Source: an uncultured Bacilli bacterium
GTDB lineage: Bacteria; Bacillota_I; Bacilli_A; RF39; UBA660
Direction of reading: 5' to 3'
Length of the DNA: 43,859 nucleotides
Assembly: GCA_947628235.1 (NCBI GenBank)
Contig: CANQZC010000011.1
Span: 1-43,859 of the forward strand
Positions 1 through 43,859 of the stretch are shown piece after piece. A model generated the notes under the pieces. That model searched no databases. It saw only the letters and a list, made by a program, of their open reading frames with translations, and had not been told where the DNA came from. Position numbers and translations under genes: made by a program. Each line of letters opens with the position of its first letter. Within the stretch, counting starts at the first letter, position 1.

Positions 1-62
1 AATGTCTAAACTATAAAACACCAAACGAATTATTTAATGAGTATTTAAATTGTTGCACTTAA
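1..62 (+). mobile_element. 3' end of an IS30-family transposase, cut by window edge
   Basis: Reading from base 3, the frame encodes CLNYKTPNELFNEYLNCCT followed by TAA at 60-62. The NYKTPNELFNEYL ending is the usual C-terminus of IS30-family DDE transposases. The bases just after it (about 52-75, TTGCACTTAATTTGACAA) look like the right inverted repeat of such an element, so the insertion probably ends near base 75-85. The other end, the DDE core and any target duplication lie outside the window. Confidence 0.65.
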
Positions 63-196
63 TTTGACAAATTATCGTATAAAAATAAAAAATAGTTCCA
101 TTTTAAAATCAACACGAGACTATATTGTGGGTTTTGAAAGAAATGAAAAAAATTTCGCTATAGTTAGTTTTAGTTAGAAAAAAGAGGAATGGAACA

Positions 197-418
197 TTGA
201 AGATGAAAGTAGATTTAAAAGAATATGGTCGAGGTGCTTTCATTAAGATTATTCGTGAATGGACAGGACTTACTCAAAAAGAATTTGGAAAAACGATTGG
301 CAAAAGTGAAAGAACCATTCAAGAATATGAAGCAGGAACGACAAACTACAATATTAGAACATTAGAAAAAATAGCGAAGACATTTGATATTTCCATCTTG
401 GCTACGAAACGAAAATAG
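197..418 (+). CDS. XRE-family helix-turn-helix protein
   Basis: This is a 73-residue protein that is almost entirely one Cro/C1-type HTH domain (about residues 13-68). It reads IIREWTGLTQKEFGKTIG, then a recognition helix KSERTIQEYEAG. The start is TTG at 197, because AGAGGA at 183-188 sits 8 bases upstream; the in-frame ATG at 203 would be too far away. It is probably a DNA-binding transcription regulator acting as a dimer; the target is unknown. It lies just inside an IS30 end and is closed by its own terminator at 453-476, so it is a single-gene unit. There is no partner toxin gene, so a toxin-antitoxin role is not supported. Confidence 0.75.
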   Translation: MKMKVDLKEYGRGAFIKIIREWTGLTQKEFGKTIGKSERTIQEYEAGTTNYNIRTLEKIAKTFDISILATKRK

Positions 419-452
419 CAATGAGAAGTGGAAAGACTTGTAAAGTCCTATT

Positions 453-479
453 AAAAGAGAGTGTAAATTCTCTTTTTTT
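453..479 (+). terminator. Intrinsic terminator after the XRE gene
   Basis: An 8-bp stem, AAAAGAGA (453-460) with TCTCTTTT (469-476), encloses an 8-base loop and runs into a T tract. Confidence 0.75.
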
Positions 480-480
480 A

Positions 481-489
481 TGATATAAT
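481..489 (+). promoter_or_regulatory. Extended -10 promoter of the 454-residue protein gene
   Basis: TGATATAAT at 481-489 is a perfect extended -10 (TGn plus TATAAT). It lies 21 bases before the ATG at 511, with AGGAG at 499-503. No clear -35 is visible because that region overlaps the terminator hairpin. Confidence 0.55.
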
Positions 490-510
490 GAAAAAAATAG
501 GAGTGATAGG

Positions 511-1875
511 ATGGCGAAGGGAGTATCCTCTTCTCAAAATGAGAAGTTAAAACGATATATGGGAATTCGTTTCCTTATTGAAAATGAAGAAGCAAGGATA
601 AATTGCTCTAATTTTTTGTCATGCCTTTATTTAGCAGAGATAAATCATAGACCAGAAGATCTTAGGACTACTGTTACCTTATTAGGAAATACAGTTCGTG
701 CATGTCAAACAATAGAAGAGTTACAGGCTTTTGAAAAAGTAATCTTAGAAGCCTCTCAAATTGGTTCTTTAGGGTCACAATTAAAACAAGGAGGTCAACT
801 TTTAATTCAAAGAAGAATGGCTGCCTTAGAAAAAGAGAAAAAATTACCAGATCGAGTTTCTTCTCTTCTTCCTGGAAAGCAAGGAATTCAAAGTGCTTAT
901 CTAGATATTGAAATCCAATCTCCTAATCCTAATTTAGCCCTTCAACTACGCTCTTTATTAACGGCTTTAGCAGCTGCTGATATTTGTAAAAATAAACAGA
1001 CTGAAACTTTAGTTTTAAAAAGACTTCTTTCGGTAGCGTCTTGCTGCCATACCGAAGAAGAATTAGAAACATTCAAAAAGGCGATGGAGGAAGCTGCTAG
1101 TAAAGGAGGATTTGCGACTCTCTTTTATCCTGCTTTAAAACCTAATTTAACTTTAAAAGGACTAGCCGCTATGAATGAACGGTATGAGAGAATGAAATCT
1201 CAACAACCTACCCAAAAGGTAAGTACACCAGCTCCTAAAAAACCATTAGCTACCGATTATTTAGATCCAATCGGAGAAGAAAAAAAGCAAGAAGCGGAAG
1301 AAAAGATAGAAGAGGTAGAAGAATTAAAACCAGAAGAAAAAACATTATCTTCTACAGAAACTTATTTAGTAGAAGAATTCCAACATGATTATCATTTAGG
1401 AATTACTCGTTATCATGAAGTGTTTGATTCTCGTCGAAAACCAGTTACTGTTTTAGAGGATTTATTCTATCAACTTCGTCAATTAAAGGTTCGTCTTCAA
1501 GAAGTAACGGCTCTCTTACCAGAAGAAGAGGTAAGAAGAACTTATGGCGAATTAGAAGATGCGATTGCGACAACTCAGAAGTTCTATCTTCATGGATCTG
1601 ATGAAAAGAATCAATTTGTAACAAAATATAAAAGATGTATCTATGAATTTTCTGAAGTTGCCGAAGCAAGAAATAAACGAATGGAAGACTTAGAAGAAAT
1701 TTATGCCAAGTTCCGTCGGTTACTAGCCCTTTTAGAAGATACGGCAATGTGGCTTGAGAAAAAAGAAATTCATCGATATGAAGATGAAATAGAAGAAAAC
1801 TTACGAAAAATTAAAAAAATTATGACCCTCTTAGAAGAACAAGCACAAGCTGCTAAAAGAGCTACTTATTATTAG
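511..1875 (+). CDS. Hypothetical coiled-coil protein with internal duplication
   Basis: I do not recognise a named family for this 454-residue protein. There is no signal peptide or membrane segment, so it is probably cytoplasmic. The N-terminal part is a tandem duplication: residues 57-85 (LLGNTVRACQTIEELQAFEK...) match 172-200 (LLSVASCCHTEEELETFKK...) at an offset of 115. Residues about 230-285 are a charged, Glu/Lys-rich, Pro-containing linker. Residues about 290-450 are strongly helical and rich in L/E/K/R, probably coiled coil. The ATG at 511 has AGGAG 7 bases upstream. Its stop codon lies inside a terminator stem, so it is monocistronic. Confidence 0.8.
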   Translation: MAKGVSSSQNEKLKRYMGIRFLIENEEARINCSNFLSCLYLAEINHRPEDLRTTVTLLGNTVRACQTIEELQAFEKVILEASQIGSLGSQLKQGGQLLIQRRMAALEKEKKLPDRVSSLLPGKQGIQSAYLDIEIQSPNPNLALQLRSLLTALAAADICKNKQTETLVLKRLLSVASCCHTEEELETFKKAMEEAASKGGFATLFYPALKPNLTLKGLAAMNERYERMKSQQPTQKVSTPAPKKPLATDYLDPIGEEKKQEAEEKIEEVEELKPEEKTLSSTETYLVEEFQHDYHLGITRYHEVFDSRRKPVTVLEDLFYQLRQLKVRLQEVTALLPEEEVRRTYGELEDAIATTQKFYLHGSDEKNQFVTKYKRCIYEFSEVAEARNKRMEDLEEIYAKFRRLLALLEDTAMWLEKKEIHRYEDEIEENLRKIKKIMTLLEEQAQAAKRATYY

Positions 1876-1905
1876 AAAGAATAGAAAAATTCTTTCTTTT
1901 TTTTA
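1874..1905 (+). terminator. Terminator overlapping the stop codon
   Basis: A 9-bp stem, AGAAAGAAT (1874-1882) with ATTCTTTCT (1889-1897), is followed by a T run. The stem begins inside the TAG stop of the preceding gene. Confidence 0.85.
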
Positions 1906-1910
1906 TCAAT

Positions 1911-1940
1911 TTGACAAGCCTATTTAAAATATGTTACGAT
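1911..1940 (+). promoter_or_regulatory. Housekeeping promoter for the glucosaminidase-like gene
   Basis: There is a perfect -35 TTGACA at 1911-1916, an 18-base spacer, and -10 TACGAT at 1935-1940 with an upstream TG at 1932-1933. Confidence 0.7.
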
Positions 1941-1984
1941 AAACTCGCTTTCCCAAAAAAGGAATGAGATGAGGTGACTTAATC

Positions 1985-2635
1985 GTGAAAGCAAGCCAGA
2001 AGACGATATTACTCGTTGGTTTAACAGTAATAGATTGTATCGTTGGAGGGGTTATCATAAGAGAGTCTTTAGCAAGAAATCCTAAATCGGAAGCGAATTC
2101 TGTAGAAATGCTAGATTTAAATGGGGCTGAGGGACAAGAACCAGAAGTAACAACCCTTGTTATGGAAGAAAAAGTACCAGAGCCACAACAACCAGAAATT
2201 ATTGTAGAGGAAGAAGAAGTAGAAGAAGTTGTCTATGACGGTTTAACACTAGAGGAATTAGCGCAAAAGTTAGATCGTTCATTAAAGGGAACAATCGCAG
2301 GAAAAGGAGAGTTAATAGCTTCTTATTCTCTTGAAAAAGGAGTAGATCCTTATATTGCAACAGCAATTATGTTGCATGAAACAGGATGTACATGGAATTG
2401 TAGTACATTAGTTAAGAAATGTAATAATGTGGGAGGACAAAAAGGATCAGGATGTGGTTCTTACCGTTCTTTTAAAACATTAGAGGCAGGAATTAAAGGA
2501 TTTATTGACAATCTATCTAAAAACTATTTTTCTAAAGGATTAGATACTCCAAAAGAAATTAATAAAAAATATGCTGAAGACAAAAACTGGTATAAAAAAG
2601 TAGAATCTTATGTAAAGAAAATAAAGAATAAATAA
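1985..2635 (+). CDS. Membrane-anchored glucosaminidase-like cell wall hydrolase
   Basis: This 216-residue protein has an N-terminal membrane anchor or uncleaved signal (about residues 7-25). An acidic, Pro-rich stalk follows (about 45-85). The C-terminal domain, about 90-216, resembles the N-acetylglucosaminidase (LytD/Atl type) fold. The likely catalytic Glu is E132 in MLHETG, followed by S140, the NNVGG segment, and the YRSFKTLEAGIKGFI motif typical of that family. Four Cys (135, 139, 146, 157) sit in this domain and could form disulfides. It would cut peptidoglycan glycan strands outside the cell. The GTG start at 1985 is chosen because GAGGTGA lies at 1971-1977. It has its own promoter and terminator. 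The family fit is by motif only; a soluble lytic transglycosylase is the alternative. Confidence 0.7.
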   Translation: MKASQKTILLVGLTVIDCIVGGVIIRESLARNPKSEANSVEMLDLNGAEGQEPEVTTLVMEEKVPEPQQPEIIVEEEEVEEVVYDGLTLEELAQKLDRSLKGTIAGKGELIASYSLEKGVDPYIATAIMLHETGCTWNCSTLVKKCNNVGGQKGSGCGSYRSFKTLEAGIKGFIDNLSKNYFSKGLDTPKEINKKYAEDKNWYKKVESYVKKIKNK

Positions 2636-2637
2636 TC

Positions 2638-2661
2638 GAGTGGATGAACCACTCTTTTTTT
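2638..2661 (+). terminator. Intrinsic terminator
   Basis: GAGTGG (2638-2643) and CCACTC (2649-2654) form a stem with a 5-base loop, followed by seven T. Confidence 0.9.
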
Positions 2662-2859
2662 GTATTCCAATGTCAAAAAGGAATGTAAAGTGAAGAAATC
2701 CTCTTTTTTAAGAAAGAGATATCTTCTTTTTAAACCTTAAAATATCAATAATTTTATAGATAAAAGGTAAGAATTTATAAAAAGTGCCTTCCCTTTTATA
2801 GAGAAGAAAAATAAAATTTAAATTTTTTTATTAAAATGTTACTTTTGCTTCTTTATAAA
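2662..2859. other. AT-rich intergenic stretch with a second terminator-like hairpin
   Basis: No open frame of note is present here. A small inverted repeat (ATTCC 2664-2668, GGAAT 2680-2684) is followed by a longer two-tier hairpin. The outer arms are GAAGA 2692-2696 and TCTTC 2722-2726, the inner arms are CTCTTT 2701-2706 and AAAGAG 2713-2718, and five T follow. This could be a back-up terminator or the end of a short RNA. Confidence 0.4.
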
Positions 2860-2888
2860 TTGATATCCTTGACATTTTTTGTTATAAT
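2860..2888 (+). promoter_or_regulatory. Promoter of the 187-residue hypothetical gene
   Basis: TTGATA at 2860-2865, a 17-base spacer and TATAAT at 2883-2888 with TG at 2880-2881. This places transcription near 2895, so any start upstream of 2893 is excluded. Confidence 0.75.
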
Positions 2889-2904
2889 GAATATGGTGAA
2901 GAAT

Positions 2905-3468
2905 ATGAGTTGGTTTACGAGTAGTAATAAGAAAGAAATTAATTCTCAAGTTATGACAGCTTTAATTTATGAATCTGTTCGTATTCGTAGTGGAGAAATA
3001 GAACCTCTTTTTGATAAAGCAGGAGTGGTTTATGATCCGGTCGAAAATCAACTTGTGATTATGGCCATGAATTATGAAATATTAAACTGGGAACTTAGAA
3101 AGACAACTCCGAAAGAGACCGTTGATAATATTATGGAAATGGCCTACCGTAAATTTTATTATTCTCTTCAAATCGAGAAAGATAGAGTTGCGGAATATCA
3201 AAAGATTATGAATCATGCGAAAGAGAAAGCAGATGAAATCTTATTTGCAAAATGGAAACAAAAAGTTCCCAAACATATTCTTATTTTTAAATTGATATTG
3301 GAGTTAGAAGGAATTCGCGAAGAAATTTTAGAACCTACAAATCGAAGAGAATTAGAAATGCTATTAGATGGTTGGTTTAGAGTAGCGAAAGCAATTAATG
3401 ATGAGTATAAAGTAGTAGATAGTAAAGAAGACTTAGAAAGAAATAAACCGATTGATTTTGATTTTTAA
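2905..3468 (+). CDS. Hypothetical protein, 187 residues
   Basis: I do not recognise a family. The frame is open from 2836, but the promoter core (TTGATA 2860, TATAAT 2883) lies inside that extension. The start must therefore be ATG 2905, with GGTGA at 2895-2899, or at most ATG 2893. The leader RNA would be only about 10 bases. The product (MSWFTSSNKKEIN...) is soluble, mostly helical and rich in charged residues. It ends in an acidic tail (PIDFDF), and a hydrophobic segment near KHILIFKLILEL looks amphipathic rather than membrane-spanning. It stands alone, ahead of a gene with its own promoter. Confidence 0.7.
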   Translation: MSWFTSSNKKEINSQVMTALIYESVRIRSGEIEPLFDKAGVVYDPVENQLVIMAMNYEILNWELRKTTPKETVDNIMEMAYRKFYYSLQIEKDRVAEYQKIMNHAKEKADEILFAKWKQKVPKHILIFKLILELEGIREEILEPTNRRELEMLLDGWFRVAKAINDEYKVVDSKEDLERNKPIDFDF

Positions 3469-3497
3469 TTAAAAAATGTATTTTTATAAGTTTTTTA

Positions 3498-3506
3498 TGC
3501 TATAAT
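3498..3506 (+). promoter_or_regulatory. Extended -10 promoter of the PH-domain gene
   Basis: TGCTATAAT at 3498-3506. The -35 position (about 3478) is poor, so this would depend on the extended -10. Confidence 0.55.
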
Positions 3507-3527
3507 GTAGGTAATAATGGAGGATTT

Positions 3528-3929
3528 ATGACTGGAGATAGTACAAAGAATGTCGATTTTGAAATTTTATGGGAGGGAAAACCATCAGGACTTTGGCAGA
3601 GATTTTTGACTACTATCCATATGAATTTTACGACTTATCAAATTACAAAAGATGAGTTGATAGTAACGACTGGCTTTTTTAGAAAGAAAACCAATACCGT
3701 AGAATTATATATGTTAAAAGATCCAGATTCTACAGAAAGTTTATATCAACGTATATTAAAGATTGGAACCATTTCTGTTGTAGTCGATGCTCATGGAGCA
3801 ACCGATAGAGCAGGAACAAAGATTTTCTTGAGAAATGTAGTAGAGCCTGCAAAAGTAAGAAAATTATTAAGAGATGCCATAGAAGAAGATGTTATGGAGA
3901 GAAAGATAACTTATTTCGATAAAATATAA
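3528..3929 (+). CDS. Bacterial PH-domain-like protein
   Basis: This 133-residue protein resembles the bacterial PH-like domain found in YdbS/YdbT-type proteins (bPH2). It starts with ILWEGKPSG, then YQITKDELIVTTGFFRKKTNTVELYMLKDPD, and ends with the helix VRKLLRDAIEEDV. These correspond to the beta strands and closing helix of that fold. Unlike YdbS it has no membrane segments, so it is a free-standing domain, perhaps a protein- or membrane-binding adaptor. GGAGG at 3519-3523 is only 4 bases from the ATG, slightly close. The HTH gene at 3946 follows after 16 bases and is probably co-transcribed. The fold assignment is moderately sure; the function is unknown. Confidence 0.65.
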   Translation: MTGDSTKNVDFEILWEGKPSGLWQRFLTTIHMNFTTYQITKDELIVTTGFFRKKTNTVELYMLKDPDSTESLYQRILKIGTISVVVDAHGATDRAGTKIFLRNVVEPAKVRKLLRDAIEEDVMERKITYFDKI

Positions 3930-3945
3930 GATAGTTGGTGAGAAT

Positions 3946-4278
3946 ATGAATAGAAAGGTAGAAGCAGTTGAATTGATTAATAAGAAGCTAGCTGGTGAGA
4001 GTTTTTTATCGTACCAAGAAATTGCTACTATCACTGGTTATCACCCTAAATATATTTTAAAGTTAAAAAAAGAAATTCTTAATAACGAGATTCGTTTAGA
4101 ACATGGAAATAAAAATAGAAAGCCAATTAATACGATATCAGAACAAGAGAAAAAATATATTATAGACCTATATCGAAGATCAAATGTAAGTATTCGAAAG
4201 TTCTGTAAGTTTTATGGAAAAAGAAGTTATTCTTGTATCTATAATGTATTAAAAGAGGCGGATTTAATTCATCACTAA
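3946..4278 (+). CDS. Orphan transposase-like helix-turn-helix protein
   Basis: This 110-residue basic protein has two HTH-like units. The first (about residues 20-45) reads LSYQEIATITGYHPKYILKL. It is followed by HGNKNRKPINTISEQEKKYI, close to the HGNRGRPS...IS linker of ISNCY/IS481-type transposase N-termini. A second helical unit runs about 65-108 (IIDLYRRSNVSIRKFCKFYG). No catalytic DDE domain follows: the frame ends at TAA 4276-4278 and a terminator begins at once. GGTGAG at 3937-3942 precedes the ATG. It may be a domesticated DNA-binding domain used as a regulator, or the remnant of a transposase. It sits downstream of the PH-domain gene in the same transcript. Confidence 0.65.
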   Translation: MNRKVEAVELINKKLAGESFLSYQEIATITGYHPKYILKLKKEILNNEIRLEHGNKNRKPINTISEQEKKYIIDLYRRSNVSIRKFCKFYGKRSYSCIYNVLKEADLIHH

Positions 4279-4301
4279 AAAAAGCATTTTCATGCTTTTT
4301 T
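4277..4301. terminator. Bidirectional terminator between HTH gene and ppaC
   Basis: AAAAAAGCAT (4277-4286) pairs with ATGCTTTTTT (4292-4301). It has T runs on both strands and serves the converging genes on either side. Confidence 0.9.
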
Positions 4302-5923
4302 TATATGCTTTCATAAACTTCAACAATGGCAGGAATCATCTGTTTCTTTCTAGAAACAATAGAAGGAAGGAAATAACCTTGATAAATATTTTCTATACCA
4401 AAGGCATTTTCTACAATTTCTTTACTTTTTTCATTATAGTAAACATAAGATCCTTCTTTCATAATATCTGTTGCGAATAATAGGATCATTTCATAGTGTT
4501 GTTCTTTGACTGTATTTTCTAATACTTTTAAAAATTCTTCTTTCTTAAGTTCTAATTCTTCAATATCTAAAGTATTGATTTGACTAATTCCAATTTTATG
4601 ATTTTCTAAAGAAAAGTTTTTAAAATCTGTAAATAGAATCTCTTCCATCTCTTTTCCTTTTAAACTAGAACCTTTTTTAAACATCTCATAAGCATATTCT
4701 TCCATATTTACTTTCGCAATCTCAGAAAGATTATAGGCAATTTCTTTATCTAGTTCTGTTGTTGTAGGAGAGCGGAATAATAAAGTATCAGAGATAATAG
4801 CGGATAACATTAAACCAGCGATATCTTTAGGAATGGTAATTTTATTTTCTTTAAATAATAAATAGATAATACTAGAAGTACAACCAACAGTCATATTTCG
4901 AAAATTAATCGGTTGAGAAGTACCAATCGTTCCAATTTTATGGTGGTCGACAATCTCAATAATTTCTGCTTCTTCTAGACCATCGACACTCTGTTCCATC
5001 TCATTATGATCTACTAAAATAACTTTCTTTCGATGCTTATTAATAGCATCTTCTACTTGTACAACGCCTAAGCATTCTTTGATTGGGTTTAATACAGGAT
5101 ATACTTTATATCTTAGTTTATTTGCTTGTTCCATAAAATCTTTCACATAATCTTTTTCTTGGAAAGAAACAATGTTTTCTTTATACATAAGTGTTTCTGC
5201 GTAGTTACACATTCCTACTACTTTAACGACATTAAAAGTTCTTAACTTTGTTTTAATGACATTGACCCCTTTTTCTCTAGCAATCTCTAAATGATGTTCT
5301 TTAATTTCATTATTTCCGGTAACAACTAATAATTTGATACCAGATTCGACAGCATATTCAATAATACTATGTCTATCTCCAACAATTAGAATAGAATTTT
5401 GATCTAGAGGAATATCTTTAATAAAAGTAGTACTACGATAAGAAGCCACTAAGACATTTCCTTCAATTTCTTCATCAAATCGTAATACCTCTTCTCCCTG
5501 AAGAGTATCTAGAATGTTATCATAAGAAGTTTTAATTACATCATAATCCCAACTAATTAATTCTTCCATGATATCCTTCATAGAAAGGAGTCCCAATAAC
5601 TTTTTTCTATGATTGACAACAGGAATAGAACTAAGATGATATTTTCTCATATAGGAGATAGCACGATAGAGAGATTCATGTCTATCACAATATAAATCTT
5701 TCCCGTATTCAATATCTTTAATTTGTAATTTTACATCATTTAAATACATTGGTTCTTTGACATGAAAATAATCTAAAACAAACTTTGTTTCATTATTAAT
5801 ATCCCCTAAAATTCTAGGAATCGCATTTCCCCCTAAGGCATTTTTTAAGTAGGAGAGGGCAATCGCACTACAAACACTATCAGTATCTGGTTTCTTATGA
5901 CCAAAGACAAAAGTTGCTTTCAT
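4301..5923 (-). CDS. ppaC: Manganese-dependent (family II) inorganic pyrophosphatase with CBS/DRTGG insert
   Basis: This enzyme hydrolyses pyrophosphate to two phosphates in the cytoplasm. The DHH domain starts at once with GHKKPDTDS (H9, D13, D15 metal ligands) and continues, after a long insert, with IVDHHKIG and GCTSSIIY. The C-terminal DHHA2 domain carries the RSPTTTELD and KGSSLKGKE motifs. The insert (about residues 65-300) contains two CBS halves (YHLSSIPVVNHRKKLLGLLSM; KYPVLN-like YKVYPVLNPIKECLGVV) around a DRTGG-like domain. It marks the nucleotide-regulated CBS-PPase class, which is inhibited or activated by adenine nucleotides. At 540 residues it fits that class. The start is ATG at 5923, because AAAGGAGG lies just upstream; the frame's extra six codons include the ribosome site itself. 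Confidence 0.95.
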   Translation of the reverse strand: MKATFVFGHKKPDTDSVCSAIALSYLKNALGGNAIPRILGDINNETKFVLDYFHVKEPMYLNDVKLQIKDIEYGKDLYCDRHESLYRAISYMRKYHLSSIPVVNHRKKLLGLLSMKDIMEELISWDYDVIKTSYDNILDTLQGEEVLRFDEEIEGNVLVASYRSTTFIKDIPLDQNSILIVGDRHSIIEYAVESGIKLLVVTGNNEIKEHHLEIAREKGVNVIKTKLRTFNVVKVVGMCNYAETLMYKENIVSFQEKDYVKDFMEQANKLRYKVYPVLNPIKECLGVVQVEDAINKHRKKVILVDHNEMEQSVDGLEEAEIIEIVDHHKIGTIGTSQPINFRNMTVGCTSSIIYLLFKENKITIPKDIAGLMLSAIISDTLLFRSPTTTELDKEIAYNLSEIAKVNMEEYAYEMFKKGSSLKGKEMEEILFTDFKNFSLENHKIGISQINTLDIEELELKKEEFLKVLENTVKEQHYEMILLFATDIMKEGSYVYYNEKSKEIVENAFGIENIYQGYFLPSIVSRKKQMIPAIVEVYESI

Positions 5924-5951
5924 GATATCTCCTCCTTTCAAGCATTACTAG

Positions 5952-5979
5952 ATTATAACATAGAATGAAAAAAAATCAA
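5952..5979 (-). promoter_or_regulatory. Promoter of ppaC
   Basis: On the minus strand: TTGATT (complement of 5974-5979), a 16-base spacer, and TATAAT (complement of 5952-5957) preceded by TGT. Confidence 0.7.
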
Positions 5980-6010
5980 ACCAAAAAAATAAAAACTATC
6001 AAAACGAGTA

Positions 6011-6040
6011 GTATAAAAATTTGAAAAAACAAACAAACTA
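6011..6040 (+). promoter_or_regulatory. Candidate sigma-G promoter of the spoVT-like gene
   Basis: GTATA at 6011-6015, an 18-base spacer and CAAACTA at 6034-6040 match the sigma-G pattern GHATR-18-CATNHTA with one mismatch. B. subtilis spoVT is a sigma-G gene, which supports the reading. Confidence 0.5.
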
Positions 6041-6060
6041 TCTTTTAGAAGGGAGTTTGT

Positions 6061-6495
6061 ATGTCAAAGACAGCGATTGTTAGAAAGATAGATGATTTAG
6101 GGAGATTAGTGCTTCCTAAAGATATTCGTAGGATTTTAAATTTTCATACGGGAGATTTATTAGAACTAAGAGCAAACGAAGATAGTTTATCTATTACGAA
6201 ATATTCTAGTGTAGAAGATATTCGTTTTTTATCGGAAATTTTATTAAATGCGATTTATGAAAAATATCGAGTAGAAGGAATTTTGGTAGAGGAAGAAAAG
6301 ATTGTGAGTTATCCAACATTAGTTTCTCTTTCAAAGTTAGAAGAGAAAAAAGATATTTCAGAGAGATTAGAAATTCCAATTCTAAGAGAGGAGAAGGAAA
6401 TCGCTAAAATATTTTTATTTACCCAAGAAAATAAATATCAGGAACTTCTTTCCTTCCTCTCTTTATTTTTAAAGAAATATCTTGAAGAATGTTAA
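6061..6495 (+). CDS. spoVT: SpoVT-like AbrB-family regulator
   Basis: This 144-residue protein has an N-terminal AbrB/SpoVT swapped-hairpin DNA-binding domain (about residues 1-50: IVRKIDDLGRLVLPKDIRR, then GDLLELRANEDSLSITKY). The C-terminal half, about 55-144, has the right place and size for the GAF-like sensor domain of SpoVT (about 178 residues in B. subtilis), but is shorter. It would act in the developing forespore, tuning late sigma-G genes. GGGAG at 6051-6055 precedes the ATG. A sigma-G-like promoter precedes it. Its last codons contain the -35 of the T-box promoter. A general AbrB-type regulator is the alternative if the shorter sensor is not GAF-like. Confidence 0.8.
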   Translation: MSKTAIVRKIDDLGRLVLPKDIRRILNFHTGDLLELRANEDSLSITKYSSVEDIRFLSEILLNAIYEKYRVEGILVEEEKIVSYPTLVSLSKLEEKKDISERLEIPILREEKEIAKIFLFTQENKYQELLSFLSLFLKKYLEEC

Positions 6496-6510
6496 AAGAT
6501 ATGTTATAAT
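6482..6510 (+). promoter_or_regulatory. Promoter of the T-box/dut/metG transcript
   Basis: TTGAAG at 6482-6487, a 17-base spacer, and TATAAT at 6505-6510 with TG at 6502-6503. The -35 lies inside the 3' end of the spoVT-like gene. Confidence 0.85.
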
Positions 6511-6511
6511 G

Positions 6512-6736
6512 AGTCCATTGAAAAGGCAATGAAGGAAAGAAAAATAAGGACGATTTTAGTAGAGAGCTTGGTTAGGTGAAAGCAAGTAAATGGAAATTAT
6601 TTCGAATGGGTCTGGAGCTTTTTATAGGAAAGTATAAAACGATGATACCGCGTTAAGGTAATGAGATATAAAGAAATTTATAAATTAAGGTGGTACCGCG
6701 TAATCACGCCCTTATCTAGGGTGTGATTTTTTTTAT
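6512..6736 (+). ncRNA. T-box leader, methionine type
   Basis: The stem I landmarks are AGAGAGC at 6561-6567 and TGGAGC at 6613-6618. Between them, on the 3' side of the specifier loop, is GA-ATG-GG with ATG at 6606-6608. This is at the usual distance before TGGAGC and matches the metG gene downstream. TACC/GGTA at 6646-6660 fits stem III. The T-box sequence AAGGTGGTACCGCG lies at 6687-6700. The competing terminator is an 11-bp stem (6702-6712 with 6718-6728) plus a T run. Uncharged tRNA-Met would stabilise the antiterminator and switch on dut-metG. Confidence 0.93.
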
Positions 6737-6751
6737 AGATAGGAGGAAACT

Positions 6752-7240
6752 ATGAGAAAATTTGAGAAGATTAGTTTTCAACAATGGAAGAAGGACATAA
6801 ATTCCTCACGGGAAGAGTATGATTCTTTGGAATTACCAAAACGGCATACCAAATATAGTGCAGGATATGATTTTAAAAGTCCTGTCGATTGCATCATTCA
6901 TCCAGGAGAAGTCATAAAAATTCCAACTGGGATAAAAATCAGAATGAATGAAGATGAAATGATGATGTTGGTGGTAAGAAGTAGTACTGGATTTAAATAT
7001 AATGTACGAATGACGAATCAAGTAGGAATTTTTGAAAGTGATTTTTATAATAATGAAACAAATGAGGGACATGCGATGGTAAGTCTTCAAAATGAAGGAA
7101 AAGAAGATTTTATCATTCATAAAGGAGATCGTATTGTTCAAGGAATTTTTGTAAAATTTTTAACTGTCGATGAGGAAGAAGAAGTAACTACTGTTAGAAC
7201 CGGTTCTATTGGTAGTACGAATAAGGAGGAAAAAAGATGA
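6752..7240 (+). CDS. dut: dUTP diphosphatase (dUTPase), trimeric type
   Basis: This enzyme converts dUTP to dUMP and pyrophosphate, keeping uracil out of DNA and supplying dUMP. The five trimeric dUTPase motifs are present in order: AGYD (37-40), RSSTG (76-80), GIFESDFYNN (92-101), GDRIVQGIF (125-133) and a degenerate RTGSIGST (149-156). In motif 3 the usual water-activating Asp of G-V-I-D-S-D-Y is Glu (E95), and motif 5 lacks the common Gly-rich Phe loop. These may lower or alter activity, or be normal for the clade. AGGAGG at 6741-6746 precedes the ATG. It is the first gene behind the T-box and overlaps metG by 4 bases, so it shares methionine control. It complements ung further along. Confidence 0.88.
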   Translation: MRKFEKISFQQWKKDINSSREEYDSLELPKRHTKYSAGYDFKSPVDCIIHPGEVIKIPTGIKIRMNEDEMMMLVVRSSTGFKYNVRMTNQVGIFESDFYNNETNEGHAMVSLQNEGKEDFIIHKGDRIVQGIFVKFLTVDEEEEVTTVRTGSIGSTNKEEKR

Positions 7241-8790
7241 AAGAAAAATATTATATTTCAACAGCAATTGCTTATACATCAGGAAAACCACATATTGGAA
7301 ATACTTATGAAATTATTTTAGCGGATGCCATAGCGCGTTTTAAAAGAGCGCAAGGATATGATGTTTATTTCCAAACAGGAACAGATGAACATGGAGAAAA
7401 AATTGAGTTAAAGGCGAAAGAAGCAGGCATTACTCCTCAAGAATATGTAGATAAAGTAGCTCATGAAATTCAAAGAATTTGGGATAAAATGAATACGAGT
7501 TATGATCGTTTTGTTAGAACTACCGATAAGAAGCATGAAGAACAAGTTCAAAAAATATTCCAAAAAATGTATGATAAGGGAGATATTTATAAAGGAGAAT
7601 ATAAAGGATTATACTGTACGCCTTGTGAATCTTTCTGGACAGAATCTCAATTAGTAGATGGAAAATGTCCAGACTGTGGTAGAGAAGTAAAAATGGCTTC
7701 TGAAGAGGCATATTTCTTTAAATTATCTAAGTATCAGGACCGATTAGTAGAATATATTGAATCTCATCCTGATTTTATTCAACCAGAATCTCGTAAAAAT
7801 GAAATGTTAAATAATTTTATTAAACCAGGATTACAAGATTTGTGTGTTTCTAGAACTTCTTTTAGTTGGGGAATTCCAGTTACTTTTGATTCAAAACATG
7901 TTGTTTATGTATGGTTAGATGCATTAACGAACTATATTACAAATATTGGGTATGATGTAGATAATCCAAGTGAAGAATTTAAAAGGTATTGGCCTGCTGA
8001 TCTTCATTTAATTGGAAAAGATATCATTCGTTTCCATACAATTTATTGGCCTTGTTTCTTATGGTCTTTAGATGTCGAATTACCAAAACAAGTATTTGGA
8101 CATCCTTGGTTACTTACGAATAATGATAAGATTGGAAAAAGTAGAGGAAATGCAATTTATGCGGATGATTTAGCGGATCTTTTTGGAGTAGATGCTGTTA
8201 GATATTATGTTCTTCATGAAATTCCATTCGCTAATGATGGAAATTTAACATATGAATTAATGATTGAAAGATATAATTCTGACCTTGCCAATATTCTAGG
8301 AAATCTAGTAAACCGAACTATTTCTATGGATAAAAAGTATTTTGAAGGAATTGTTCCAGAAGTAGGAACAGAAGATAAAGTAGATGACGATTTAAAGAAA
8401 GTAATTAAAGAATCTATCTATAAAGCAGAGAATTCTATGGAAGGATTACGGGTAGCGGATGCGATAGATGCTGTCTTTGAAATCTTTAGAAGAAGTAATA
8501 AGTATATTGATGAAACAACACCTTGGACATTAGCGAAAGAGGGAAATACAGAACGCTTAAAAACGGTTATCTATAATTTATTAGAGTCTATTCGTATTGG
8601 CGCTGTTCTACTTCATTCTTTCCTTCCAGAAACAGCTACGAAAATCTATCATCAATTAAATACTGAGGTAACAGATTTTGAAAGTACGAAAGTATTTGGA
8701 GGATTAGAAAGTGGTAAAGCAGTAAATGATCCAGAACCTTTATTTGTTCGTATTGATAAAGAAAAATTCTTAGAAGAACTACAAAAGTAG
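7237..8790 (+). CDS. metG: Methionyl-tRNA synthetase (short form)
   Basis: This enzyme charges tRNA-Met with methionine using ATP, in the cytoplasm. The class I signature HIGN lies at 19-22. A zinc knuckle has C127, C130, C144 and C147. The second signature is KIGKS at 298-302 in place of the usual KMSKS. The anticodon-binding helical domain fills the C-terminal third. At 517 residues it lacks the C-terminal EMAP/Trbp dimerisation domain found in the about 660-residue Bacillus enzyme. The ATG overlaps the dut stop (ATGA), so the two are translationally coupled, and both lie behind the methionine T-box. Its last codons form the terminator stem. Confidence 0.97.
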   Translation: MKEKYYISTAIAYTSGKPHIGNTYEIILADAIARFKRAQGYDVYFQTGTDEHGEKIELKAKEAGITPQEYVDKVAHEIQRIWDKMNTSYDRFVRTTDKKHEEQVQKIFQKMYDKGDIYKGEYKGLYCTPCESFWTESQLVDGKCPDCGREVKMASEEAYFFKLSKYQDRLVEYIESHPDFIQPESRKNEMLNNFIKPGLQDLCVSRTSFSWGIPVTFDSKHVVYVWLDALTNYITNIGYDVDNPSEEFKRYWPADLHLIGKDIIRFHTIYWPCFLWSLDVELPKQVFGHPWLLTNNDKIGKSRGNAIYADDLADLFGVDAVRYYVLHEIPFANDGNLTYELMIERYNSDLANILGNLVNRTISMDKKYFEGIVPEVGTEDKVDDDLKKVIKESIYKAENSMEGLRVADAIDAVFEIFRRSNKYIDETTPWTLAKEGNTERLKTVIYNLLESIRIGAVLLHSFLPETATKIYHQLNTEVTDFESTKVFGGLESGKAVNDPEPLFVRIDKEKFLEELQK

Positions 8791-8799
8791 TTCTTTTTT
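8774..8799 (+). terminator. Terminator of dut-metG, overlapping the metG stop
   Basis: AAGAACTAC (8774-8782) pairs with GTAGTTCTT (8787-8795) across an AAAA loop, followed by T. The TAG stop at 8788-8790 is in the stem. Confidence 0.92.
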
Positions 8800-8844
8800 T
8801 TGTCAAGATATGTAAAATGACTAATTTTGTCGAGTAGATAACAC

Positions 8845-8872
8845 TTGGAAATAAAGAGAAGTATGGTATACT
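8845..8872 (+). promoter_or_regulatory. Promoter of the small membrane protein and tatD
   Basis: TTGGAA at 8845-8850, a 16-base spacer, and TATACT at 8867-8872 preceded by TGG. Confidence 0.65.
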
Positions 8873-8892
8873 TGTGGTGTAAGGAGAAATTT

Positions 8893-9057
8893 ATGACAAC
8901 AAAAGAGAAATTAGTAGTAAAGGAAGTATTATGGATACTATCCCTTATCGCTTTTTTAGTATTTTGTAGTTTTTTAGTAAATCATCAAACAACGGATATT
9001 TTATATTTTTTCACCATTATTACTTATGGCTTTTATTATATATTTGGTCGTGAGTAA
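8893..9057 (+). CDS. Small two-helix membrane protein
   Basis: This is a 54-residue product starting MTTKEKLVVKEV. Two hydrophobic segments follow (about residues 13-31 and 37-51), separated by a short polar turn (NHQTTD). AAGGAG at 8881-8886 gives a 6-base spacing to ATG 8893. The frame is open further upstream (to 8845), but the promoter core lies there, so that extension is not translated. It ends 19 bases before tatD and is likely co-transcribed. No family is recognised; it may be a small inner membrane protein. Confidence 0.65.
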   Translation: MTTKEKLVVKEVLWILSLIAFLVFCSFLVNHQTTDILYFFTIITYGFYYIFGRE

Positions 9058-9076
9058 AGTTGAAAGGGTGATGTTT

Positions 9077-9832
9077 TTGTTAATAGATACGCATTGTCAT
9101 TTAGATGATGAGGCCTATGAAACCTCAGATGAAATTATTTCTCATATGCCAGGATATATGATTACGGCTGGATGTAGTCAAACTTCGAATGAAAAGACAT
9201 TAGAATTGGTTCAAAAATATGACCATGTCTTTGGTGTTCTAGGAATTCATCCTGAACAAGTAGATTCTTATCAAGAAGAGGATTTAAAGTTTATCGAAGA
9301 ACATATTCAAGATTCGAAGATTGTCGGAATTGGGGAAGTAGGGCTAGATTATCACTATGAACAAGAGTCCAAAGAAAGACAAAAACTTCTTTTTGAGAAA
9401 CAACTTCAATTAGCAGATAAGTATCATAAGACAGTCGTTGTTCATAGTCGAGATGCCATTTTAGATACTTATGAACTCATGAAGAAATATCCAAATATTT
9501 CCTATGTTCTTCATTGTTATAGTTCTAGTCTGGAGATGGCTAAACGCTTTTTAGAATTGAATGTATGCTTTGGAATCGGGGGTGTCGTTACCTTTAAGAA
9601 TGGGACAAAGTTAAAAGAGGTGGTAGAGGGAATTGATTTATCTCATCTATTGCTGGAAACGGATAGTCCTTATCTTTCTCCAGAACCTTATCGAGGAGAG
9701 AGAAATGAACCAAAGAATACAGAAATAGTAGCGGCGAAAATAGCAGAAATAAAAGGGATATCTAAAGAAGAAGTAATTGAAAAAACAGGCGAAAATGCGA
9801 AACGACAATTTGACTTGAATATTCCTTTATGA
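9077..9832 (+). CDS. tatD: TatD-family metal-dependent DNase
   Basis: This is a TIM-barrel hydrolase of the TatD/YabD family, a Mg-dependent 3'-5' exonuclease or deoxyribonuclease. The metal ligand motifs are IDTHCHLD (H6, H8), GIGEVGLDY (Glu), VVHSRDA (His), LHCYS (His) and LLETDSPYLSPEPYRG (Asp). The best start is TTG at 9077: AAAGGGTGAT at 9063-9072 is the ribosome site and overlaps ATG 9071, which would be too close. From TTG the protein begins MLIDTHCHLD, as is usual for the family. The length of 251 is normal. It lies between metG and the YabE-like gene, as yabD does in B. subtilis. Its stop codon overlaps the next promoter. Confidence 0.93.
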   Translation: MLIDTHCHLDDEAYETSDEIISHMPGYMITAGCSQTSNEKTLELVQKYDHVFGVLGIHPEQVDSYQEEDLKFIEEHIQDSKIVGIGEVGLDYHYEQESKERQKLLFEKQLQLADKYHKTVVVHSRDAILDTYELMKKYPNISYVLHCYSSSLEMAKRFLELNVCFGIGGVVTFKNGTKLKEVVEGIDLSHLLLETDSPYLSPEPYRGERNEPKNTEIVAAKIAEIKGISKEEVIEKTGENAKRQFDLNIPL

Positions 9833-9838
9833 TAGAAT
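9810..9838 (+). promoter_or_regulatory. Promoter of the G5-3D protein gene
   Basis: TTGACT at 9810-9815, a 17-base spacer, and TAGAAT at 9833-9838 preceded by TGA. It overlaps the end of tatD. Confidence 0.7.
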
Positions 9839-9862
9839 TTAAAGTTGTAATGAGGTGACCTT

Positions 9863-10567
9863 ATGGAAATCTATTTACTGAAATTAATTGGTAATTGGTT
9901 ATCCGTATTAGTGATTTCTTTCATCTCCTTTTTAGGAATTGGGGATTACCAAGAAAAGATGACAGGAGTAACGAATACCAGTTATACCAAGACAGTATCG
10001 GTAGTCAGTGAGATTCTTCCTTATAAGACAAGGTATGTATATAATTCTTCCAAATCTCGTTTAGCGCAAAAGGAAATCTTAGTAATGGGCGAAGAAGGAT
10101 TAAGTTATACTTATGAAAATGGAGTTACCAAAGTATTAAAAGAACCTGTAACTCAAGTAGTGGAAGTAGGAACTGCTCGTCCTGGAGAATATATTGGACG
10201 ATTAACTACTTATGGTGCAGACTGTGCTGGATGTAGTAAAACAGGAACGGTAGCTTGCCGAAAACCAAATGGAAAAACGCATAGTTTAACAAGAGATGGA
10301 ATGTATTATAACGATTCTGAATATGGAAAAGTTAGAATTTTAGCAGCAGATTTAGGAGGGTTTCCTTGTGGTACTATCATCCTTGTTAATAATGGAAAAA
10401 TTAAACCATTCTATGCCGTTGTCATGGATACAGGAGGAACCATGAGACAACAATATGCACAAGGATATATATGGATGGATTTAGCGTTTGTTCATGAAGG
10501 AGATTCTAAGGGAACTCATACAGGTAGTAAAACGACAAGATTTAGTGTACAAAGATGGGGCTGGTAG
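9863..10567 (+). CDS. YabE-like secreted G5 and 3D domain protein
   Basis: This 234-residue protein has an N-terminal membrane segment or signal (about residues 5-26). A G5 domain follows at about 50-104 (ILPYKTRYVY ... EPVTQVVEVGT). A C-terminal 3D domain spans about 112-210, with the three expected Asp at 163 (AADLGG), 189 (VMDTGG) and 206 (WMDLAF). The 3D fold resembles a lytic transglycosylase barrel, so the protein is probably a cell-wall enzyme of the Rpf/YabE/Sps type. Four Cys (121, 124, 132, 169) may form disulfides. It is shorter than B. subtilis YabE (437 residues), lacking the N-terminal repeats. Position next to tatD and near rsmA matches yabD-yabE-rnmV-ksgA. GAGGTGA at 9852-9858 precedes the ATG. 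Confidence 0.88.
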   Translation: MEIYLLKLIGNWLSVLVISFISFLGIGDYQEKMTGVTNTSYTKTVSVVSEILPYKTRYVYNSSKSRLAQKEILVMGEEGLSYTYENGVTKVLKEPVTQVVEVGTARPGEYIGRLTTYGADCAGCSKTGTVACRKPNGKTHSLTRDGMYYNDSEYGKVRILAADLGGFPCGTIILVNNGKIKPFYAVVMDTGGTMRQQYAQGYIWMDLAFVHEGDSKGTHTGSKTTRFSVQRWGW

Positions 10568-10581
10568 TCCTATCTTTTTTT
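10551..10581 (+). terminator. Terminator built from the end of the G5-3D gene
   Basis: AAAGATGGG (10551-10559) pairs with CCTATCTTT (10569-10577), 9 bp with one G-U, followed by T. The whole left arm is coding sequence. Confidence 0.75.
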
Positions 10582-10589
10582 ATAAAAAA

Positions 10590-10617
10590 AGTTTGACTAC
10601 TTTTTATGAGTCAAACT
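10590..10617 (-). terminator. Minus-strand terminator-like hairpin without an obvious gene
   Basis: AGTTTGACT (10590-10598) and AGTCAAACT (10609-10617) form a perfect 9-bp stem. On the minus strand it is followed by seven T; on the plus strand no T run follows. It therefore points toward transcription from the right, where no convincing minus-strand gene is seen. Confidence 0.5.
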
Positions 10618-10637
10618 AATTTCTACATCATCAAATA

Positions 10638-10745
10638 ATTGTCGGATATGTCTTTTTCCAAGTTCCAAAAGATACCAAAGAAGTAGAGTTAGAGTATCAA
10701 GTATATGCACTTTCAGATGATAAAGTTACATTCATCGTAAAATAA
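10638..10745 (+). pseudogene. 3' remnant of a DUF4352-like lipoprotein gene
   Basis: The frame from 10638 reads IIVGYVFFQVPKDTKEVELE and continues YQVYALSDDKVTFIVK to TAA at 10743-10745. The GYVFFQVPKD...ELEY pattern is the C-terminal end of DUF4352/DUF5067-type extracellular immunoglobulin-like domains. There is no start codon with a ribosome site. An in-frame stop lies at 10617-10619, and similarity appears to begin only near 10641. It is a truncated leftover that still keeps its own terminator (10744-10766). Confidence 0.6.
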
Positions 10746-10766
10746 GGACTATGTCCTTGTTTTTTC
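10744..10766 (+). terminator. Terminator of the gene remnant
   Basis: AAGGAC (10744-10749) and GTCCTT (10753-10758) flank a 3-base loop, followed by GTTTTTT. It overlaps the remnant's stop codon. Confidence 0.75.
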
Positions 10767-10805
10767 TCTCATTTTTTGATATCCTTGCTACAAGGAGGAA
10801 GAAGT

Positions 10806-11183
10806 ATGAAATGGTTGAAAGATAACTTTTTAGTTGTCATTAGTATTGCCTGTATTGGATTAGGAATTTATGCTTTTACGGTAGCAACTAATATTGATTC
10901 TGAAGGAACTTTTGGAACTTATGTAGAAACAGAAAAATATGGTGGGGATGCTTATACAGGAATCCAAAATGCCGGTGCTGATGGAGCAAATAATGTACGT
11001 GCTTTTGGTCGTCATTTGACGACAGAAATCGAATACATAATGCGCTTTGTAGGAGTTACTTTTATCGTTGGTGGAGTTGTTGTATTACTCTATTATGTTG
11101 CTGATAAAGGTTCTAAACCAAAACCATATACTATGGTAATGCCGATGGAAAATATTCCTGTAGAACAGGCCGAAGACGAATAA
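10806..11183 (+). CDS. Small membrane protein with two transmembrane helices
   Basis: This is a 125-residue protein starting MKWLKDNFLVVIS. Hydrophobic helices lie at about residues 8-27 and 82-101. The approximately 55-residue loop between them, probably extracytoplasmic, is rich in Gly, Ala and acidic residues. The C-terminal tail ends NIPVEQAEDE. AAGGAGG at 10792-10798 fixes the ATG at 10806; ten upstream codons of open frame contain this ribosome site and are not translated. I recognise no family. It is a single gene with its own terminator, next to a degraded gene and just before rsmA, in the place where rnmV sits in B. subtilis. It is not a primase-like (Toprim) protein. Confidence 0.7.
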   Translation: MKWLKDNFLVVISIACIGLGIYAFTVATNIDSEGTFGTYVETEKYGGDAYTGIQNAGADGANNVRAFGRHLTTEIEYIMRFVGVTFIVGGVVVLLYYVADKGSKPKPYTMVMPMENIPVEQAEDE

Positions 11184-11219
11184 AGAAAAACCTCTCAATA
11201 CGAGAGATTTTCTTTTTTT
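11183..11219 (+). terminator. Terminator after the small membrane protein
   Basis: A two-tier stem: AAAGAAAA pairs with TTTTCTTT around an inner CTCTC (11192-11196) and GAGAG (11202-11206), ending in a T run. Confidence 0.8.
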
Positions 11220-11231
11220 ATTTTCAAACTA

Positions 11232-11240
11232 TGGTATAAT
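11232..11240 (+). promoter_or_regulatory. Extended -10 promoter of rsmA
   Basis: TGGTATAAT at 11232-11240, with the ATG at 11256. The -35 region falls in the terminator T tract and is poor. Confidence 0.55.
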
Positions 11241-11255
11241 AAAGATGGTGGTTGT

Positions 11256-12092
11256 ATGGAATATTCGCCAAGAAAGATGCAAGAACAGTTGGATAATAAA
11301 GAATTCCATCTCAAAAAGAAGTTTGGACAAAATTTCATTATTGATGAAAATATTATCAACAACATTGTGGATAAATCTAAGATTGAAAAAGATACTTTAG
11401 TCATAGAGATAGGTCCTGGAGCAGGATCGCTTACTTATAAGTTAGCTTCTCAGGCAAAGCAAGTATTGTGTTATGAAATTGACACTACCTTAAAACCTCT
11501 ATTAGAAGAGAACTTAAAAGAATGTGACAATGTAGATATTCTATACCAAGATTTTTTAGTATCGAATGTCAAAGAAGATATTCAAAAATATTCCTATCAA
11601 CAACTTTATGTAGTAGCGAATCTTCCCTATTATATAACGACGCCTATTATTATGAAGGTAATTGAAGATGACTTACCTGTTGATAAGATGGTGGTTATGG
11701 TTCAAAAAGAAGTAGGAGATCGATTTAAAGCAAAACCAAAAACAAAGGATTATAATTCTCTTACGATTTATTTGAATTGTTTTTTTGAAGTAGAGAAATT
11801 GATGGATGTTAGTCGAAATGTCTTTCTTCCAAAACCTAATGTAGATAGCATCATCATTGAATTTCGAAGAAAGAAAGAGAAACTACCATTTCAAAATCCA
11901 GAGATTTTCTTTCAGTTAGTAAAAGATTCTTTTGTTCAAAAAAGGAAGAATTTACGAAATAATTTAAAGAACTATCCATTACCAGTAATAGAGGATGTTT
12001 TAAAAAGGTATGGACTTGATTTGAATGTTAGGGCAGAGGCACTGCCTGTAGAAATTTTTATCGAAATTGCCAAAGCGTTAGGAGGAAAATAA
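11256..12092 (+). CDS. rsmA: 16S rRNA (adenine-1518/1519-N6) dimethyltransferase RsmA/KsgA
   Basis: This enzyme dimethylates two adjacent adenines in the 3'-terminal helix of 16S rRNA using SAM, a late step of 30S maturation. Motifs in order: FGQNFIID (about 24-31, usually FGQHFL), SAM-binding EIGPGAGSLT (about 51-60), acidic YEIDTTL, and the catalytic NLPYYITTPI (about 124). A C-terminal helical domain follows (KRKNLRNNLK). The length of 278 residues is normal. GGTGG at 11247-11251 precedes the ATG. The stop overlaps the lipoprotein start (TAATG), so rsmA, the lipoprotein and ung form one translationally coupled operon. Disruption of this gene normally gives kasugamycin resistance. Confidence 0.97.
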   Translation: MEYSPRKMQEQLDNKEFHLKKKFGQNFIIDENIINNIVDKSKIEKDTLVIEIGPGAGSLTYKLASQAKQVLCYEIDTTLKPLLEENLKECDNVDILYQDFLVSNVKEDIQKYSYQQLYVVANLPYYITTPIIMKVIEDDLPVDKMVVMVQKEVGDRFKAKPKTKDYNSLTIYLNCFFEVEKLMDVSRNVFLPKPNVDSIIIEFRRKKEKLPFQNPEIFFQLVKDSFVQKRKNLRNNLKNYPLPVIEDVLKRYGLDLNVRAEALPVEIFIEIAKALGGK

Positions 12093-12436
12093 TGAAAAAG
12101 TTAGGAATGCTATTAGTACTTTGTGTTTTGTTAGTAGGATGTGGCAAGAAGGAAGAAGAAAAGCCAAATCCTAGTAATCCAATTTCCAATATTCAAGAGA
12201 GTGATGTTGCTTTAGCTCGTGTCTATGTACAGAGTTTATTTGATGTCGTAGAGCAACAAATTTTAATGGGAGAAACTTCAAATTGTTTCAATGCGAATGA
12301 ATTATCTAGTCGAGAAGCAACGAGTGGGACTATGTGTTTAAAAGAAGATGGTTTTATCTATGCTGATCAGGTAGAGTATCGTGGATTTGTTTGTAGTGGA
12401 ACGAAGACTTCATTAGAATGTCAGGCTAAAAAATGA
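12092..12436 (+). CDS. Putative lipoprotein, Cys-rich
   Basis: This 114-residue precursor has a type II signal peptide. The lipobox LVGC ends at Cys17, so the mature protein would be lipid-anchored outside the membrane. The remainder is polar; residues about 38-60 (VALARVYVQSLFDVVEQQIL) form an amphipathic helix. Four further Cys (SNCFN, TMCLK, FVCSG, LECQA) could pair into two disulfides. No family is recognised. AGGAGG at 12080-12085 lies inside the end of rsmA. The start overlaps the rsmA stop by 1 base, and the stop overlaps the ung start by 4 bases. Confidence 0.75.
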   Translation: MKKLGMLLVLCVLLVGCGKKEEEKPNPSNPISNIQESDVALARVYVQSLFDVVEQQILMGETSNCFNANELSSREATSGTMCLKEDGFIYADQVEYRGFVCSGTKTSLECQAKK

Positions 12437-13083
12437 TTAATAAGAAGTGGGATGAAGTTTTAGCAGGGGAAATGAAGAAAGATTACTTTCGTAGATTAGG
12501 TATTTTTGTGAAGCAAGAATATCGCACGAAACAAGTTTTTCCCCCTTATCAAAATATTTTTGATGCGTTACGGTTTACGGATTATGATGAAGTAAAAGTT
12601 GTTATTTTAGGACAAGATCCTTATCATGGATTAGGAGAAGCTCATGGATTATCTTTTTCGGTTCATAATGGGATTCGAAAACCTCCTTCTCTTCAAAATA
12701 TCTTAAAAGAGTTAGAAAATGATATTGGGGTAAAAAGAGAAGAAAGTGATTTAACAGATTGGGCAAAACAAGGTGTTCTTCTTTTAAATTCTATTATGAC
12801 AGTTGAAAAAGATAAACCCTTATCTCATAAAGATAAAGGTTGGGAACAATTTACAGACTTTATTATTCAATCTTTAAATGAACGAGAAAAACCAGTTATT
12901 TTTGTTTTATGGGGAAGTTTTGCGCGTAGTAAGAAAGAATTAATTACGAATAAAAGACATCCGATTATTGAGTCGGTTCATCCTTCTCCATTATCAGCTA
13001 ATCGTGGTTTCTTTGGGAGTAAACCATTTAGTAAAATCAATCGTTATTTAGAAGAAAACCAGATGGGAAAAATCAATTGGTAA
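12433..13083 (+). CDS. ung: Uracil-DNA glycosylase, family 1
   Basis: This enzyme removes uracil from DNA to start base-excision repair. It carries water-activating GQDPYHG (60-66, D62), FSV (uracil stacking), VLLLNSIMTV (Asn binding uracil) and the minor-groove loop HPSPLSANRGF (from H183). The length of 216 is normal. It starts inside the stop of the lipoprotein gene (ATGA), so its translation is coupled to it. No terminator follows; the next gene has its own promoter. With the dUTPase upstream it forms the two-part defence against uracil in DNA. Confidence 0.97.
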   Translation: MINKKWDEVLAGEMKKDYFRRLGIFVKQEYRTKQVFPPYQNIFDALRFTDYDEVKVVILGQDPYHGLGEAHGLSFSVHNGIRKPPSLQNILKELENDIGVKREESDLTDWAKQGVLLLNSIMTVEKDKPLSHKDKGWEQFTDFIIQSLNEREKPVIFVLWGSFARSKKELITNKRHPIIESVHPSPLSANRGFFGSKPFSKINRYLEENQMGKINW

Positions 13084-13096
13084 CAAGGCATGTCAA

Positions 13097-13125
13097 TTGA
13101 CTTTCGCATACTTCTATGATATTAT
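13097..13125 (+). promoter_or_regulatory. Promoter of the Big_2 surface protein gene
   Basis: TTGACT at 13097-13102, a 17-base spacer, and TATTAT at 13120-13125 preceded by TGA. Confidence 0.75.
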
Positions 13126-13152
13126 GTTCATAGTAAAAATAGGGTGATGGCT

Positions 13153-14526
13153 ATGAATAAAAATATCCTATATGGTTTTCTTTTTTTGTTGATATTAGGA
13201 GCAGGTAGTTTTCTCTTTTATATCTATTATCAAGAAAACTATATTAAGTTGGATAAAAATTTAGTACATATTAGTGTAGATACGGATTACTGGACTTCTC
13301 AGGATGTTACTGTGACGGTAGATTATCAAAATCCAGATATTGAGATAGATAAATATTCTTTTGATGGTGGACAACATTGGCAAAAAGATAATCGTTTTGT
13401 CGTAACCGAAAATCAAACATTAGAGATTGTTTTACGGACGAAGAATAAGAAAAAATCAGAAGCCATTTCTTATCGCATTGATAATATTGATAAAGATGCT
13501 CCCGAGATTGTTGCAAATCAAGTTCTTTATGTTGCGCGTGGCGCTGATTTCTCCTTTAAAAATAAATATAGTGTTGTAGAGACAGGCTCTGGGATTCGTG
13601 GGGATATTACTATTTCTCCAGACCATATTGATACTAGTAAATTTAATACTTTTGAAGTAGAGATTAAAGCTACGGATAGAGCGTTTAATGAAAATACGAA
13701 AAAGATTATTGTCGAAGTTGTAGATCCAAAAGATCCGGTTCTAGATACGACAGGTACTGTCAAAGATGTGAAAGTAACGGGTCTTACCTTAAGTAATACA
13801 ACAATCAGTTTAGTAAAAGGAACTTCTATGAAAGTATCTGCTAAAGTAAAACCTAGTAACGCTACCAACCAAAGAGTCATTTGGACAACTGCGAATGATA
13901 ATGTAGCAACTGTTGATAGTAAAGGAAATATTAAAGGATTAACGGCCGGTACAACAACTATTACAGCCTCTACTGAGGATGGTAGTAAGTCTTCTACCGT
14001 GCGTGTTATTGTTACGAATGAAAAGATTTTAGTAACACAAGTAGAATTAGATCGTAAGGAAGATGAAGTTACTTCTGAACATGGAAATATTACTTTAACA
14101 GCTACCGTAAAACCAGATAACGCTACTGATACAAGTATTAAATGGAATAGTAGTAATCCTAATGTAGCCGTTGTTGTTAACGGGGTAGTAACGATTCGTG
14201 GGGAAGGTAAGACAACCATTACCGCTACTTCTTCAAATGGAAAAACAGCAACCTATACTTTACGAGTAGTAGATAATTATACATTCCAAGAACGGGAAGT
14301 AAAAGATCGGGATGGAGAATTCGTTGGTTATGGTATTAAGATCTATAAAAATGGAGTTGATATTACGAACCAAGTATCTTCTATTAATTCTCCATTTACC
14401 GCTAGAAATGCAAAGAAATTAAATAACTTAGGTGATGAAATTATCATTACAGTTGCTAATCATAAATTGTTAGGCAAGACAATTACATTTACTTCGGGAA
14501 CTAAACGACATACAGCATATCGGTAA
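13153..14526 (+). CDS. Membrane-anchored Ig-like (Big_2) surface protein
   Basis: This 457-residue protein has an N-terminal membrane anchor (about residues 5-24) and a long extracellular part. Two early beta-rich modules (about 35-185) resemble cell-surface Ig-like repeats (YSFDGGQHWQ, then APEIVANQ...TDRAFNENTKKI). Two clear bacterial Ig-like group 2 domains follow at about 205-290 and 292-370, each with the GLTAGTTTITA or IRGEGKTTITATS signature. The last about 80 residues are a non-repeat domain. The start is ATG 13153, because AGGGTGAT at 13141-13148 is the ribosome site; upstream GTG and ATG codons overlap it. No sorting signal follows, so the N-terminal helix must hold it. It is probably an adhesin or wall-associated protein; the ligand is unknown. 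Confidence 0.82.
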   Translation: MNKNILYGFLFLLILGAGSFLFYIYYQENYIKLDKNLVHISVDTDYWTSQDVTVTVDYQNPDIEIDKYSFDGGQHWQKDNRFVVTENQTLEIVLRTKNKKKSEAISYRIDNIDKDAPEIVANQVLYVARGADFSFKNKYSVVETGSGIRGDITISPDHIDTSKFNTFEVEIKATDRAFNENTKKIIVEVVDPKDPVLDTTGTVKDVKVTGLTLSNTTISLVKGTSMKVSAKVKPSNATNQRVIWTTANDNVATVDSKGNIKGLTAGTTTITASTEDGSKSSTVRVIVTNEKILVTQVELDRKEDEVTSEHGNITLTATVKPDNATDTSIKWNSSNPNVAVVVNGVVTIRGEGKTTITATSSNGKTATYTLRVVDNYTFQEREVKDRDGEFVGYGIKIYKNGVDITNQVSSINSPFTARNAKKLNNLGDEIIITVANHKLLGKTITFTSGTKRHTAYR

Positions 14527-14553
14527 AAAGTAAGATTTTGTATCTTACTTTTT
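14525..14553 (+). terminator. Terminator overlapping the stop of the Big_2 gene
   Basis: A 12-bp stem, AAAAAGTAAGAT (14525-14536) with ATCTTACTTTTT (14542-14553). It starts in the TAA stop at 14524-14526. Confidence 0.9.
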
Positions 14554-14554
14554 C

Positions 14555-14583
14555 TTGTATTAAAAGGAATTTTATATTACAAT
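14555..14583 (+). promoter_or_regulatory. Promoter of tilS
   Basis: TTGTAT at 14555-14560, a 17-base spacer and TACAAT at 14578-14583. Confidence 0.6.
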
Positions 14584-14598
14584 GAGAGTGGTGGTTTG

Positions 14599-15909
14599 AT
14601 GGAAGAAGTATATCACTTTTTAGAAGAAAAATTAAAGGATGATTTAAACTATATCTTAGTAGGCGTATCGGGAGGAGTAGATTCGATGGTTCTACTAACG
14701 GTTTTGAGTGACTTCTTAAAGGATACTTCGGTTCAAATTGTTGCTTGTCATGTCCACCATAATTTACGAAAAGAAAGTGATTTGGAACAAACTTTAGTAT
14801 CGGATTATTGCCAAAAATTAGGAGTTCTTTTTGAGACGACAAAACTTTCCTATGAAGTTCCTTTTACAGAAATGATTGGAAGAGAAAAAAGATATCAGTT
14901 TCTAGAAGAGATGTTAAAGAAATATGACTCTCAAACCCTCTTTTTAGCGCACCATGGAGATGATTTAGTAGAGACCGTATTGATGAAGCTAACGAGGGGA
15001 ACAACTCTTCGAGGTGCGAAAGGAATCTCTTTAGAGAGCCAAAGAGAATTTTATACCATCTATCGTCCTTTTCTTTTTCTATCGAAAGAAGAAATCTATG
15101 AATATGCGAAAGAGCATAAAATTCCTTATGCAGAAGACGCTAGTAATCAACAATTAGATTATAAGAGAAATCGTTATCGGAAAGAGATTCTTCCTCTATT
15201 AAAAAAGGAGAATGGGAAAGTACATCGTAAATTTTTAGAGTATAGTCAAGAATTAGAAGGTCTGTTAAACTATGTGGAAGAAGATATTGTAATGAGTTAT
15301 CAAAAAGTAGTAGAAAAGCAAACTCTCGATTGGGAAAAATGGCTGTCCCTAAAAGAATTTTTAAAAGTAGAAGTCTTACGAAGATATTTAGATGTTATTT
15401 ATAAGCAAGATTTAGGCTCTATTACGGGAAAGCATGTAGAGATTTTAAAACAGTTTTTAGAGACCAATAAAGTAGGAAGTCTTCTAGATTTTCCAAAAGG
15501 AAAACGATTCCGTAAAACTTCCTCTAAACTTCTTTTAGAACCTTGTTGGAAAGATTATTCTTATCCTCTTACGGAAAGTTTAATGCTTCCGAATGGACAT
15601 AGAATAGAGTTTCTTTCCTCTTCTTCTGAAAGTGGGAATGATGTTACTTATTTAGATTCTCATGAAGTCAGTTTACCTCTTACCGTACGAAATGCTAGAA
15701 AAGGAGATAAAATGACGATTAAGAACATGTCAGGTCATAAAAAAGTAGGGGATATTTTTACGGATGAAAAGGTCGCTTTAGAGAGTCGATTTCTTTGGCC
15801 TATCGTTACCGATGCGAAAGGAAGAATTGTTTGGCTTCCAGGATTAAAAAAAACACAATTTGATAGAAAAAAAGATGGAAAGTATGATATAATACTTAAG
15901 TACACTTAA
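14599..15909 (+). CDS. tilS: tRNA(Ile)-lysidine synthetase
   Basis: This enzyme attaches lysine to C34 of the minor tRNA-Ile(CAU), changing its decoding from AUG to AUA; it is essential. The N-type ATP pyrophosphatase loop SGGVDS lies at 24-29, followed by HVHHNLR and AHHGDDLVETVLMKLTRG. The C-terminal TilS domain ends with LPLTVRNARKGDKM and GHKKVGDIFTDEK. The length of 436 is normal. ATG 14599 is preferred over the adjacent TTG 14596 because GGTGG ends at 14594. Only 15 bases separate it from ftsH, and hprT, which lies between them in Bacillus, is missing. A promoter for ftsH lies in its last codons. Confidence 0.95.
   Translation: MEEVYHFLEEKLKDDLNYILVGVSGGVDSMVLLTVLSDFLKDTSVQIVACHVHHNLRKESDLEQTLVSDYCQKLGVLFETTKLSYEVPFTEMIGREKRYQFLEEMLKKYDSQTLFLAHHGDDLVETVLMKLTRGTTLRGAKGISLESQREFYTIYRPFLFLSKEEIYEYAKEHKIPYAEDASNQQLDYKRNRYRKEILPLLKKENGKVHRKFLEYSQELEGLLNYVEEDIVMSYQKVVEKQTLDWEKWLSLKEFLKVEVLRRYLDVIYKQDLGSITGKHVEILKQFLETNKVGSLLDFPKGKRFRKTSSKLLLEPCWKDYSYPLTESLMLPNGHRIEFLSSSSESGNDVTYLDSHEVSLPLTVRNARKGDKMTIKNMSGHKKVGDIFTDEKVALESRFLWPIVTDAKGRIVWLPGLKKTQFDRKKDGKYDIILKYT
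15860..15888 (+). promoter_or_regulatory. Probable internal promoter of ftsH
   Basis: TTGATA at 15860-15865, a 17-base spacer and TATGAT at 15883-15888. An overlapping TGATATAAT at 15885-15893 could act as an alternative extended -10. It lies within the end of tilS. Confidence 0.55.
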
Positions 15910-15924
15910 AGAAGGGAGTTTTTT

Positions 15925-17934
15925 ATGAATAAAAAATCAGTGAAAAGAAATACATTATCTTACCTTTTTTTATTCTTTGTCATTGTCGGCGTGATGTATT
16001 TTATCAATGTATTAAATACAAAAGTAAATACACTATCTTATAGTGAATTTATGCAAGCCGTAGAAGAGGGAAAAATTGAAGAAGTAGTAATTACTCCAAG
16101 TACGAATGCTGGAGTTTATGAGTTAACTGGTACGATGAAAGATTATAAGGAAAATGAATCTTTCTATGTAAGAGCGCCTCTTACAGATGCTACCATAAAA
16201 GAAATCTATGCAGGAAGTTCTGATTATGATTATGATATTGTTGCGGATAAAGATCCTCAATCTAGTATCTTTTTAGCGCTTCTTGTAAATGTTTTACCAC
16301 TTGTTCTATTAGTTGGTATTGGTCTATACTTTGTTAGCAGACAAATGGGAAGTGCTAATAAATCTATGGACTTTGGAAAGAGTAGAGCGCGTCTTAATGA
16401 TGATCGTAAGAAAGTTACTTTTGATGAAGTAGCTGGATTAACGGAGGAGAAAGAGGAGGTAGCAGAACTTATTGAGTTCTTAAAATCTCCTAAGAAATTC
16501 CAAAATATGGGAGCTCGTATTCCAAAAGGAGTTTTATTAGTAGGTCCTCCAGGAACTGGTAAGACATTACTTGCTAGAGCCGTTGCTGGAGAAGCGAATG
16601 TTCCTTTCTACTACATTAGTGGTTCTGACTTCGTAGAATTATTTGTCGGAGTTGGTGCTTCTCGTGTAAGAGATATGTTTAAACAAGCAAAACATAATGC
16701 GCCATGTCTTATCTTTATTGATGAGATTGATGCTGTAGGTCGGCAACGTGGTGCTGGACTCGGTGGTGGACATGATGAGAGAGAACAAACTTTGAACCAA
16801 TTACTTACTGAAATGGATGGATTTGGTGAGAACGAAGGAATCATCGTGATTGCTGCTACAAACCGTCCAGATGTTCTTGACCCAGCTTTATTAAGACCAG
16901 GAAGATTTGATAGACAGGTAACTGTTAATTTACCCGATGTTCGTGGTAGGGAAGAGATTTTAGCAGTTCATGCCAAAGGTAAAACTTTTGCAAAAGGTGT
17001 AAAACTAGAAAATATTGCGAAGAGAACTGTTGGTTTCTCTGGAGCAGACCTAGAAAACTTATTAAATGAAGCAGCGCTTCTTACGGTTCGTCGTAATAAA
17101 CCTGCGATTACTATGGCAGAGATTGATGAAGCACATGACCGTGTATTGATGGGACCTGCTAAAGTAACTAAGAAATATACAGAAAAAGAGAAAAAGGTAG
17201 TTGCTTATCACGAAGCCGGACATGCTGTTGTTGGTATTAAACTAGAAGGTGCTAATGAGGTACAAAAGATTACGATTATTCCTCGTGGTACGGCTGGTGG
17301 CTATAACTTAATGTTACCAAGAGAGGAAACTTTCTTAGAAACGAAAAAAGAGTTATTAGAGACAATTAGTGGACTTCTTGGAGGTCGTGTTGCAGAAGAG
17401 TTAGTATTTAATGAAGTAACAACAGGAGCTCATAATGACTTTGAAAAAGCAACGAAAATAGCTCGTGCGATGGTAACGGAATATGGTATGAGTGATTTAG
17501 GTCCAGTACAATTTGAACAAAGAGAAGATAGTGTCTTCTTAGGAAGAGATTATAATAAGAGTAGAAACTTCTCTAGTCAAGTTGCTTTTGAAATCGATCA
17601 AGAACAAAGAAAGATTATCAATGAATGCTACGAAGAAACCAAGAAAATCATTGCTGAAAATAGAGATTTACTAGATTTAATAGCGAATACTTTATTAGAG
17701 TATGAGACAATTACGAAAGAGCAAATTGAGTATCTTGTAGAACATGGATGTATGCCAGATGAGGATACTGAAGTAGATCATAGCGAGGACTTCAAAGAAG
17801 CTTCTCTAGAGGATTTATCTCTAGATGAATTAAAAGAAATTGCGAAAGAAAAGCATGTTCGTGGATATTCTAAGATGGATCGTGAAGAACTCATTGATGA
17901 AATTCATAAAGAAGAAGAAAAAGAAGAGGAATAA
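15925..17934 (+). CDS. ftsH: ATP-dependent zinc metalloprotease FtsH with C-terminal Rho_N/SAP-like extension
   Basis: This is a membrane-bound AAA+ protease that degrades misfolded membrane proteins and regulators. Two N-terminal transmembrane helices (about 12-30 and 115-137) flank the extracytoplasmic FtsH_ext domain. Walker A GPPGTGKT is at 207-214, Walker B LIFIDEID at 262-269, and the second region of homology is [20 protein letters not shown]. The zinc site is HEAGH (429-433), with D505 as the likely third ligand. After the protease domain, residues about 629-662 read [20 protein letters not shown] then [10 protein letters not shown]. This is a helix-extension-helix module like Rho_N/SAP, not usual in FtsH; an acidic tail follows. 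Another GGGAG ribosome site precedes the ATG. Its stop directly abuts the stop of the converging gene. Confidence 0.96.
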
Positions 17935-17950
17935 TTATCCTCTTCTTTTT
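17918..17950. terminator. Bidirectional terminator made of the ends of two converging genes
   Basis: A perfect 13-bp stem, AAAAAGAAGAGGA (17918-17930) with TCCTCTTCTTTTT (17938-17950), has loop ATAATTA. Both arms are coding, and the loop holds both stop codons, TAA (17932-17934) and, on the other strand, TAA (17935-17937). Confidence 0.95.
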
Positions 17951-18723
17951 GGTAGTAATGGAAATAAAAAATGGGATGAAATAGTATTTTCTTCTTTGGA
18001 TAGAATCGAAATCTTCTCTTGGGAAGGAACTTTAATAAATAGTTTTTTATATCCTAATTCCGCTAATTTGTTTTGAACATATAAGTGCAAAACATTTTTT
18101 CTTTCTTCTTTGAAAAGAGAAGAATATTCTTCATGACATTTTAAAGCAACCATATCCTCTTCTTCAGAAATAACGATTCCTTCAAGAAGAAGAAAAGTTC
18201 CCATTTCTTGAATATAATTTTGAATCCATTCTTTCTCTTCTTCGAAACAGATATCTAGATATAAATATAAATCTAGAGAAAGGGTAAAGAGATGATCTTT
18301 GGATTTTAATTTTTGATTACTAAATTCTTGAAAGTTCTTTTTTTCTCTTTCAGAAGTAACTTCCTTTAATACAAAATAACTTGGTAATTTTGGTAATTTT
18401 TCTTTTTTTAATACGATATGCTCTTTCTTAGGTTTCTTCCTAGGTTCTTTTTTCTTTTCCATAATTTGAACTTTCGTAACCTTCTTTTCCCGTGCTAATC
18501 GCTTTAGTTGTTCCTGAAGATAACAAGAAAGTTCTTCGGAAGGATTCTTTTGAATGATTCCATCAGAAAGCAAAAGACAAGTCTCTTTTAACAGAATTTT
18601 CATGACTGCTACGGATTGTTTTTTCTGATAAATTTCGTAATAGAAAGTATCCTTTTCGATAGGGCTTGAGATTCCTGAAATTTGTTCATATTTTTTTCTT
18701 GAAATTCTTTTTATCTGATACAT
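17935..18723 (-). CDS. Hypothetical protein, possibly FemABX/GNAT-like
   Basis: This 262-residue protein is not firmly recognised. It looks like two similar alpha/beta halves joined by a very basic linker (about residues 85-115, KKKEPRKKPKKEH). The first half (SVAVMKILLK, then SDGIIQ, then SEELSCYLQEQLKRLAREKK) echoes the first GNAT half of FemABX peptidoglycan aminoacyltransferases. The second half ends in a helix and strand (LHLYVQNKLAELGYKKLF) like their second half. It is shorter than usual FemX (about 400), so the call is tentative. There is no signal peptide. ATG 18723 is chosen because AGGGTGG sits 7 bases upstream; TTG 18729 is too close. It converges on ftsH and is divergent from the flippase gene, which fits a cell-wall context. 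Confidence 0.5.
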   Translation of the reverse strand: MYQIKRISRKKYEQISGISSPIEKDTFYYEIYQKKQSVAVMKILLKETCLLLSDGIIQKNPSEELSCYLQEQLKRLAREKKVTKVQIMEKKKEPRKKPKKEHIVLKKEKLPKLPSYFVLKEVTSEREKKNFQEFSNQKLKSKDHLFTLSLDLYLYLDICFEEEKEWIQNYIQEMGTFLLLEGIVISEEEDMVALKCHEEYSSLFKEERKNVLHLYVQNKLAELGYKKLFIKVPSQEKISILSKEENTISSHFLFPLLPKRRG

Positions 18724-18777
18724 AACCAAACCACCCTAATTTAAGTATACGCTTCTTTTTCCAGAAAAGAAAGAAAC

Positions 18778-18806
18778 TTGTTTTATTTTCCTTTTAATAG
18801 TATAAT
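18778..18806 (+). promoter_or_regulatory. Promoter of the SpoVB/MurJ-like gene
   Basis: TTGTTT at 18778-18783, a 17-base spacer and TATAAT at 18801-18806. Confidence 0.65.
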
Positions 18807-18828
18807 TGAACCATCGGAGGATGATGGC

Positions 18829-20514
18829 ATGAAAAAAGATAATTTTCTTCGTGGCGCCTTTATTGCTACTTTATGCATCATTATTACTAAGATTTTAGGA
18901 GTTCTTTATGTAATTCCTTTTTATTCGATTATTGGATCTAAAGGAAGTGTTATTTATGGAGCTGCTTATAATATATACGCTATCTTTTTAAATCTATCAA
19001 CAATTGGATTACCCCTTGCCATCAGTAAAATGGTAAGTGAATATCATACATTAGAATATGAATATACCAAAAGAAAAGCTTATCATTTAGCAGGGAAGAT
19101 TATGATTGTCTCTTCTATTATAACGACAATTATCTTAATCTTGTTTGCTCCCGTCCTTGCCAAATACATTATTAATTTCTACGATTATACACCTATTTCC
19201 AATCCTTTAGGAATTTCACTTTTTGCGTTAGGAAATGTCATGGATGGAGCGTATTTAATTCGTGAAATCGCCTTGGTTATTCGTGTCTCTGCGAGTGCGA
19301 TTTTATTCGTTACATTAATTAGTATGATTCGTGGATACCTACAAGGAATGAAATATATCCAAGCCTCTTCTATCTCTCAAGTGTTAGAACAATTTGTCCG
19401 TGTTGTTGTCATTTTAATTGGTTCTTACCTTTGTATGAATATCTTACATACCGGATTAGGAATTGCGGTTGGAGTAGCTGTTTTTGGGGCGACAGCAGGT
19501 GCGATATTCGCGCTTTTCTATCTATCTCGAAAAAAGAAATCTTTACATGAAGTAGAGGTAGAAGAAAAAAAGGAAGAAAAGAAAATTACAACCAAATATC
19601 TATTTAAGAAAATTATATATTATACAATTCCTTTAATTGTCATGGAATTAGTTAGCACTTCTTTTCAATTAGTAGATATGTTTACGGTCGTTAAAACTTT
19701 AACGAATGTAGGAAATTTCTCTTTAAATGATGCTTCCGTAATTATGAATATATTAACGACATTAGGACCAAAATTAAATGTCATTATTATGGCGGTAGCA
19801 AGTGGTATGGTAGTAAGTCTTCTTCCTAGTTTAACAAGTGATTATGTAGAAGGAAATATAGAAGAAGTAAAAAGAAAGATTAATAAATCTTTACTCATTG
19901 TTCTTTTTATTACAATTCCTATGGCTGTTGGATTATCCTTTTTAGCAAAACCTGTATGGACGGTTTTTTATGGAGAATCTTATTTTGGACCGAAAGTATT
20001 TATGGTTAGTATTTTTGTTGCAGTATTTGCTAGTTTCTATACGAATGTAATTGTTATTATTCAATCCTTAAGTAGGTATAAAACGATGTATATTGCGTTA
20101 CTTACAGGATTCTTATTTAATGCTAGTTTAAATATTCCTTTTATGGTATTATTTCATCATTTAGGACTTACGATGTATTATGGAAACTTAGTAGCTACTA
20201 TGATAGGATATACGATTACCATCTTGATTTGTCTAATAGATATCAAAAGAACTTTAAAAATATCTTACCGTGAAACCATCAAGCATTTCTTCTTTATTAT
20301 AGTCGCGATTGCGATTATGTTACTTGTTCTTTTAGGACTTCGTCAAGTACTTCCAATGACAGGATATGGAAGAATGGGAAGTTTATTGATTACCCTTCTA
20401 TATGCTTTGGTGGGAGCGCTCACTTATTTTGGTGTTACTTATGTTACGAAAACTTTTGAACAAGCTTTAGGTACGAATTTATTAAAATCGATATTTCGAA
20501 AAAAAAGAAGTTAG
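18829..20514 (+). CDS. SpoVB/MurJ-type polysaccharide or lipid II flippase
   Basis: This is a 561-residue integral membrane protein of the MOP flippase superfamily (polysaccharide biosynthesis/SpoVB/YabM/YtgP group). It has about 14 hydrophobic segments from residue about 10 to the end. The N-terminus LRGAFIATLCIIITKILGVL, with the YVIPFYSIIG segment, is typical of the SpoVB family. The charged cytoplasmic loop around KKKSLHEVEVEEKKEEKK (about residue 240) divides the two bundles. It would flip lipid-linked cell wall precursors, either for spore cortex (SpoVB) or for the vegetative wall (YtgP/MurJ); the sequence alone does not decide. GGAGG at 18816-18820 gives the ATG at 18829; the longer open frame covers the promoter. 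It overlaps the converging GT2 gene by 4 bases. Confidence 0.85.
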   Translation: MKKDNFLRGAFIATLCIIITKILGVLYVIPFYSIIGSKGSVIYGAAYNIYAIFLNLSTIGLPLAISKMVSEYHTLEYEYTKRKAYHLAGKIMIVSSIITTIILILFAPVLAKYIINFYDYTPISNPLGISLFALGNVMDGAYLIREIALVIRVSASAILFVTLISMIRGYLQGMKYIQASSISQVLEQFVRVVVILIGSYLCMNILHTGLGIAVGVAVFGATAGAIFALFYLSRKKKSLHEVEVEEKKEEKKITTKYLFKKIIYYTIPLIVMELVSTSFQLVDMFTVVKTLTNVGNFSLNDASVIMNILTTLGPKLNVIIMAVASGMVVSLLPSLTSDYVEGNIEEVKRKINKSLLIVLFITIPMAVGLSFLAKPVWTVFYGESYFGPKVFMVSIFVAVFASFYTNVIVIIQSLSRYKTMYIALLTGFLFNASLNIPFMVLFHHLGLTMYYGNLVATMIGYTITILICLIDIKRTLKISYRETIKHFFFIIVAIAIMLLVLLGLRQVLPMTGYGRMGSLLITLLYALVGALTYFGVTYVTKTFEQALGTNLLKSIFRKKRS

Positions 20515-20552
20515 GAATGGGTCTTAGACATTGGCCCAGTTAACTTCTTTTT
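20502..20552. terminator. Bidirectional terminator between flippase and GT2 genes
   Basis: AAAAAGAAGTTA (20502-20513) pairs with TAACTTCTTTTT (20541-20552). An inner TGGG (20518-20521) and CCCA (20535-20538) extend the hairpin. It contains both stop codons. Confidence 0.85.
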
Positions 20553-21602
20553 CTTTTCTTTTTCTGATACAATCTGATCTAAACGATTATTTAATTCGGT
20601 TAATATTTCTTCTTCTGTTAAGTCTTCTTCAAAATGCTTTTCTCTTACGATATCTAATAGGAAAGAACGCACTTTATAAAGCGTTCTTTTTTGTAATTGA
20701 GAAACGAGAGGATTTTCACGATATTCTTCATATCCATATTTTTGGTTTGCTAAAGTAAGAAATAGGGTCGTAATACGACGATGTTCTTTCCATGGAATCG
20801 AAAACCAAAAAGCACTATCTAAAGCCGAGATTAGAAGAAGAGAATGTTCAATTCTAGGGATTGAAAATTTAAAACGAGCATCCTTTTTTACTAATTGATA
20901 ATTTTCTTCTAAGATAGTAGCAGAAATATATAAGTCAAGAATTCCTCTTCGGGGAATTAATTTATTAGATAGGGTAATTCCCGAAAAATTCCGACGATAA
21001 TAATATAGTTCCTGATCTACATAAACCATCTTTCCTGCTTCTACTAAAATAGGGTAGGTAAGGGGAGCATCTTCAAAGGTAATATGAGAAGGAAAGGAAA
21101 GTTTTTTAAAAAGACTACGGTGATAAATCTTATTCCAACAATGACCAGAAATCTCTTCTAATGCTTCTGGTTTCTCCTGAAAATTAATAACTTGTATTTT
21201 TTTAGAACTATTATCTTTTTGTTTTCGATATTTTCCTAAAAAGTTTCTTCTTTTACACATTCCTACTCTAGTATTGGTCTTTTTCATAGCGTGCATTAAA
21301 GTTTCTACCATTTCAGACGCAATAATATCATCGGCATCAATAAAAGCAAAGTAATCTCCGGTAGCTTTTTGCATTCCCCAGTTTCTAGCACCTCCAGGTC
21401 CTAATTTCTCGGAAGTTGTTATTAAAGAAACATTAGGATAAGCAAGATATTTCTTGGCAATTTCTAGGGATGTATCCTCAGAACCATTTTCTACTAAGAT
21501 AACTTCAAAGTTAGGATAGGTTTGTTGACAGATACTATCTAAACATTCTTGTAAATAGTTTTCTACATTGTGTATTGGTACGATAATGGATACTTTTTCC
21601 AT
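20511..21602 (-). CDS. Family 2 glycosyltransferase
   Basis: This is a 363-residue GT-A fold transferase. The N-terminal domain (about 1-230) starts VSIIVPIHNVENYLQECLDS, with nucleotide-binding ENGSEDTS, GPGGARNWGM, and the metal-binding motif FIDADD (D89, D91). It moves a sugar from a nucleotide donor, probably onto a wall polysaccharide, teichoic acid or capsule acceptor. No membrane segment is seen, so it is cytoplasmic or peripheral. The C-terminal about 130 residues are helical, as in CpsI/EpsJ-like enzymes. GGAGG lies just upstream of the ATG. It has its own promoter and is not in an operon; it overlaps the flippase gene end by 4 bases. Confidence 0.88.
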   Translation of the reverse strand: MEKVSIIVPIHNVENYLQECLDSICQQTYPNFEVILVENGSEDTSLEIAKKYLAYPNVSLITTSEKLGPGGARNWGMQKATGDYFAFIDADDIIASEMVETLMHAMKKTNTRVGMCKRRNFLGKYRKQKDNSSKKIQVINFQEKPEALEEISGHCWNKIYHRSLFKKLSFPSHITFEDAPLTYPILVEAGKMVYVDQELYYYRRNFSGITLSNKLIPRRGILDLYISATILEENYQLVKKDARFKFSIPRIEHSLLLISALDSAFWFSIPWKEHRRITTLFLTLANQKYGYEEYRENPLVSQLQKRTLYKVRSFLLDIVREKHFEEDLTEEEILTELNNRLDQIVSEKEKKKKLTGPMSKTHS

Positions 21603-21625
21603 AGAATTCCTCCAAACCGTTTTTT

Positions 21626-21654
21626 ATTATAACAAGGAATTTCTTTTTTGTAAA
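21626..21654 (-). promoter_or_regulatory. Promoter of the GT2 gene
   Basis: On the minus strand: TTTACA (complement of 21649-21654), a 17-base spacer, and TATAAT (complement of 21626-21631) preceded by TGT. Confidence 0.8.
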
Positions 21655-21656
21655 AT

Positions 21657-21682
21657 AAAAAAGGGTATTTAACCCCTTTTTT
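21657..21682 (-). terminator. Terminator of the VWA surface protein gene
   Basis: AAAAAAGGG (21657-21665) pairs with CCCTTTTTT (21674-21682). On the minus strand it ends in a T run. Confidence 0.85.
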
Positions 21683-24600
21683 AGATAGTTTGTTTCATTC
21701 TTTTCTTCCTTCTTAAAATGGTAAGAAGAATAGAAACAAGAACTAGAACTCCTCCTAATAGGTAGAATAGGAAAGTACCTTTTCCACCAGATTCTGGGAA
21801 TTCGATAGCTTGTATATTGATAAATTTTGCTTCTTTTGGATGACTTACTGTAATGGTTCCAGTACTATTTTGTTCTTCTTTTACCTTCCATCCTGAAAGA
21901 TTCTTTTCTTTTACTTGATAAGTAGATTGATCTGGTAAATCTTGAAGAAGAATCGTTTCATTCTGTTTTAGTTTGACCGTAGAACTATAAGAACCATCAT
22001 CATTTCGTTTGAAAGTAAGTGTTCCATTTTCTTTTTCTTCTTTCGTTGTAATATCATATTTTTGATAAGGATAACTTTCTTTTGTAGCAGAACTTTGACT
22101 TGGTGTAATCGTAATAGTAAATTCAAATTCCTGTTCTGATGTTGTTCCTTCTACTGTTTTTGTAACTAGTAAATCTCTAGGTTCAAAAGCATTAGTAAAA
22201 TAAATTTCTTCTTGAAGAATACCCGTATCTCCAGAAACTCTACGATGTTCTTTCTCAAAGGTACTAGTAGGAGTACTACTATCCATTGTTTTATCTACTG
22301 TCATGGTTCCATTTCTATCATAAGATAAACTACTTTCTTGTTGAACATGAGAAACTTTATCAAGAACAAAACCTGCTTTTATCAATTCTTCTGTTAGTTC
22401 TTCTTCTACACTGTATTTTGCTCCAGAAGAAATATTATTTAATAAGATTCCTTCATTATTTTTTAAACTAAAATGAGCAGTATTGGGTTTTTGATTATTC
22501 CATTCCTCTTCTGGCCAACTCTCTGGCTTCGTTTCAGGTTTATTTTTATCTGTATAACCAAAGAATAAAGTCGTTGTTAGATAAGTTGTGTTTGTAGCGT
22601 ATTTAGAAGAAACTTCCGCAATACCAGACTTATTTGGATCTAGTGTAGAAATAACAAATTTTGTAAGAGATTCATGACCATTTTCTTGGAATTTCCAATT
22701 GTCGTTTGTTACTTCTTCTTTTGGTATCAAATAAACTTTAGATACCCAGAATTCCATAAGTCCAAGAGAATGAGTATTGTCTTTTAATTTATACTCTTTT
22801 GTCTCTGTAGAAGTAAGTTCTTCTATATTATCTACATAAGTTGTTGTACCAACACGATTTCCTAACTCTTTGGATTCATTATAAAGTCCATAGACATAAG
22901 GATCTCCCTCAGAGTCATCTCCAATATAGATATAGTAATCTTTATTATCCTTCTTATAGATAGATAGTGTATTATCACTATCTTGTAAAAGACCTTGATT
23001 ATTCGTTTTAATATCAATAGAACTAATATCTCTTTGCCAAGTCATAGAGTAAGGATTTCTTTCTAGTTTTACAAAACTTAAATCACCTTCTAGACCAGCT
23101 ATTTGAACTTGGAATGGAAATTCAGTATTGGTATCAAAGAATGGTTCACTATCTTTTTCCATCGTAACTGTTTTCGCAACCATTAATAAGGTATCAGTAA
23201 CCGCTAAACGTCCATTATTACCAAGATAACTATCGACAATGATATTGGATTCTTGCTTACTAGTAGCGCCTGTTGAATTACTACTAATGGTAGGTAAATA
23301 GGTATTAGAAGCAGTAGAAGTAGTATTCGATGTTTTTCGAATAACACTTTGTGCCATATCTCCTACTCTAAGACCGCCAGGACGAGTCGCAACTACCCAA
23401 TCTGTAATAGAACTATCATAGGTTGGTTTTTGCTTGCTATAAGGCTCCCAAACATGTTTAGAAGGGCTATACCAACTTAAAAATTCTCCATTCGAGAAAT
23501 CACCTTCTAGACCAGAACCAAATTCTTTTCCTTGTCTAGAAATAGCAACTCTCTTTTTCGTTCCTTTATATCCTACAATTTTCTCTTTATTTTCAACACC
23601 ATTTTCTTTTTCATATATTGGTTCATTTTTATTTGGAACATAATATTCTAGAATCACATAGTACCAATCATTCGCTGTAAAATTACTAGACTCTTTTATC
23701 GTTTCTCTTTCTTCTTTAAACTTCTTGAATGTTTCATTATCTGATAAATCAATTTCTTCATAGACTCCATTTGATCCTTTTTTATCGGTATCTTTTACTT
23801 TATACAATTCTAAAGGTCTTTGATAAGCATAATATCTATTTGCAGGACTAGGAGAGAAAGAGAAAATAGCATCTCCTCGAGTTCTAGATTCTTGAGTATC
23901 TGTGACATATCCATCATAAGAAGTATTACTATAATAGTTAGAATAGAAATAAACGATACTATCTTTTTTATTAGCTTTTAAATATTCTTGATTTACTTTG
24001 GAAACATCGACATCTAATTTATCTTCTGTCATGATATCATCAGATACACCAACCGCATAGAAGATACGAATTGGTAAAGACATTTCTGGATCTCCTACAT
24101 TGGTAGAATAAGAAATTACATTTCCATTTTCATCTTCTTCAATTTTGGCAACTAACATAGGAATCGCACTTGCTGGAATATTAATATATAACATTTGATC
24201 ATATCCAGTATCTGGCATAGACATTCCATCTTGATTGATATAGTTACCACTATCTTCTACCCAAATACGAATATCACTTAATTTATAAGTAATATTATCT
24301 TCTTTGTCATAGTTTGGATTTAAATGTTCTTCATTCCTTTTTTTATCGTCTTCCGCAAAACGGTAGATTGTATATTTTATGTGATTAATATCATCTCCGG
24401 CTCTTGTCTTTGGTGTTTCTTCTGGAAGCGTTGGAATATATTGTAAAGCAGTTTCTCTATCTAGATAGTAAGTATCTCCATTATCCCAACTACCTTGTTT
24501 TTGATCTGATAATCTATTTCCGGTACTGTCATACCATCCTGACTGAAAGTTATCTGTCTTTGATACAAAGTCAGCATCATAGACAGCTGTTCTTACAATT

Positions 24601-26741
24601 CCATGCATTTCATTGAAAAGAAGAAGAGCCATATCATAACTACCAGCATTATTGGTAGCGTTTTCTGTTCCCTCTACTAAACCAGTAACAGAGATAGCTT
24701 TATTTTTTACTTCCATATAAAGACCAATAGGATCTGCATAAGTAATGGAATCAGAAACTCCGGCACTATTATTTCCTTCGATAGGAACAAATACATTACT
24801 AGTTACTTTATTTAAGACTTGATTAAAAATTTCTTTTAAACTAACTGCTGTAATATTATAGAATTCAGAAGCATAGTTAATATTTCCAACCACATCTTCT
24901 TTGGTAACAGCAGCAACTTTTCTACCATTTACTACTCTTTCTTTAGCATATATACCAAGACCACTATTATTATCTACTGTAGTAGGGAGTTGGTTGAATA
25001 CTGCTTGTCCTTTAATTTCTTGAGTAAATGTGCCTTCTTTATCTTTCGTTCCACCATGCCATCCATTATTTTGAGCGGTACTTTGGTTAATGGTTTCATG
25101 TTCAAAAGGAATTGTATATTTGTTAGAGGAACTTGAACTCTGTTCAAAACGAGGTTTAAAAGTATTGCTAGAACTACTCTTTTCAACAACTGGGAATTCT
25201 TGGGTAACTTCGCTAGTTGCTTTTATCCATTCTTCCCATTTACTATAAGCTTGAGTAACAAGTTTTTGATCTTTTTCACTTGTAATTTTATCATTTGAAG
25301 TAAGTTCTTTTTTAAAATAATTTTTAGGGTCTAACATTGGATAGACTCTAGCAACTGCCCAAGCATCATCATCGGCTTTGGATTCTAGGTCTACACCAAC
25401 CGTATAAATTTGAAAACCTTGTTCAAAGTTTTCCATAAATGTTTCATAATTTTTTTCTACTGCTGATTTCATATAAGAAGCAGTCATTAAAGTTTGTAAT
25501 ACAACAACAGAAGACCAATCATTAACATGGTCTGATCTTTGTGTAGACTCATCCCAATCTGGATTATACCATTGTCCATCCGAAACCGTATTTGATCCTC
25601 CATCTGTCATGATAATGGCAGCTGGAATACGCGCTACAGTTCTTTCTTCTCCAGTAGCAGATAAAGTAGCAGAGTAAGTTGTTTCTGTAGCGTTTGCTAA
25701 CTGTTCTAAACCAGCAGCAATACCAGAGTGAGTATTTGTTCCACCACGGCGTTCAAAACTATGGGTCTCTAATGTTTTTCCCTCAGCATCTTTATCTTTT
25801 GTAGTGGCAACCACTCTAAAGGTAGAGACATTAACATAGTTTTCTTTATGATCTCCACTAGCTCCATGTCCATCAAAATATGGGGCAATGTAATAGTACA
25901 TTTTATCTTTTAAAATTTCATGAAGTTTTTTTAAATTTTCTGTGGCGTAACTTCCATTACTACCAGTTCCATCATTTAGGTATTTATCATCGTAGACGAA
26001 ACTAGAATGAGTTTTTCCTTTTTCTGGGTCGACCTTATCATTGGTTGATTTAATTTCAGAAATTGGTAATTTATTTGCTTCATAATGCGCTAAAGGCATA
26101 ACTAGAGTAGCGCGGTTATCATATACGACAACACTAACTCTATTTTCTTTATTTTGTTCCATTAATGCTTTAATTGTCGCGTCTGTTGCGTCAATCATTT
26201 CTAGTAATCTAGTTACTACAAAAGAATCTGGTGTATCTTTGTAATCTGTTTGATCTTTATCGATTTCATCCCCCATAGAACTAGAAATATCTAGGATGAT
26301 AACTAAGTCGATAGGACTAGCAGGATATTGATGAATTACTTGACCACTACCGATTGTCGAAAAGACATGTAAGAAATCAGTATTTAATCCAATAGATTTA
26401 TTTCCAAGAGTAAGGGTATTATTTTTCCAAGTAATATTATCTACCGTAGATTCTGTACCATAAGCAAAGACTGTTTTATCTGCCCACATTTTACCAGCAT
26501 TTCTAGAACCTAACGAATCTGTTAAGATTAGGTTTTTATAACTATTCATAGTATTTGGGTCAGATACTCTAGTAACTCCAGGAGTAGGAGAACTTAAAAA
26601 AGTAAAATTTTCTCCTTCTCGTGAAATCATATTTTGAACAAGGCGTGTTAATAATTCTGGAGAACCTATACTAGATAGGAATAATCCAATGCATAAAAGA
26701 AATCCCAAAAGTTTCAAAAATGTGGATTTTTTCTTCTTCAT
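21681..26741 (-). CDS. Giant VWA-domain surface protein with sortase signal
   Basis: This 1686-residue protein is secreted and wall-anchored. A signal peptide spans about residues 5-27. A von Willebrand A domain, about 145-480, has an intact MIDAS: DISSSMG (from about 151), GGTNTHSG and MTDGGSN. A long middle follows with repeated beta-rich stretches. Near residues 1540-1640 is an isopeptide-type pilin domain (LLVTKTVEGTTSEQEFEFTI ... QVKEKNLSGWKV) of the FctA/Spy0128 kind. The C-terminus is FPESGG, a hydrophobic helix, then RRKKR. It matches the LPxTG layout but has F for L and S for T. It looks like a pilus-tip or adhesin subunit. No sortase or major pilin is nearby. ATG 26741 is preferred to 26744 by spacing from GAGGTGA. 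Confidence 0.88.
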   Translation of the reverse strand: MKKKKSTFLKLLGFLLCIGLFLSSIGSPELLTRLVQNMISREGENFTFLSSPTPGVTRVSDPNTMNSYKNLILTDSLGSRNAGKMWADKTVFAYGTESTVDNITWKNNTLTLGNKSIGLNTDFLHVFSTIGSGQVIHQYPASPIDLVIILDISSSMGDEIDKDQTDYKDTPDSFVVTRLLEMIDATDATIKALMEQNKENRVSVVVYDNRATLVMPLAHYEANKLPISEIKSTNDKVDPEKGKTHSSFVYDDKYLNDGTGSNGSYATENLKKLHEILKDKMYYYIAPYFDGHGASGDHKENYVNVSTFRVVATTKDKDAEGKTLETHSFERRGGTNTHSGIAAGLEQLANATETTYSATLSATGEERTVARIPAAIIMTDGGSNTVSDGQWYNPDWDESTQRSDHVNDWSSVVVLQTLMTASYMKSAVEKNYETFMENFEQGFQIYTVGVDLESKADDDAWAVARVYPMLDPKNYFKKELTSNDKITSEKDQKLVTQAYSKWEEWIKATSEVTQEFPVVEKSSSSNTFKPRFEQSSSSSNKYTIPFEHETINQSTAQNNGWHGGTKDKEGTFTQEIKGQAVFNQLPTTVDNNSGLGIYAKERVVNGRKVAAVTKEDVVGNINYASEFYNITAVSLKEIFNQVLNKVTSNVFVPIEGNNSAGVSDSITYADPIGLYMEVKNKAISVTGLVEGTENATNNAGSYDMALLLFNEMHGIVRTAVYDADFVSKTDNFQSGWYDSTGNRLSDQKQGSWDNGDTYYLDRETALQYIPTLPEETPKTRAGDDINHIKYTIYRFAEDDKKRNEEHLNPNYDKEDNITYKLSDIRIWVEDSGNYINQDGMSMPDTGYDQMLYINIPASAIPMLVAKIEEDENGNVISYSTNVGDPEMSLPIRIFYAVGVSDDIMTEDKLDVDVSKVNQEYLKANKKDSIVYFYSNYYSNTSYDGYVTDTQESRTRGDAIFSFSPSPANRYYAYQRPLELYKVKDTDKKGSNGVYEEIDLSDNETFKKFKEERETIKESSNFTANDWYYVILEYYVPNKNEPIYEKENGVENKEKIVGYKGTKKRVAISRQGKEFGSGLEGDFSNGEFLSWYSPSKHVWEPYSKQKPTYDSSITDWVVATRPGGLRVGDMAQSVIRKTSNTTSTASNTYLPTISSNSTGATSKQESNIIVDSYLGNNGRLAVTDTLLMVAKTVTMEKDSEPFFDTNTEFPFQVQIAGLEGDLSFVKLERNPYSMTWQRDISSIDIKTNNQGLLQDSDNTLSIYKKDNKDYYIYIGDDSEGDPYVYGLYNESKELGNRVGTTTYVDNIEELTSTETKEYKLKDNTHSLGLMEFWVSKVYLIPKEEVTNDNWKFQENGHESLTKFVISTLDPNKSGIAEVSSKYATNTTYLTTTLFFGYTDKNKPETKPESWPEEEWNNQKPNTAHFSLKNNEGILLNNISSGAKYSVEEELTEELIKAGFVLDKVSHVQQESSLSYDRNGTMTVDKTMDSSTPTSTFEKEHRRVSGDTGILQEEIYFTNAFEPRDLLVTKTVEGTTSEQEFEFTITITPSQSSATKESYPYQKYDITTKEEKENGTLTFKRNDDGSYSSTVKLKQNETILLQDLPDQSTYQVKEKNLSGWKVKEEQNSTGTITVSHPKEAKFINIQAIEFPESGGKGTFLFYLLGGVLVLVSILLTILRRKKRMKQTI

Positions 26742-26787
26742 CATTTCACCTCACTCTACGGCTATTTTCTATTTTATATTCTAATTT

Positions 26788-26816
26788 ATTATATCATAGT
26801 ATTTGAAGAAAGTCAT
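26788..26816 (-). promoter_or_regulatory. Promoter of the VWA surface protein gene
   Basis: On the minus strand: ATGACT (complement of 26811-26816), a 17-base spacer, and TATAAT (complement of 26788-26793) preceded by TGA. Confidence 0.7.
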
Positions 26817-26883
26817 TTTTTGTCCATGAGAAAATAAAAAAATTTTAAATTCGAAGAATATATTTTGAGTAGGAGGGTATCCT

Positions 26884-29397
26884 ATGAGAAATGATGCTGG
26901 TTTAACAGAAGAAGAAGTAAAGAAAAGTAGAGAAAAAAATGGCTCTAATGAAATGGGAGAATATCGTGGAAATAGTTTTCTTCATCTAGTTTTACAGTCT
27001 TTAGGAGATCCGATTATTCGTATTTTATTAATTGCTTTAGGAATTAAAACTTTTTTTCTTTTTCGCCATTTTGATTGGTATGAAACAATTGGTATTTTAC
27101 TTGCTATCTTTATGGCCTCTTTTATTTCTAGTATCTCAGAATATGGGAGTGATAAAGCATTCTCTAAATTGATGGAGGAAGCTTCTAAATTAAAATGTCG
27201 GGTGAAGAGAAATGGCAAAAAAATAGAGATTCCGATTGGAGAAGTTGTAGTAGGAGATCTCATCTATTTAGAAAGTGGTGAAAAAGTAGTTGCAGATGGA
27301 GTTGTGATTCATGGAAAAGTAGGAGTAGATGAATCTAGTTTAAATGGGGAAAGTAAAGAGGTAGAAAAGAAGGTAAATTCTTCTCTTTTACGAGGAAGTG
27401 TCGTGGTATCTGGAGAAGCCATGATGCGTGTAGAGAAAGTAGGAAAAAATACTTTTTATGGAGAAATGGCCGAAGAATTAAAAATGAAACAAACTCCTAG
27501 TCCTTTAAAATTAAGATTAACTGGACTAGCTAATCTCATCAGTAAAATAGGCTACTTTAGTGCTTTTCTGATTTTTGTTTCCTATTTATTTTTAAATGGA
27601 TTGAATTTAGAAAATATTTTTTATGCGTTAACTCTTTCGGTAACAATTATTATTGTTTGCGTACCAGAAGGACTTCCGATGATGGTAACACTAGTTCTTT
27701 CATCGAACATGAAAAGAATGTTAAAAGATCAGGTTTTAGTACGAAAATTAGTAGGAATTGAAACTGCCGGTAGTTTAAATATTCTTTTTACAGATAAGAC
27801 AGGAACACTTACGAAAGGAGAATTAGAAGTCACAAAATATGTATCCGGTGCTTTAAAAGAATATCGTTATGAAGAATTAATTCCTACGAAATTATCAAAA
27901 TGGGTAAAAATATCTTGTACTGTTAATAACGCTAGTAGTTTTGATAAAGATACTGTAATTGGTGGAAATATGACGGATAAAGCGATTTTAAAATTTATTA
28001 AAAAAAATCAGCTATCTTATTACAAAGAGAAAGTGATTCCTTTTAATAGTAAAGATAAATATGCCATTACTACCATTGAAGAAGAAGGAAGAATTCATTT
28101 AATTAAAGGAGCACCCGAAAAAATACTTCCTTTTTGTAAGTATTATTATAATGAACTAGGAACCAAAGAATTACTAAATCAAACGAAATTAAAACATTAT
28201 ATCGAAAAAAAATCAAAAGAAGGAATGCGAATTGTAATGATGGCAGTTAGTACGCAAAAAGAAGTTCTTCCATTTCAAAACTTAAATTTAGTAGGTATTT
28301 TACTTATGAGAGATGAGATTCGAAAGAATGCTTTAGAGGGAATAAAATTAGTGAAAAAAGCACATATTAATACTGTTATGTTAACGGGAGATAATAAAGA
28401 TACAGCAACTTCTATTGCTTCTGATTTAGGACTTTTAGAACTGGATAGTATTATTTTATCGAGTGAAGAATTAAATCGTATGAGTGATGTTGAAGTCAAA
28501 GGAATTCTTCCTAAATTAAAAGTAGTAGCGAGAATGTTACCGCAAGATAAAAGTAGATTAGTTCGTATTTGTCAAGAATTAGATTTAGTAGTAGGAATGA
28601 CAGGAGATGGAGTCAATGATGCTCCCGCGCTAAAAAGAGCAGATGTTGGATTTAGTATGGGAAGTGGTACAGAAGTAGCAAAAGAAGCGAGTGATATTGT
28701 CATTTTAGATAATAATTTTTTATCGATTAGTAAAGCGATTCTCTATGGAAGAACCATTTTTAAAAGTATTCGAAAATTTATTATTTTACAATTAACGATT
28801 AATTTATGTGCTTTAAGTTTAAGTATTTTTGGACCTTTTTTAGGAATAAATACACCGGTAACTGTCGTTCAAATGTTATGGATTAATATGGTAATGGATA
28901 CTTTAGCAGGGCTTGCTTTTGCGTTTGAACCACCACTTTTAGAATATATGGAAGAAAAACCAAAACAGAAAAATGAACCTATCATGAATCACTATATGTA
29001 TAGTGAAATTTTATGGACGGGAATATTATCTTCTCTTCTTTGCTTTTTCTTTCTAAAATCGCCTTGGATAAGAACTTTTTATCAAAGTGAGGAAGCCTTA
29101 CTATCCGCTTTCTTTGGACTCTTTATTTTTATCGATATTTTTAATAGTTTTAATGCTCGAACGAATCACTTAAATCTATTTTCTAATATTTGGAAAAATA
29201 AAGTTTTTATAGCGATTATCCTTTTTATCATTTGTATTCAACTGCTTTTAATCTACTATGGCGGAAAGGCATTTCGAACAATCGGTTTAAGTTTTCGGGA
29301 ATTAGAACTCATGATTCTTTGTTCTTCTTTGGTTATTCCTATTGATTTTTTAAGAAAATGGTATTTAAAATCAAAAAATAAGAATATCGGTGTATAA
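26884..29397 (+). CDS. PMCA/SERCA-type calcium-transporting P-type ATPase
   Basis: This 837-residue P2-type ATPase pumps cations, most likely Ca2+, out of the cell. In order: an N-terminal cation ATPase domain (GLTEEEVKKSREKNGSNEM), and an actuator domain with VDESSLNGESKEV in place of the common TGES. The ion-site helix carries PEGLP (from P261), and the phosphorylated Asp is in DKTGTLTKG (D304). The nucleotide-binding domain has the KGAPE motif, and the hinge is MTGDGVNDAPALKRADVG. A C-terminal bundle of about six helices completes it (NMVMDTLAGLAFAFEPP). PEGL and the overall length fit the PMCA-like IIB group. GGAGGG precedes the ATG. A lipoprotein gene follows after 40 bases and may be co-transcribed. 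Confidence 0.93.
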   Translation: MRNDAGLTEEEVKKSREKNGSNEMGEYRGNSFLHLVLQSLGDPIIRILLIALGIKTFFLFRHFDWYETIGILLAIFMASFISSISEYGSDKAFSKLMEEASKLKCRVKRNGKKIEIPIGEVVVGDLIYLESGEKVVADGVVIHGKVGVDESSLNGESKEVEKKVNSSLLRGSVVVSGEAMMRVEKVGKNTFYGEMAEELKMKQTPSPLKLRLTGLANLISKIGYFSAFLIFVSYLFLNGLNLENIFYALTLSVTIIIVCVPEGLPMMVTLVLSSNMKRMLKDQVLVRKLVGIETAGSLNILFTDKTGTLTKGELEVTKYVSGALKEYRYEELIPTKLSKWVKISCTVNNASSFDKDTVIGGNMTDKAILKFIKKNQLSYYKEKVIPFNSKDKYAITTIEEEGRIHLIKGAPEKILPFCKYYYNELGTKELLNQTKLKHYIEKKSKEGMRIVMMAVSTQKEVLPFQNLNLVGILLMRDEIRKNALEGIKLVKKAHINTVMLTGDNKDTATSIASDLGLLELDSIILSSEELNRMSDVEVKGILPKLKVVARMLPQDKSRLVRICQELDLVVGMTGDGVNDAPALKRADVGFSMGSGTEVAKEASDIVILDNNFLSISKAILYGRTIFKSIRKFIILQLTINLCALSLSIFGPFLGINTPVTVVQMLWINMVMDTLAGLAFAFEPPLLEYMEEKPKQKNEPIMNHYMYSEILWTGILSSLLCFFFLKSPWIRTFYQSEEALLSAFFGLFIFIDIFNSFNARTNHLNLFSNIWKNKVFIAIILFIICIQLLLIYYGGKAFRTIGLSFRELELMILCSSLVIPIDFLRKWYLKSKNKNIGV

Positions 29398-29437
29398 AAT
29401 AAAAAAGAGTACCCAAACTAATAAGGGAGGGGAAAAC

Positions 29438-29968
29438 ATGAAAAAATGGTTCATCGGTCTACTATGTATGATTTCTTTAGTGGGATGTTCGCTTGGAAAA
29501 GATATGACAAATACACCAACTAAGAAAGTAGAAGCTTATCTAGATGGATATAAAAGTTTAGATGATTCCGTAATAGAGGATATAGATGATCTTTTAACAG
29601 ATACAGAATATACTCTAGAACAAAGAACTCGTTATAAAGATCTTATGAAAAAACATTATAAAGATATTCAATATGAAATCAAAGATGAGAAAATTAACGG
29701 GGATAAAGCAACAGTCGAAGTTGAAATAGAAGTAAAAGATTATAGTAAAGTATTATCTAACTCTATTGTTCCAGACGAATTAAAAGATGAAGAAGGAAAT
29801 TATAGTGAAGAAGAATACTATAATTATCAATTAGACCAAATGGAAAAAGTAGAAGATAAAGTAAAATATACCGTAACTTTCTACTTAACCAAAGTAAATA
29901 ATGATTGGGTTATGGATGAATTAAGTGAATCCAACAAACAAAAAATACATGGTATTTATATATACTAA
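29438..29968 (+). CDS. Putative lipoprotein with DUF4878/NTF2-like fold
   Basis: This 176-residue precursor begins MKKWFIGLLCMISLVGCS. The lipobox LVGC ends at Cys17. The mature part, about 25-170, has a helix (TKKVEAYLDGYKSLD...), then alternating strands (IQYEIKDEKINGDKATVEVE; KYTVTFYLTKVNNDWVMDEL). This resembles extracytoplasmic DUF4878/DUF5105-type NTF2-like lipoproteins. It is very acidic. The start at 29438 follows the strong AAGGGAGGGG at 29423-29432; the open frame upstream covers that site. It lies 40 bases after the ATPase gene. Its last codons form the terminator. Confidence 0.75.
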   Translation: MKKWFIGLLCMISLVGCSLGKDMTNTPTKKVEAYLDGYKSLDDSVIEDIDDLLTDTEYTLEQRTRYKDLMKKHYKDIQYEIKDEKINGDKATVEVEIEVKDYSKVLSNSIVPDELKDEEGNYSEEEYYNYQLDQMEKVEDKVKYTVTFYLTKVNNDWVMDELSESNKQKIHGIYIY

Positions 29969-29979
29969 TGTATTTTTTT
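29941..29979 (+). terminator. Terminator overlapping the lipoprotein stop
   Basis: AAAAATACAT (29941-29950) pairs with ATGTATTTTT (29968-29977), followed by T. The stop codon lies at the loop edge. Confidence 0.8.
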
Positions 29980-29993
29980 TATAAAATAAAATG

Positions 29994-30002
29994 TGCTATA
30001 AT
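29994..30002 (+). promoter_or_regulatory. Extended -10 promoter of the OB-like/giant protein unit
   Basis: TGCTATAAT at 29994-30002. The -35 region lies in the preceding T tract and is weak. Confidence 0.6.
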
Positions 30003-30024
30003 AAAGGATAGAAGGTAGGATATT

Positions 30025-30264
30025 ATGGAATACGAAGTAGGAAAAATAGTAGAATTTGATGGACATTGTGGTAGAATTGTTTCTTCGCAAGGAGAATATT
30101 TTTTTACCGAAGATGATATCGAAGATAGTGTGATTGCGAAAGGAAGATGTGTTGTTTTTCGTCCCGAAGAAATTCAAGGAAAGAAAAGAGCTTTCTTTGT
30201 TCATGGCGTAGAATATATTTTAAATCAAAAACAAAAAGTAATAGATAGACATTCGTCACAGTAA
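30025..30264 (+). CDS. Small OB-fold, cold-shock-like protein
   Basis: This 79-residue protein has the layout of a cold-shock-like beta barrel: VGKIVEFDGHCGRIVSSQGE, YFFTEDDIED, KGRCVVFRPEE, KRAFFVHGVE. The usual RNP1 (KGFGFI) and RNP2 (VFVH) motifs are replaced by HCGRIVS and YFFTEDD, so it is at best a distant relative. A nucleic-acid-binding role is inference. AGGTAGGA at 30013-30020 precedes the ATG. It ends 14 bases before the 1267-residue protein and shares its promoter, so the two products may work together. Confidence 0.6.
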   Translation: MEYEVGKIVEFDGHCGRIVSSQGEYFFTEDDIEDSVIAKGRCVVFRPEEIQGKKRAFFVHGVEYILNQKQKVIDRHSSQ

Positions 30265-30278
30265 AGGTAGGGATGAAG

Positions 30279-33200
30279 ATGAATTTTAGAATTCGGTTAG
30301 AAGATAGAATTGCTCGTGTCCGGGAGAAATTAGAACAAGGGAATTTTAAATTTTCTAAAGATGATTTAAACACATTTTCTGATTCCCAAGAATTACGCAG
30401 TCTTTTTCTCCAAAAACTAAAAGAACAACTCCCTAATTGGACACCCACATTAAAAAAAGCTTATATAGATTTGATTTCTAGTGCGGAAGATTTTAGTTTA
30501 ATCGATGTTGATGTCATTCGTACTCTTAGTCACTATGATATAGAGACAGGGGATTTATCAGAGATAGAATCCTATATGCCTTTTTTAGGAGATGTTGATG
30601 ATGTTGTTAACCATCTACAGGAAAAACTAAAAGACCCTTCTTACCATGCTATCTCTGGAGCGATGGGAGACAATGTTATTCTTTCTTGTATTGAACAAGG
30701 AAGAATCGATTTAGTGCGTATGACGCGTTCCATTCAACTTTCTCACCTTTCTCAAAAAGCGATAGAAAAAATTGCGAAAGAGTATAATGAACCCATCCCT
30801 CCCTATGCTTTTACAGATATAGACGCTATTTTAGCGATCCGTCAATCGAATGATGATTATCTTACTTTTCAAGAATATATGGAGAAATATCCAGATGATT
30901 TGGAGAAATTAAAAGAAGAATATTACTCTCCTAAAAGAAGTATTCTAGGAACCAATTTGATGAACTTTCAAACTCTTTATGAGACAATTCCGGAAGCAGA
31001 AAAAGAAAAATTCTTAATTCGAACTTTAGAAGGAGGACTTTATCCTTTCTTTCTAGAATGTGCTCCTAAAGAACTCATTTTAAGAGAACAAGATACCATT
31101 ATTAGAAAAATCAAAGAAGGCGTTATTAATGTTTCTAACATGATAGAGAATGATTCCCTTTTATTAGAAAATCCAGAATATGTAAAATTATTAATCCAAG
31201 CAGGAAATATCTATCATGCGATGGAAAGCCCTATCATTTCTAATTTTTTAGAAGAAATCAAGAGTTATGGAGATATGCTAGGTTATCCTCTTTATATAGA
31301 TATTGTTCGAAATACCAAAATTCGGAAAAATATTTTCTCTAACGAAGAATTTTTAAAACAATTATTACTAGCGAATCTTGTAGAAGCAAGTCCTGGCTAT
31401 TTTTATCCAGAATATAATCAGTCTAGCGAAACGAAAGAAATGATTGCGGCTCAAAGAAAGATCTTTGAACTAGATATGGAGTTAGGAACTTGTACTAGAA
31501 ATTCTCTTACTGGGGTAAACCAAGAAGAAGTTTTAAAAGAAATTATTTCTAGAAAAAGATATGATTACTTTCTTGAAAATGGTTCTAATTTTACGAATAT
31601 AGAAAAAATTTCGCTTACCGAAGAAGAGTGTCAAGAATTTTTAGATTGTTTAGGAAATAATGTCATTTCTTATGAGAGTATTTTTTCTAGAATGCCTCTT
31701 TTAGTTCTTAAGACACCAACTTTGTTTCATGGTTTCTTAACAGCGTATCCAGATATTTTAGAAAAGATGATGGATTATATTAAGCATCATGAAGAATTAA
31801 GTTCTTACTATACAGAAGAGTTATATCAAACAGTAAAAGGTTACTACATTGAAAAATCAGATTTAAGAGAAGATAGCTTAGATTCGATTATGCATGCTTT
31901 AGGGCCTCAAATTCTAAGATATATAGAAAATGAAAACATTATTGCGTTAGCGCAACAAAAGAAGGAAATGGTAGAACAACTCCTTCAACTTTTTAAACCA
32001 GAAAACTATACTCTTCAAGATGCTGAAATCATTTATGATAGTTTAAAACAGTATTCTTATGGAAAAAAATATCCAGAAATAGTCAATATTTTTTCTGATA
32101 TCAAACATTCTTTAGAGGATAATGATGGAAAATATATTCAAAAATTAGAAGAATTAGTTTCTAGTATGGATGAAAAATTCTATCGGAGAATGCAAAAGAG
32201 TTATCCTGATTATTTAGAAATATGTAAAAAGAATCCTGCTAGTTTCTTAAAGGAATTGGCTTTTAAAGCGAAAGAAGGAAAGGCGGAAGAGTCTCAATTA
32301 GCGTACGATATTCTTCATTTTATATCCGATTATTATGTGGCAACGAAAAGAGAACAATATCGGGATACTTATCAAATGTCACGAGATCTTTCTCTCATTC
32401 AAAAATATGACCCAAAAGACTTAGAAACAAAATTTATGAAACACTGTATGGAGTATTATCCTTTCCGTGTAGATTTAATTGAAAAATTAAAAGAAGCGGG
32501 GATTTCCGAGGATTTAGCCATCGATTTACTACAAGTATATTTAAAGAAACCAATTCTTCGGGGACATGACATTAAAGAATTACAAAAGCAAATGAAATTC
32601 TTTGTTCCTTTTGCCAAAAAGTATTTTCAAAGTTGTTATAGTGAAGAATATCAAAGAAGTCATGCTTTTCAGGTGTCACAGACGCAAGGACGAATTAAAT
32701 TTTATGATACCTTACCACCTTGCGAAATCGATAGGTATCAAGTTTTAGTTTCCCTTCATTTAGGAAATATCCTAGATACTTTATTGGGAGAAGAAAATGA
32801 AAAATATTTTGAACTTTTAAAATCTACCATAGCAAAGTATAAATTATTAGATATGCCAGCATGTTATCAAAAATTTATGGATAAAGAAGGAATAGGAATT
32901 TCTCAAAATGTGAATAATATTGCTGGATTCATATCTTACTTTAAGCAAATTTATGATGCAGAAAGAAAACGGTTAAACGCTACGAATAAAGAAGATACAC
33001 CAGTCTCTTTTACCATTACTAGGATTTTAAAAGAAGGAGAGGCATATGGGGGATTTTCAAAAGTTTATGGACATATTTTAGGAACAGAAAATGCTCGGTT
33101 AATTATGTCAAATCCAGGACCAAATGCGGCTGCTATAGGATTAAGTGATAATGGAAGATTAAAAACAGCTGTGGAAGATACGAAGATATCTTTTCAAAAA

Positions 33201-34082
33201 GAGTCAGTTACGATTCCGTCATTTGCGGGAGATATAGAACTTTCTAGTGGAAAAACGATGTATGTATCGGTTGGAAATGCAACACATCCTAGCAATTTAA
33301 CGCATGGAGAAAGAACCGGTGCTTGTATGCGTATCGGGGGAGCAGGAGAGACCCTATTTAATTTCTGTTTACAGAATGAGAATGGTTTTCATATTCGGTT
33401 TGAAGATTCCAAAACAGGAGAATATATTTCTAGGGTCTCTGGCTTTCGAAATGGAAATACAATCTTCTTAAATGAATTACGAAATAGTGTAAATGGTGAA
33501 AAATATTCTGATGAAGAAGTAATAGATGCTTGTAGGAAAGTCGCAGAATCCTTAATAGAACGGAGTAAAGGAAGTAGTTGTCCTATCGAAAATGTCGTTG
33601 TTTATAGTGCGTATGCTACTCAAAATATGCCAATGACATCTTTAGGAATAACAAATAATAAATTAGGTTTACCAACCTTCTATTCAGATATTACTAATTC
33701 TGGAATTATTCTAGCGACTACGGAAGAACCTTTCGCACCAGTGAAATTAAATCAACCAAATCTTCCTCACTATCCATTAGCTCGTGAACGGGCAAAAGAA
33801 GGAAACTTTGAAGAAATGTCAGACATGATTTATCGTGTTCATTCTGTCAAAAGAATTCTTGAGGGACAAAACTATATGTTTATTGAACCACCTACTTTTC
33901 AAGATGAAATTGAGTACGCTATCGCATCCCAAGACTGGTATATTGCTATCGATAAGGAAGGAACCATTTATGAAGAGTTGATTCCTGGCGATGAGCGAGC
34001 TTTAGAAGAACTAGAAACAGCTAGAAAAATCATTCAAGAAAGAAAGATGACTCCAGTCGATGAAGAAAGTTACCAAATCTAA
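30279..34082 (+). CDS. Giant protein of unknown function, 1267 residues
   Basis: I do not recognise this protein. It has no signal peptide or membrane segments, so it is probably cytoplasmic. Residues 1 to about 900 are a long series of amphipathic helices with a repeat-like or solenoid look, rich in L/E/K/Y. The last about 350 residues differ and read as a mixed alpha/beta domain. It contains ATHPSNLTHGERTGACMRIG, GFHIRFEDSKTG, then RVSGFRNGNTIFLNELR (about 1000-1070). The Cys-Met-Arg-Ile-Gly-Gly segment, flanked by His and Arg, could be an active site. ATG 30279 is chosen because AAAGGTAGGG (30263-30272) is too close to ATG 30273. It is second in a unit with the OB-like gene and ends in a terminator. 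Codon use matches its neighbours. Confidence 0.8.
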   Translation: MNFRIRLEDRIARVREKLEQGNFKFSKDDLNTFSDSQELRSLFLQKLKEQLPNWTPTLKKAYIDLISSAEDFSLIDVDVIRTLSHYDIETGDLSEIESYMPFLGDVDDVVNHLQEKLKDPSYHAISGAMGDNVILSCIEQGRIDLVRMTRSIQLSHLSQKAIEKIAKEYNEPIPPYAFTDIDAILAIRQSNDDYLTFQEYMEKYPDDLEKLKEEYYSPKRSILGTNLMNFQTLYETIPEAEKEKFLIRTLEGGLYPFFLECAPKELILREQDTIIRKIKEGVINVSNMIENDSLLLENPEYVKLLIQAGNIYHAMESPIISNFLEEIKSYGDMLGYPLYIDIVRNTKIRKNIFSNEEFLKQLLLANLVEASPGYFYPEYNQSSETKEMIAAQRKIFELDMELGTCTRNSLTGVNQEEVLKEIISRKRYDYFLENGSNFTNIEKISLTEEECQEFLDCLGNNVISYESIFSRMPLLVLKTPTLFHGFLTAYPDILEKMMDYIKHHEELSSYYTEELYQTVKGYYIEKSDLREDSLDSIMHALGPQILRYIENENIIALAQQKKEMVEQLLQLFKPENYTLQDAEIIYDSLKQYSYGKKYPEIVNIFSDIKHSLEDNDGKYIQKLEELVSSMDEKFYRRMQKSYPDYLEICKKNPASFLKELAFKAKEGKAEESQLAYDILHFISDYYVATKREQYRDTYQMSRDLSLIQKYDPKDLETKFMKHCMEYYPFRVDLIEKLKEAGISEDLAIDLLQVYLKKPILRGHDIKELQKQMKFFVPFAKKYFQSCYSEEYQRSHAFQVSQTQGRIKFYDTLPPCEIDRYQVLVSLHLGNILDTLLGEENEKYFELLKSTIAKYKLLDMPACYQKFMDKEGIGISQNVNNIAGFISYFKQIYDAERKRLNATNKEDTPVSFTITRILKEGEAYGGFSKVYGHILGTENARLIMSNPGPNAAAIGLSDNGRLKTAVEDTKISFQKESVTIPSFAGDIELSSGKTMYVSVGNATHPSNLTHGERTGACMRIGGAGETLFNFCLQNENGFHIRFEDSKTGEYISRVSGFRNGNTIFLNELRNSVNGEKYSDEEVIDACRKVAESLIERSKGSSCPIENVVVYSAYATQNMPMTSLGITNNKLGLPTFYSDITNSGIILATTEEPFAPVKLNQPNLPHYPLARERAKEGNFEEMSDMIYRVHSVKRILEGQNYMFIEPPTFQDEIEYAIASQDWYIAIDKEGTIYEELIPGDERALEELETARKIIQERKMTPVDEESYQI

Positions 34083-34106
34083 AAGGACTAAACAAGTCCT
34101 TTTTTT
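34081..34106 (+). terminator. Terminator after the giant gene
   Basis: AAAAGGACT (34081-34089) and AGTCCTTTT (34095-34103) form a 9-bp stem with a 5-base loop and a T run. It touches the TAA stop at 34080-34082. Confidence 0.9.
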
Positions 34107-34128
34107 CATATAGTAAAGTGGTGATTGT

Positions 34129-35181
34129 ATGAAGAAAGTATTTCTCCTCGCTGTGCTTTTCTTTCTTTTTCCTATTACGACTTTAGGAATAGAAACGAGT
34201 GCAGAAAGCGCTATTTTAATGGATACGGATACCCATCGTATTTTATATGCTAAAAATATTCATGAAGTAAGAAGTATCGCTAGTATCTCTAAGATTATGA
34301 CGGCATTATTAGCTGTGGAATCAGGAAGATTAGATGATATGGTAACGGTAGGAGAGGAAATTGATGCTGCGTATGGGTCGGCGATTTATCTTCAGAAGGG
34401 GGAACAGATTCGATTACGAGATTTAGTTTATGGACTCATGTTACGAAGTGGAAATGATGCCTCTTATGCGATTATGAATTATCTAGGAAAAGAGAAATTT
34501 ATTGATAAGATGAATGAAAAAGCCAAGGAACTTGGTATGAAGGATACAGCCTTTCATAATCCTAATGGATTAGATGAAAAAGAAGGAAACTACTCTAGTG
34601 CTTATGATATGGCTCTCTTAACAAGTTATGCGATGAAAAATCCAGATTATCGGGAGATTGTAAGTACAAAAACTTATCAAGTAAAGACGAATAAAAATAC
34701 TTACTATTGGATTAATAAACATAAACTTCTTTTTTCTTATGAGGATGCAACTGGAGGAAAAACTGGATTTACAAAAAAAGCGAAAAGAACATTAGTCACA
34801 ACTGCTAGTCGAGGAAATTTAAACTTAGTTGTCGTTACTTTGAATGATGGAAATGATTTTCAAGATCATATTTCTCTTTTAGAATATGGTTTTTCAAACT
34901 ATCAATCGTATGAGATTTTAAAAAGAGGTTCGTTAGAGTTATATGACAAAGTGTATTATGGAAATTATCTTCTTTCTTTACCACATAGTTTTTCCTATCC
35001 AATTCAAGAAGGAGAAGAAGTTTCTTTAAAATTTGAATTGTCAGAAATACCAAAGGAAGGAAAAGTAGGAACGGCAAAGGTCTATCTAGATGAAGAACTT
35101 ATTTATGAAGAAGAGATACTTTCAACAAAAATTCAAAAGCAAGCAAAGAATATCCTATCTTGGTTTCAACAATTATGGTAA
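34129..35181 (+). CDS. dacB: D-alanyl-D-alanine carboxypeptidase (DacB/DacF type)
   Basis: This is a low-molecular-weight penicillin-binding protein that trims the terminal D-Ala of peptidoglycan side chains, here probably in the spore cortex. A signal peptide covers residues 1 to about 20. Active-site motifs are S52-I-S-K55, S107-G-N109 and K211-T-G213. The C-terminal domain (about 255-330) is beta-rich, and a weakly amphipathic end (KNILSWFQQLW) suits membrane attachment. The length of 350 is normal. The next two genes are spmA and spmB with overlaps, as in the B. subtilis dacB-spmA-spmB operon, which supports dacB over dacF. I could not find a clean sigma-E promoter: CATATAGT at 34107-34114 is only a partial -10. 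Confidence 0.9.
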   Translation: MKKVFLLAVLFFLFPITTLGIETSAESAILMDTDTHRILYAKNIHEVRSIASISKIMTALLAVESGRLDDMVTVGEEIDAAYGSAIYLQKGEQIRLRDLVYGLMLRSGNDASYAIMNYLGKEKFIDKMNEKAKELGMKDTAFHNPNGLDEKEGNYSSAYDMALLTSYAMKNPDYREIVSTKTYQVKTNKNTYYWINKHKLLFSYEDATGGKTGFTKKAKRTLVTTASRGNLNLVVVTLNDGNDFQDHISLLEYGFSNYQSYEILKRGSLELYDKVYYGNYLLSLPHSFSYPIQEGEEVSLKFELSEIPKEGKVGTAKVYLDEELIYEEEILSTKIQKQAKNILSWFQQLW

Positions 35182-35759
35182 GCAAGATATGGGGATACTT
35201 TATTCTTATTGGAATTGTTTATGGACTTATGACAGGAAATGTTACCGCTATTAATGAAACTATTTTAGCAAGTACTAAAACGGCTTTAGAACTTCTTTTT
35301 CAAATCTTTCCCGTCGTTGCTTTATGGTTAGGAATAGCAGAAATTACAACGCAAAGTGGACTTTTAGAAAAACTATCGCATCACTTAACTAAAGTATTAG
35401 GTCCTCTTTTTCCAGAGATTCCTAAAGGTCATATTTCTCTTAGTTATATTGCTAGTAATATTATCGCGAATGTTTTTGGACTAGGAAGTGCGGCTACTCC
35501 GTTTGGATTAAAAGCGATGAGTAGTTTACAAGAAATCAATCCCGAGAAGGAAAAAGCAAGTTCTAGTATGATTACCTTTACAACGATTAATACTAGTGGA
35601 GTAACCATTATTCCGACAACGATTATCGCTCTTCGCATTTTATATAAAAGTGTTGATCCTACCAAGACCGTAATCTCTACTTTACTAGCAACATTTCTTG
35701 CGACCTTAGCTGGATTACTACTAGATTATATCTATCGAAGATGGAGGCATCATGAGTAA
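35175..35759 (+). CDS. spmA: Spore maturation protein A
   Basis: This 194-residue integral membrane protein belongs to the nucleoside-recognition/Gate family, which with SpmB is needed for spore core dehydration. Hydrophobic helices lie at about residues 5-24, 40-60, 85-110, 135-155 and 165-185. Typical SpmA segments are ALWLGIAEITTQSGL, SNIIANVFGLGSAATPFGLK and TINTSGVTIIPTTIIALR. ATG 35175 lies inside the end of dacB (7-base overlap). No Shine-Dalgarno is visible, so translation must be coupled to dacB; TTG 35160 is an alternative start. Confidence 0.93.
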   Translation: MVSKIWGYFILIGIVYGLMTGNVTAINETILASTKTALELLFQIFPVVALWLGIAEITTQSGLLEKLSHHLTKVLGPLFPEIPKGHISLSYIASNIIANVFGLGSAATPFGLKAMSSLQEINPEKEKASSSMITFTTINTSGVTIIPTTIIALRILYKSVDPTKTVISTLLATFLATLAGLLLDYIYRRWRHHE

Positions 35760-36255
35760 CTATATTTTACCCCTTTTAGTATTCGGAATTGTGCTTTATG
35801 GAATTTTTAAAAAAGTAGATTTATATGGAACCTTTATTGAGGGAAGTAAAGAAAGTTTTAAGATGGCAATGACGATTTTTCCTAATTTACTAGCAATGAT
35901 TATCAGTGTGAATATCTTTATTGATAGTGGCTTTTTAGAATTTATCATTCATCTTCTTCTTCCTTTTTTAAAAATTCCGATGGAAGTTATTTCTCTTGCT
36001 ATTATGAGACCGATTAGTGGCAATGCGACTTTAGCGATTCTAAATAAAATTTATACCAAATATGGAGTTGATCATTTCTATAGTTTACTTAGTTCTACGA
36101 TTCAAGGATGTACAGATACTACTTTTTATGTAATCGCTCTTTATTATGGTAGTATTGGTATTAAAAATATTCGGTATGCCTTAAAGACAAGTTTATTTGC
36201 AGATTTCATAGGAATCCTTTCTAGTCTTCTCATTTGTCACATTCTCTTTGGTTGA
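35752..36255 (+). CDS. spmB: Spore maturation protein B
   Basis: This 167-residue membrane partner of SpmA is in the same Gate family. Segments typical of SpmB are FIEGSKESFKMAMTIFPNLL, IMRPISGNATLAIL and IQGCTDTTFYVIALYYGSIG. Four to five hydrophobic helices span the sequence. It overlaps spmA by 8 bases, with AGATGGAGG just upstream inside spmA. Acts in the forespore or mother-cell membranes during late sporulation, by analogy with B. subtilis. The promoter of the next gene overlaps its stop codon. Confidence 0.94.
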   Translation: MSNYILPLLVFGIVLYGIFKKVDLYGTFIEGSKESFKMAMTIFPNLLAMIISVNIFIDSGFLEFIIHLLLPFLKIPMEVISLAIMRPISGNATLAILNKIYTKYGVDHFYSLLSSTIQGCTDTTFYVIALYYGSIGIKNIRYALKTSLFADFIGILSSLLICHILFG

Positions 36256-36280
36256 AATTTTCCCATTCCTGCGCTATAAT
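36252..36280 (+). promoter_or_regulatory. Promoter of the lipoprotein-rluB unit
   Basis: TTGAAA at 36252-36257, a 17-base spacer and TATAAT at 36275-36280. The -35 overlaps the spmB stop codon, so lipoprotein and rluB have a vegetative start of their own. Confidence 0.85.
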
Positions 36281-36302
36281 AGAAAAGAAATGAGGGGATT
36301 TC

Positions 36303-36728
36303 ATGAAGAAGATGAATCTATTATTTTTATTCACTATCCTTCTTCTTACAGGATGTGGAGCCAATAAGTTAGTGTGTACTAAAACGGATGATTCTGCCAA
36401 TTTAAATGTAGAGTCTAAGTATACCTTTTATTACCGTGATGATGCTGCCTATAAAGCTTCTTTAAAAGTCACAACGACATTATTAGGAAATTTAAATGTT
36501 TCAGAAAACATTGCTGTTTATCAGCAATCTGCGGAGACATATGCCTCTGAATATAACGATATTGATGGAATTGAAGCAAAGGTATCTAGTTATAAAAATA
36601 AAATTACTTTATCTGTTGAGTTAACATCTGCTTCTATGAAAGAAGAAGATAAAGAAACTTATGCATTAAATAAAAGTAAAGAATATACGAAAAAAGAATT
36701 AGAAGAAGAAGGATATACTTGTCAGTAG
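36303..36728 (+). CDS. Putative lipoprotein, DUF1307/YehR-like
   Basis: This 141-residue precursor begins MKKMNLLFLF, with lipobox LTGC ending at Cys18. The mature domain has strands and a helix resembling YehR/DUF1307-type lipoproteins: KLVCTKTDDSANLNVESKYT, then ASLKVTTTLLGNLNVSE. The C-terminal EYTKKELEEEGYTCQ matches the common ending YSKKELEKEGYTC. Two Cys (25 and near the end) are likely to pair. GAGGGG at 36292-36297 precedes the ATG. It is transcribed with rluB, 31 bases downstream. The function is unknown. Confidence 0.75.
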   Translation: MKKMNLLFLFTILLLTGCGANKLVCTKTDDSANLNVESKYTFYYRDDAAYKASLKVTTTLLGNLNVSENIAVYQQSAETYASEYNDIDGIEAKVSSYKNKITLSVELTSASMKEEDKETYALNKSKEYTKKELEEEGYTCQ

Positions 36729-36759
36729 CATTCCTTTTTTCTTTCATGGAGTTGAGAAA

Positions 36760-37494
36760 ATGGAAAGATTACAAAAAATAATTGCCACTTCAGGATATTG
36801 TTCAAGAAGAAAAGCAGAAGAATTGATATTAGCGGGAAAAGTGAAAGTAAATGGCGAAATCGTTCGTGAATTAGGAACCAAAGCAAGTTATGAAGATGTC
36901 ATTTTTGTAGAGGGAAAAAGTATCTCTAAAAAAGAAGATAAAGTGTATTATCTTTTTAATAAACCAAGAGGAGTCGTTACTACTTCTCATGATAATTTAG
37001 GAAGAAAAACCGTTTTAGATTTCCTACCTGAAGATGAGAGAATCTATCCGGTTGGCCGATTAGATTATGATACGACGGGGGTTTTACTAGTTACGAATGA
37101 TGGAGAGTTAACAAATTTACTGACTCATCCTAAAAACCATGTTGAAAAAACATATATTGTTAAAGTAGAAGGAATTCTTTTAAAACAAGATTTAGAAAAA
37201 CTTTGTAAGGGTGTTGTTATCGATGGAAAAAAGACTAGTCGGGCGAAAGCAAAGATTAAAAAGATAGATAAGAAAACCAATACGACCCTTTTAGAGTTAA
37301 AGATTTATGAAGGAAGAAATCATCAAGTCAAAAAAATGCTAGAGGCAATTGGATATCCAGTTAAAAAATTAAAGCGCGAAAAATTTAGTTTTTTAACAAC
37401 GCAAGGATTATTATCTGGAGAATATCGAACACTTAGCATAAAAGAAGTCAAAAAATTATATCAAGAAGCTAAGCAAGAAAGTTCAAATCATTGA
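36760..37494 (+). CDS. rluB: 23S rRNA pseudouridine synthase RluB (RsuA/RluB family)
   Basis: This enzyme converts a specific uridine of 23S rRNA helix 89 to pseudouridine. An N-terminal S4 RNA-binding domain (about 1-60: RLQKIIATSGYCSRRKAEEL) is followed by the synthase domain, with NKPRGVVTT, the catalytic Asp in GRLDYDTTG (D102), and EGRNHQVKKMLEAIGYPV. The length of 244 fits RluB of Bacillus. The dacB-spmA-spmB-(lipoprotein)-rluB order is like that of B. subtilis, where rluB follows spmB. RsuA is the alternative within the family, but context favours RluB. Confidence 0.92.
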   Translation: MERLQKIIATSGYCSRRKAEELILAGKVKVNGEIVRELGTKASYEDVIFVEGKSISKKEDKVYYLFNKPRGVVTTSHDNLGRKTVLDFLPEDERIYPVGRLDYDTTGVLLVTNDGELTNLLTHPKNHVEKTYIVKVEGILLKQDLEKLCKGVVIDGKKTSRAKAKIKKIDKKTNTTLLELKIYEGRNHQVKKMLEAIGYPVKKLKREKFSFLTTQGLLSGEYRTLSIKEVKKLYQEAKQESSNH

Positions 37495-37503
37495 ACTTTT
37501 TTA
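37478..37503 (+). terminator. Terminator overlapping the rluB stop
   Basis: AAAGTTCAA (37478-37486) pairs with TTGAACTTT (37491-37499) across a 4-base loop, then T. The TGA stop (37492-37494) is in the stem. Confidence 0.9.
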
Positions 37504-37524
37504 TGTGTGGCGGAAATTATAACA

Positions 37525-37546
37525 TAAAAAAACAGCCTAAGCTGCT
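37525..37546 (-). terminator. Terminator overlapping the ferredoxin stop
   Basis: On the minus strand AGCAGC (37541-37546) pairs with GCTGTT (37531-37536, one G-U) across TTAG, followed by T. The TAG stop is in the loop. Confidence 0.8.
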
Positions 37547-37749
37547 TCTTCTAATTCTTCTTCTGGATCGTAAATAGCGCCTACAGGACATCCTTCTTTT
37601 GCGTCTTTCGCATCTTCTACGAGTTCTTCTTTTACTTCTTCAACAAGTGCTTCAGCAACGCCATCTCCATTTACTTCAAAAACATCTGGAGCAATCGCTT
37701 GACAAGCACCACATCCGATACAAACATCTGGATTAACTTTCACTTTCAT
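37537..37749 (-). CDS. fer: Single-cluster [4Fe-4S] ferredoxin
   Basis: This 70-residue electron carrier has Cys ligands C10, C13 and C16 (CIGCGAC) and C54 (CPVGAI). They bind one [4Fe-4S] cluster, as in Bacillus-type ferredoxin. The region between is long and acidic, as expected when the second cluster has been lost. GGAGG lies upstream of the ATG. It is monocistronic with its own promoter and terminator. Partner enzymes are not in the window. Confidence 0.95.
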   Translation of the reverse strand: MKVKVNPDVCIGCGACQAIAPDVFEVNGDGVAEALVEEVKEELVEDAKDAKEGCPVGAIYDPEEELEEAA

Positions 37750-37768
37750 AAATATCCTCCCATAAAAA

Positions 37769-37797
37769 ATTATAAATAAAAGTTCCTAAAAATGCAA
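37769..37797 (-). promoter_or_regulatory. Promoter of the ferredoxin gene
   Basis: On the minus strand: TTGCAT (complement of 37792-37797), a 17-base spacer, and TATAAT (complement of 37769-37774). Confidence 0.75.
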
Positions 37798-37824
37798 CAA
37801 AATATTCAAAAAAAAATGTTTTTA

Positions 37825-37833
37825 TGGTATAGT
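37825..37833 (+). promoter_or_regulatory. Extended -10 promoter of the tail-anchored protein gene
   Basis: TGGTATAGT at 37825-37833, with a weak TTCAAA 17 bases upstream at 37805-37810. Confidence 0.5.
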
Positions 37834-37850
37834 TAATAATAGGTGGTACT

Positions 37851-38657
37851 ATGGCAAGTAGGATGGAACGTTATCATCAAAGGGAAGAACGCAGTGTACG
37901 TAACGAACAACTTTACAAAAACATTGAAAATTTAGATAACTATACCAATATTGAAGGAGTTATCTCTATTGATAAGACCAATGAAATTGATATTACGAGA
38001 GTCAAAGCCATGTTACAAAGTAGAGAAGGATACCAACAAGAAAAGAAATACCGCCAATTAGTTCCCCCTTCTGAGAAGGAAGAGGAAGAGGTCTCTCCGA
38101 TGACCGAAGAAGTGAGAACTTACGATATTAGAGATGTTTTAACAAAAGCGAAAGAAACAAGACCAGAAGTAGAGGAGTATCGAACTCCTAAAGATATGAA
38201 TTATGATGTATCTACGCGATTGAGCCCTAAAATTTCAAGGCGCTTGCAAGAAGAAGAGGAAGACGAAGTCAAAAAAGAATTAGTAGATACGGTGACAATC
38301 CCAAAACCTGATTTCGCCCAAAATGCGGATGAAAGTAGTGGTTTATTTGATGATTTAAAATCTAATACGATGGTAGGAGATCCTTCTTCTATTAAGAAAA
38401 TTATTGAAGAGGCAAAAAAAGAGGAAGAGAAACAGGAAGAAGAAAAGAAAATTAGTGAAACAACGAATTTAGAAAATATCGATAAAACATTCTTTACTTC
38501 TAGTTTAGGATTTACAGATAGTGATTTTGAAGATTTAAAGAGTTTAGGACAAGATATTAAGAAACATAATGTGTTACTTCGCATTTTGATTGGCATATTA
38601 GTAATAGCAGTCCTTGTAGCAGGAATTATCTTTTTGATTCAGATATTGAATAAGTAG
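37851..38657 (+). CDS. Acidic tail-anchored membrane protein, unknown function
   Basis: This 268-residue protein has one hydrophobic helix at the very end (about 244-266, LLRILIGILVIAVLVAGIIF), so residues 1-240 should face the cytoplasm. The soluble part is highly charged and low in predicted structure. It has an N-terminal basic and Arg-rich start (MASRMERYHQREERS), a segment near 35-55 (GVISIDKTNEIDITRVKAML), and acidic coiled stretches near 135-150 and 188-205 (EEAKKEEEKQEEEKK). No family is recognised; the layout recalls scaffold or cell-envelope linkers. AGGTGG at 37841-37846 precedes the ATG. Its end overlaps the end of gerKB by 32 bases. Confidence 0.75.
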   Translation: MASRMERYHQREERSVRNEQLYKNIENLDNYTNIEGVISIDKTNEIDITRVKAMLQSREGYQQEKKYRQLVPPSEKEEEEVSPMTEEVRTYDIRDVLTKAKETRPEVEEYRTPKDMNYDVSTRLSPKISRRLQEEEEDEVKKELVDTVTIPKPDFAQNADESSGLFDDLKSNTMVGDPSSIKKIIEEAKKEEEKQEEEKKISETTNLENIDKTFFTSSLGFTDSDFEDLKSLGQDIKKHNVLLRILIGILVIAVLVAGIIFLIQILNK

Positions 38658-39690
38658 GAGAATTCCTTCTTTTTTTTAGGAAAATTTGAATACAAAATAA
38701 GGATAGCAAAAGAAAGAAAAAAAGAGGAACGATATAGACGAGATATTTTTCTAAAACAGTATTCGCAATAGTATTGTCTTTAAAAAGATAAGTGGATAGA
38801 AGAATCATAGAAAAAGGAAGGAGAAATCTTTTCTTTTTTTCAAAATGACAGAGTTCATTACATCCTTTTAAACAGACACTACAGAAGATAAAAATATCAA
38901 AAATCCATTGCACGGTTAAAATGTTTTCTAATCGGTAGGAAAGAACTCCTTCATATGCTCTTTTTAAAATATGAAATTCCGGATATTGATAGATAAGCGC
39001 TAAATCAACCCCCAATACCCCAATAATGGTTACCGTTACTAAAAAAAGTGAAAAAGAAGCAAGTAGATATCCTTTTCTAATATGGGGGAGAATCTCTTCA
39101 TTAGGGAAAAAAAGAAGAAGAAAAAGAGGAAAGATATGAAACCCTAGAAAAGGAAGGGTAGACGGGAGAATTGAATTTTGAAGGATCGGTTTAAAATGAT
39201 CTGGTTGAAATTGAAAAAATAGTCCAATAAAACTAAAAAAGAAAAGAAAAATACTGATATAAAAAAGAATTAAAGAAACTCTAGTAATGACTTTTTCATT
39301 TTTCGTAAGGAGAAGTAAAATTGGAACAAAAAAGGAAATTTCAACTACAAATTTTGGCGTTTTATTTAAAAATTGACTGGTAATTAAATTTGCTAGATTC
39401 CAAAAATTAAGACTCGTTAAAAGCAGAAGAAAAAGAGTTAAGCAGGGAACTAGTAGATATTGAAATCTAGGAAAAAGAAGCACTATTTTCTCTTTAAAAC
39501 AAAGTTCTTTTTGATAAGAGGCAATATACCGAATCATTTCTATTCCTAGCAGACCTATTAAAATGGCTAATAGAAGACTTATCCAAGCATCTTGTTTGGA
39601 ACCTTTTAAAAGTAAGGAAAAAGTAATCCCAATAAAAAAGGATCTTGCTAAAAAGTAAGAAAGTGAAATATAAGAAAGTTTATGTCTCAT
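38626..39690 (-). CDS. gerKB: Spore germination receptor subunit B (GerB/GerKB permease family)
   Basis: This 354-residue protein of the APC-like spore germination permease family has about ten hydrophobic helices. It is the probable germinant-binding subunit in the inner spore membrane. The start MRHKLSYISLSYFLARSFFI and the later segments (FNLWN-like SLNFWNLANLITSQFL, LGFHIFPLFLLLFFPNEE) fit the family. It overlaps gerKC by 4 bases (ATGA) and is the last gene of the operon. The 3' end overlaps the converging gene by 32 bases. Confidence 0.88.
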   Translation of the reverse strand: MRHKLSYISLSYFLARSFFIGITFSLLLKGSKQDAWISLLLAILIGLLGIEMIRYIASYQKELCFKEKIVLLFPRFQYLLVPCLTLFLLLLTSLNFWNLANLITSQFLNKTPKFVVEISFFVPILLLLTKNEKVITRVSLILFYISIFLFFFSFIGLFFQFQPDHFKPILQNSILPSTLPFLGFHIFPLFLLLFFPNEEILPHIRKGYLLASFSLFLVTVTIIGVLGVDLALIYQYPEFHILKRAYEGVLSYRLENILTVQWIFDIFIFCSVCLKGCNELCHFEKKKRFLLPFSMILLSTYLFKDNTIANTVLEKYLVYIVPLFFFLLLSLFCIQIFLKKRRNSPTYSISESKR

Positions 39691-40835
39691 GCATCTTTCC
39701 TTTCTAGACTTTGTTCTAAAGTCCCTTTACTATGGTATTTAAAATCTACCGCAATAGAAACTGGATAGTCTTTAAAAAAAGCATTCCAATCTTTAATTTT
39801 TGAAAATTCTTCTGGATATTTCTCTTTATATTTTGCTCCTATTCCAAAAATATCTGTTTCATAATTTTTCGCTAGTTGTATCGCATGAACCATATATTGT
39901 CGAAGTTCTTCTTCAGCCGCTTTTTCTAGTTTTTCAATTTCTTTTTCTTCCTCTAAATTGATTCTACATTCTACCTCACGAAGGCTTCCTTTTACCTTGG
40001 CCTGTAACTCAATTTTATCCTTTTCTACATGATAACTAATATCATAATTATCAGAGACTGTTACAGCATAACTATCTTGACAAGGGACATTGAAATAAAG
40101 AAGTCCAATTTCTCCTAGTACTAAGTCAATTCCAATACTTTCTTCTTGGGTCGCATATCCTACAAATTTATCCCCTTTAAAAAGCGCTAAACTATCTAAT
40201 TTGGTAATCGCATCTTGTTCAGATTTCTCTTGACTATCCGATGTTTTTCCTGCTTCAATATCTCCTAAAATAATGACACTATTCATAATCGGTTCAAATC
40301 CTTTTTCGAGATATTTTTGAACAAATAAATTGAAACTAGCATCAGAAATTTTTCCTTGTAATTTAGAAGAATTAACGATATTAGAAGCAATATTTTGTGA
40401 AGGATAATCCGCTAGTGGAGAAAGGATGGATAAGATATTTGAAGGCTTGGTATCTTTCGCTATTAAAAGATAGAAATTTTGATGAGACTGCGGATCTCTT
40501 AATAGGAAATCAAGAACTTGATGAATTCCTTCCTTCGCTAAAGATTCTGAAAAAATCACAACCGATAAATGACTAATATAAAGCTCTTTAGGACTTTCTA
40601 AACTAACATCTTTCATGGCTTGATAAATCGTTTCTCCCTCTCCTGATAAAAGACTAGTATTCGTCGAATTTTCTTCCGCGGATTTATTCCCATTCGCAAT
40701 CAAAAAAGATACTTGGTACCGGTTATCTTGATAATCCACAGCCATTCCAGTAACAATCGCATATTCATTTAATTCTTGATAGTTCCAACATCCAGAGAGA
40801 AGTAGTAAAAGAAGAATTCCTAAAACTTTTTTCAT
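39687..40835 (-). CDS. gerKC: Spore germination receptor subunit C, Ger(x)C lipoprotein
   Basis: This 382-residue lipoprotein has lipobox LSGC ending at Cys16, followed by the hallmark WNYQELNEYAIVTGMAVDY. The three-domain Ger(x)C layout is seen. One N-terminal segment is ELYISHLSVVIFSESLAKEG (about 84-103), and the C-terminal Spore_GerAC domain has YGIGAKYKEKYP-like FGIGAKYKEKYPEEF. It is anchored to the outer face of the inner spore membrane. AGGGTGA precedes the ATG, which overlaps the gerKA stop by 4 bases. Confidence 0.92.
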   Translation of the reverse strand: MKKVLGILLLLLLSGCWNYQELNEYAIVTGMAVDYQDNRYQVSFLIANGNKSAEENSTNTSLLSGEGETIYQAMKDVSLESPKELYISHLSVVIFSESLAKEGIHQVLDFLLRDPQSHQNFYLLIAKDTKPSNILSILSPLADYPSQNIASNIVNSSKLQGKISDASFNLFVQKYLEKGFEPIMNSVIILGDIEAGKTSDSQEKSEQDAITKLDSLALFKGDKFVGYATQEESIGIDLVLGEIGLLYFNVPCQDSYAVTVSDNYDISYHVEKDKIELQAKVKGSLREVECRINLEEEKEIEKLEKAAEEELRQYMVHAIQLAKNYETDIFGIGAKYKEKYPEEFSKIKDWNAFFKDYPVSIAVDFKYHSKGTLEQSLERKDA

Positions 40836-42250
40836 GATTTCACCCTCTTTTTATTTTTAGTTAAATAGTTAGGACGATTTTTCCTTTTATTAGAAGGAAA
40901 AAGAAAAATACTATCTTCCATTCCCGAAATATTAAAAGGACTAAAAGGAAGTAGATAAGGTGTGTTTAGTGGTTCTAAACTAGCTAGACGAATAATGAGA
41001 ATTAAACCTGCCGATACCATACCAATAATTCCTGTAAAAATTGTTGAAAAAATAAAAATCAATCGCCACTGTCTAATCGCATTAATAAAATCCATATCTG
41101 TAAAAACTAATTCACAGATAGAAGTAATAGCCACAACGATAACAACAAAAGGAGAAACAATTCCCGCCGTAACAGCTGCATCTCCTAGGATTAAGGCTCC
41201 CACAATACTCATACTAGCCCCACTCGCGCTAGGTGATTTAATATCTGCTTCTCTTAAAATTTCAAACAAAACAACAAAAATAATAACTTCCATAAAAGTA
41301 GGAAAAGGAACTTCACTACGCTGAGTAGCTAGCGAAATGAGTAATTGATCAGGTATCATTTCTTGATTAAAAGTCATTAAAGCAATATAAAGAGCAGGGG
41401 TAATAATCGTAACGATAAAAGCAATTAACTTTAAGACTCTACTGAATGTACTACTTACATATTTTTGATAGTAATCTTCCGAACTTTTTAAAAAGTCTGT
41501 TAATACGGCTGGTAGAATTAAGACATAAGGACTATTCTCTACCATAATTACAATCTTTCCATTTAAAAGACTTTGACAGGAAAAATCAGGTCGTTCTGTA
41601 CTGATCATACAAGGAAAAAAAGACTTTTCTTTCGTCTCTAAAAAATCTCTAATATAGCCAGTATCTAAAATGCCATCGATATCTATTTTCTCTAGACTAT
41701 CTAAGATGGTTTCAACACTTTTTGGTAAGGCAATATCCTCTATATAAATGATGGATACCTTGCTATTGGTTCTTCTACCTATTTTTATATCTTGAATTCG
41801 TAATTTGGGATCTTTAATCCGTTTTCGAATAAGTCCTAGATTGATGGCATGATTTTCCGTAAAACTATCTTTTGGACCACGAATTAACGGTTCAGAAGTA
41901 GATTCAGAAATTCCTCTATCTAACTTCGTTTTTGTTTCAATCACAAAATACTTTTTTTCGTTTTCAAGGAATAGACAAGTATATCCAGAAGCAAGATAAT
42001 AGTAGCAGTCATTTAAATCTTCTAAGATTTCTATATGGCTATTGTAAATTCCTTCTTTTAAAGCAGAAAATAAGTCTTCTACCTTTTCCTGTTTCGTAAT
42101 ACTTTCTACTAGAAAGTCACTGATTTTATCATCACTACTAACGCTTTCTAGGTAAAGATAACTAAGAGAAGGACTGACATCTCTTACAACAATATCAGAA
42201 CTATTGCCTAAAGCATCTTGAATGATTTTCAATTTTTCTTGATTTGTCAT
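40832..42250 (-). CDS. gerKA: Spore germination receptor subunit A (GerA family)
   Basis: This 472-residue protein is the GerA-type subunit of a nutrient germinant receptor in the inner spore membrane. The N-terminal soluble domain (about 1-240) contains the hallmark RGPKDSFTENHAINLGLIRK. About five hydrophobic helices follow (about 275-430), with PFPTFMEVIIFVVLFEILRE, SIVGALILGDAAVTAGIVSP and the short basic C-terminus KRKNRPNYLTKNKKRVKS. Gene order A-C-B matches gerK of B. subtilis. The ATG at 42250 is chosen because GTGGTGAGG lies just upstream; GTG 42262 would lack a ribosome site. A strong sigma-G-like promoter lies at 42266-42294. Confidence 0.93.
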   Translation of the reverse strand: MTNQEKLKIIQDALGNSSDIVVRDVSPSLSYLYLESVSSDDKISDFLVESITKQEKVEDLFSALKEGIYNSHIEILEDLNDCYYYLASGYTCLFLENEKKYFVIETKTKLDRGISESTSEPLIRGPKDSFTENHAINLGLIRKRIKDPKLRIQDIKIGRRTNSKVSIIYIEDIALPKSVETILDSLEKIDIDGILDTGYIRDFLETKEKSFFPCMISTERPDFSCQSLLNGKIVIMVENSPYVLILPAVLTDFLKSSEDYYQKYVSSTFSRVLKLIAFIVTIITPALYIALMTFNQEMIPDQLLISLATQRSEVPFPTFMEVIIFVVLFEILREADIKSPSASGASMSIVGALILGDAAVTAGIVSPFVVIVVAITSICELVFTDMDFINAIRQWRLIFIFSTIFTGIIGMVSAGLILIIRLASLEPLNTPYLLPFSPFNISGMEDSIFLFPSNKRKNRPNYLTKNKKRVKS

Positions 42251-42265
42251 ACTCCTCACCACTTT

Positions 42266-42294
42266 TAGTATGAGAAAAATTGTTTTATTTATGC
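42266..42294 (-). promoter_or_regulatory. Sigma-G-like forespore promoter of the gerK operon
   Basis: On the minus strand GCATA (complement of 42290-42294), a 17-base spacer and CATACTA (complement of 42266-42272) match the sigma-G pattern GHATR-CATNHTA. Germinant receptor operons are sigma-G genes in Bacillus, which supports this reading. Confidence 0.7.
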
Positions 42295-42377
42295 GAGGAG
42301 AGAAAAATTAATCAAGAAGGAATATTGGGAAAGATAAATTTTTAGAGATACTATAAATTTTCATTAAAAGATGGTAA

Positions 42378-42383
42378 TATAAT
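42378..42383 (+). promoter_or_regulatory. -10 element of pepD
   Basis: A perfect TATAAT 14 bases before the ATG, with AGGTGAT between. No convincing -35 is seen, so the start site is weakly defined. Confidence 0.45.
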
Positions 42384-42396
42384 AATAGGTGATAGA

Positions 42397-43770
42397 ATGA
42401 AAAAGAAAAGTCCAAGAGAGTTTTTTGAAGAAATTTTATCAGTTCCAAGACCTTCTGGAAATGAGAAAAAAATTAGTGAATACTTAGTTGCCTTTGCGCA
42501 AGAGTATCAGTTATCTTATGAAGTGGATGATTTTTATAATGTAATTCTTTGGAAAGAAGGAAATATCAACAAAGAACCAATTATCTTACAAGCACATACT
42601 GATATGGTATGTACGAGTGAAGAGGATATTCATTTTGACGAATATGCTATTGAATGGGTACTAGAAGATGGCTATTATCATGCCAAAAGAAGTAGTTTAG
42701 GGGCGGATAATGGTGCTGGAATGGCGATTATTTTATCCATTCTATCTGAGAACAATCCAGAATATCCACCGATAGAAGCGGTTTTTACCACGCAAGAGGA
42801 AACGACAATGGATGGCGCTAAAAACTTAGCTTATAGTCATTTAAAGGGAAAGAGATTACTTAGTTTAGATGGTAGTGCGGAAGATAAGATAGAGGTATCT
42901 TGTGCCGGAATGGCAAGTCTCCGTTTTACGATGCCTTATACCAAGGTAGAGAGTTCTAAAAGTTCTTATCAATTTAGTATTAGTGGAATGCTTGGAGGAC
43001 ATTCTGGTGTAGATATTGATGCTCATCATGGAAATGCTATTAAGGTTTTAGCCCATGTATTAGAAGGGGTAGATGATATTGAAATTGTCTCTATCGATGG
43101 GGGTAGCAAAGAAAATGTAATTCCAAGTAGTATGAAATGTGTTTTTAATACCAGTCATGACTTAAGTGCGGAATATCAATTTTTTAAACGCTTCTATAGT
43201 ATTGAATATCCAGAAATTAAAATGGATTTTCGAAGACTAAAGCAAAGAGAAACTGCTATGGATGTGAAAACTAGTAAAAATATTCTTCAATTTTTAGATA
43301 AGATTGAAGATGGCGTATTAAAACGAAACGATGTAGATTTTCCAATTACTTCTAGTAATTTAGGTGTTGTCAGAACGAAGGAAGATGAGGTAACTGTCGA
43401 GTTAAGTATTCGAAGTTCCATGATAGGGTATGAAGACTTTTATATCGGAAGAGCAGAAAGAATCTCGAAACGATATAAATGGAAAATGACAATAGAGGAT
43501 AAGAAGCCATTTTTTACCTATCGTGAAAACTCTCCTTTACGACAACTCCTTGTCATGACATATCGTGTGTTATTTAACAAAAATGTTACTTTAGAAGATG
43601 TACATGCTGGATTAGAAGGTGGAATATTTGCTCATGAAATTCCAGATTTGGACATTTGCGTTATCGGATTAAACCTTTTTGATATACACTCTGTCAAGGA
43701 AAAATTAGAAGCTGACTCTTTAGATAGAGTTCATAAATGGGTAAGTAAAACCCTAGAAGAAATGGAATAA
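42397..43770 (+). CDS. pepD: PepD-type aminoacyl-histidine/cytosol non-specific dipeptidase (M20)
   Basis: This 457-residue zinc dipeptidase of the M20C family splits a range of dipeptides, including Xaa-His, in the cytoplasm. The metal and catalytic motifs are LQAHTDMVC (His, Asp), SLGADNGAG (bridging Asp), TTQEETTMDGA (general base Glu and ligand Glu) and GGHSGVDID. The C-terminal DVHAGLEGGIFA (His) and LNLFDIHSVKEKL close the active site. The length is usual (about 480). AGGTGAT at 42387-42393 precedes the ATG. It stands alone, divergent from the gerK operon. Confidence 0.94.
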   Translation: MKKKSPREFFEEILSVPRPSGNEKKISEYLVAFAQEYQLSYEVDDFYNVILWKEGNINKEPIILQAHTDMVCTSEEDIHFDEYAIEWVLEDGYYHAKRSSLGADNGAGMAIILSILSENNPEYPPIEAVFTTQEETTMDGAKNLAYSHLKGKRLLSLDGSAEDKIEVSCAGMASLRFTMPYTKVESSKSSYQFSISGMLGGHSGVDIDAHHGNAIKVLAHVLEGVDDIEIVSIDGGSKENVIPSSMKCVFNTSHDLSAEYQFFKRFYSIEYPEIKMDFRRLKQRETAMDVKTSKNILQFLDKIEDGVLKRNDVDFPITSSNLGVVRTKEDEVTVELSIRSSMIGYEDFYIGRAERISKRYKWKMTIEDKKPFFTYRENSPLRQLLVMTYRVLFNKNVTLEDVHAGLEGGIFAHEIPDLDICVIGLNLFDIHSVKEKLEADSLDRVHKWVSKTLEEME

Positions 43771-43783
43771 AAAAGACATATCA

Positions 43784-43859
43784 GGTTCTTTGTCAAATAG
43801 TGTTGGTAGACAATAAATTTGATAAATGAATCTAATTATAGAGGATGATGAAAATCATC
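43784..43859. mobile_element. Possible end of an ISL3-like insertion sequence, cut by window edge
   Basis: GGTTCTTTGTCAAATAGTGT and the next few bases (43784-43808) resemble terminal inverted repeats of ISL3-family elements, which often begin GGYTCTTTGTCAA. No transposase frame is visible in the remaining 50 bases. The last 16 bases form a perfect 6-bp hairpin (GATGAT 43844-43849, ATCATC 43854-43859). Confidence 0.3.

Follow-up and report, generated by a model that had tools for sequence, protein, structure and literature searches.

The locus raised the question of what function could be assigned to a 1267-residue protein that had been described, from the letters of the DNA alone, as belonging to no recognised family. 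The window, meaning the whole analysed stretch of 43,859 nucleotides from an uncultured Bacilli bacterium, carried the corresponding gene on its forward strand.

The large gene and its conserved motifs

30279-34082, forward strand: large protein gene, an open reading frame of 1267 aa with no internal stop and with its stop codon at 34080-34082

An in-frame alternative ATG was located at 30273, six bases 5' of the ATG at 30279; the orthologues of the large protein begin at the Met of 30279 (MNFRI...). Between close orthologues, dN/dS was 0.12 for the C-terminal part and 0.23 for the N-terminal part, thus the gene was concluded to be under purifying selection. No significant match to the protein was found in Pfam, NCBIfam, PHROGs, PADLOC or the PDB sequences. 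The best PHROG row (E 0.009 over 31 residues) was taken as noise, and the PADLOC defence models gave 0 matches up to E 1.

Four C-terminal motifs had been pointed out in the preliminary description, namely GERTGACMRIGG (residues 1010-1021), HIRFED (1038-1043), SGFRNGNTIFLNELR (1054-1068) and VYSAYATQ (1108-1115). Column counts over 38 homologues confirmed that both the reading frame and the motifs were real: G1010, C1016, R1018, G1021, L1026, N1058, G1059, N1060, S1070 and Y1165 were kept in 100% of the sequences, and N1006, R1012, R1057 and E1244 in 95-97% (97% for R1057). The conservation held less well for two of the four motifs. The His of HIRFED, H1038, was present in only 79% of the homologues and absent from divergent members, hence it was probably no essential catalytic residue, and VYSAYATQ was only loosely conserved.

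Elsewhere in the window, the reverse strand encoded a 1687-aa protein (21681-26744), probably a large surface protein, in which Pfam placed a von Willebrand A-type domain and DUF7601 near the C-terminus.

Predicted structure of the large protein

30279-33200, forward strand: N-terminal alpha-solenoid, residues 1 to ~974, from two models
33201-33731, forward strand: GNAT-like core, residues ~975-1151 (181-357 in the numbering of the head model), from Foldseek and VIA
33732-34079, forward strand: C-terminal subdomain, residues 1152-1267, with Y1165, a DWYI strand and D.RA..E, from conserved columns and secondary structure

The model of residues 1-864, built with 22 homologues (pLDDT 83, pTM 0.50), was nearly all helix arranged in repeated pairs, and residues 795-974 were helical too in the model of the C-terminal part. 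A Foldseek search with the solenoid model returned generic helical-repeat proteins alone, at E 0.02 and worse. Naming the repeat family was given up, because the rows (transportin, exportin, PPR, TPR) were generic, with TM values below 0.2. For the preliminary description this meant support for its helical-repeat platform, as far as fold class goes, and, from both structure models, for its distinct head.

The head was modelled with AlphaFold2 as residues 795-1267 (473 residues, 38 homologues) with a pLDDT of 89 and a pTM of 0.83. In model numbering, the core consisted of two strands, two short helices, strands 242-249, 255-264 and 267-272, a helix at 284-301 and strands at 311-315 and 347-353, which is the order found in GNAT acyltransferases. 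The best 50 rows of a Foldseek search against the PDB were all GNAT proteins (GCN5, PCAF, NatD and others), with a top E of 2.1e-3 and a probability of 1.00. All 50 rows shown by VIA-align were GNAT proteins as well, at Z 6.7-7.9, NatD being the top one with Z 7.9 over 145 residues; the tool itself warns that a Z under 8 may mean merely a common arrangement. The GNAT assignment was therefore considered of good, not perfect, strength because of the modest Z: the predicted head has the core topology of the GNAT fold, at modest scores. In the BFVD, the best row for the head model was an unnamed phage protein (E 9.5e-6). Sequence profiles gave no such assignment, since no GNAT model of Pfam or NCBIfam matched the large protein up to E 1 and none of Pfam matched the divergent family members up to E 10. 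Accordingly, 'no recognised family' remained true of the sequence libraries and did not remain true of the fold, and the 'sharp change in composition' noted earlier is the transition from the solenoid to the GNAT-like domain near residue 975.

The conserved polar site and the missing CoA loop

33306-33341, forward strand: GERTGACMRIGG signature with Cys1016, residues 1010-1021, in the inter-helix loop before the next core strand
33447-33458, forward strand: RNGN, residues 1057-1060, at the hairpin turn between core strands; NGN invariant, R 97%

The invariant or nearly invariant positions round Cys1016 formed the pattern GxRxxxCxRxxG ... RNGN ... S ... Y. DSSP placed the GERTGACMRIGG signature between the helices H215-219 and H230-238 of the head model, so that Cys1016 is predicted to lie in the alpha1-alpha2 loop, which in GNAT proteins lines the acceptor pocket. 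In canonical GNATs a CoA/pyrophosphate-binding loop, [RQ]xxGx[GA], follows strand 4, and GNAT toxins carry the CoA loop as well. This loop, searched for as [RQ]xx[GA]x[GA], was present in 0 of the 39 sequences of the family alignment. Consequently, catalysis with acetyl-CoA was unsupported and the domain could be inactive; by its sequence, the head is not a canonical GNAT.

As the most economical guess, to which we gave a probability of about 0.5, it was proposed that the large protein may be a non-canonical acyl or aminoacyl transferase forming half of a two-gene module. The head would be an active transferase without the usual mode of CoA binding; its Arg/Cys/Asn/Tyr site would transfer acyl or aminoacyl groups to a substrate, which the solenoid would select for the head.

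Alternatively, the head might be a degenerate, non-enzymatic GNAT fold, and the protein a large scaffold whose conserved Arg/Cys/Asn site serves to bind a partner or ligand. Such a role would agree with the absence of the CoA loop from all homologues and with the solenoid making up most of the mass. However, the Cys, Arg, Asn, Ser and Tyr that are invariant across very divergent homologues, and the G..T..C signature that recurs in phage relatives, resemble an active site more than a surface patch. A purely binding role was considered unlikely.

The small partner gene

30025-30264, forward strand: small partner gene, 79 aa, cold-shock/OB-like (GKIVEFDGHCGRIVSSQGEYFFTEDDI...), conserved beside the large gene
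29992-30002, forward strand: possible extended -10 (TGTGCTATAAT) before the small gene, read from the sequence, weak

The TGTGCTATAAT element was regarded as weak because it was missed by the consensus scan, whose promoter count equalled chance. The large protein does not stand alone, and the preliminary description made no mention of the adjacent cold-shock-like protein. When the site was compared across the genus, the 79-aa frame was present where the large gene was present, and an iterated search of the loci found the small gene beside 26 of the 29 long-form loci (L050-L078), a count that includes a fusion and a decayed large gene. It lay either upstream or downstream of the large gene, and the stop codon of one frequently overlapped the start codon of the other. 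In the natural fusion (locus L073), a single open frame of 1459 aa contained both domains, at E 1e-21 and 7e-158. The profile of the small protein alone found 26 places in 291 genomes, and 23 of them adjoined a large gene; the other three were an orphan behind another gene (G218, contig C4), an ordinary cold-shock protein (G215) and a weak match (G321). Across 25 pairs, the pairwise distances of the two proteins correlated with r 0.60, and 0 of 5000 permutations reached as high a value; common ancestry of the pairs would give such a correlation too. The large and the small gene are thus a real two-gene module, being adjacent, mostly overlapping, co-varying and once fused.

No partner was detectable beside the short forms (~620 aa, L080-L086) or beside several divergent homologues, hence the partner is unnecessary in some lineages. 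Partner matches inside the large genes of short forms L082-L086 were discarded as false positives, as they lay in the same open reading frame.

Compared with genuine CSD proteins, the partner gave an hhalign E of 2.8e-5 and a score of 28.2, whereas 60 column shuffles reached at most 18.1, and its profile matched the genuine cold-shock protein of G215 at E 7.6e-4. The Pfam CSD model matched only one of the 30 members (E 0.0033), below the Pfam cut-off, and the match to a PDB Csp had an E of 0.06. The RsgI N-terminal domain, as an alternative family, scored marginally in the PDB and similarly to Csp (E 0.022), and no RHH match was found for the partner. The aromatic RNP1 motif (K-G-F/Y-G-F-I) was absent, the consensus being G-x-x-G-x-I without aromatics. 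These comparisons supported the name cold-shock/OB-like for the putative partner; its binding of nucleic acid was taken as a guess, because it fell below the Pfam CSD cut-off and did not have the aromatic RNP1. Within the proposed transferase, the small protein would bind the head or an RNA and thereby control or guide the head.

Distribution and relatives

A single-sequence search of 57 genomes recovered homologues in the genus and in one other genus, and a paralogue on contig C8 of the same genome. With profile A1, made from the C-terminal part of the large protein, the domain was detected in 71 out of 291 genomes belonging to the same family, with up to four matches per genome, and in 37 loci among the GTDB contigs, whose titles named uncultured Bacilli, Bacillales, Bacillota, Erysipelotrichaceae, Tenericutes and Candidatus Coprovivens. 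A broader sample of the class yielded matches in the same family only. The homologues were ~600-1746 aa long; the C-terminal 420 aa were common to them, and the N-terminal part varied in length and sequence. The short forms of ~620 aa (L080-L086, L008, L017) had the signature R-[AS]-G-N-C-F-R and no detectable partner, and represented a separate subfamily. A divergent set (L041-L049, L079) had the same core: hhalign gave an E of 1.9e-36 for one of its two groups and of 2.8e-17 for the other, the latter value being that of the family profile against the group holding the phage protein ORF68L.

ORF68L of Microcystis phage MaMV-DC, with the signature GEYTKCCQ...GAGETC, was linked through this divergent set. 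A degenerate DNA pattern of the phage signature retrieved cyanophage-like loci, with one real phage protein of 1114 aa and four spurious frames of 38 residues. The 1114-aa protein (IMG/VR, L114:3-3344) had the Cys core followed by what appeared, by eye, to be a second GNAT-like domain. A phage or plasmid origin of the module was rejected, since the C-terminus from the window matched nothing among phages and plasmids, profile A1 matched nothing among viral contigs, and a cyanophage protein was reached by a divergent member only. Judged by sequence searches, the family was seen only in one family of uncultured Bacilli, with remote relatives in phages.

The genomic site

34081-34103, forward strand: intrinsic terminator after the large gene (TAAAAGGACTAAACAAGTCCTTTTTTTCATATA); the same terminator in 4 empty-site relatives

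The gene order in the genus was P-type Ca ATPase, lipoprotein, module, dacB, spmA and spmB. Six genomes of the genus had the module at this position, the copy in one of them being decayed. In five others (G005, G007, G008, G010, G011) the site was empty, the lipoprotein gene being followed by dacB after a gap of 30-89 bases. In 4 of the 5 empty gaps the terminator followed the lipoprotein gene (e.g. TAAAAGGACTAAATAGTTCTTTTTTTCATATA in G008); because these gaps hold the same terminator, the module was concluded to lie between the lipoprotein gene and its terminator. The neighbours of the module in other genera were unrelated housekeeping genes. In three genomes, different family members (L073, L076, L079) lay 2-4 kb upstream of a mraZ-rsmH-like division cluster.

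The position before dacB-spmA-spmB, shared by six genomes including the one with the decayed copy, could suggest a protein linked to sporulation. This role was ruled out as highly improbable by the empty sites in five congeners with intact dacB-spmA and by the variable location, given the unrelated neighbours in other genera and the paralogue on another contig.

Gain, loss and exchange bore on a further alternative, a toxin-antitoxin or anti-phage module. In this reading, the large protein would be a GNAT-fold toxin that inhibits growth and acts, for instance, on aminoacyl-tRNA or the translation machinery; the small protein would serve as its antitoxin or sensor, and recognition would fall to the solenoid. 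The two genes were tightly linked, adjacent and co-oriented, as is characteristic of type II toxin-antitoxin pairs. Their presence was patchy (71 of 291 genomes, with the site empty in five congeners), and copies occurred in tandem, namely two (L051; two modules in G002) and, over L061:1-10785, three and probably four large genes with small genes after the first two. In G006 a fragment of the large gene contained stops and the small gene was still open, and in G218 the small gene was an orphan, both being expected if toxins decay first. The orphan (L198:3572-4994) overlapped the end of an unrelated 398-aa open reading frame, and a gene resembling Abi_2 by eye was located 1.4 kb downstream of it.

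As after a later exchange, the dS from G001 was lower for the module at the window site (0.77 for the large and 0.57 for the small gene) than for the neighbouring genes (0.94-2.95). The module at the C8 paralogue gave 0.87 and 0.38, and the genes around it, apart from two upstream ones, 1.15-2.18. Exchange between lineages would explain the low module dS, but codon bias could as well. Directly upstream of that paralogous module (L154:5412-6748), a pentapeptide-repeat-like protein and a HAD-like hydrolase were encoded, with dS of 0.60 and 0.57 from G001, as if the four genes had moved together.

The toxin reading also draws on established GNAT-fold toxins that acetylate aminoacyl-tRNA (PMC9177977, PMC7595197), but neither the RHH (DUF1778) antitoxin of such modules (PMC9177977) nor a CoA loop occurred here. 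Moreover, the neighbours were housekeeping genes, no plasmid or phage match was obtained, and a defence island was rejected because the PADLOC tally over 148 neighbours consisted mostly of generic models and had no control, and so was not diagnostic. The same results gave no support to the link to defence, toxin or signalling proteins suggested at the outset. A toxin-antitoxin or anti-phage role would suit the ecology and was regarded as a tentative possibility. Combined with the proposed transferase, it would amount to an undescribed module of toxin-antitoxin-like or defence type, whose GNAT-fold enzyme would work independently of CoA (for example on aminoacyl-tRNA, with a catalytic Cys), aimed by the solenoid and gated by a cold-shock-like RNA-binding partner; this combination was considered doubtful.

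Based on these comparisons, the finding is genuine, and both richer than first read, as a conserved gene pair, and more ordinary, as a known fold. It offers a testable identity for several of the largest proteins without annotation in a big, uncultured gut lineage with small genomes, and it defines a conserved gene pair named by none of the libraries used. A GNAT-like head that does work without the CoA loop would put a very common fold to a new chemical use, and a pair that proves to be a toxin-antitoxin or defence unit would represent a new architecture for such units.

Comparison with known systems

The large protein resembled the GNAT superfamily (GCN5/PCAF, NatD/NAA40) in the strand-helix order of the core, and its best structural matches, over ~145 residues, were found there. 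It differed in that no sequence match was detectable and the CoA loop was missing; further differences were the RNGN hairpin, the invariant Cys of the alpha1-alpha2 loop, an additional C-terminal subdomain and the very long attached solenoid.

With the GNAT toxin-antitoxin modules (TacAT, AtaT, KacT) it shared a two-gene operon with a GNAT-fold member and a patchy distribution. The toxins of those modules are small canonical GNATs paired with RHH (DUF1778) antitoxins (PMC9177977), whereas here the large protein was ~600-1746 aa long and its partner OB/cold-shock-like.

The partner resembled cold-shock proteins (PF00313) in its length and in the order of its conserved Gly/Val/Phe positions; it differed in scoring below the Pfam cut-off and in being without the aromatic RNP1.

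PcfJ (PF14284) also combines a helical N-terminus with a C-terminal domain bearing an early conserved Cys, and a PcfJ-like phage protein appeared as one weak row (E 0.08) of the fold search. Membership in PcfJ, suggested by the motif layout and this row, was rejected on the basis of no Pfam match and an hhalign probability of 0.2-0.3%. A PcfJ-family protein was encoded elsewhere in the same genome (G000 contig C1:89450-89878, L092; E 2.5e-31), such proteins being rare in the taxonomic class of this genome (4 of 60 genomes).

The phage proteins ORF68L of MaMV-DC and L114 of IMG/VR had the G-x-x-T-x-x-C core of the divergent bacterial members. They are unnamed hypothetical proteins that differ in their N-termini, with no cold-shock-like partner seen.
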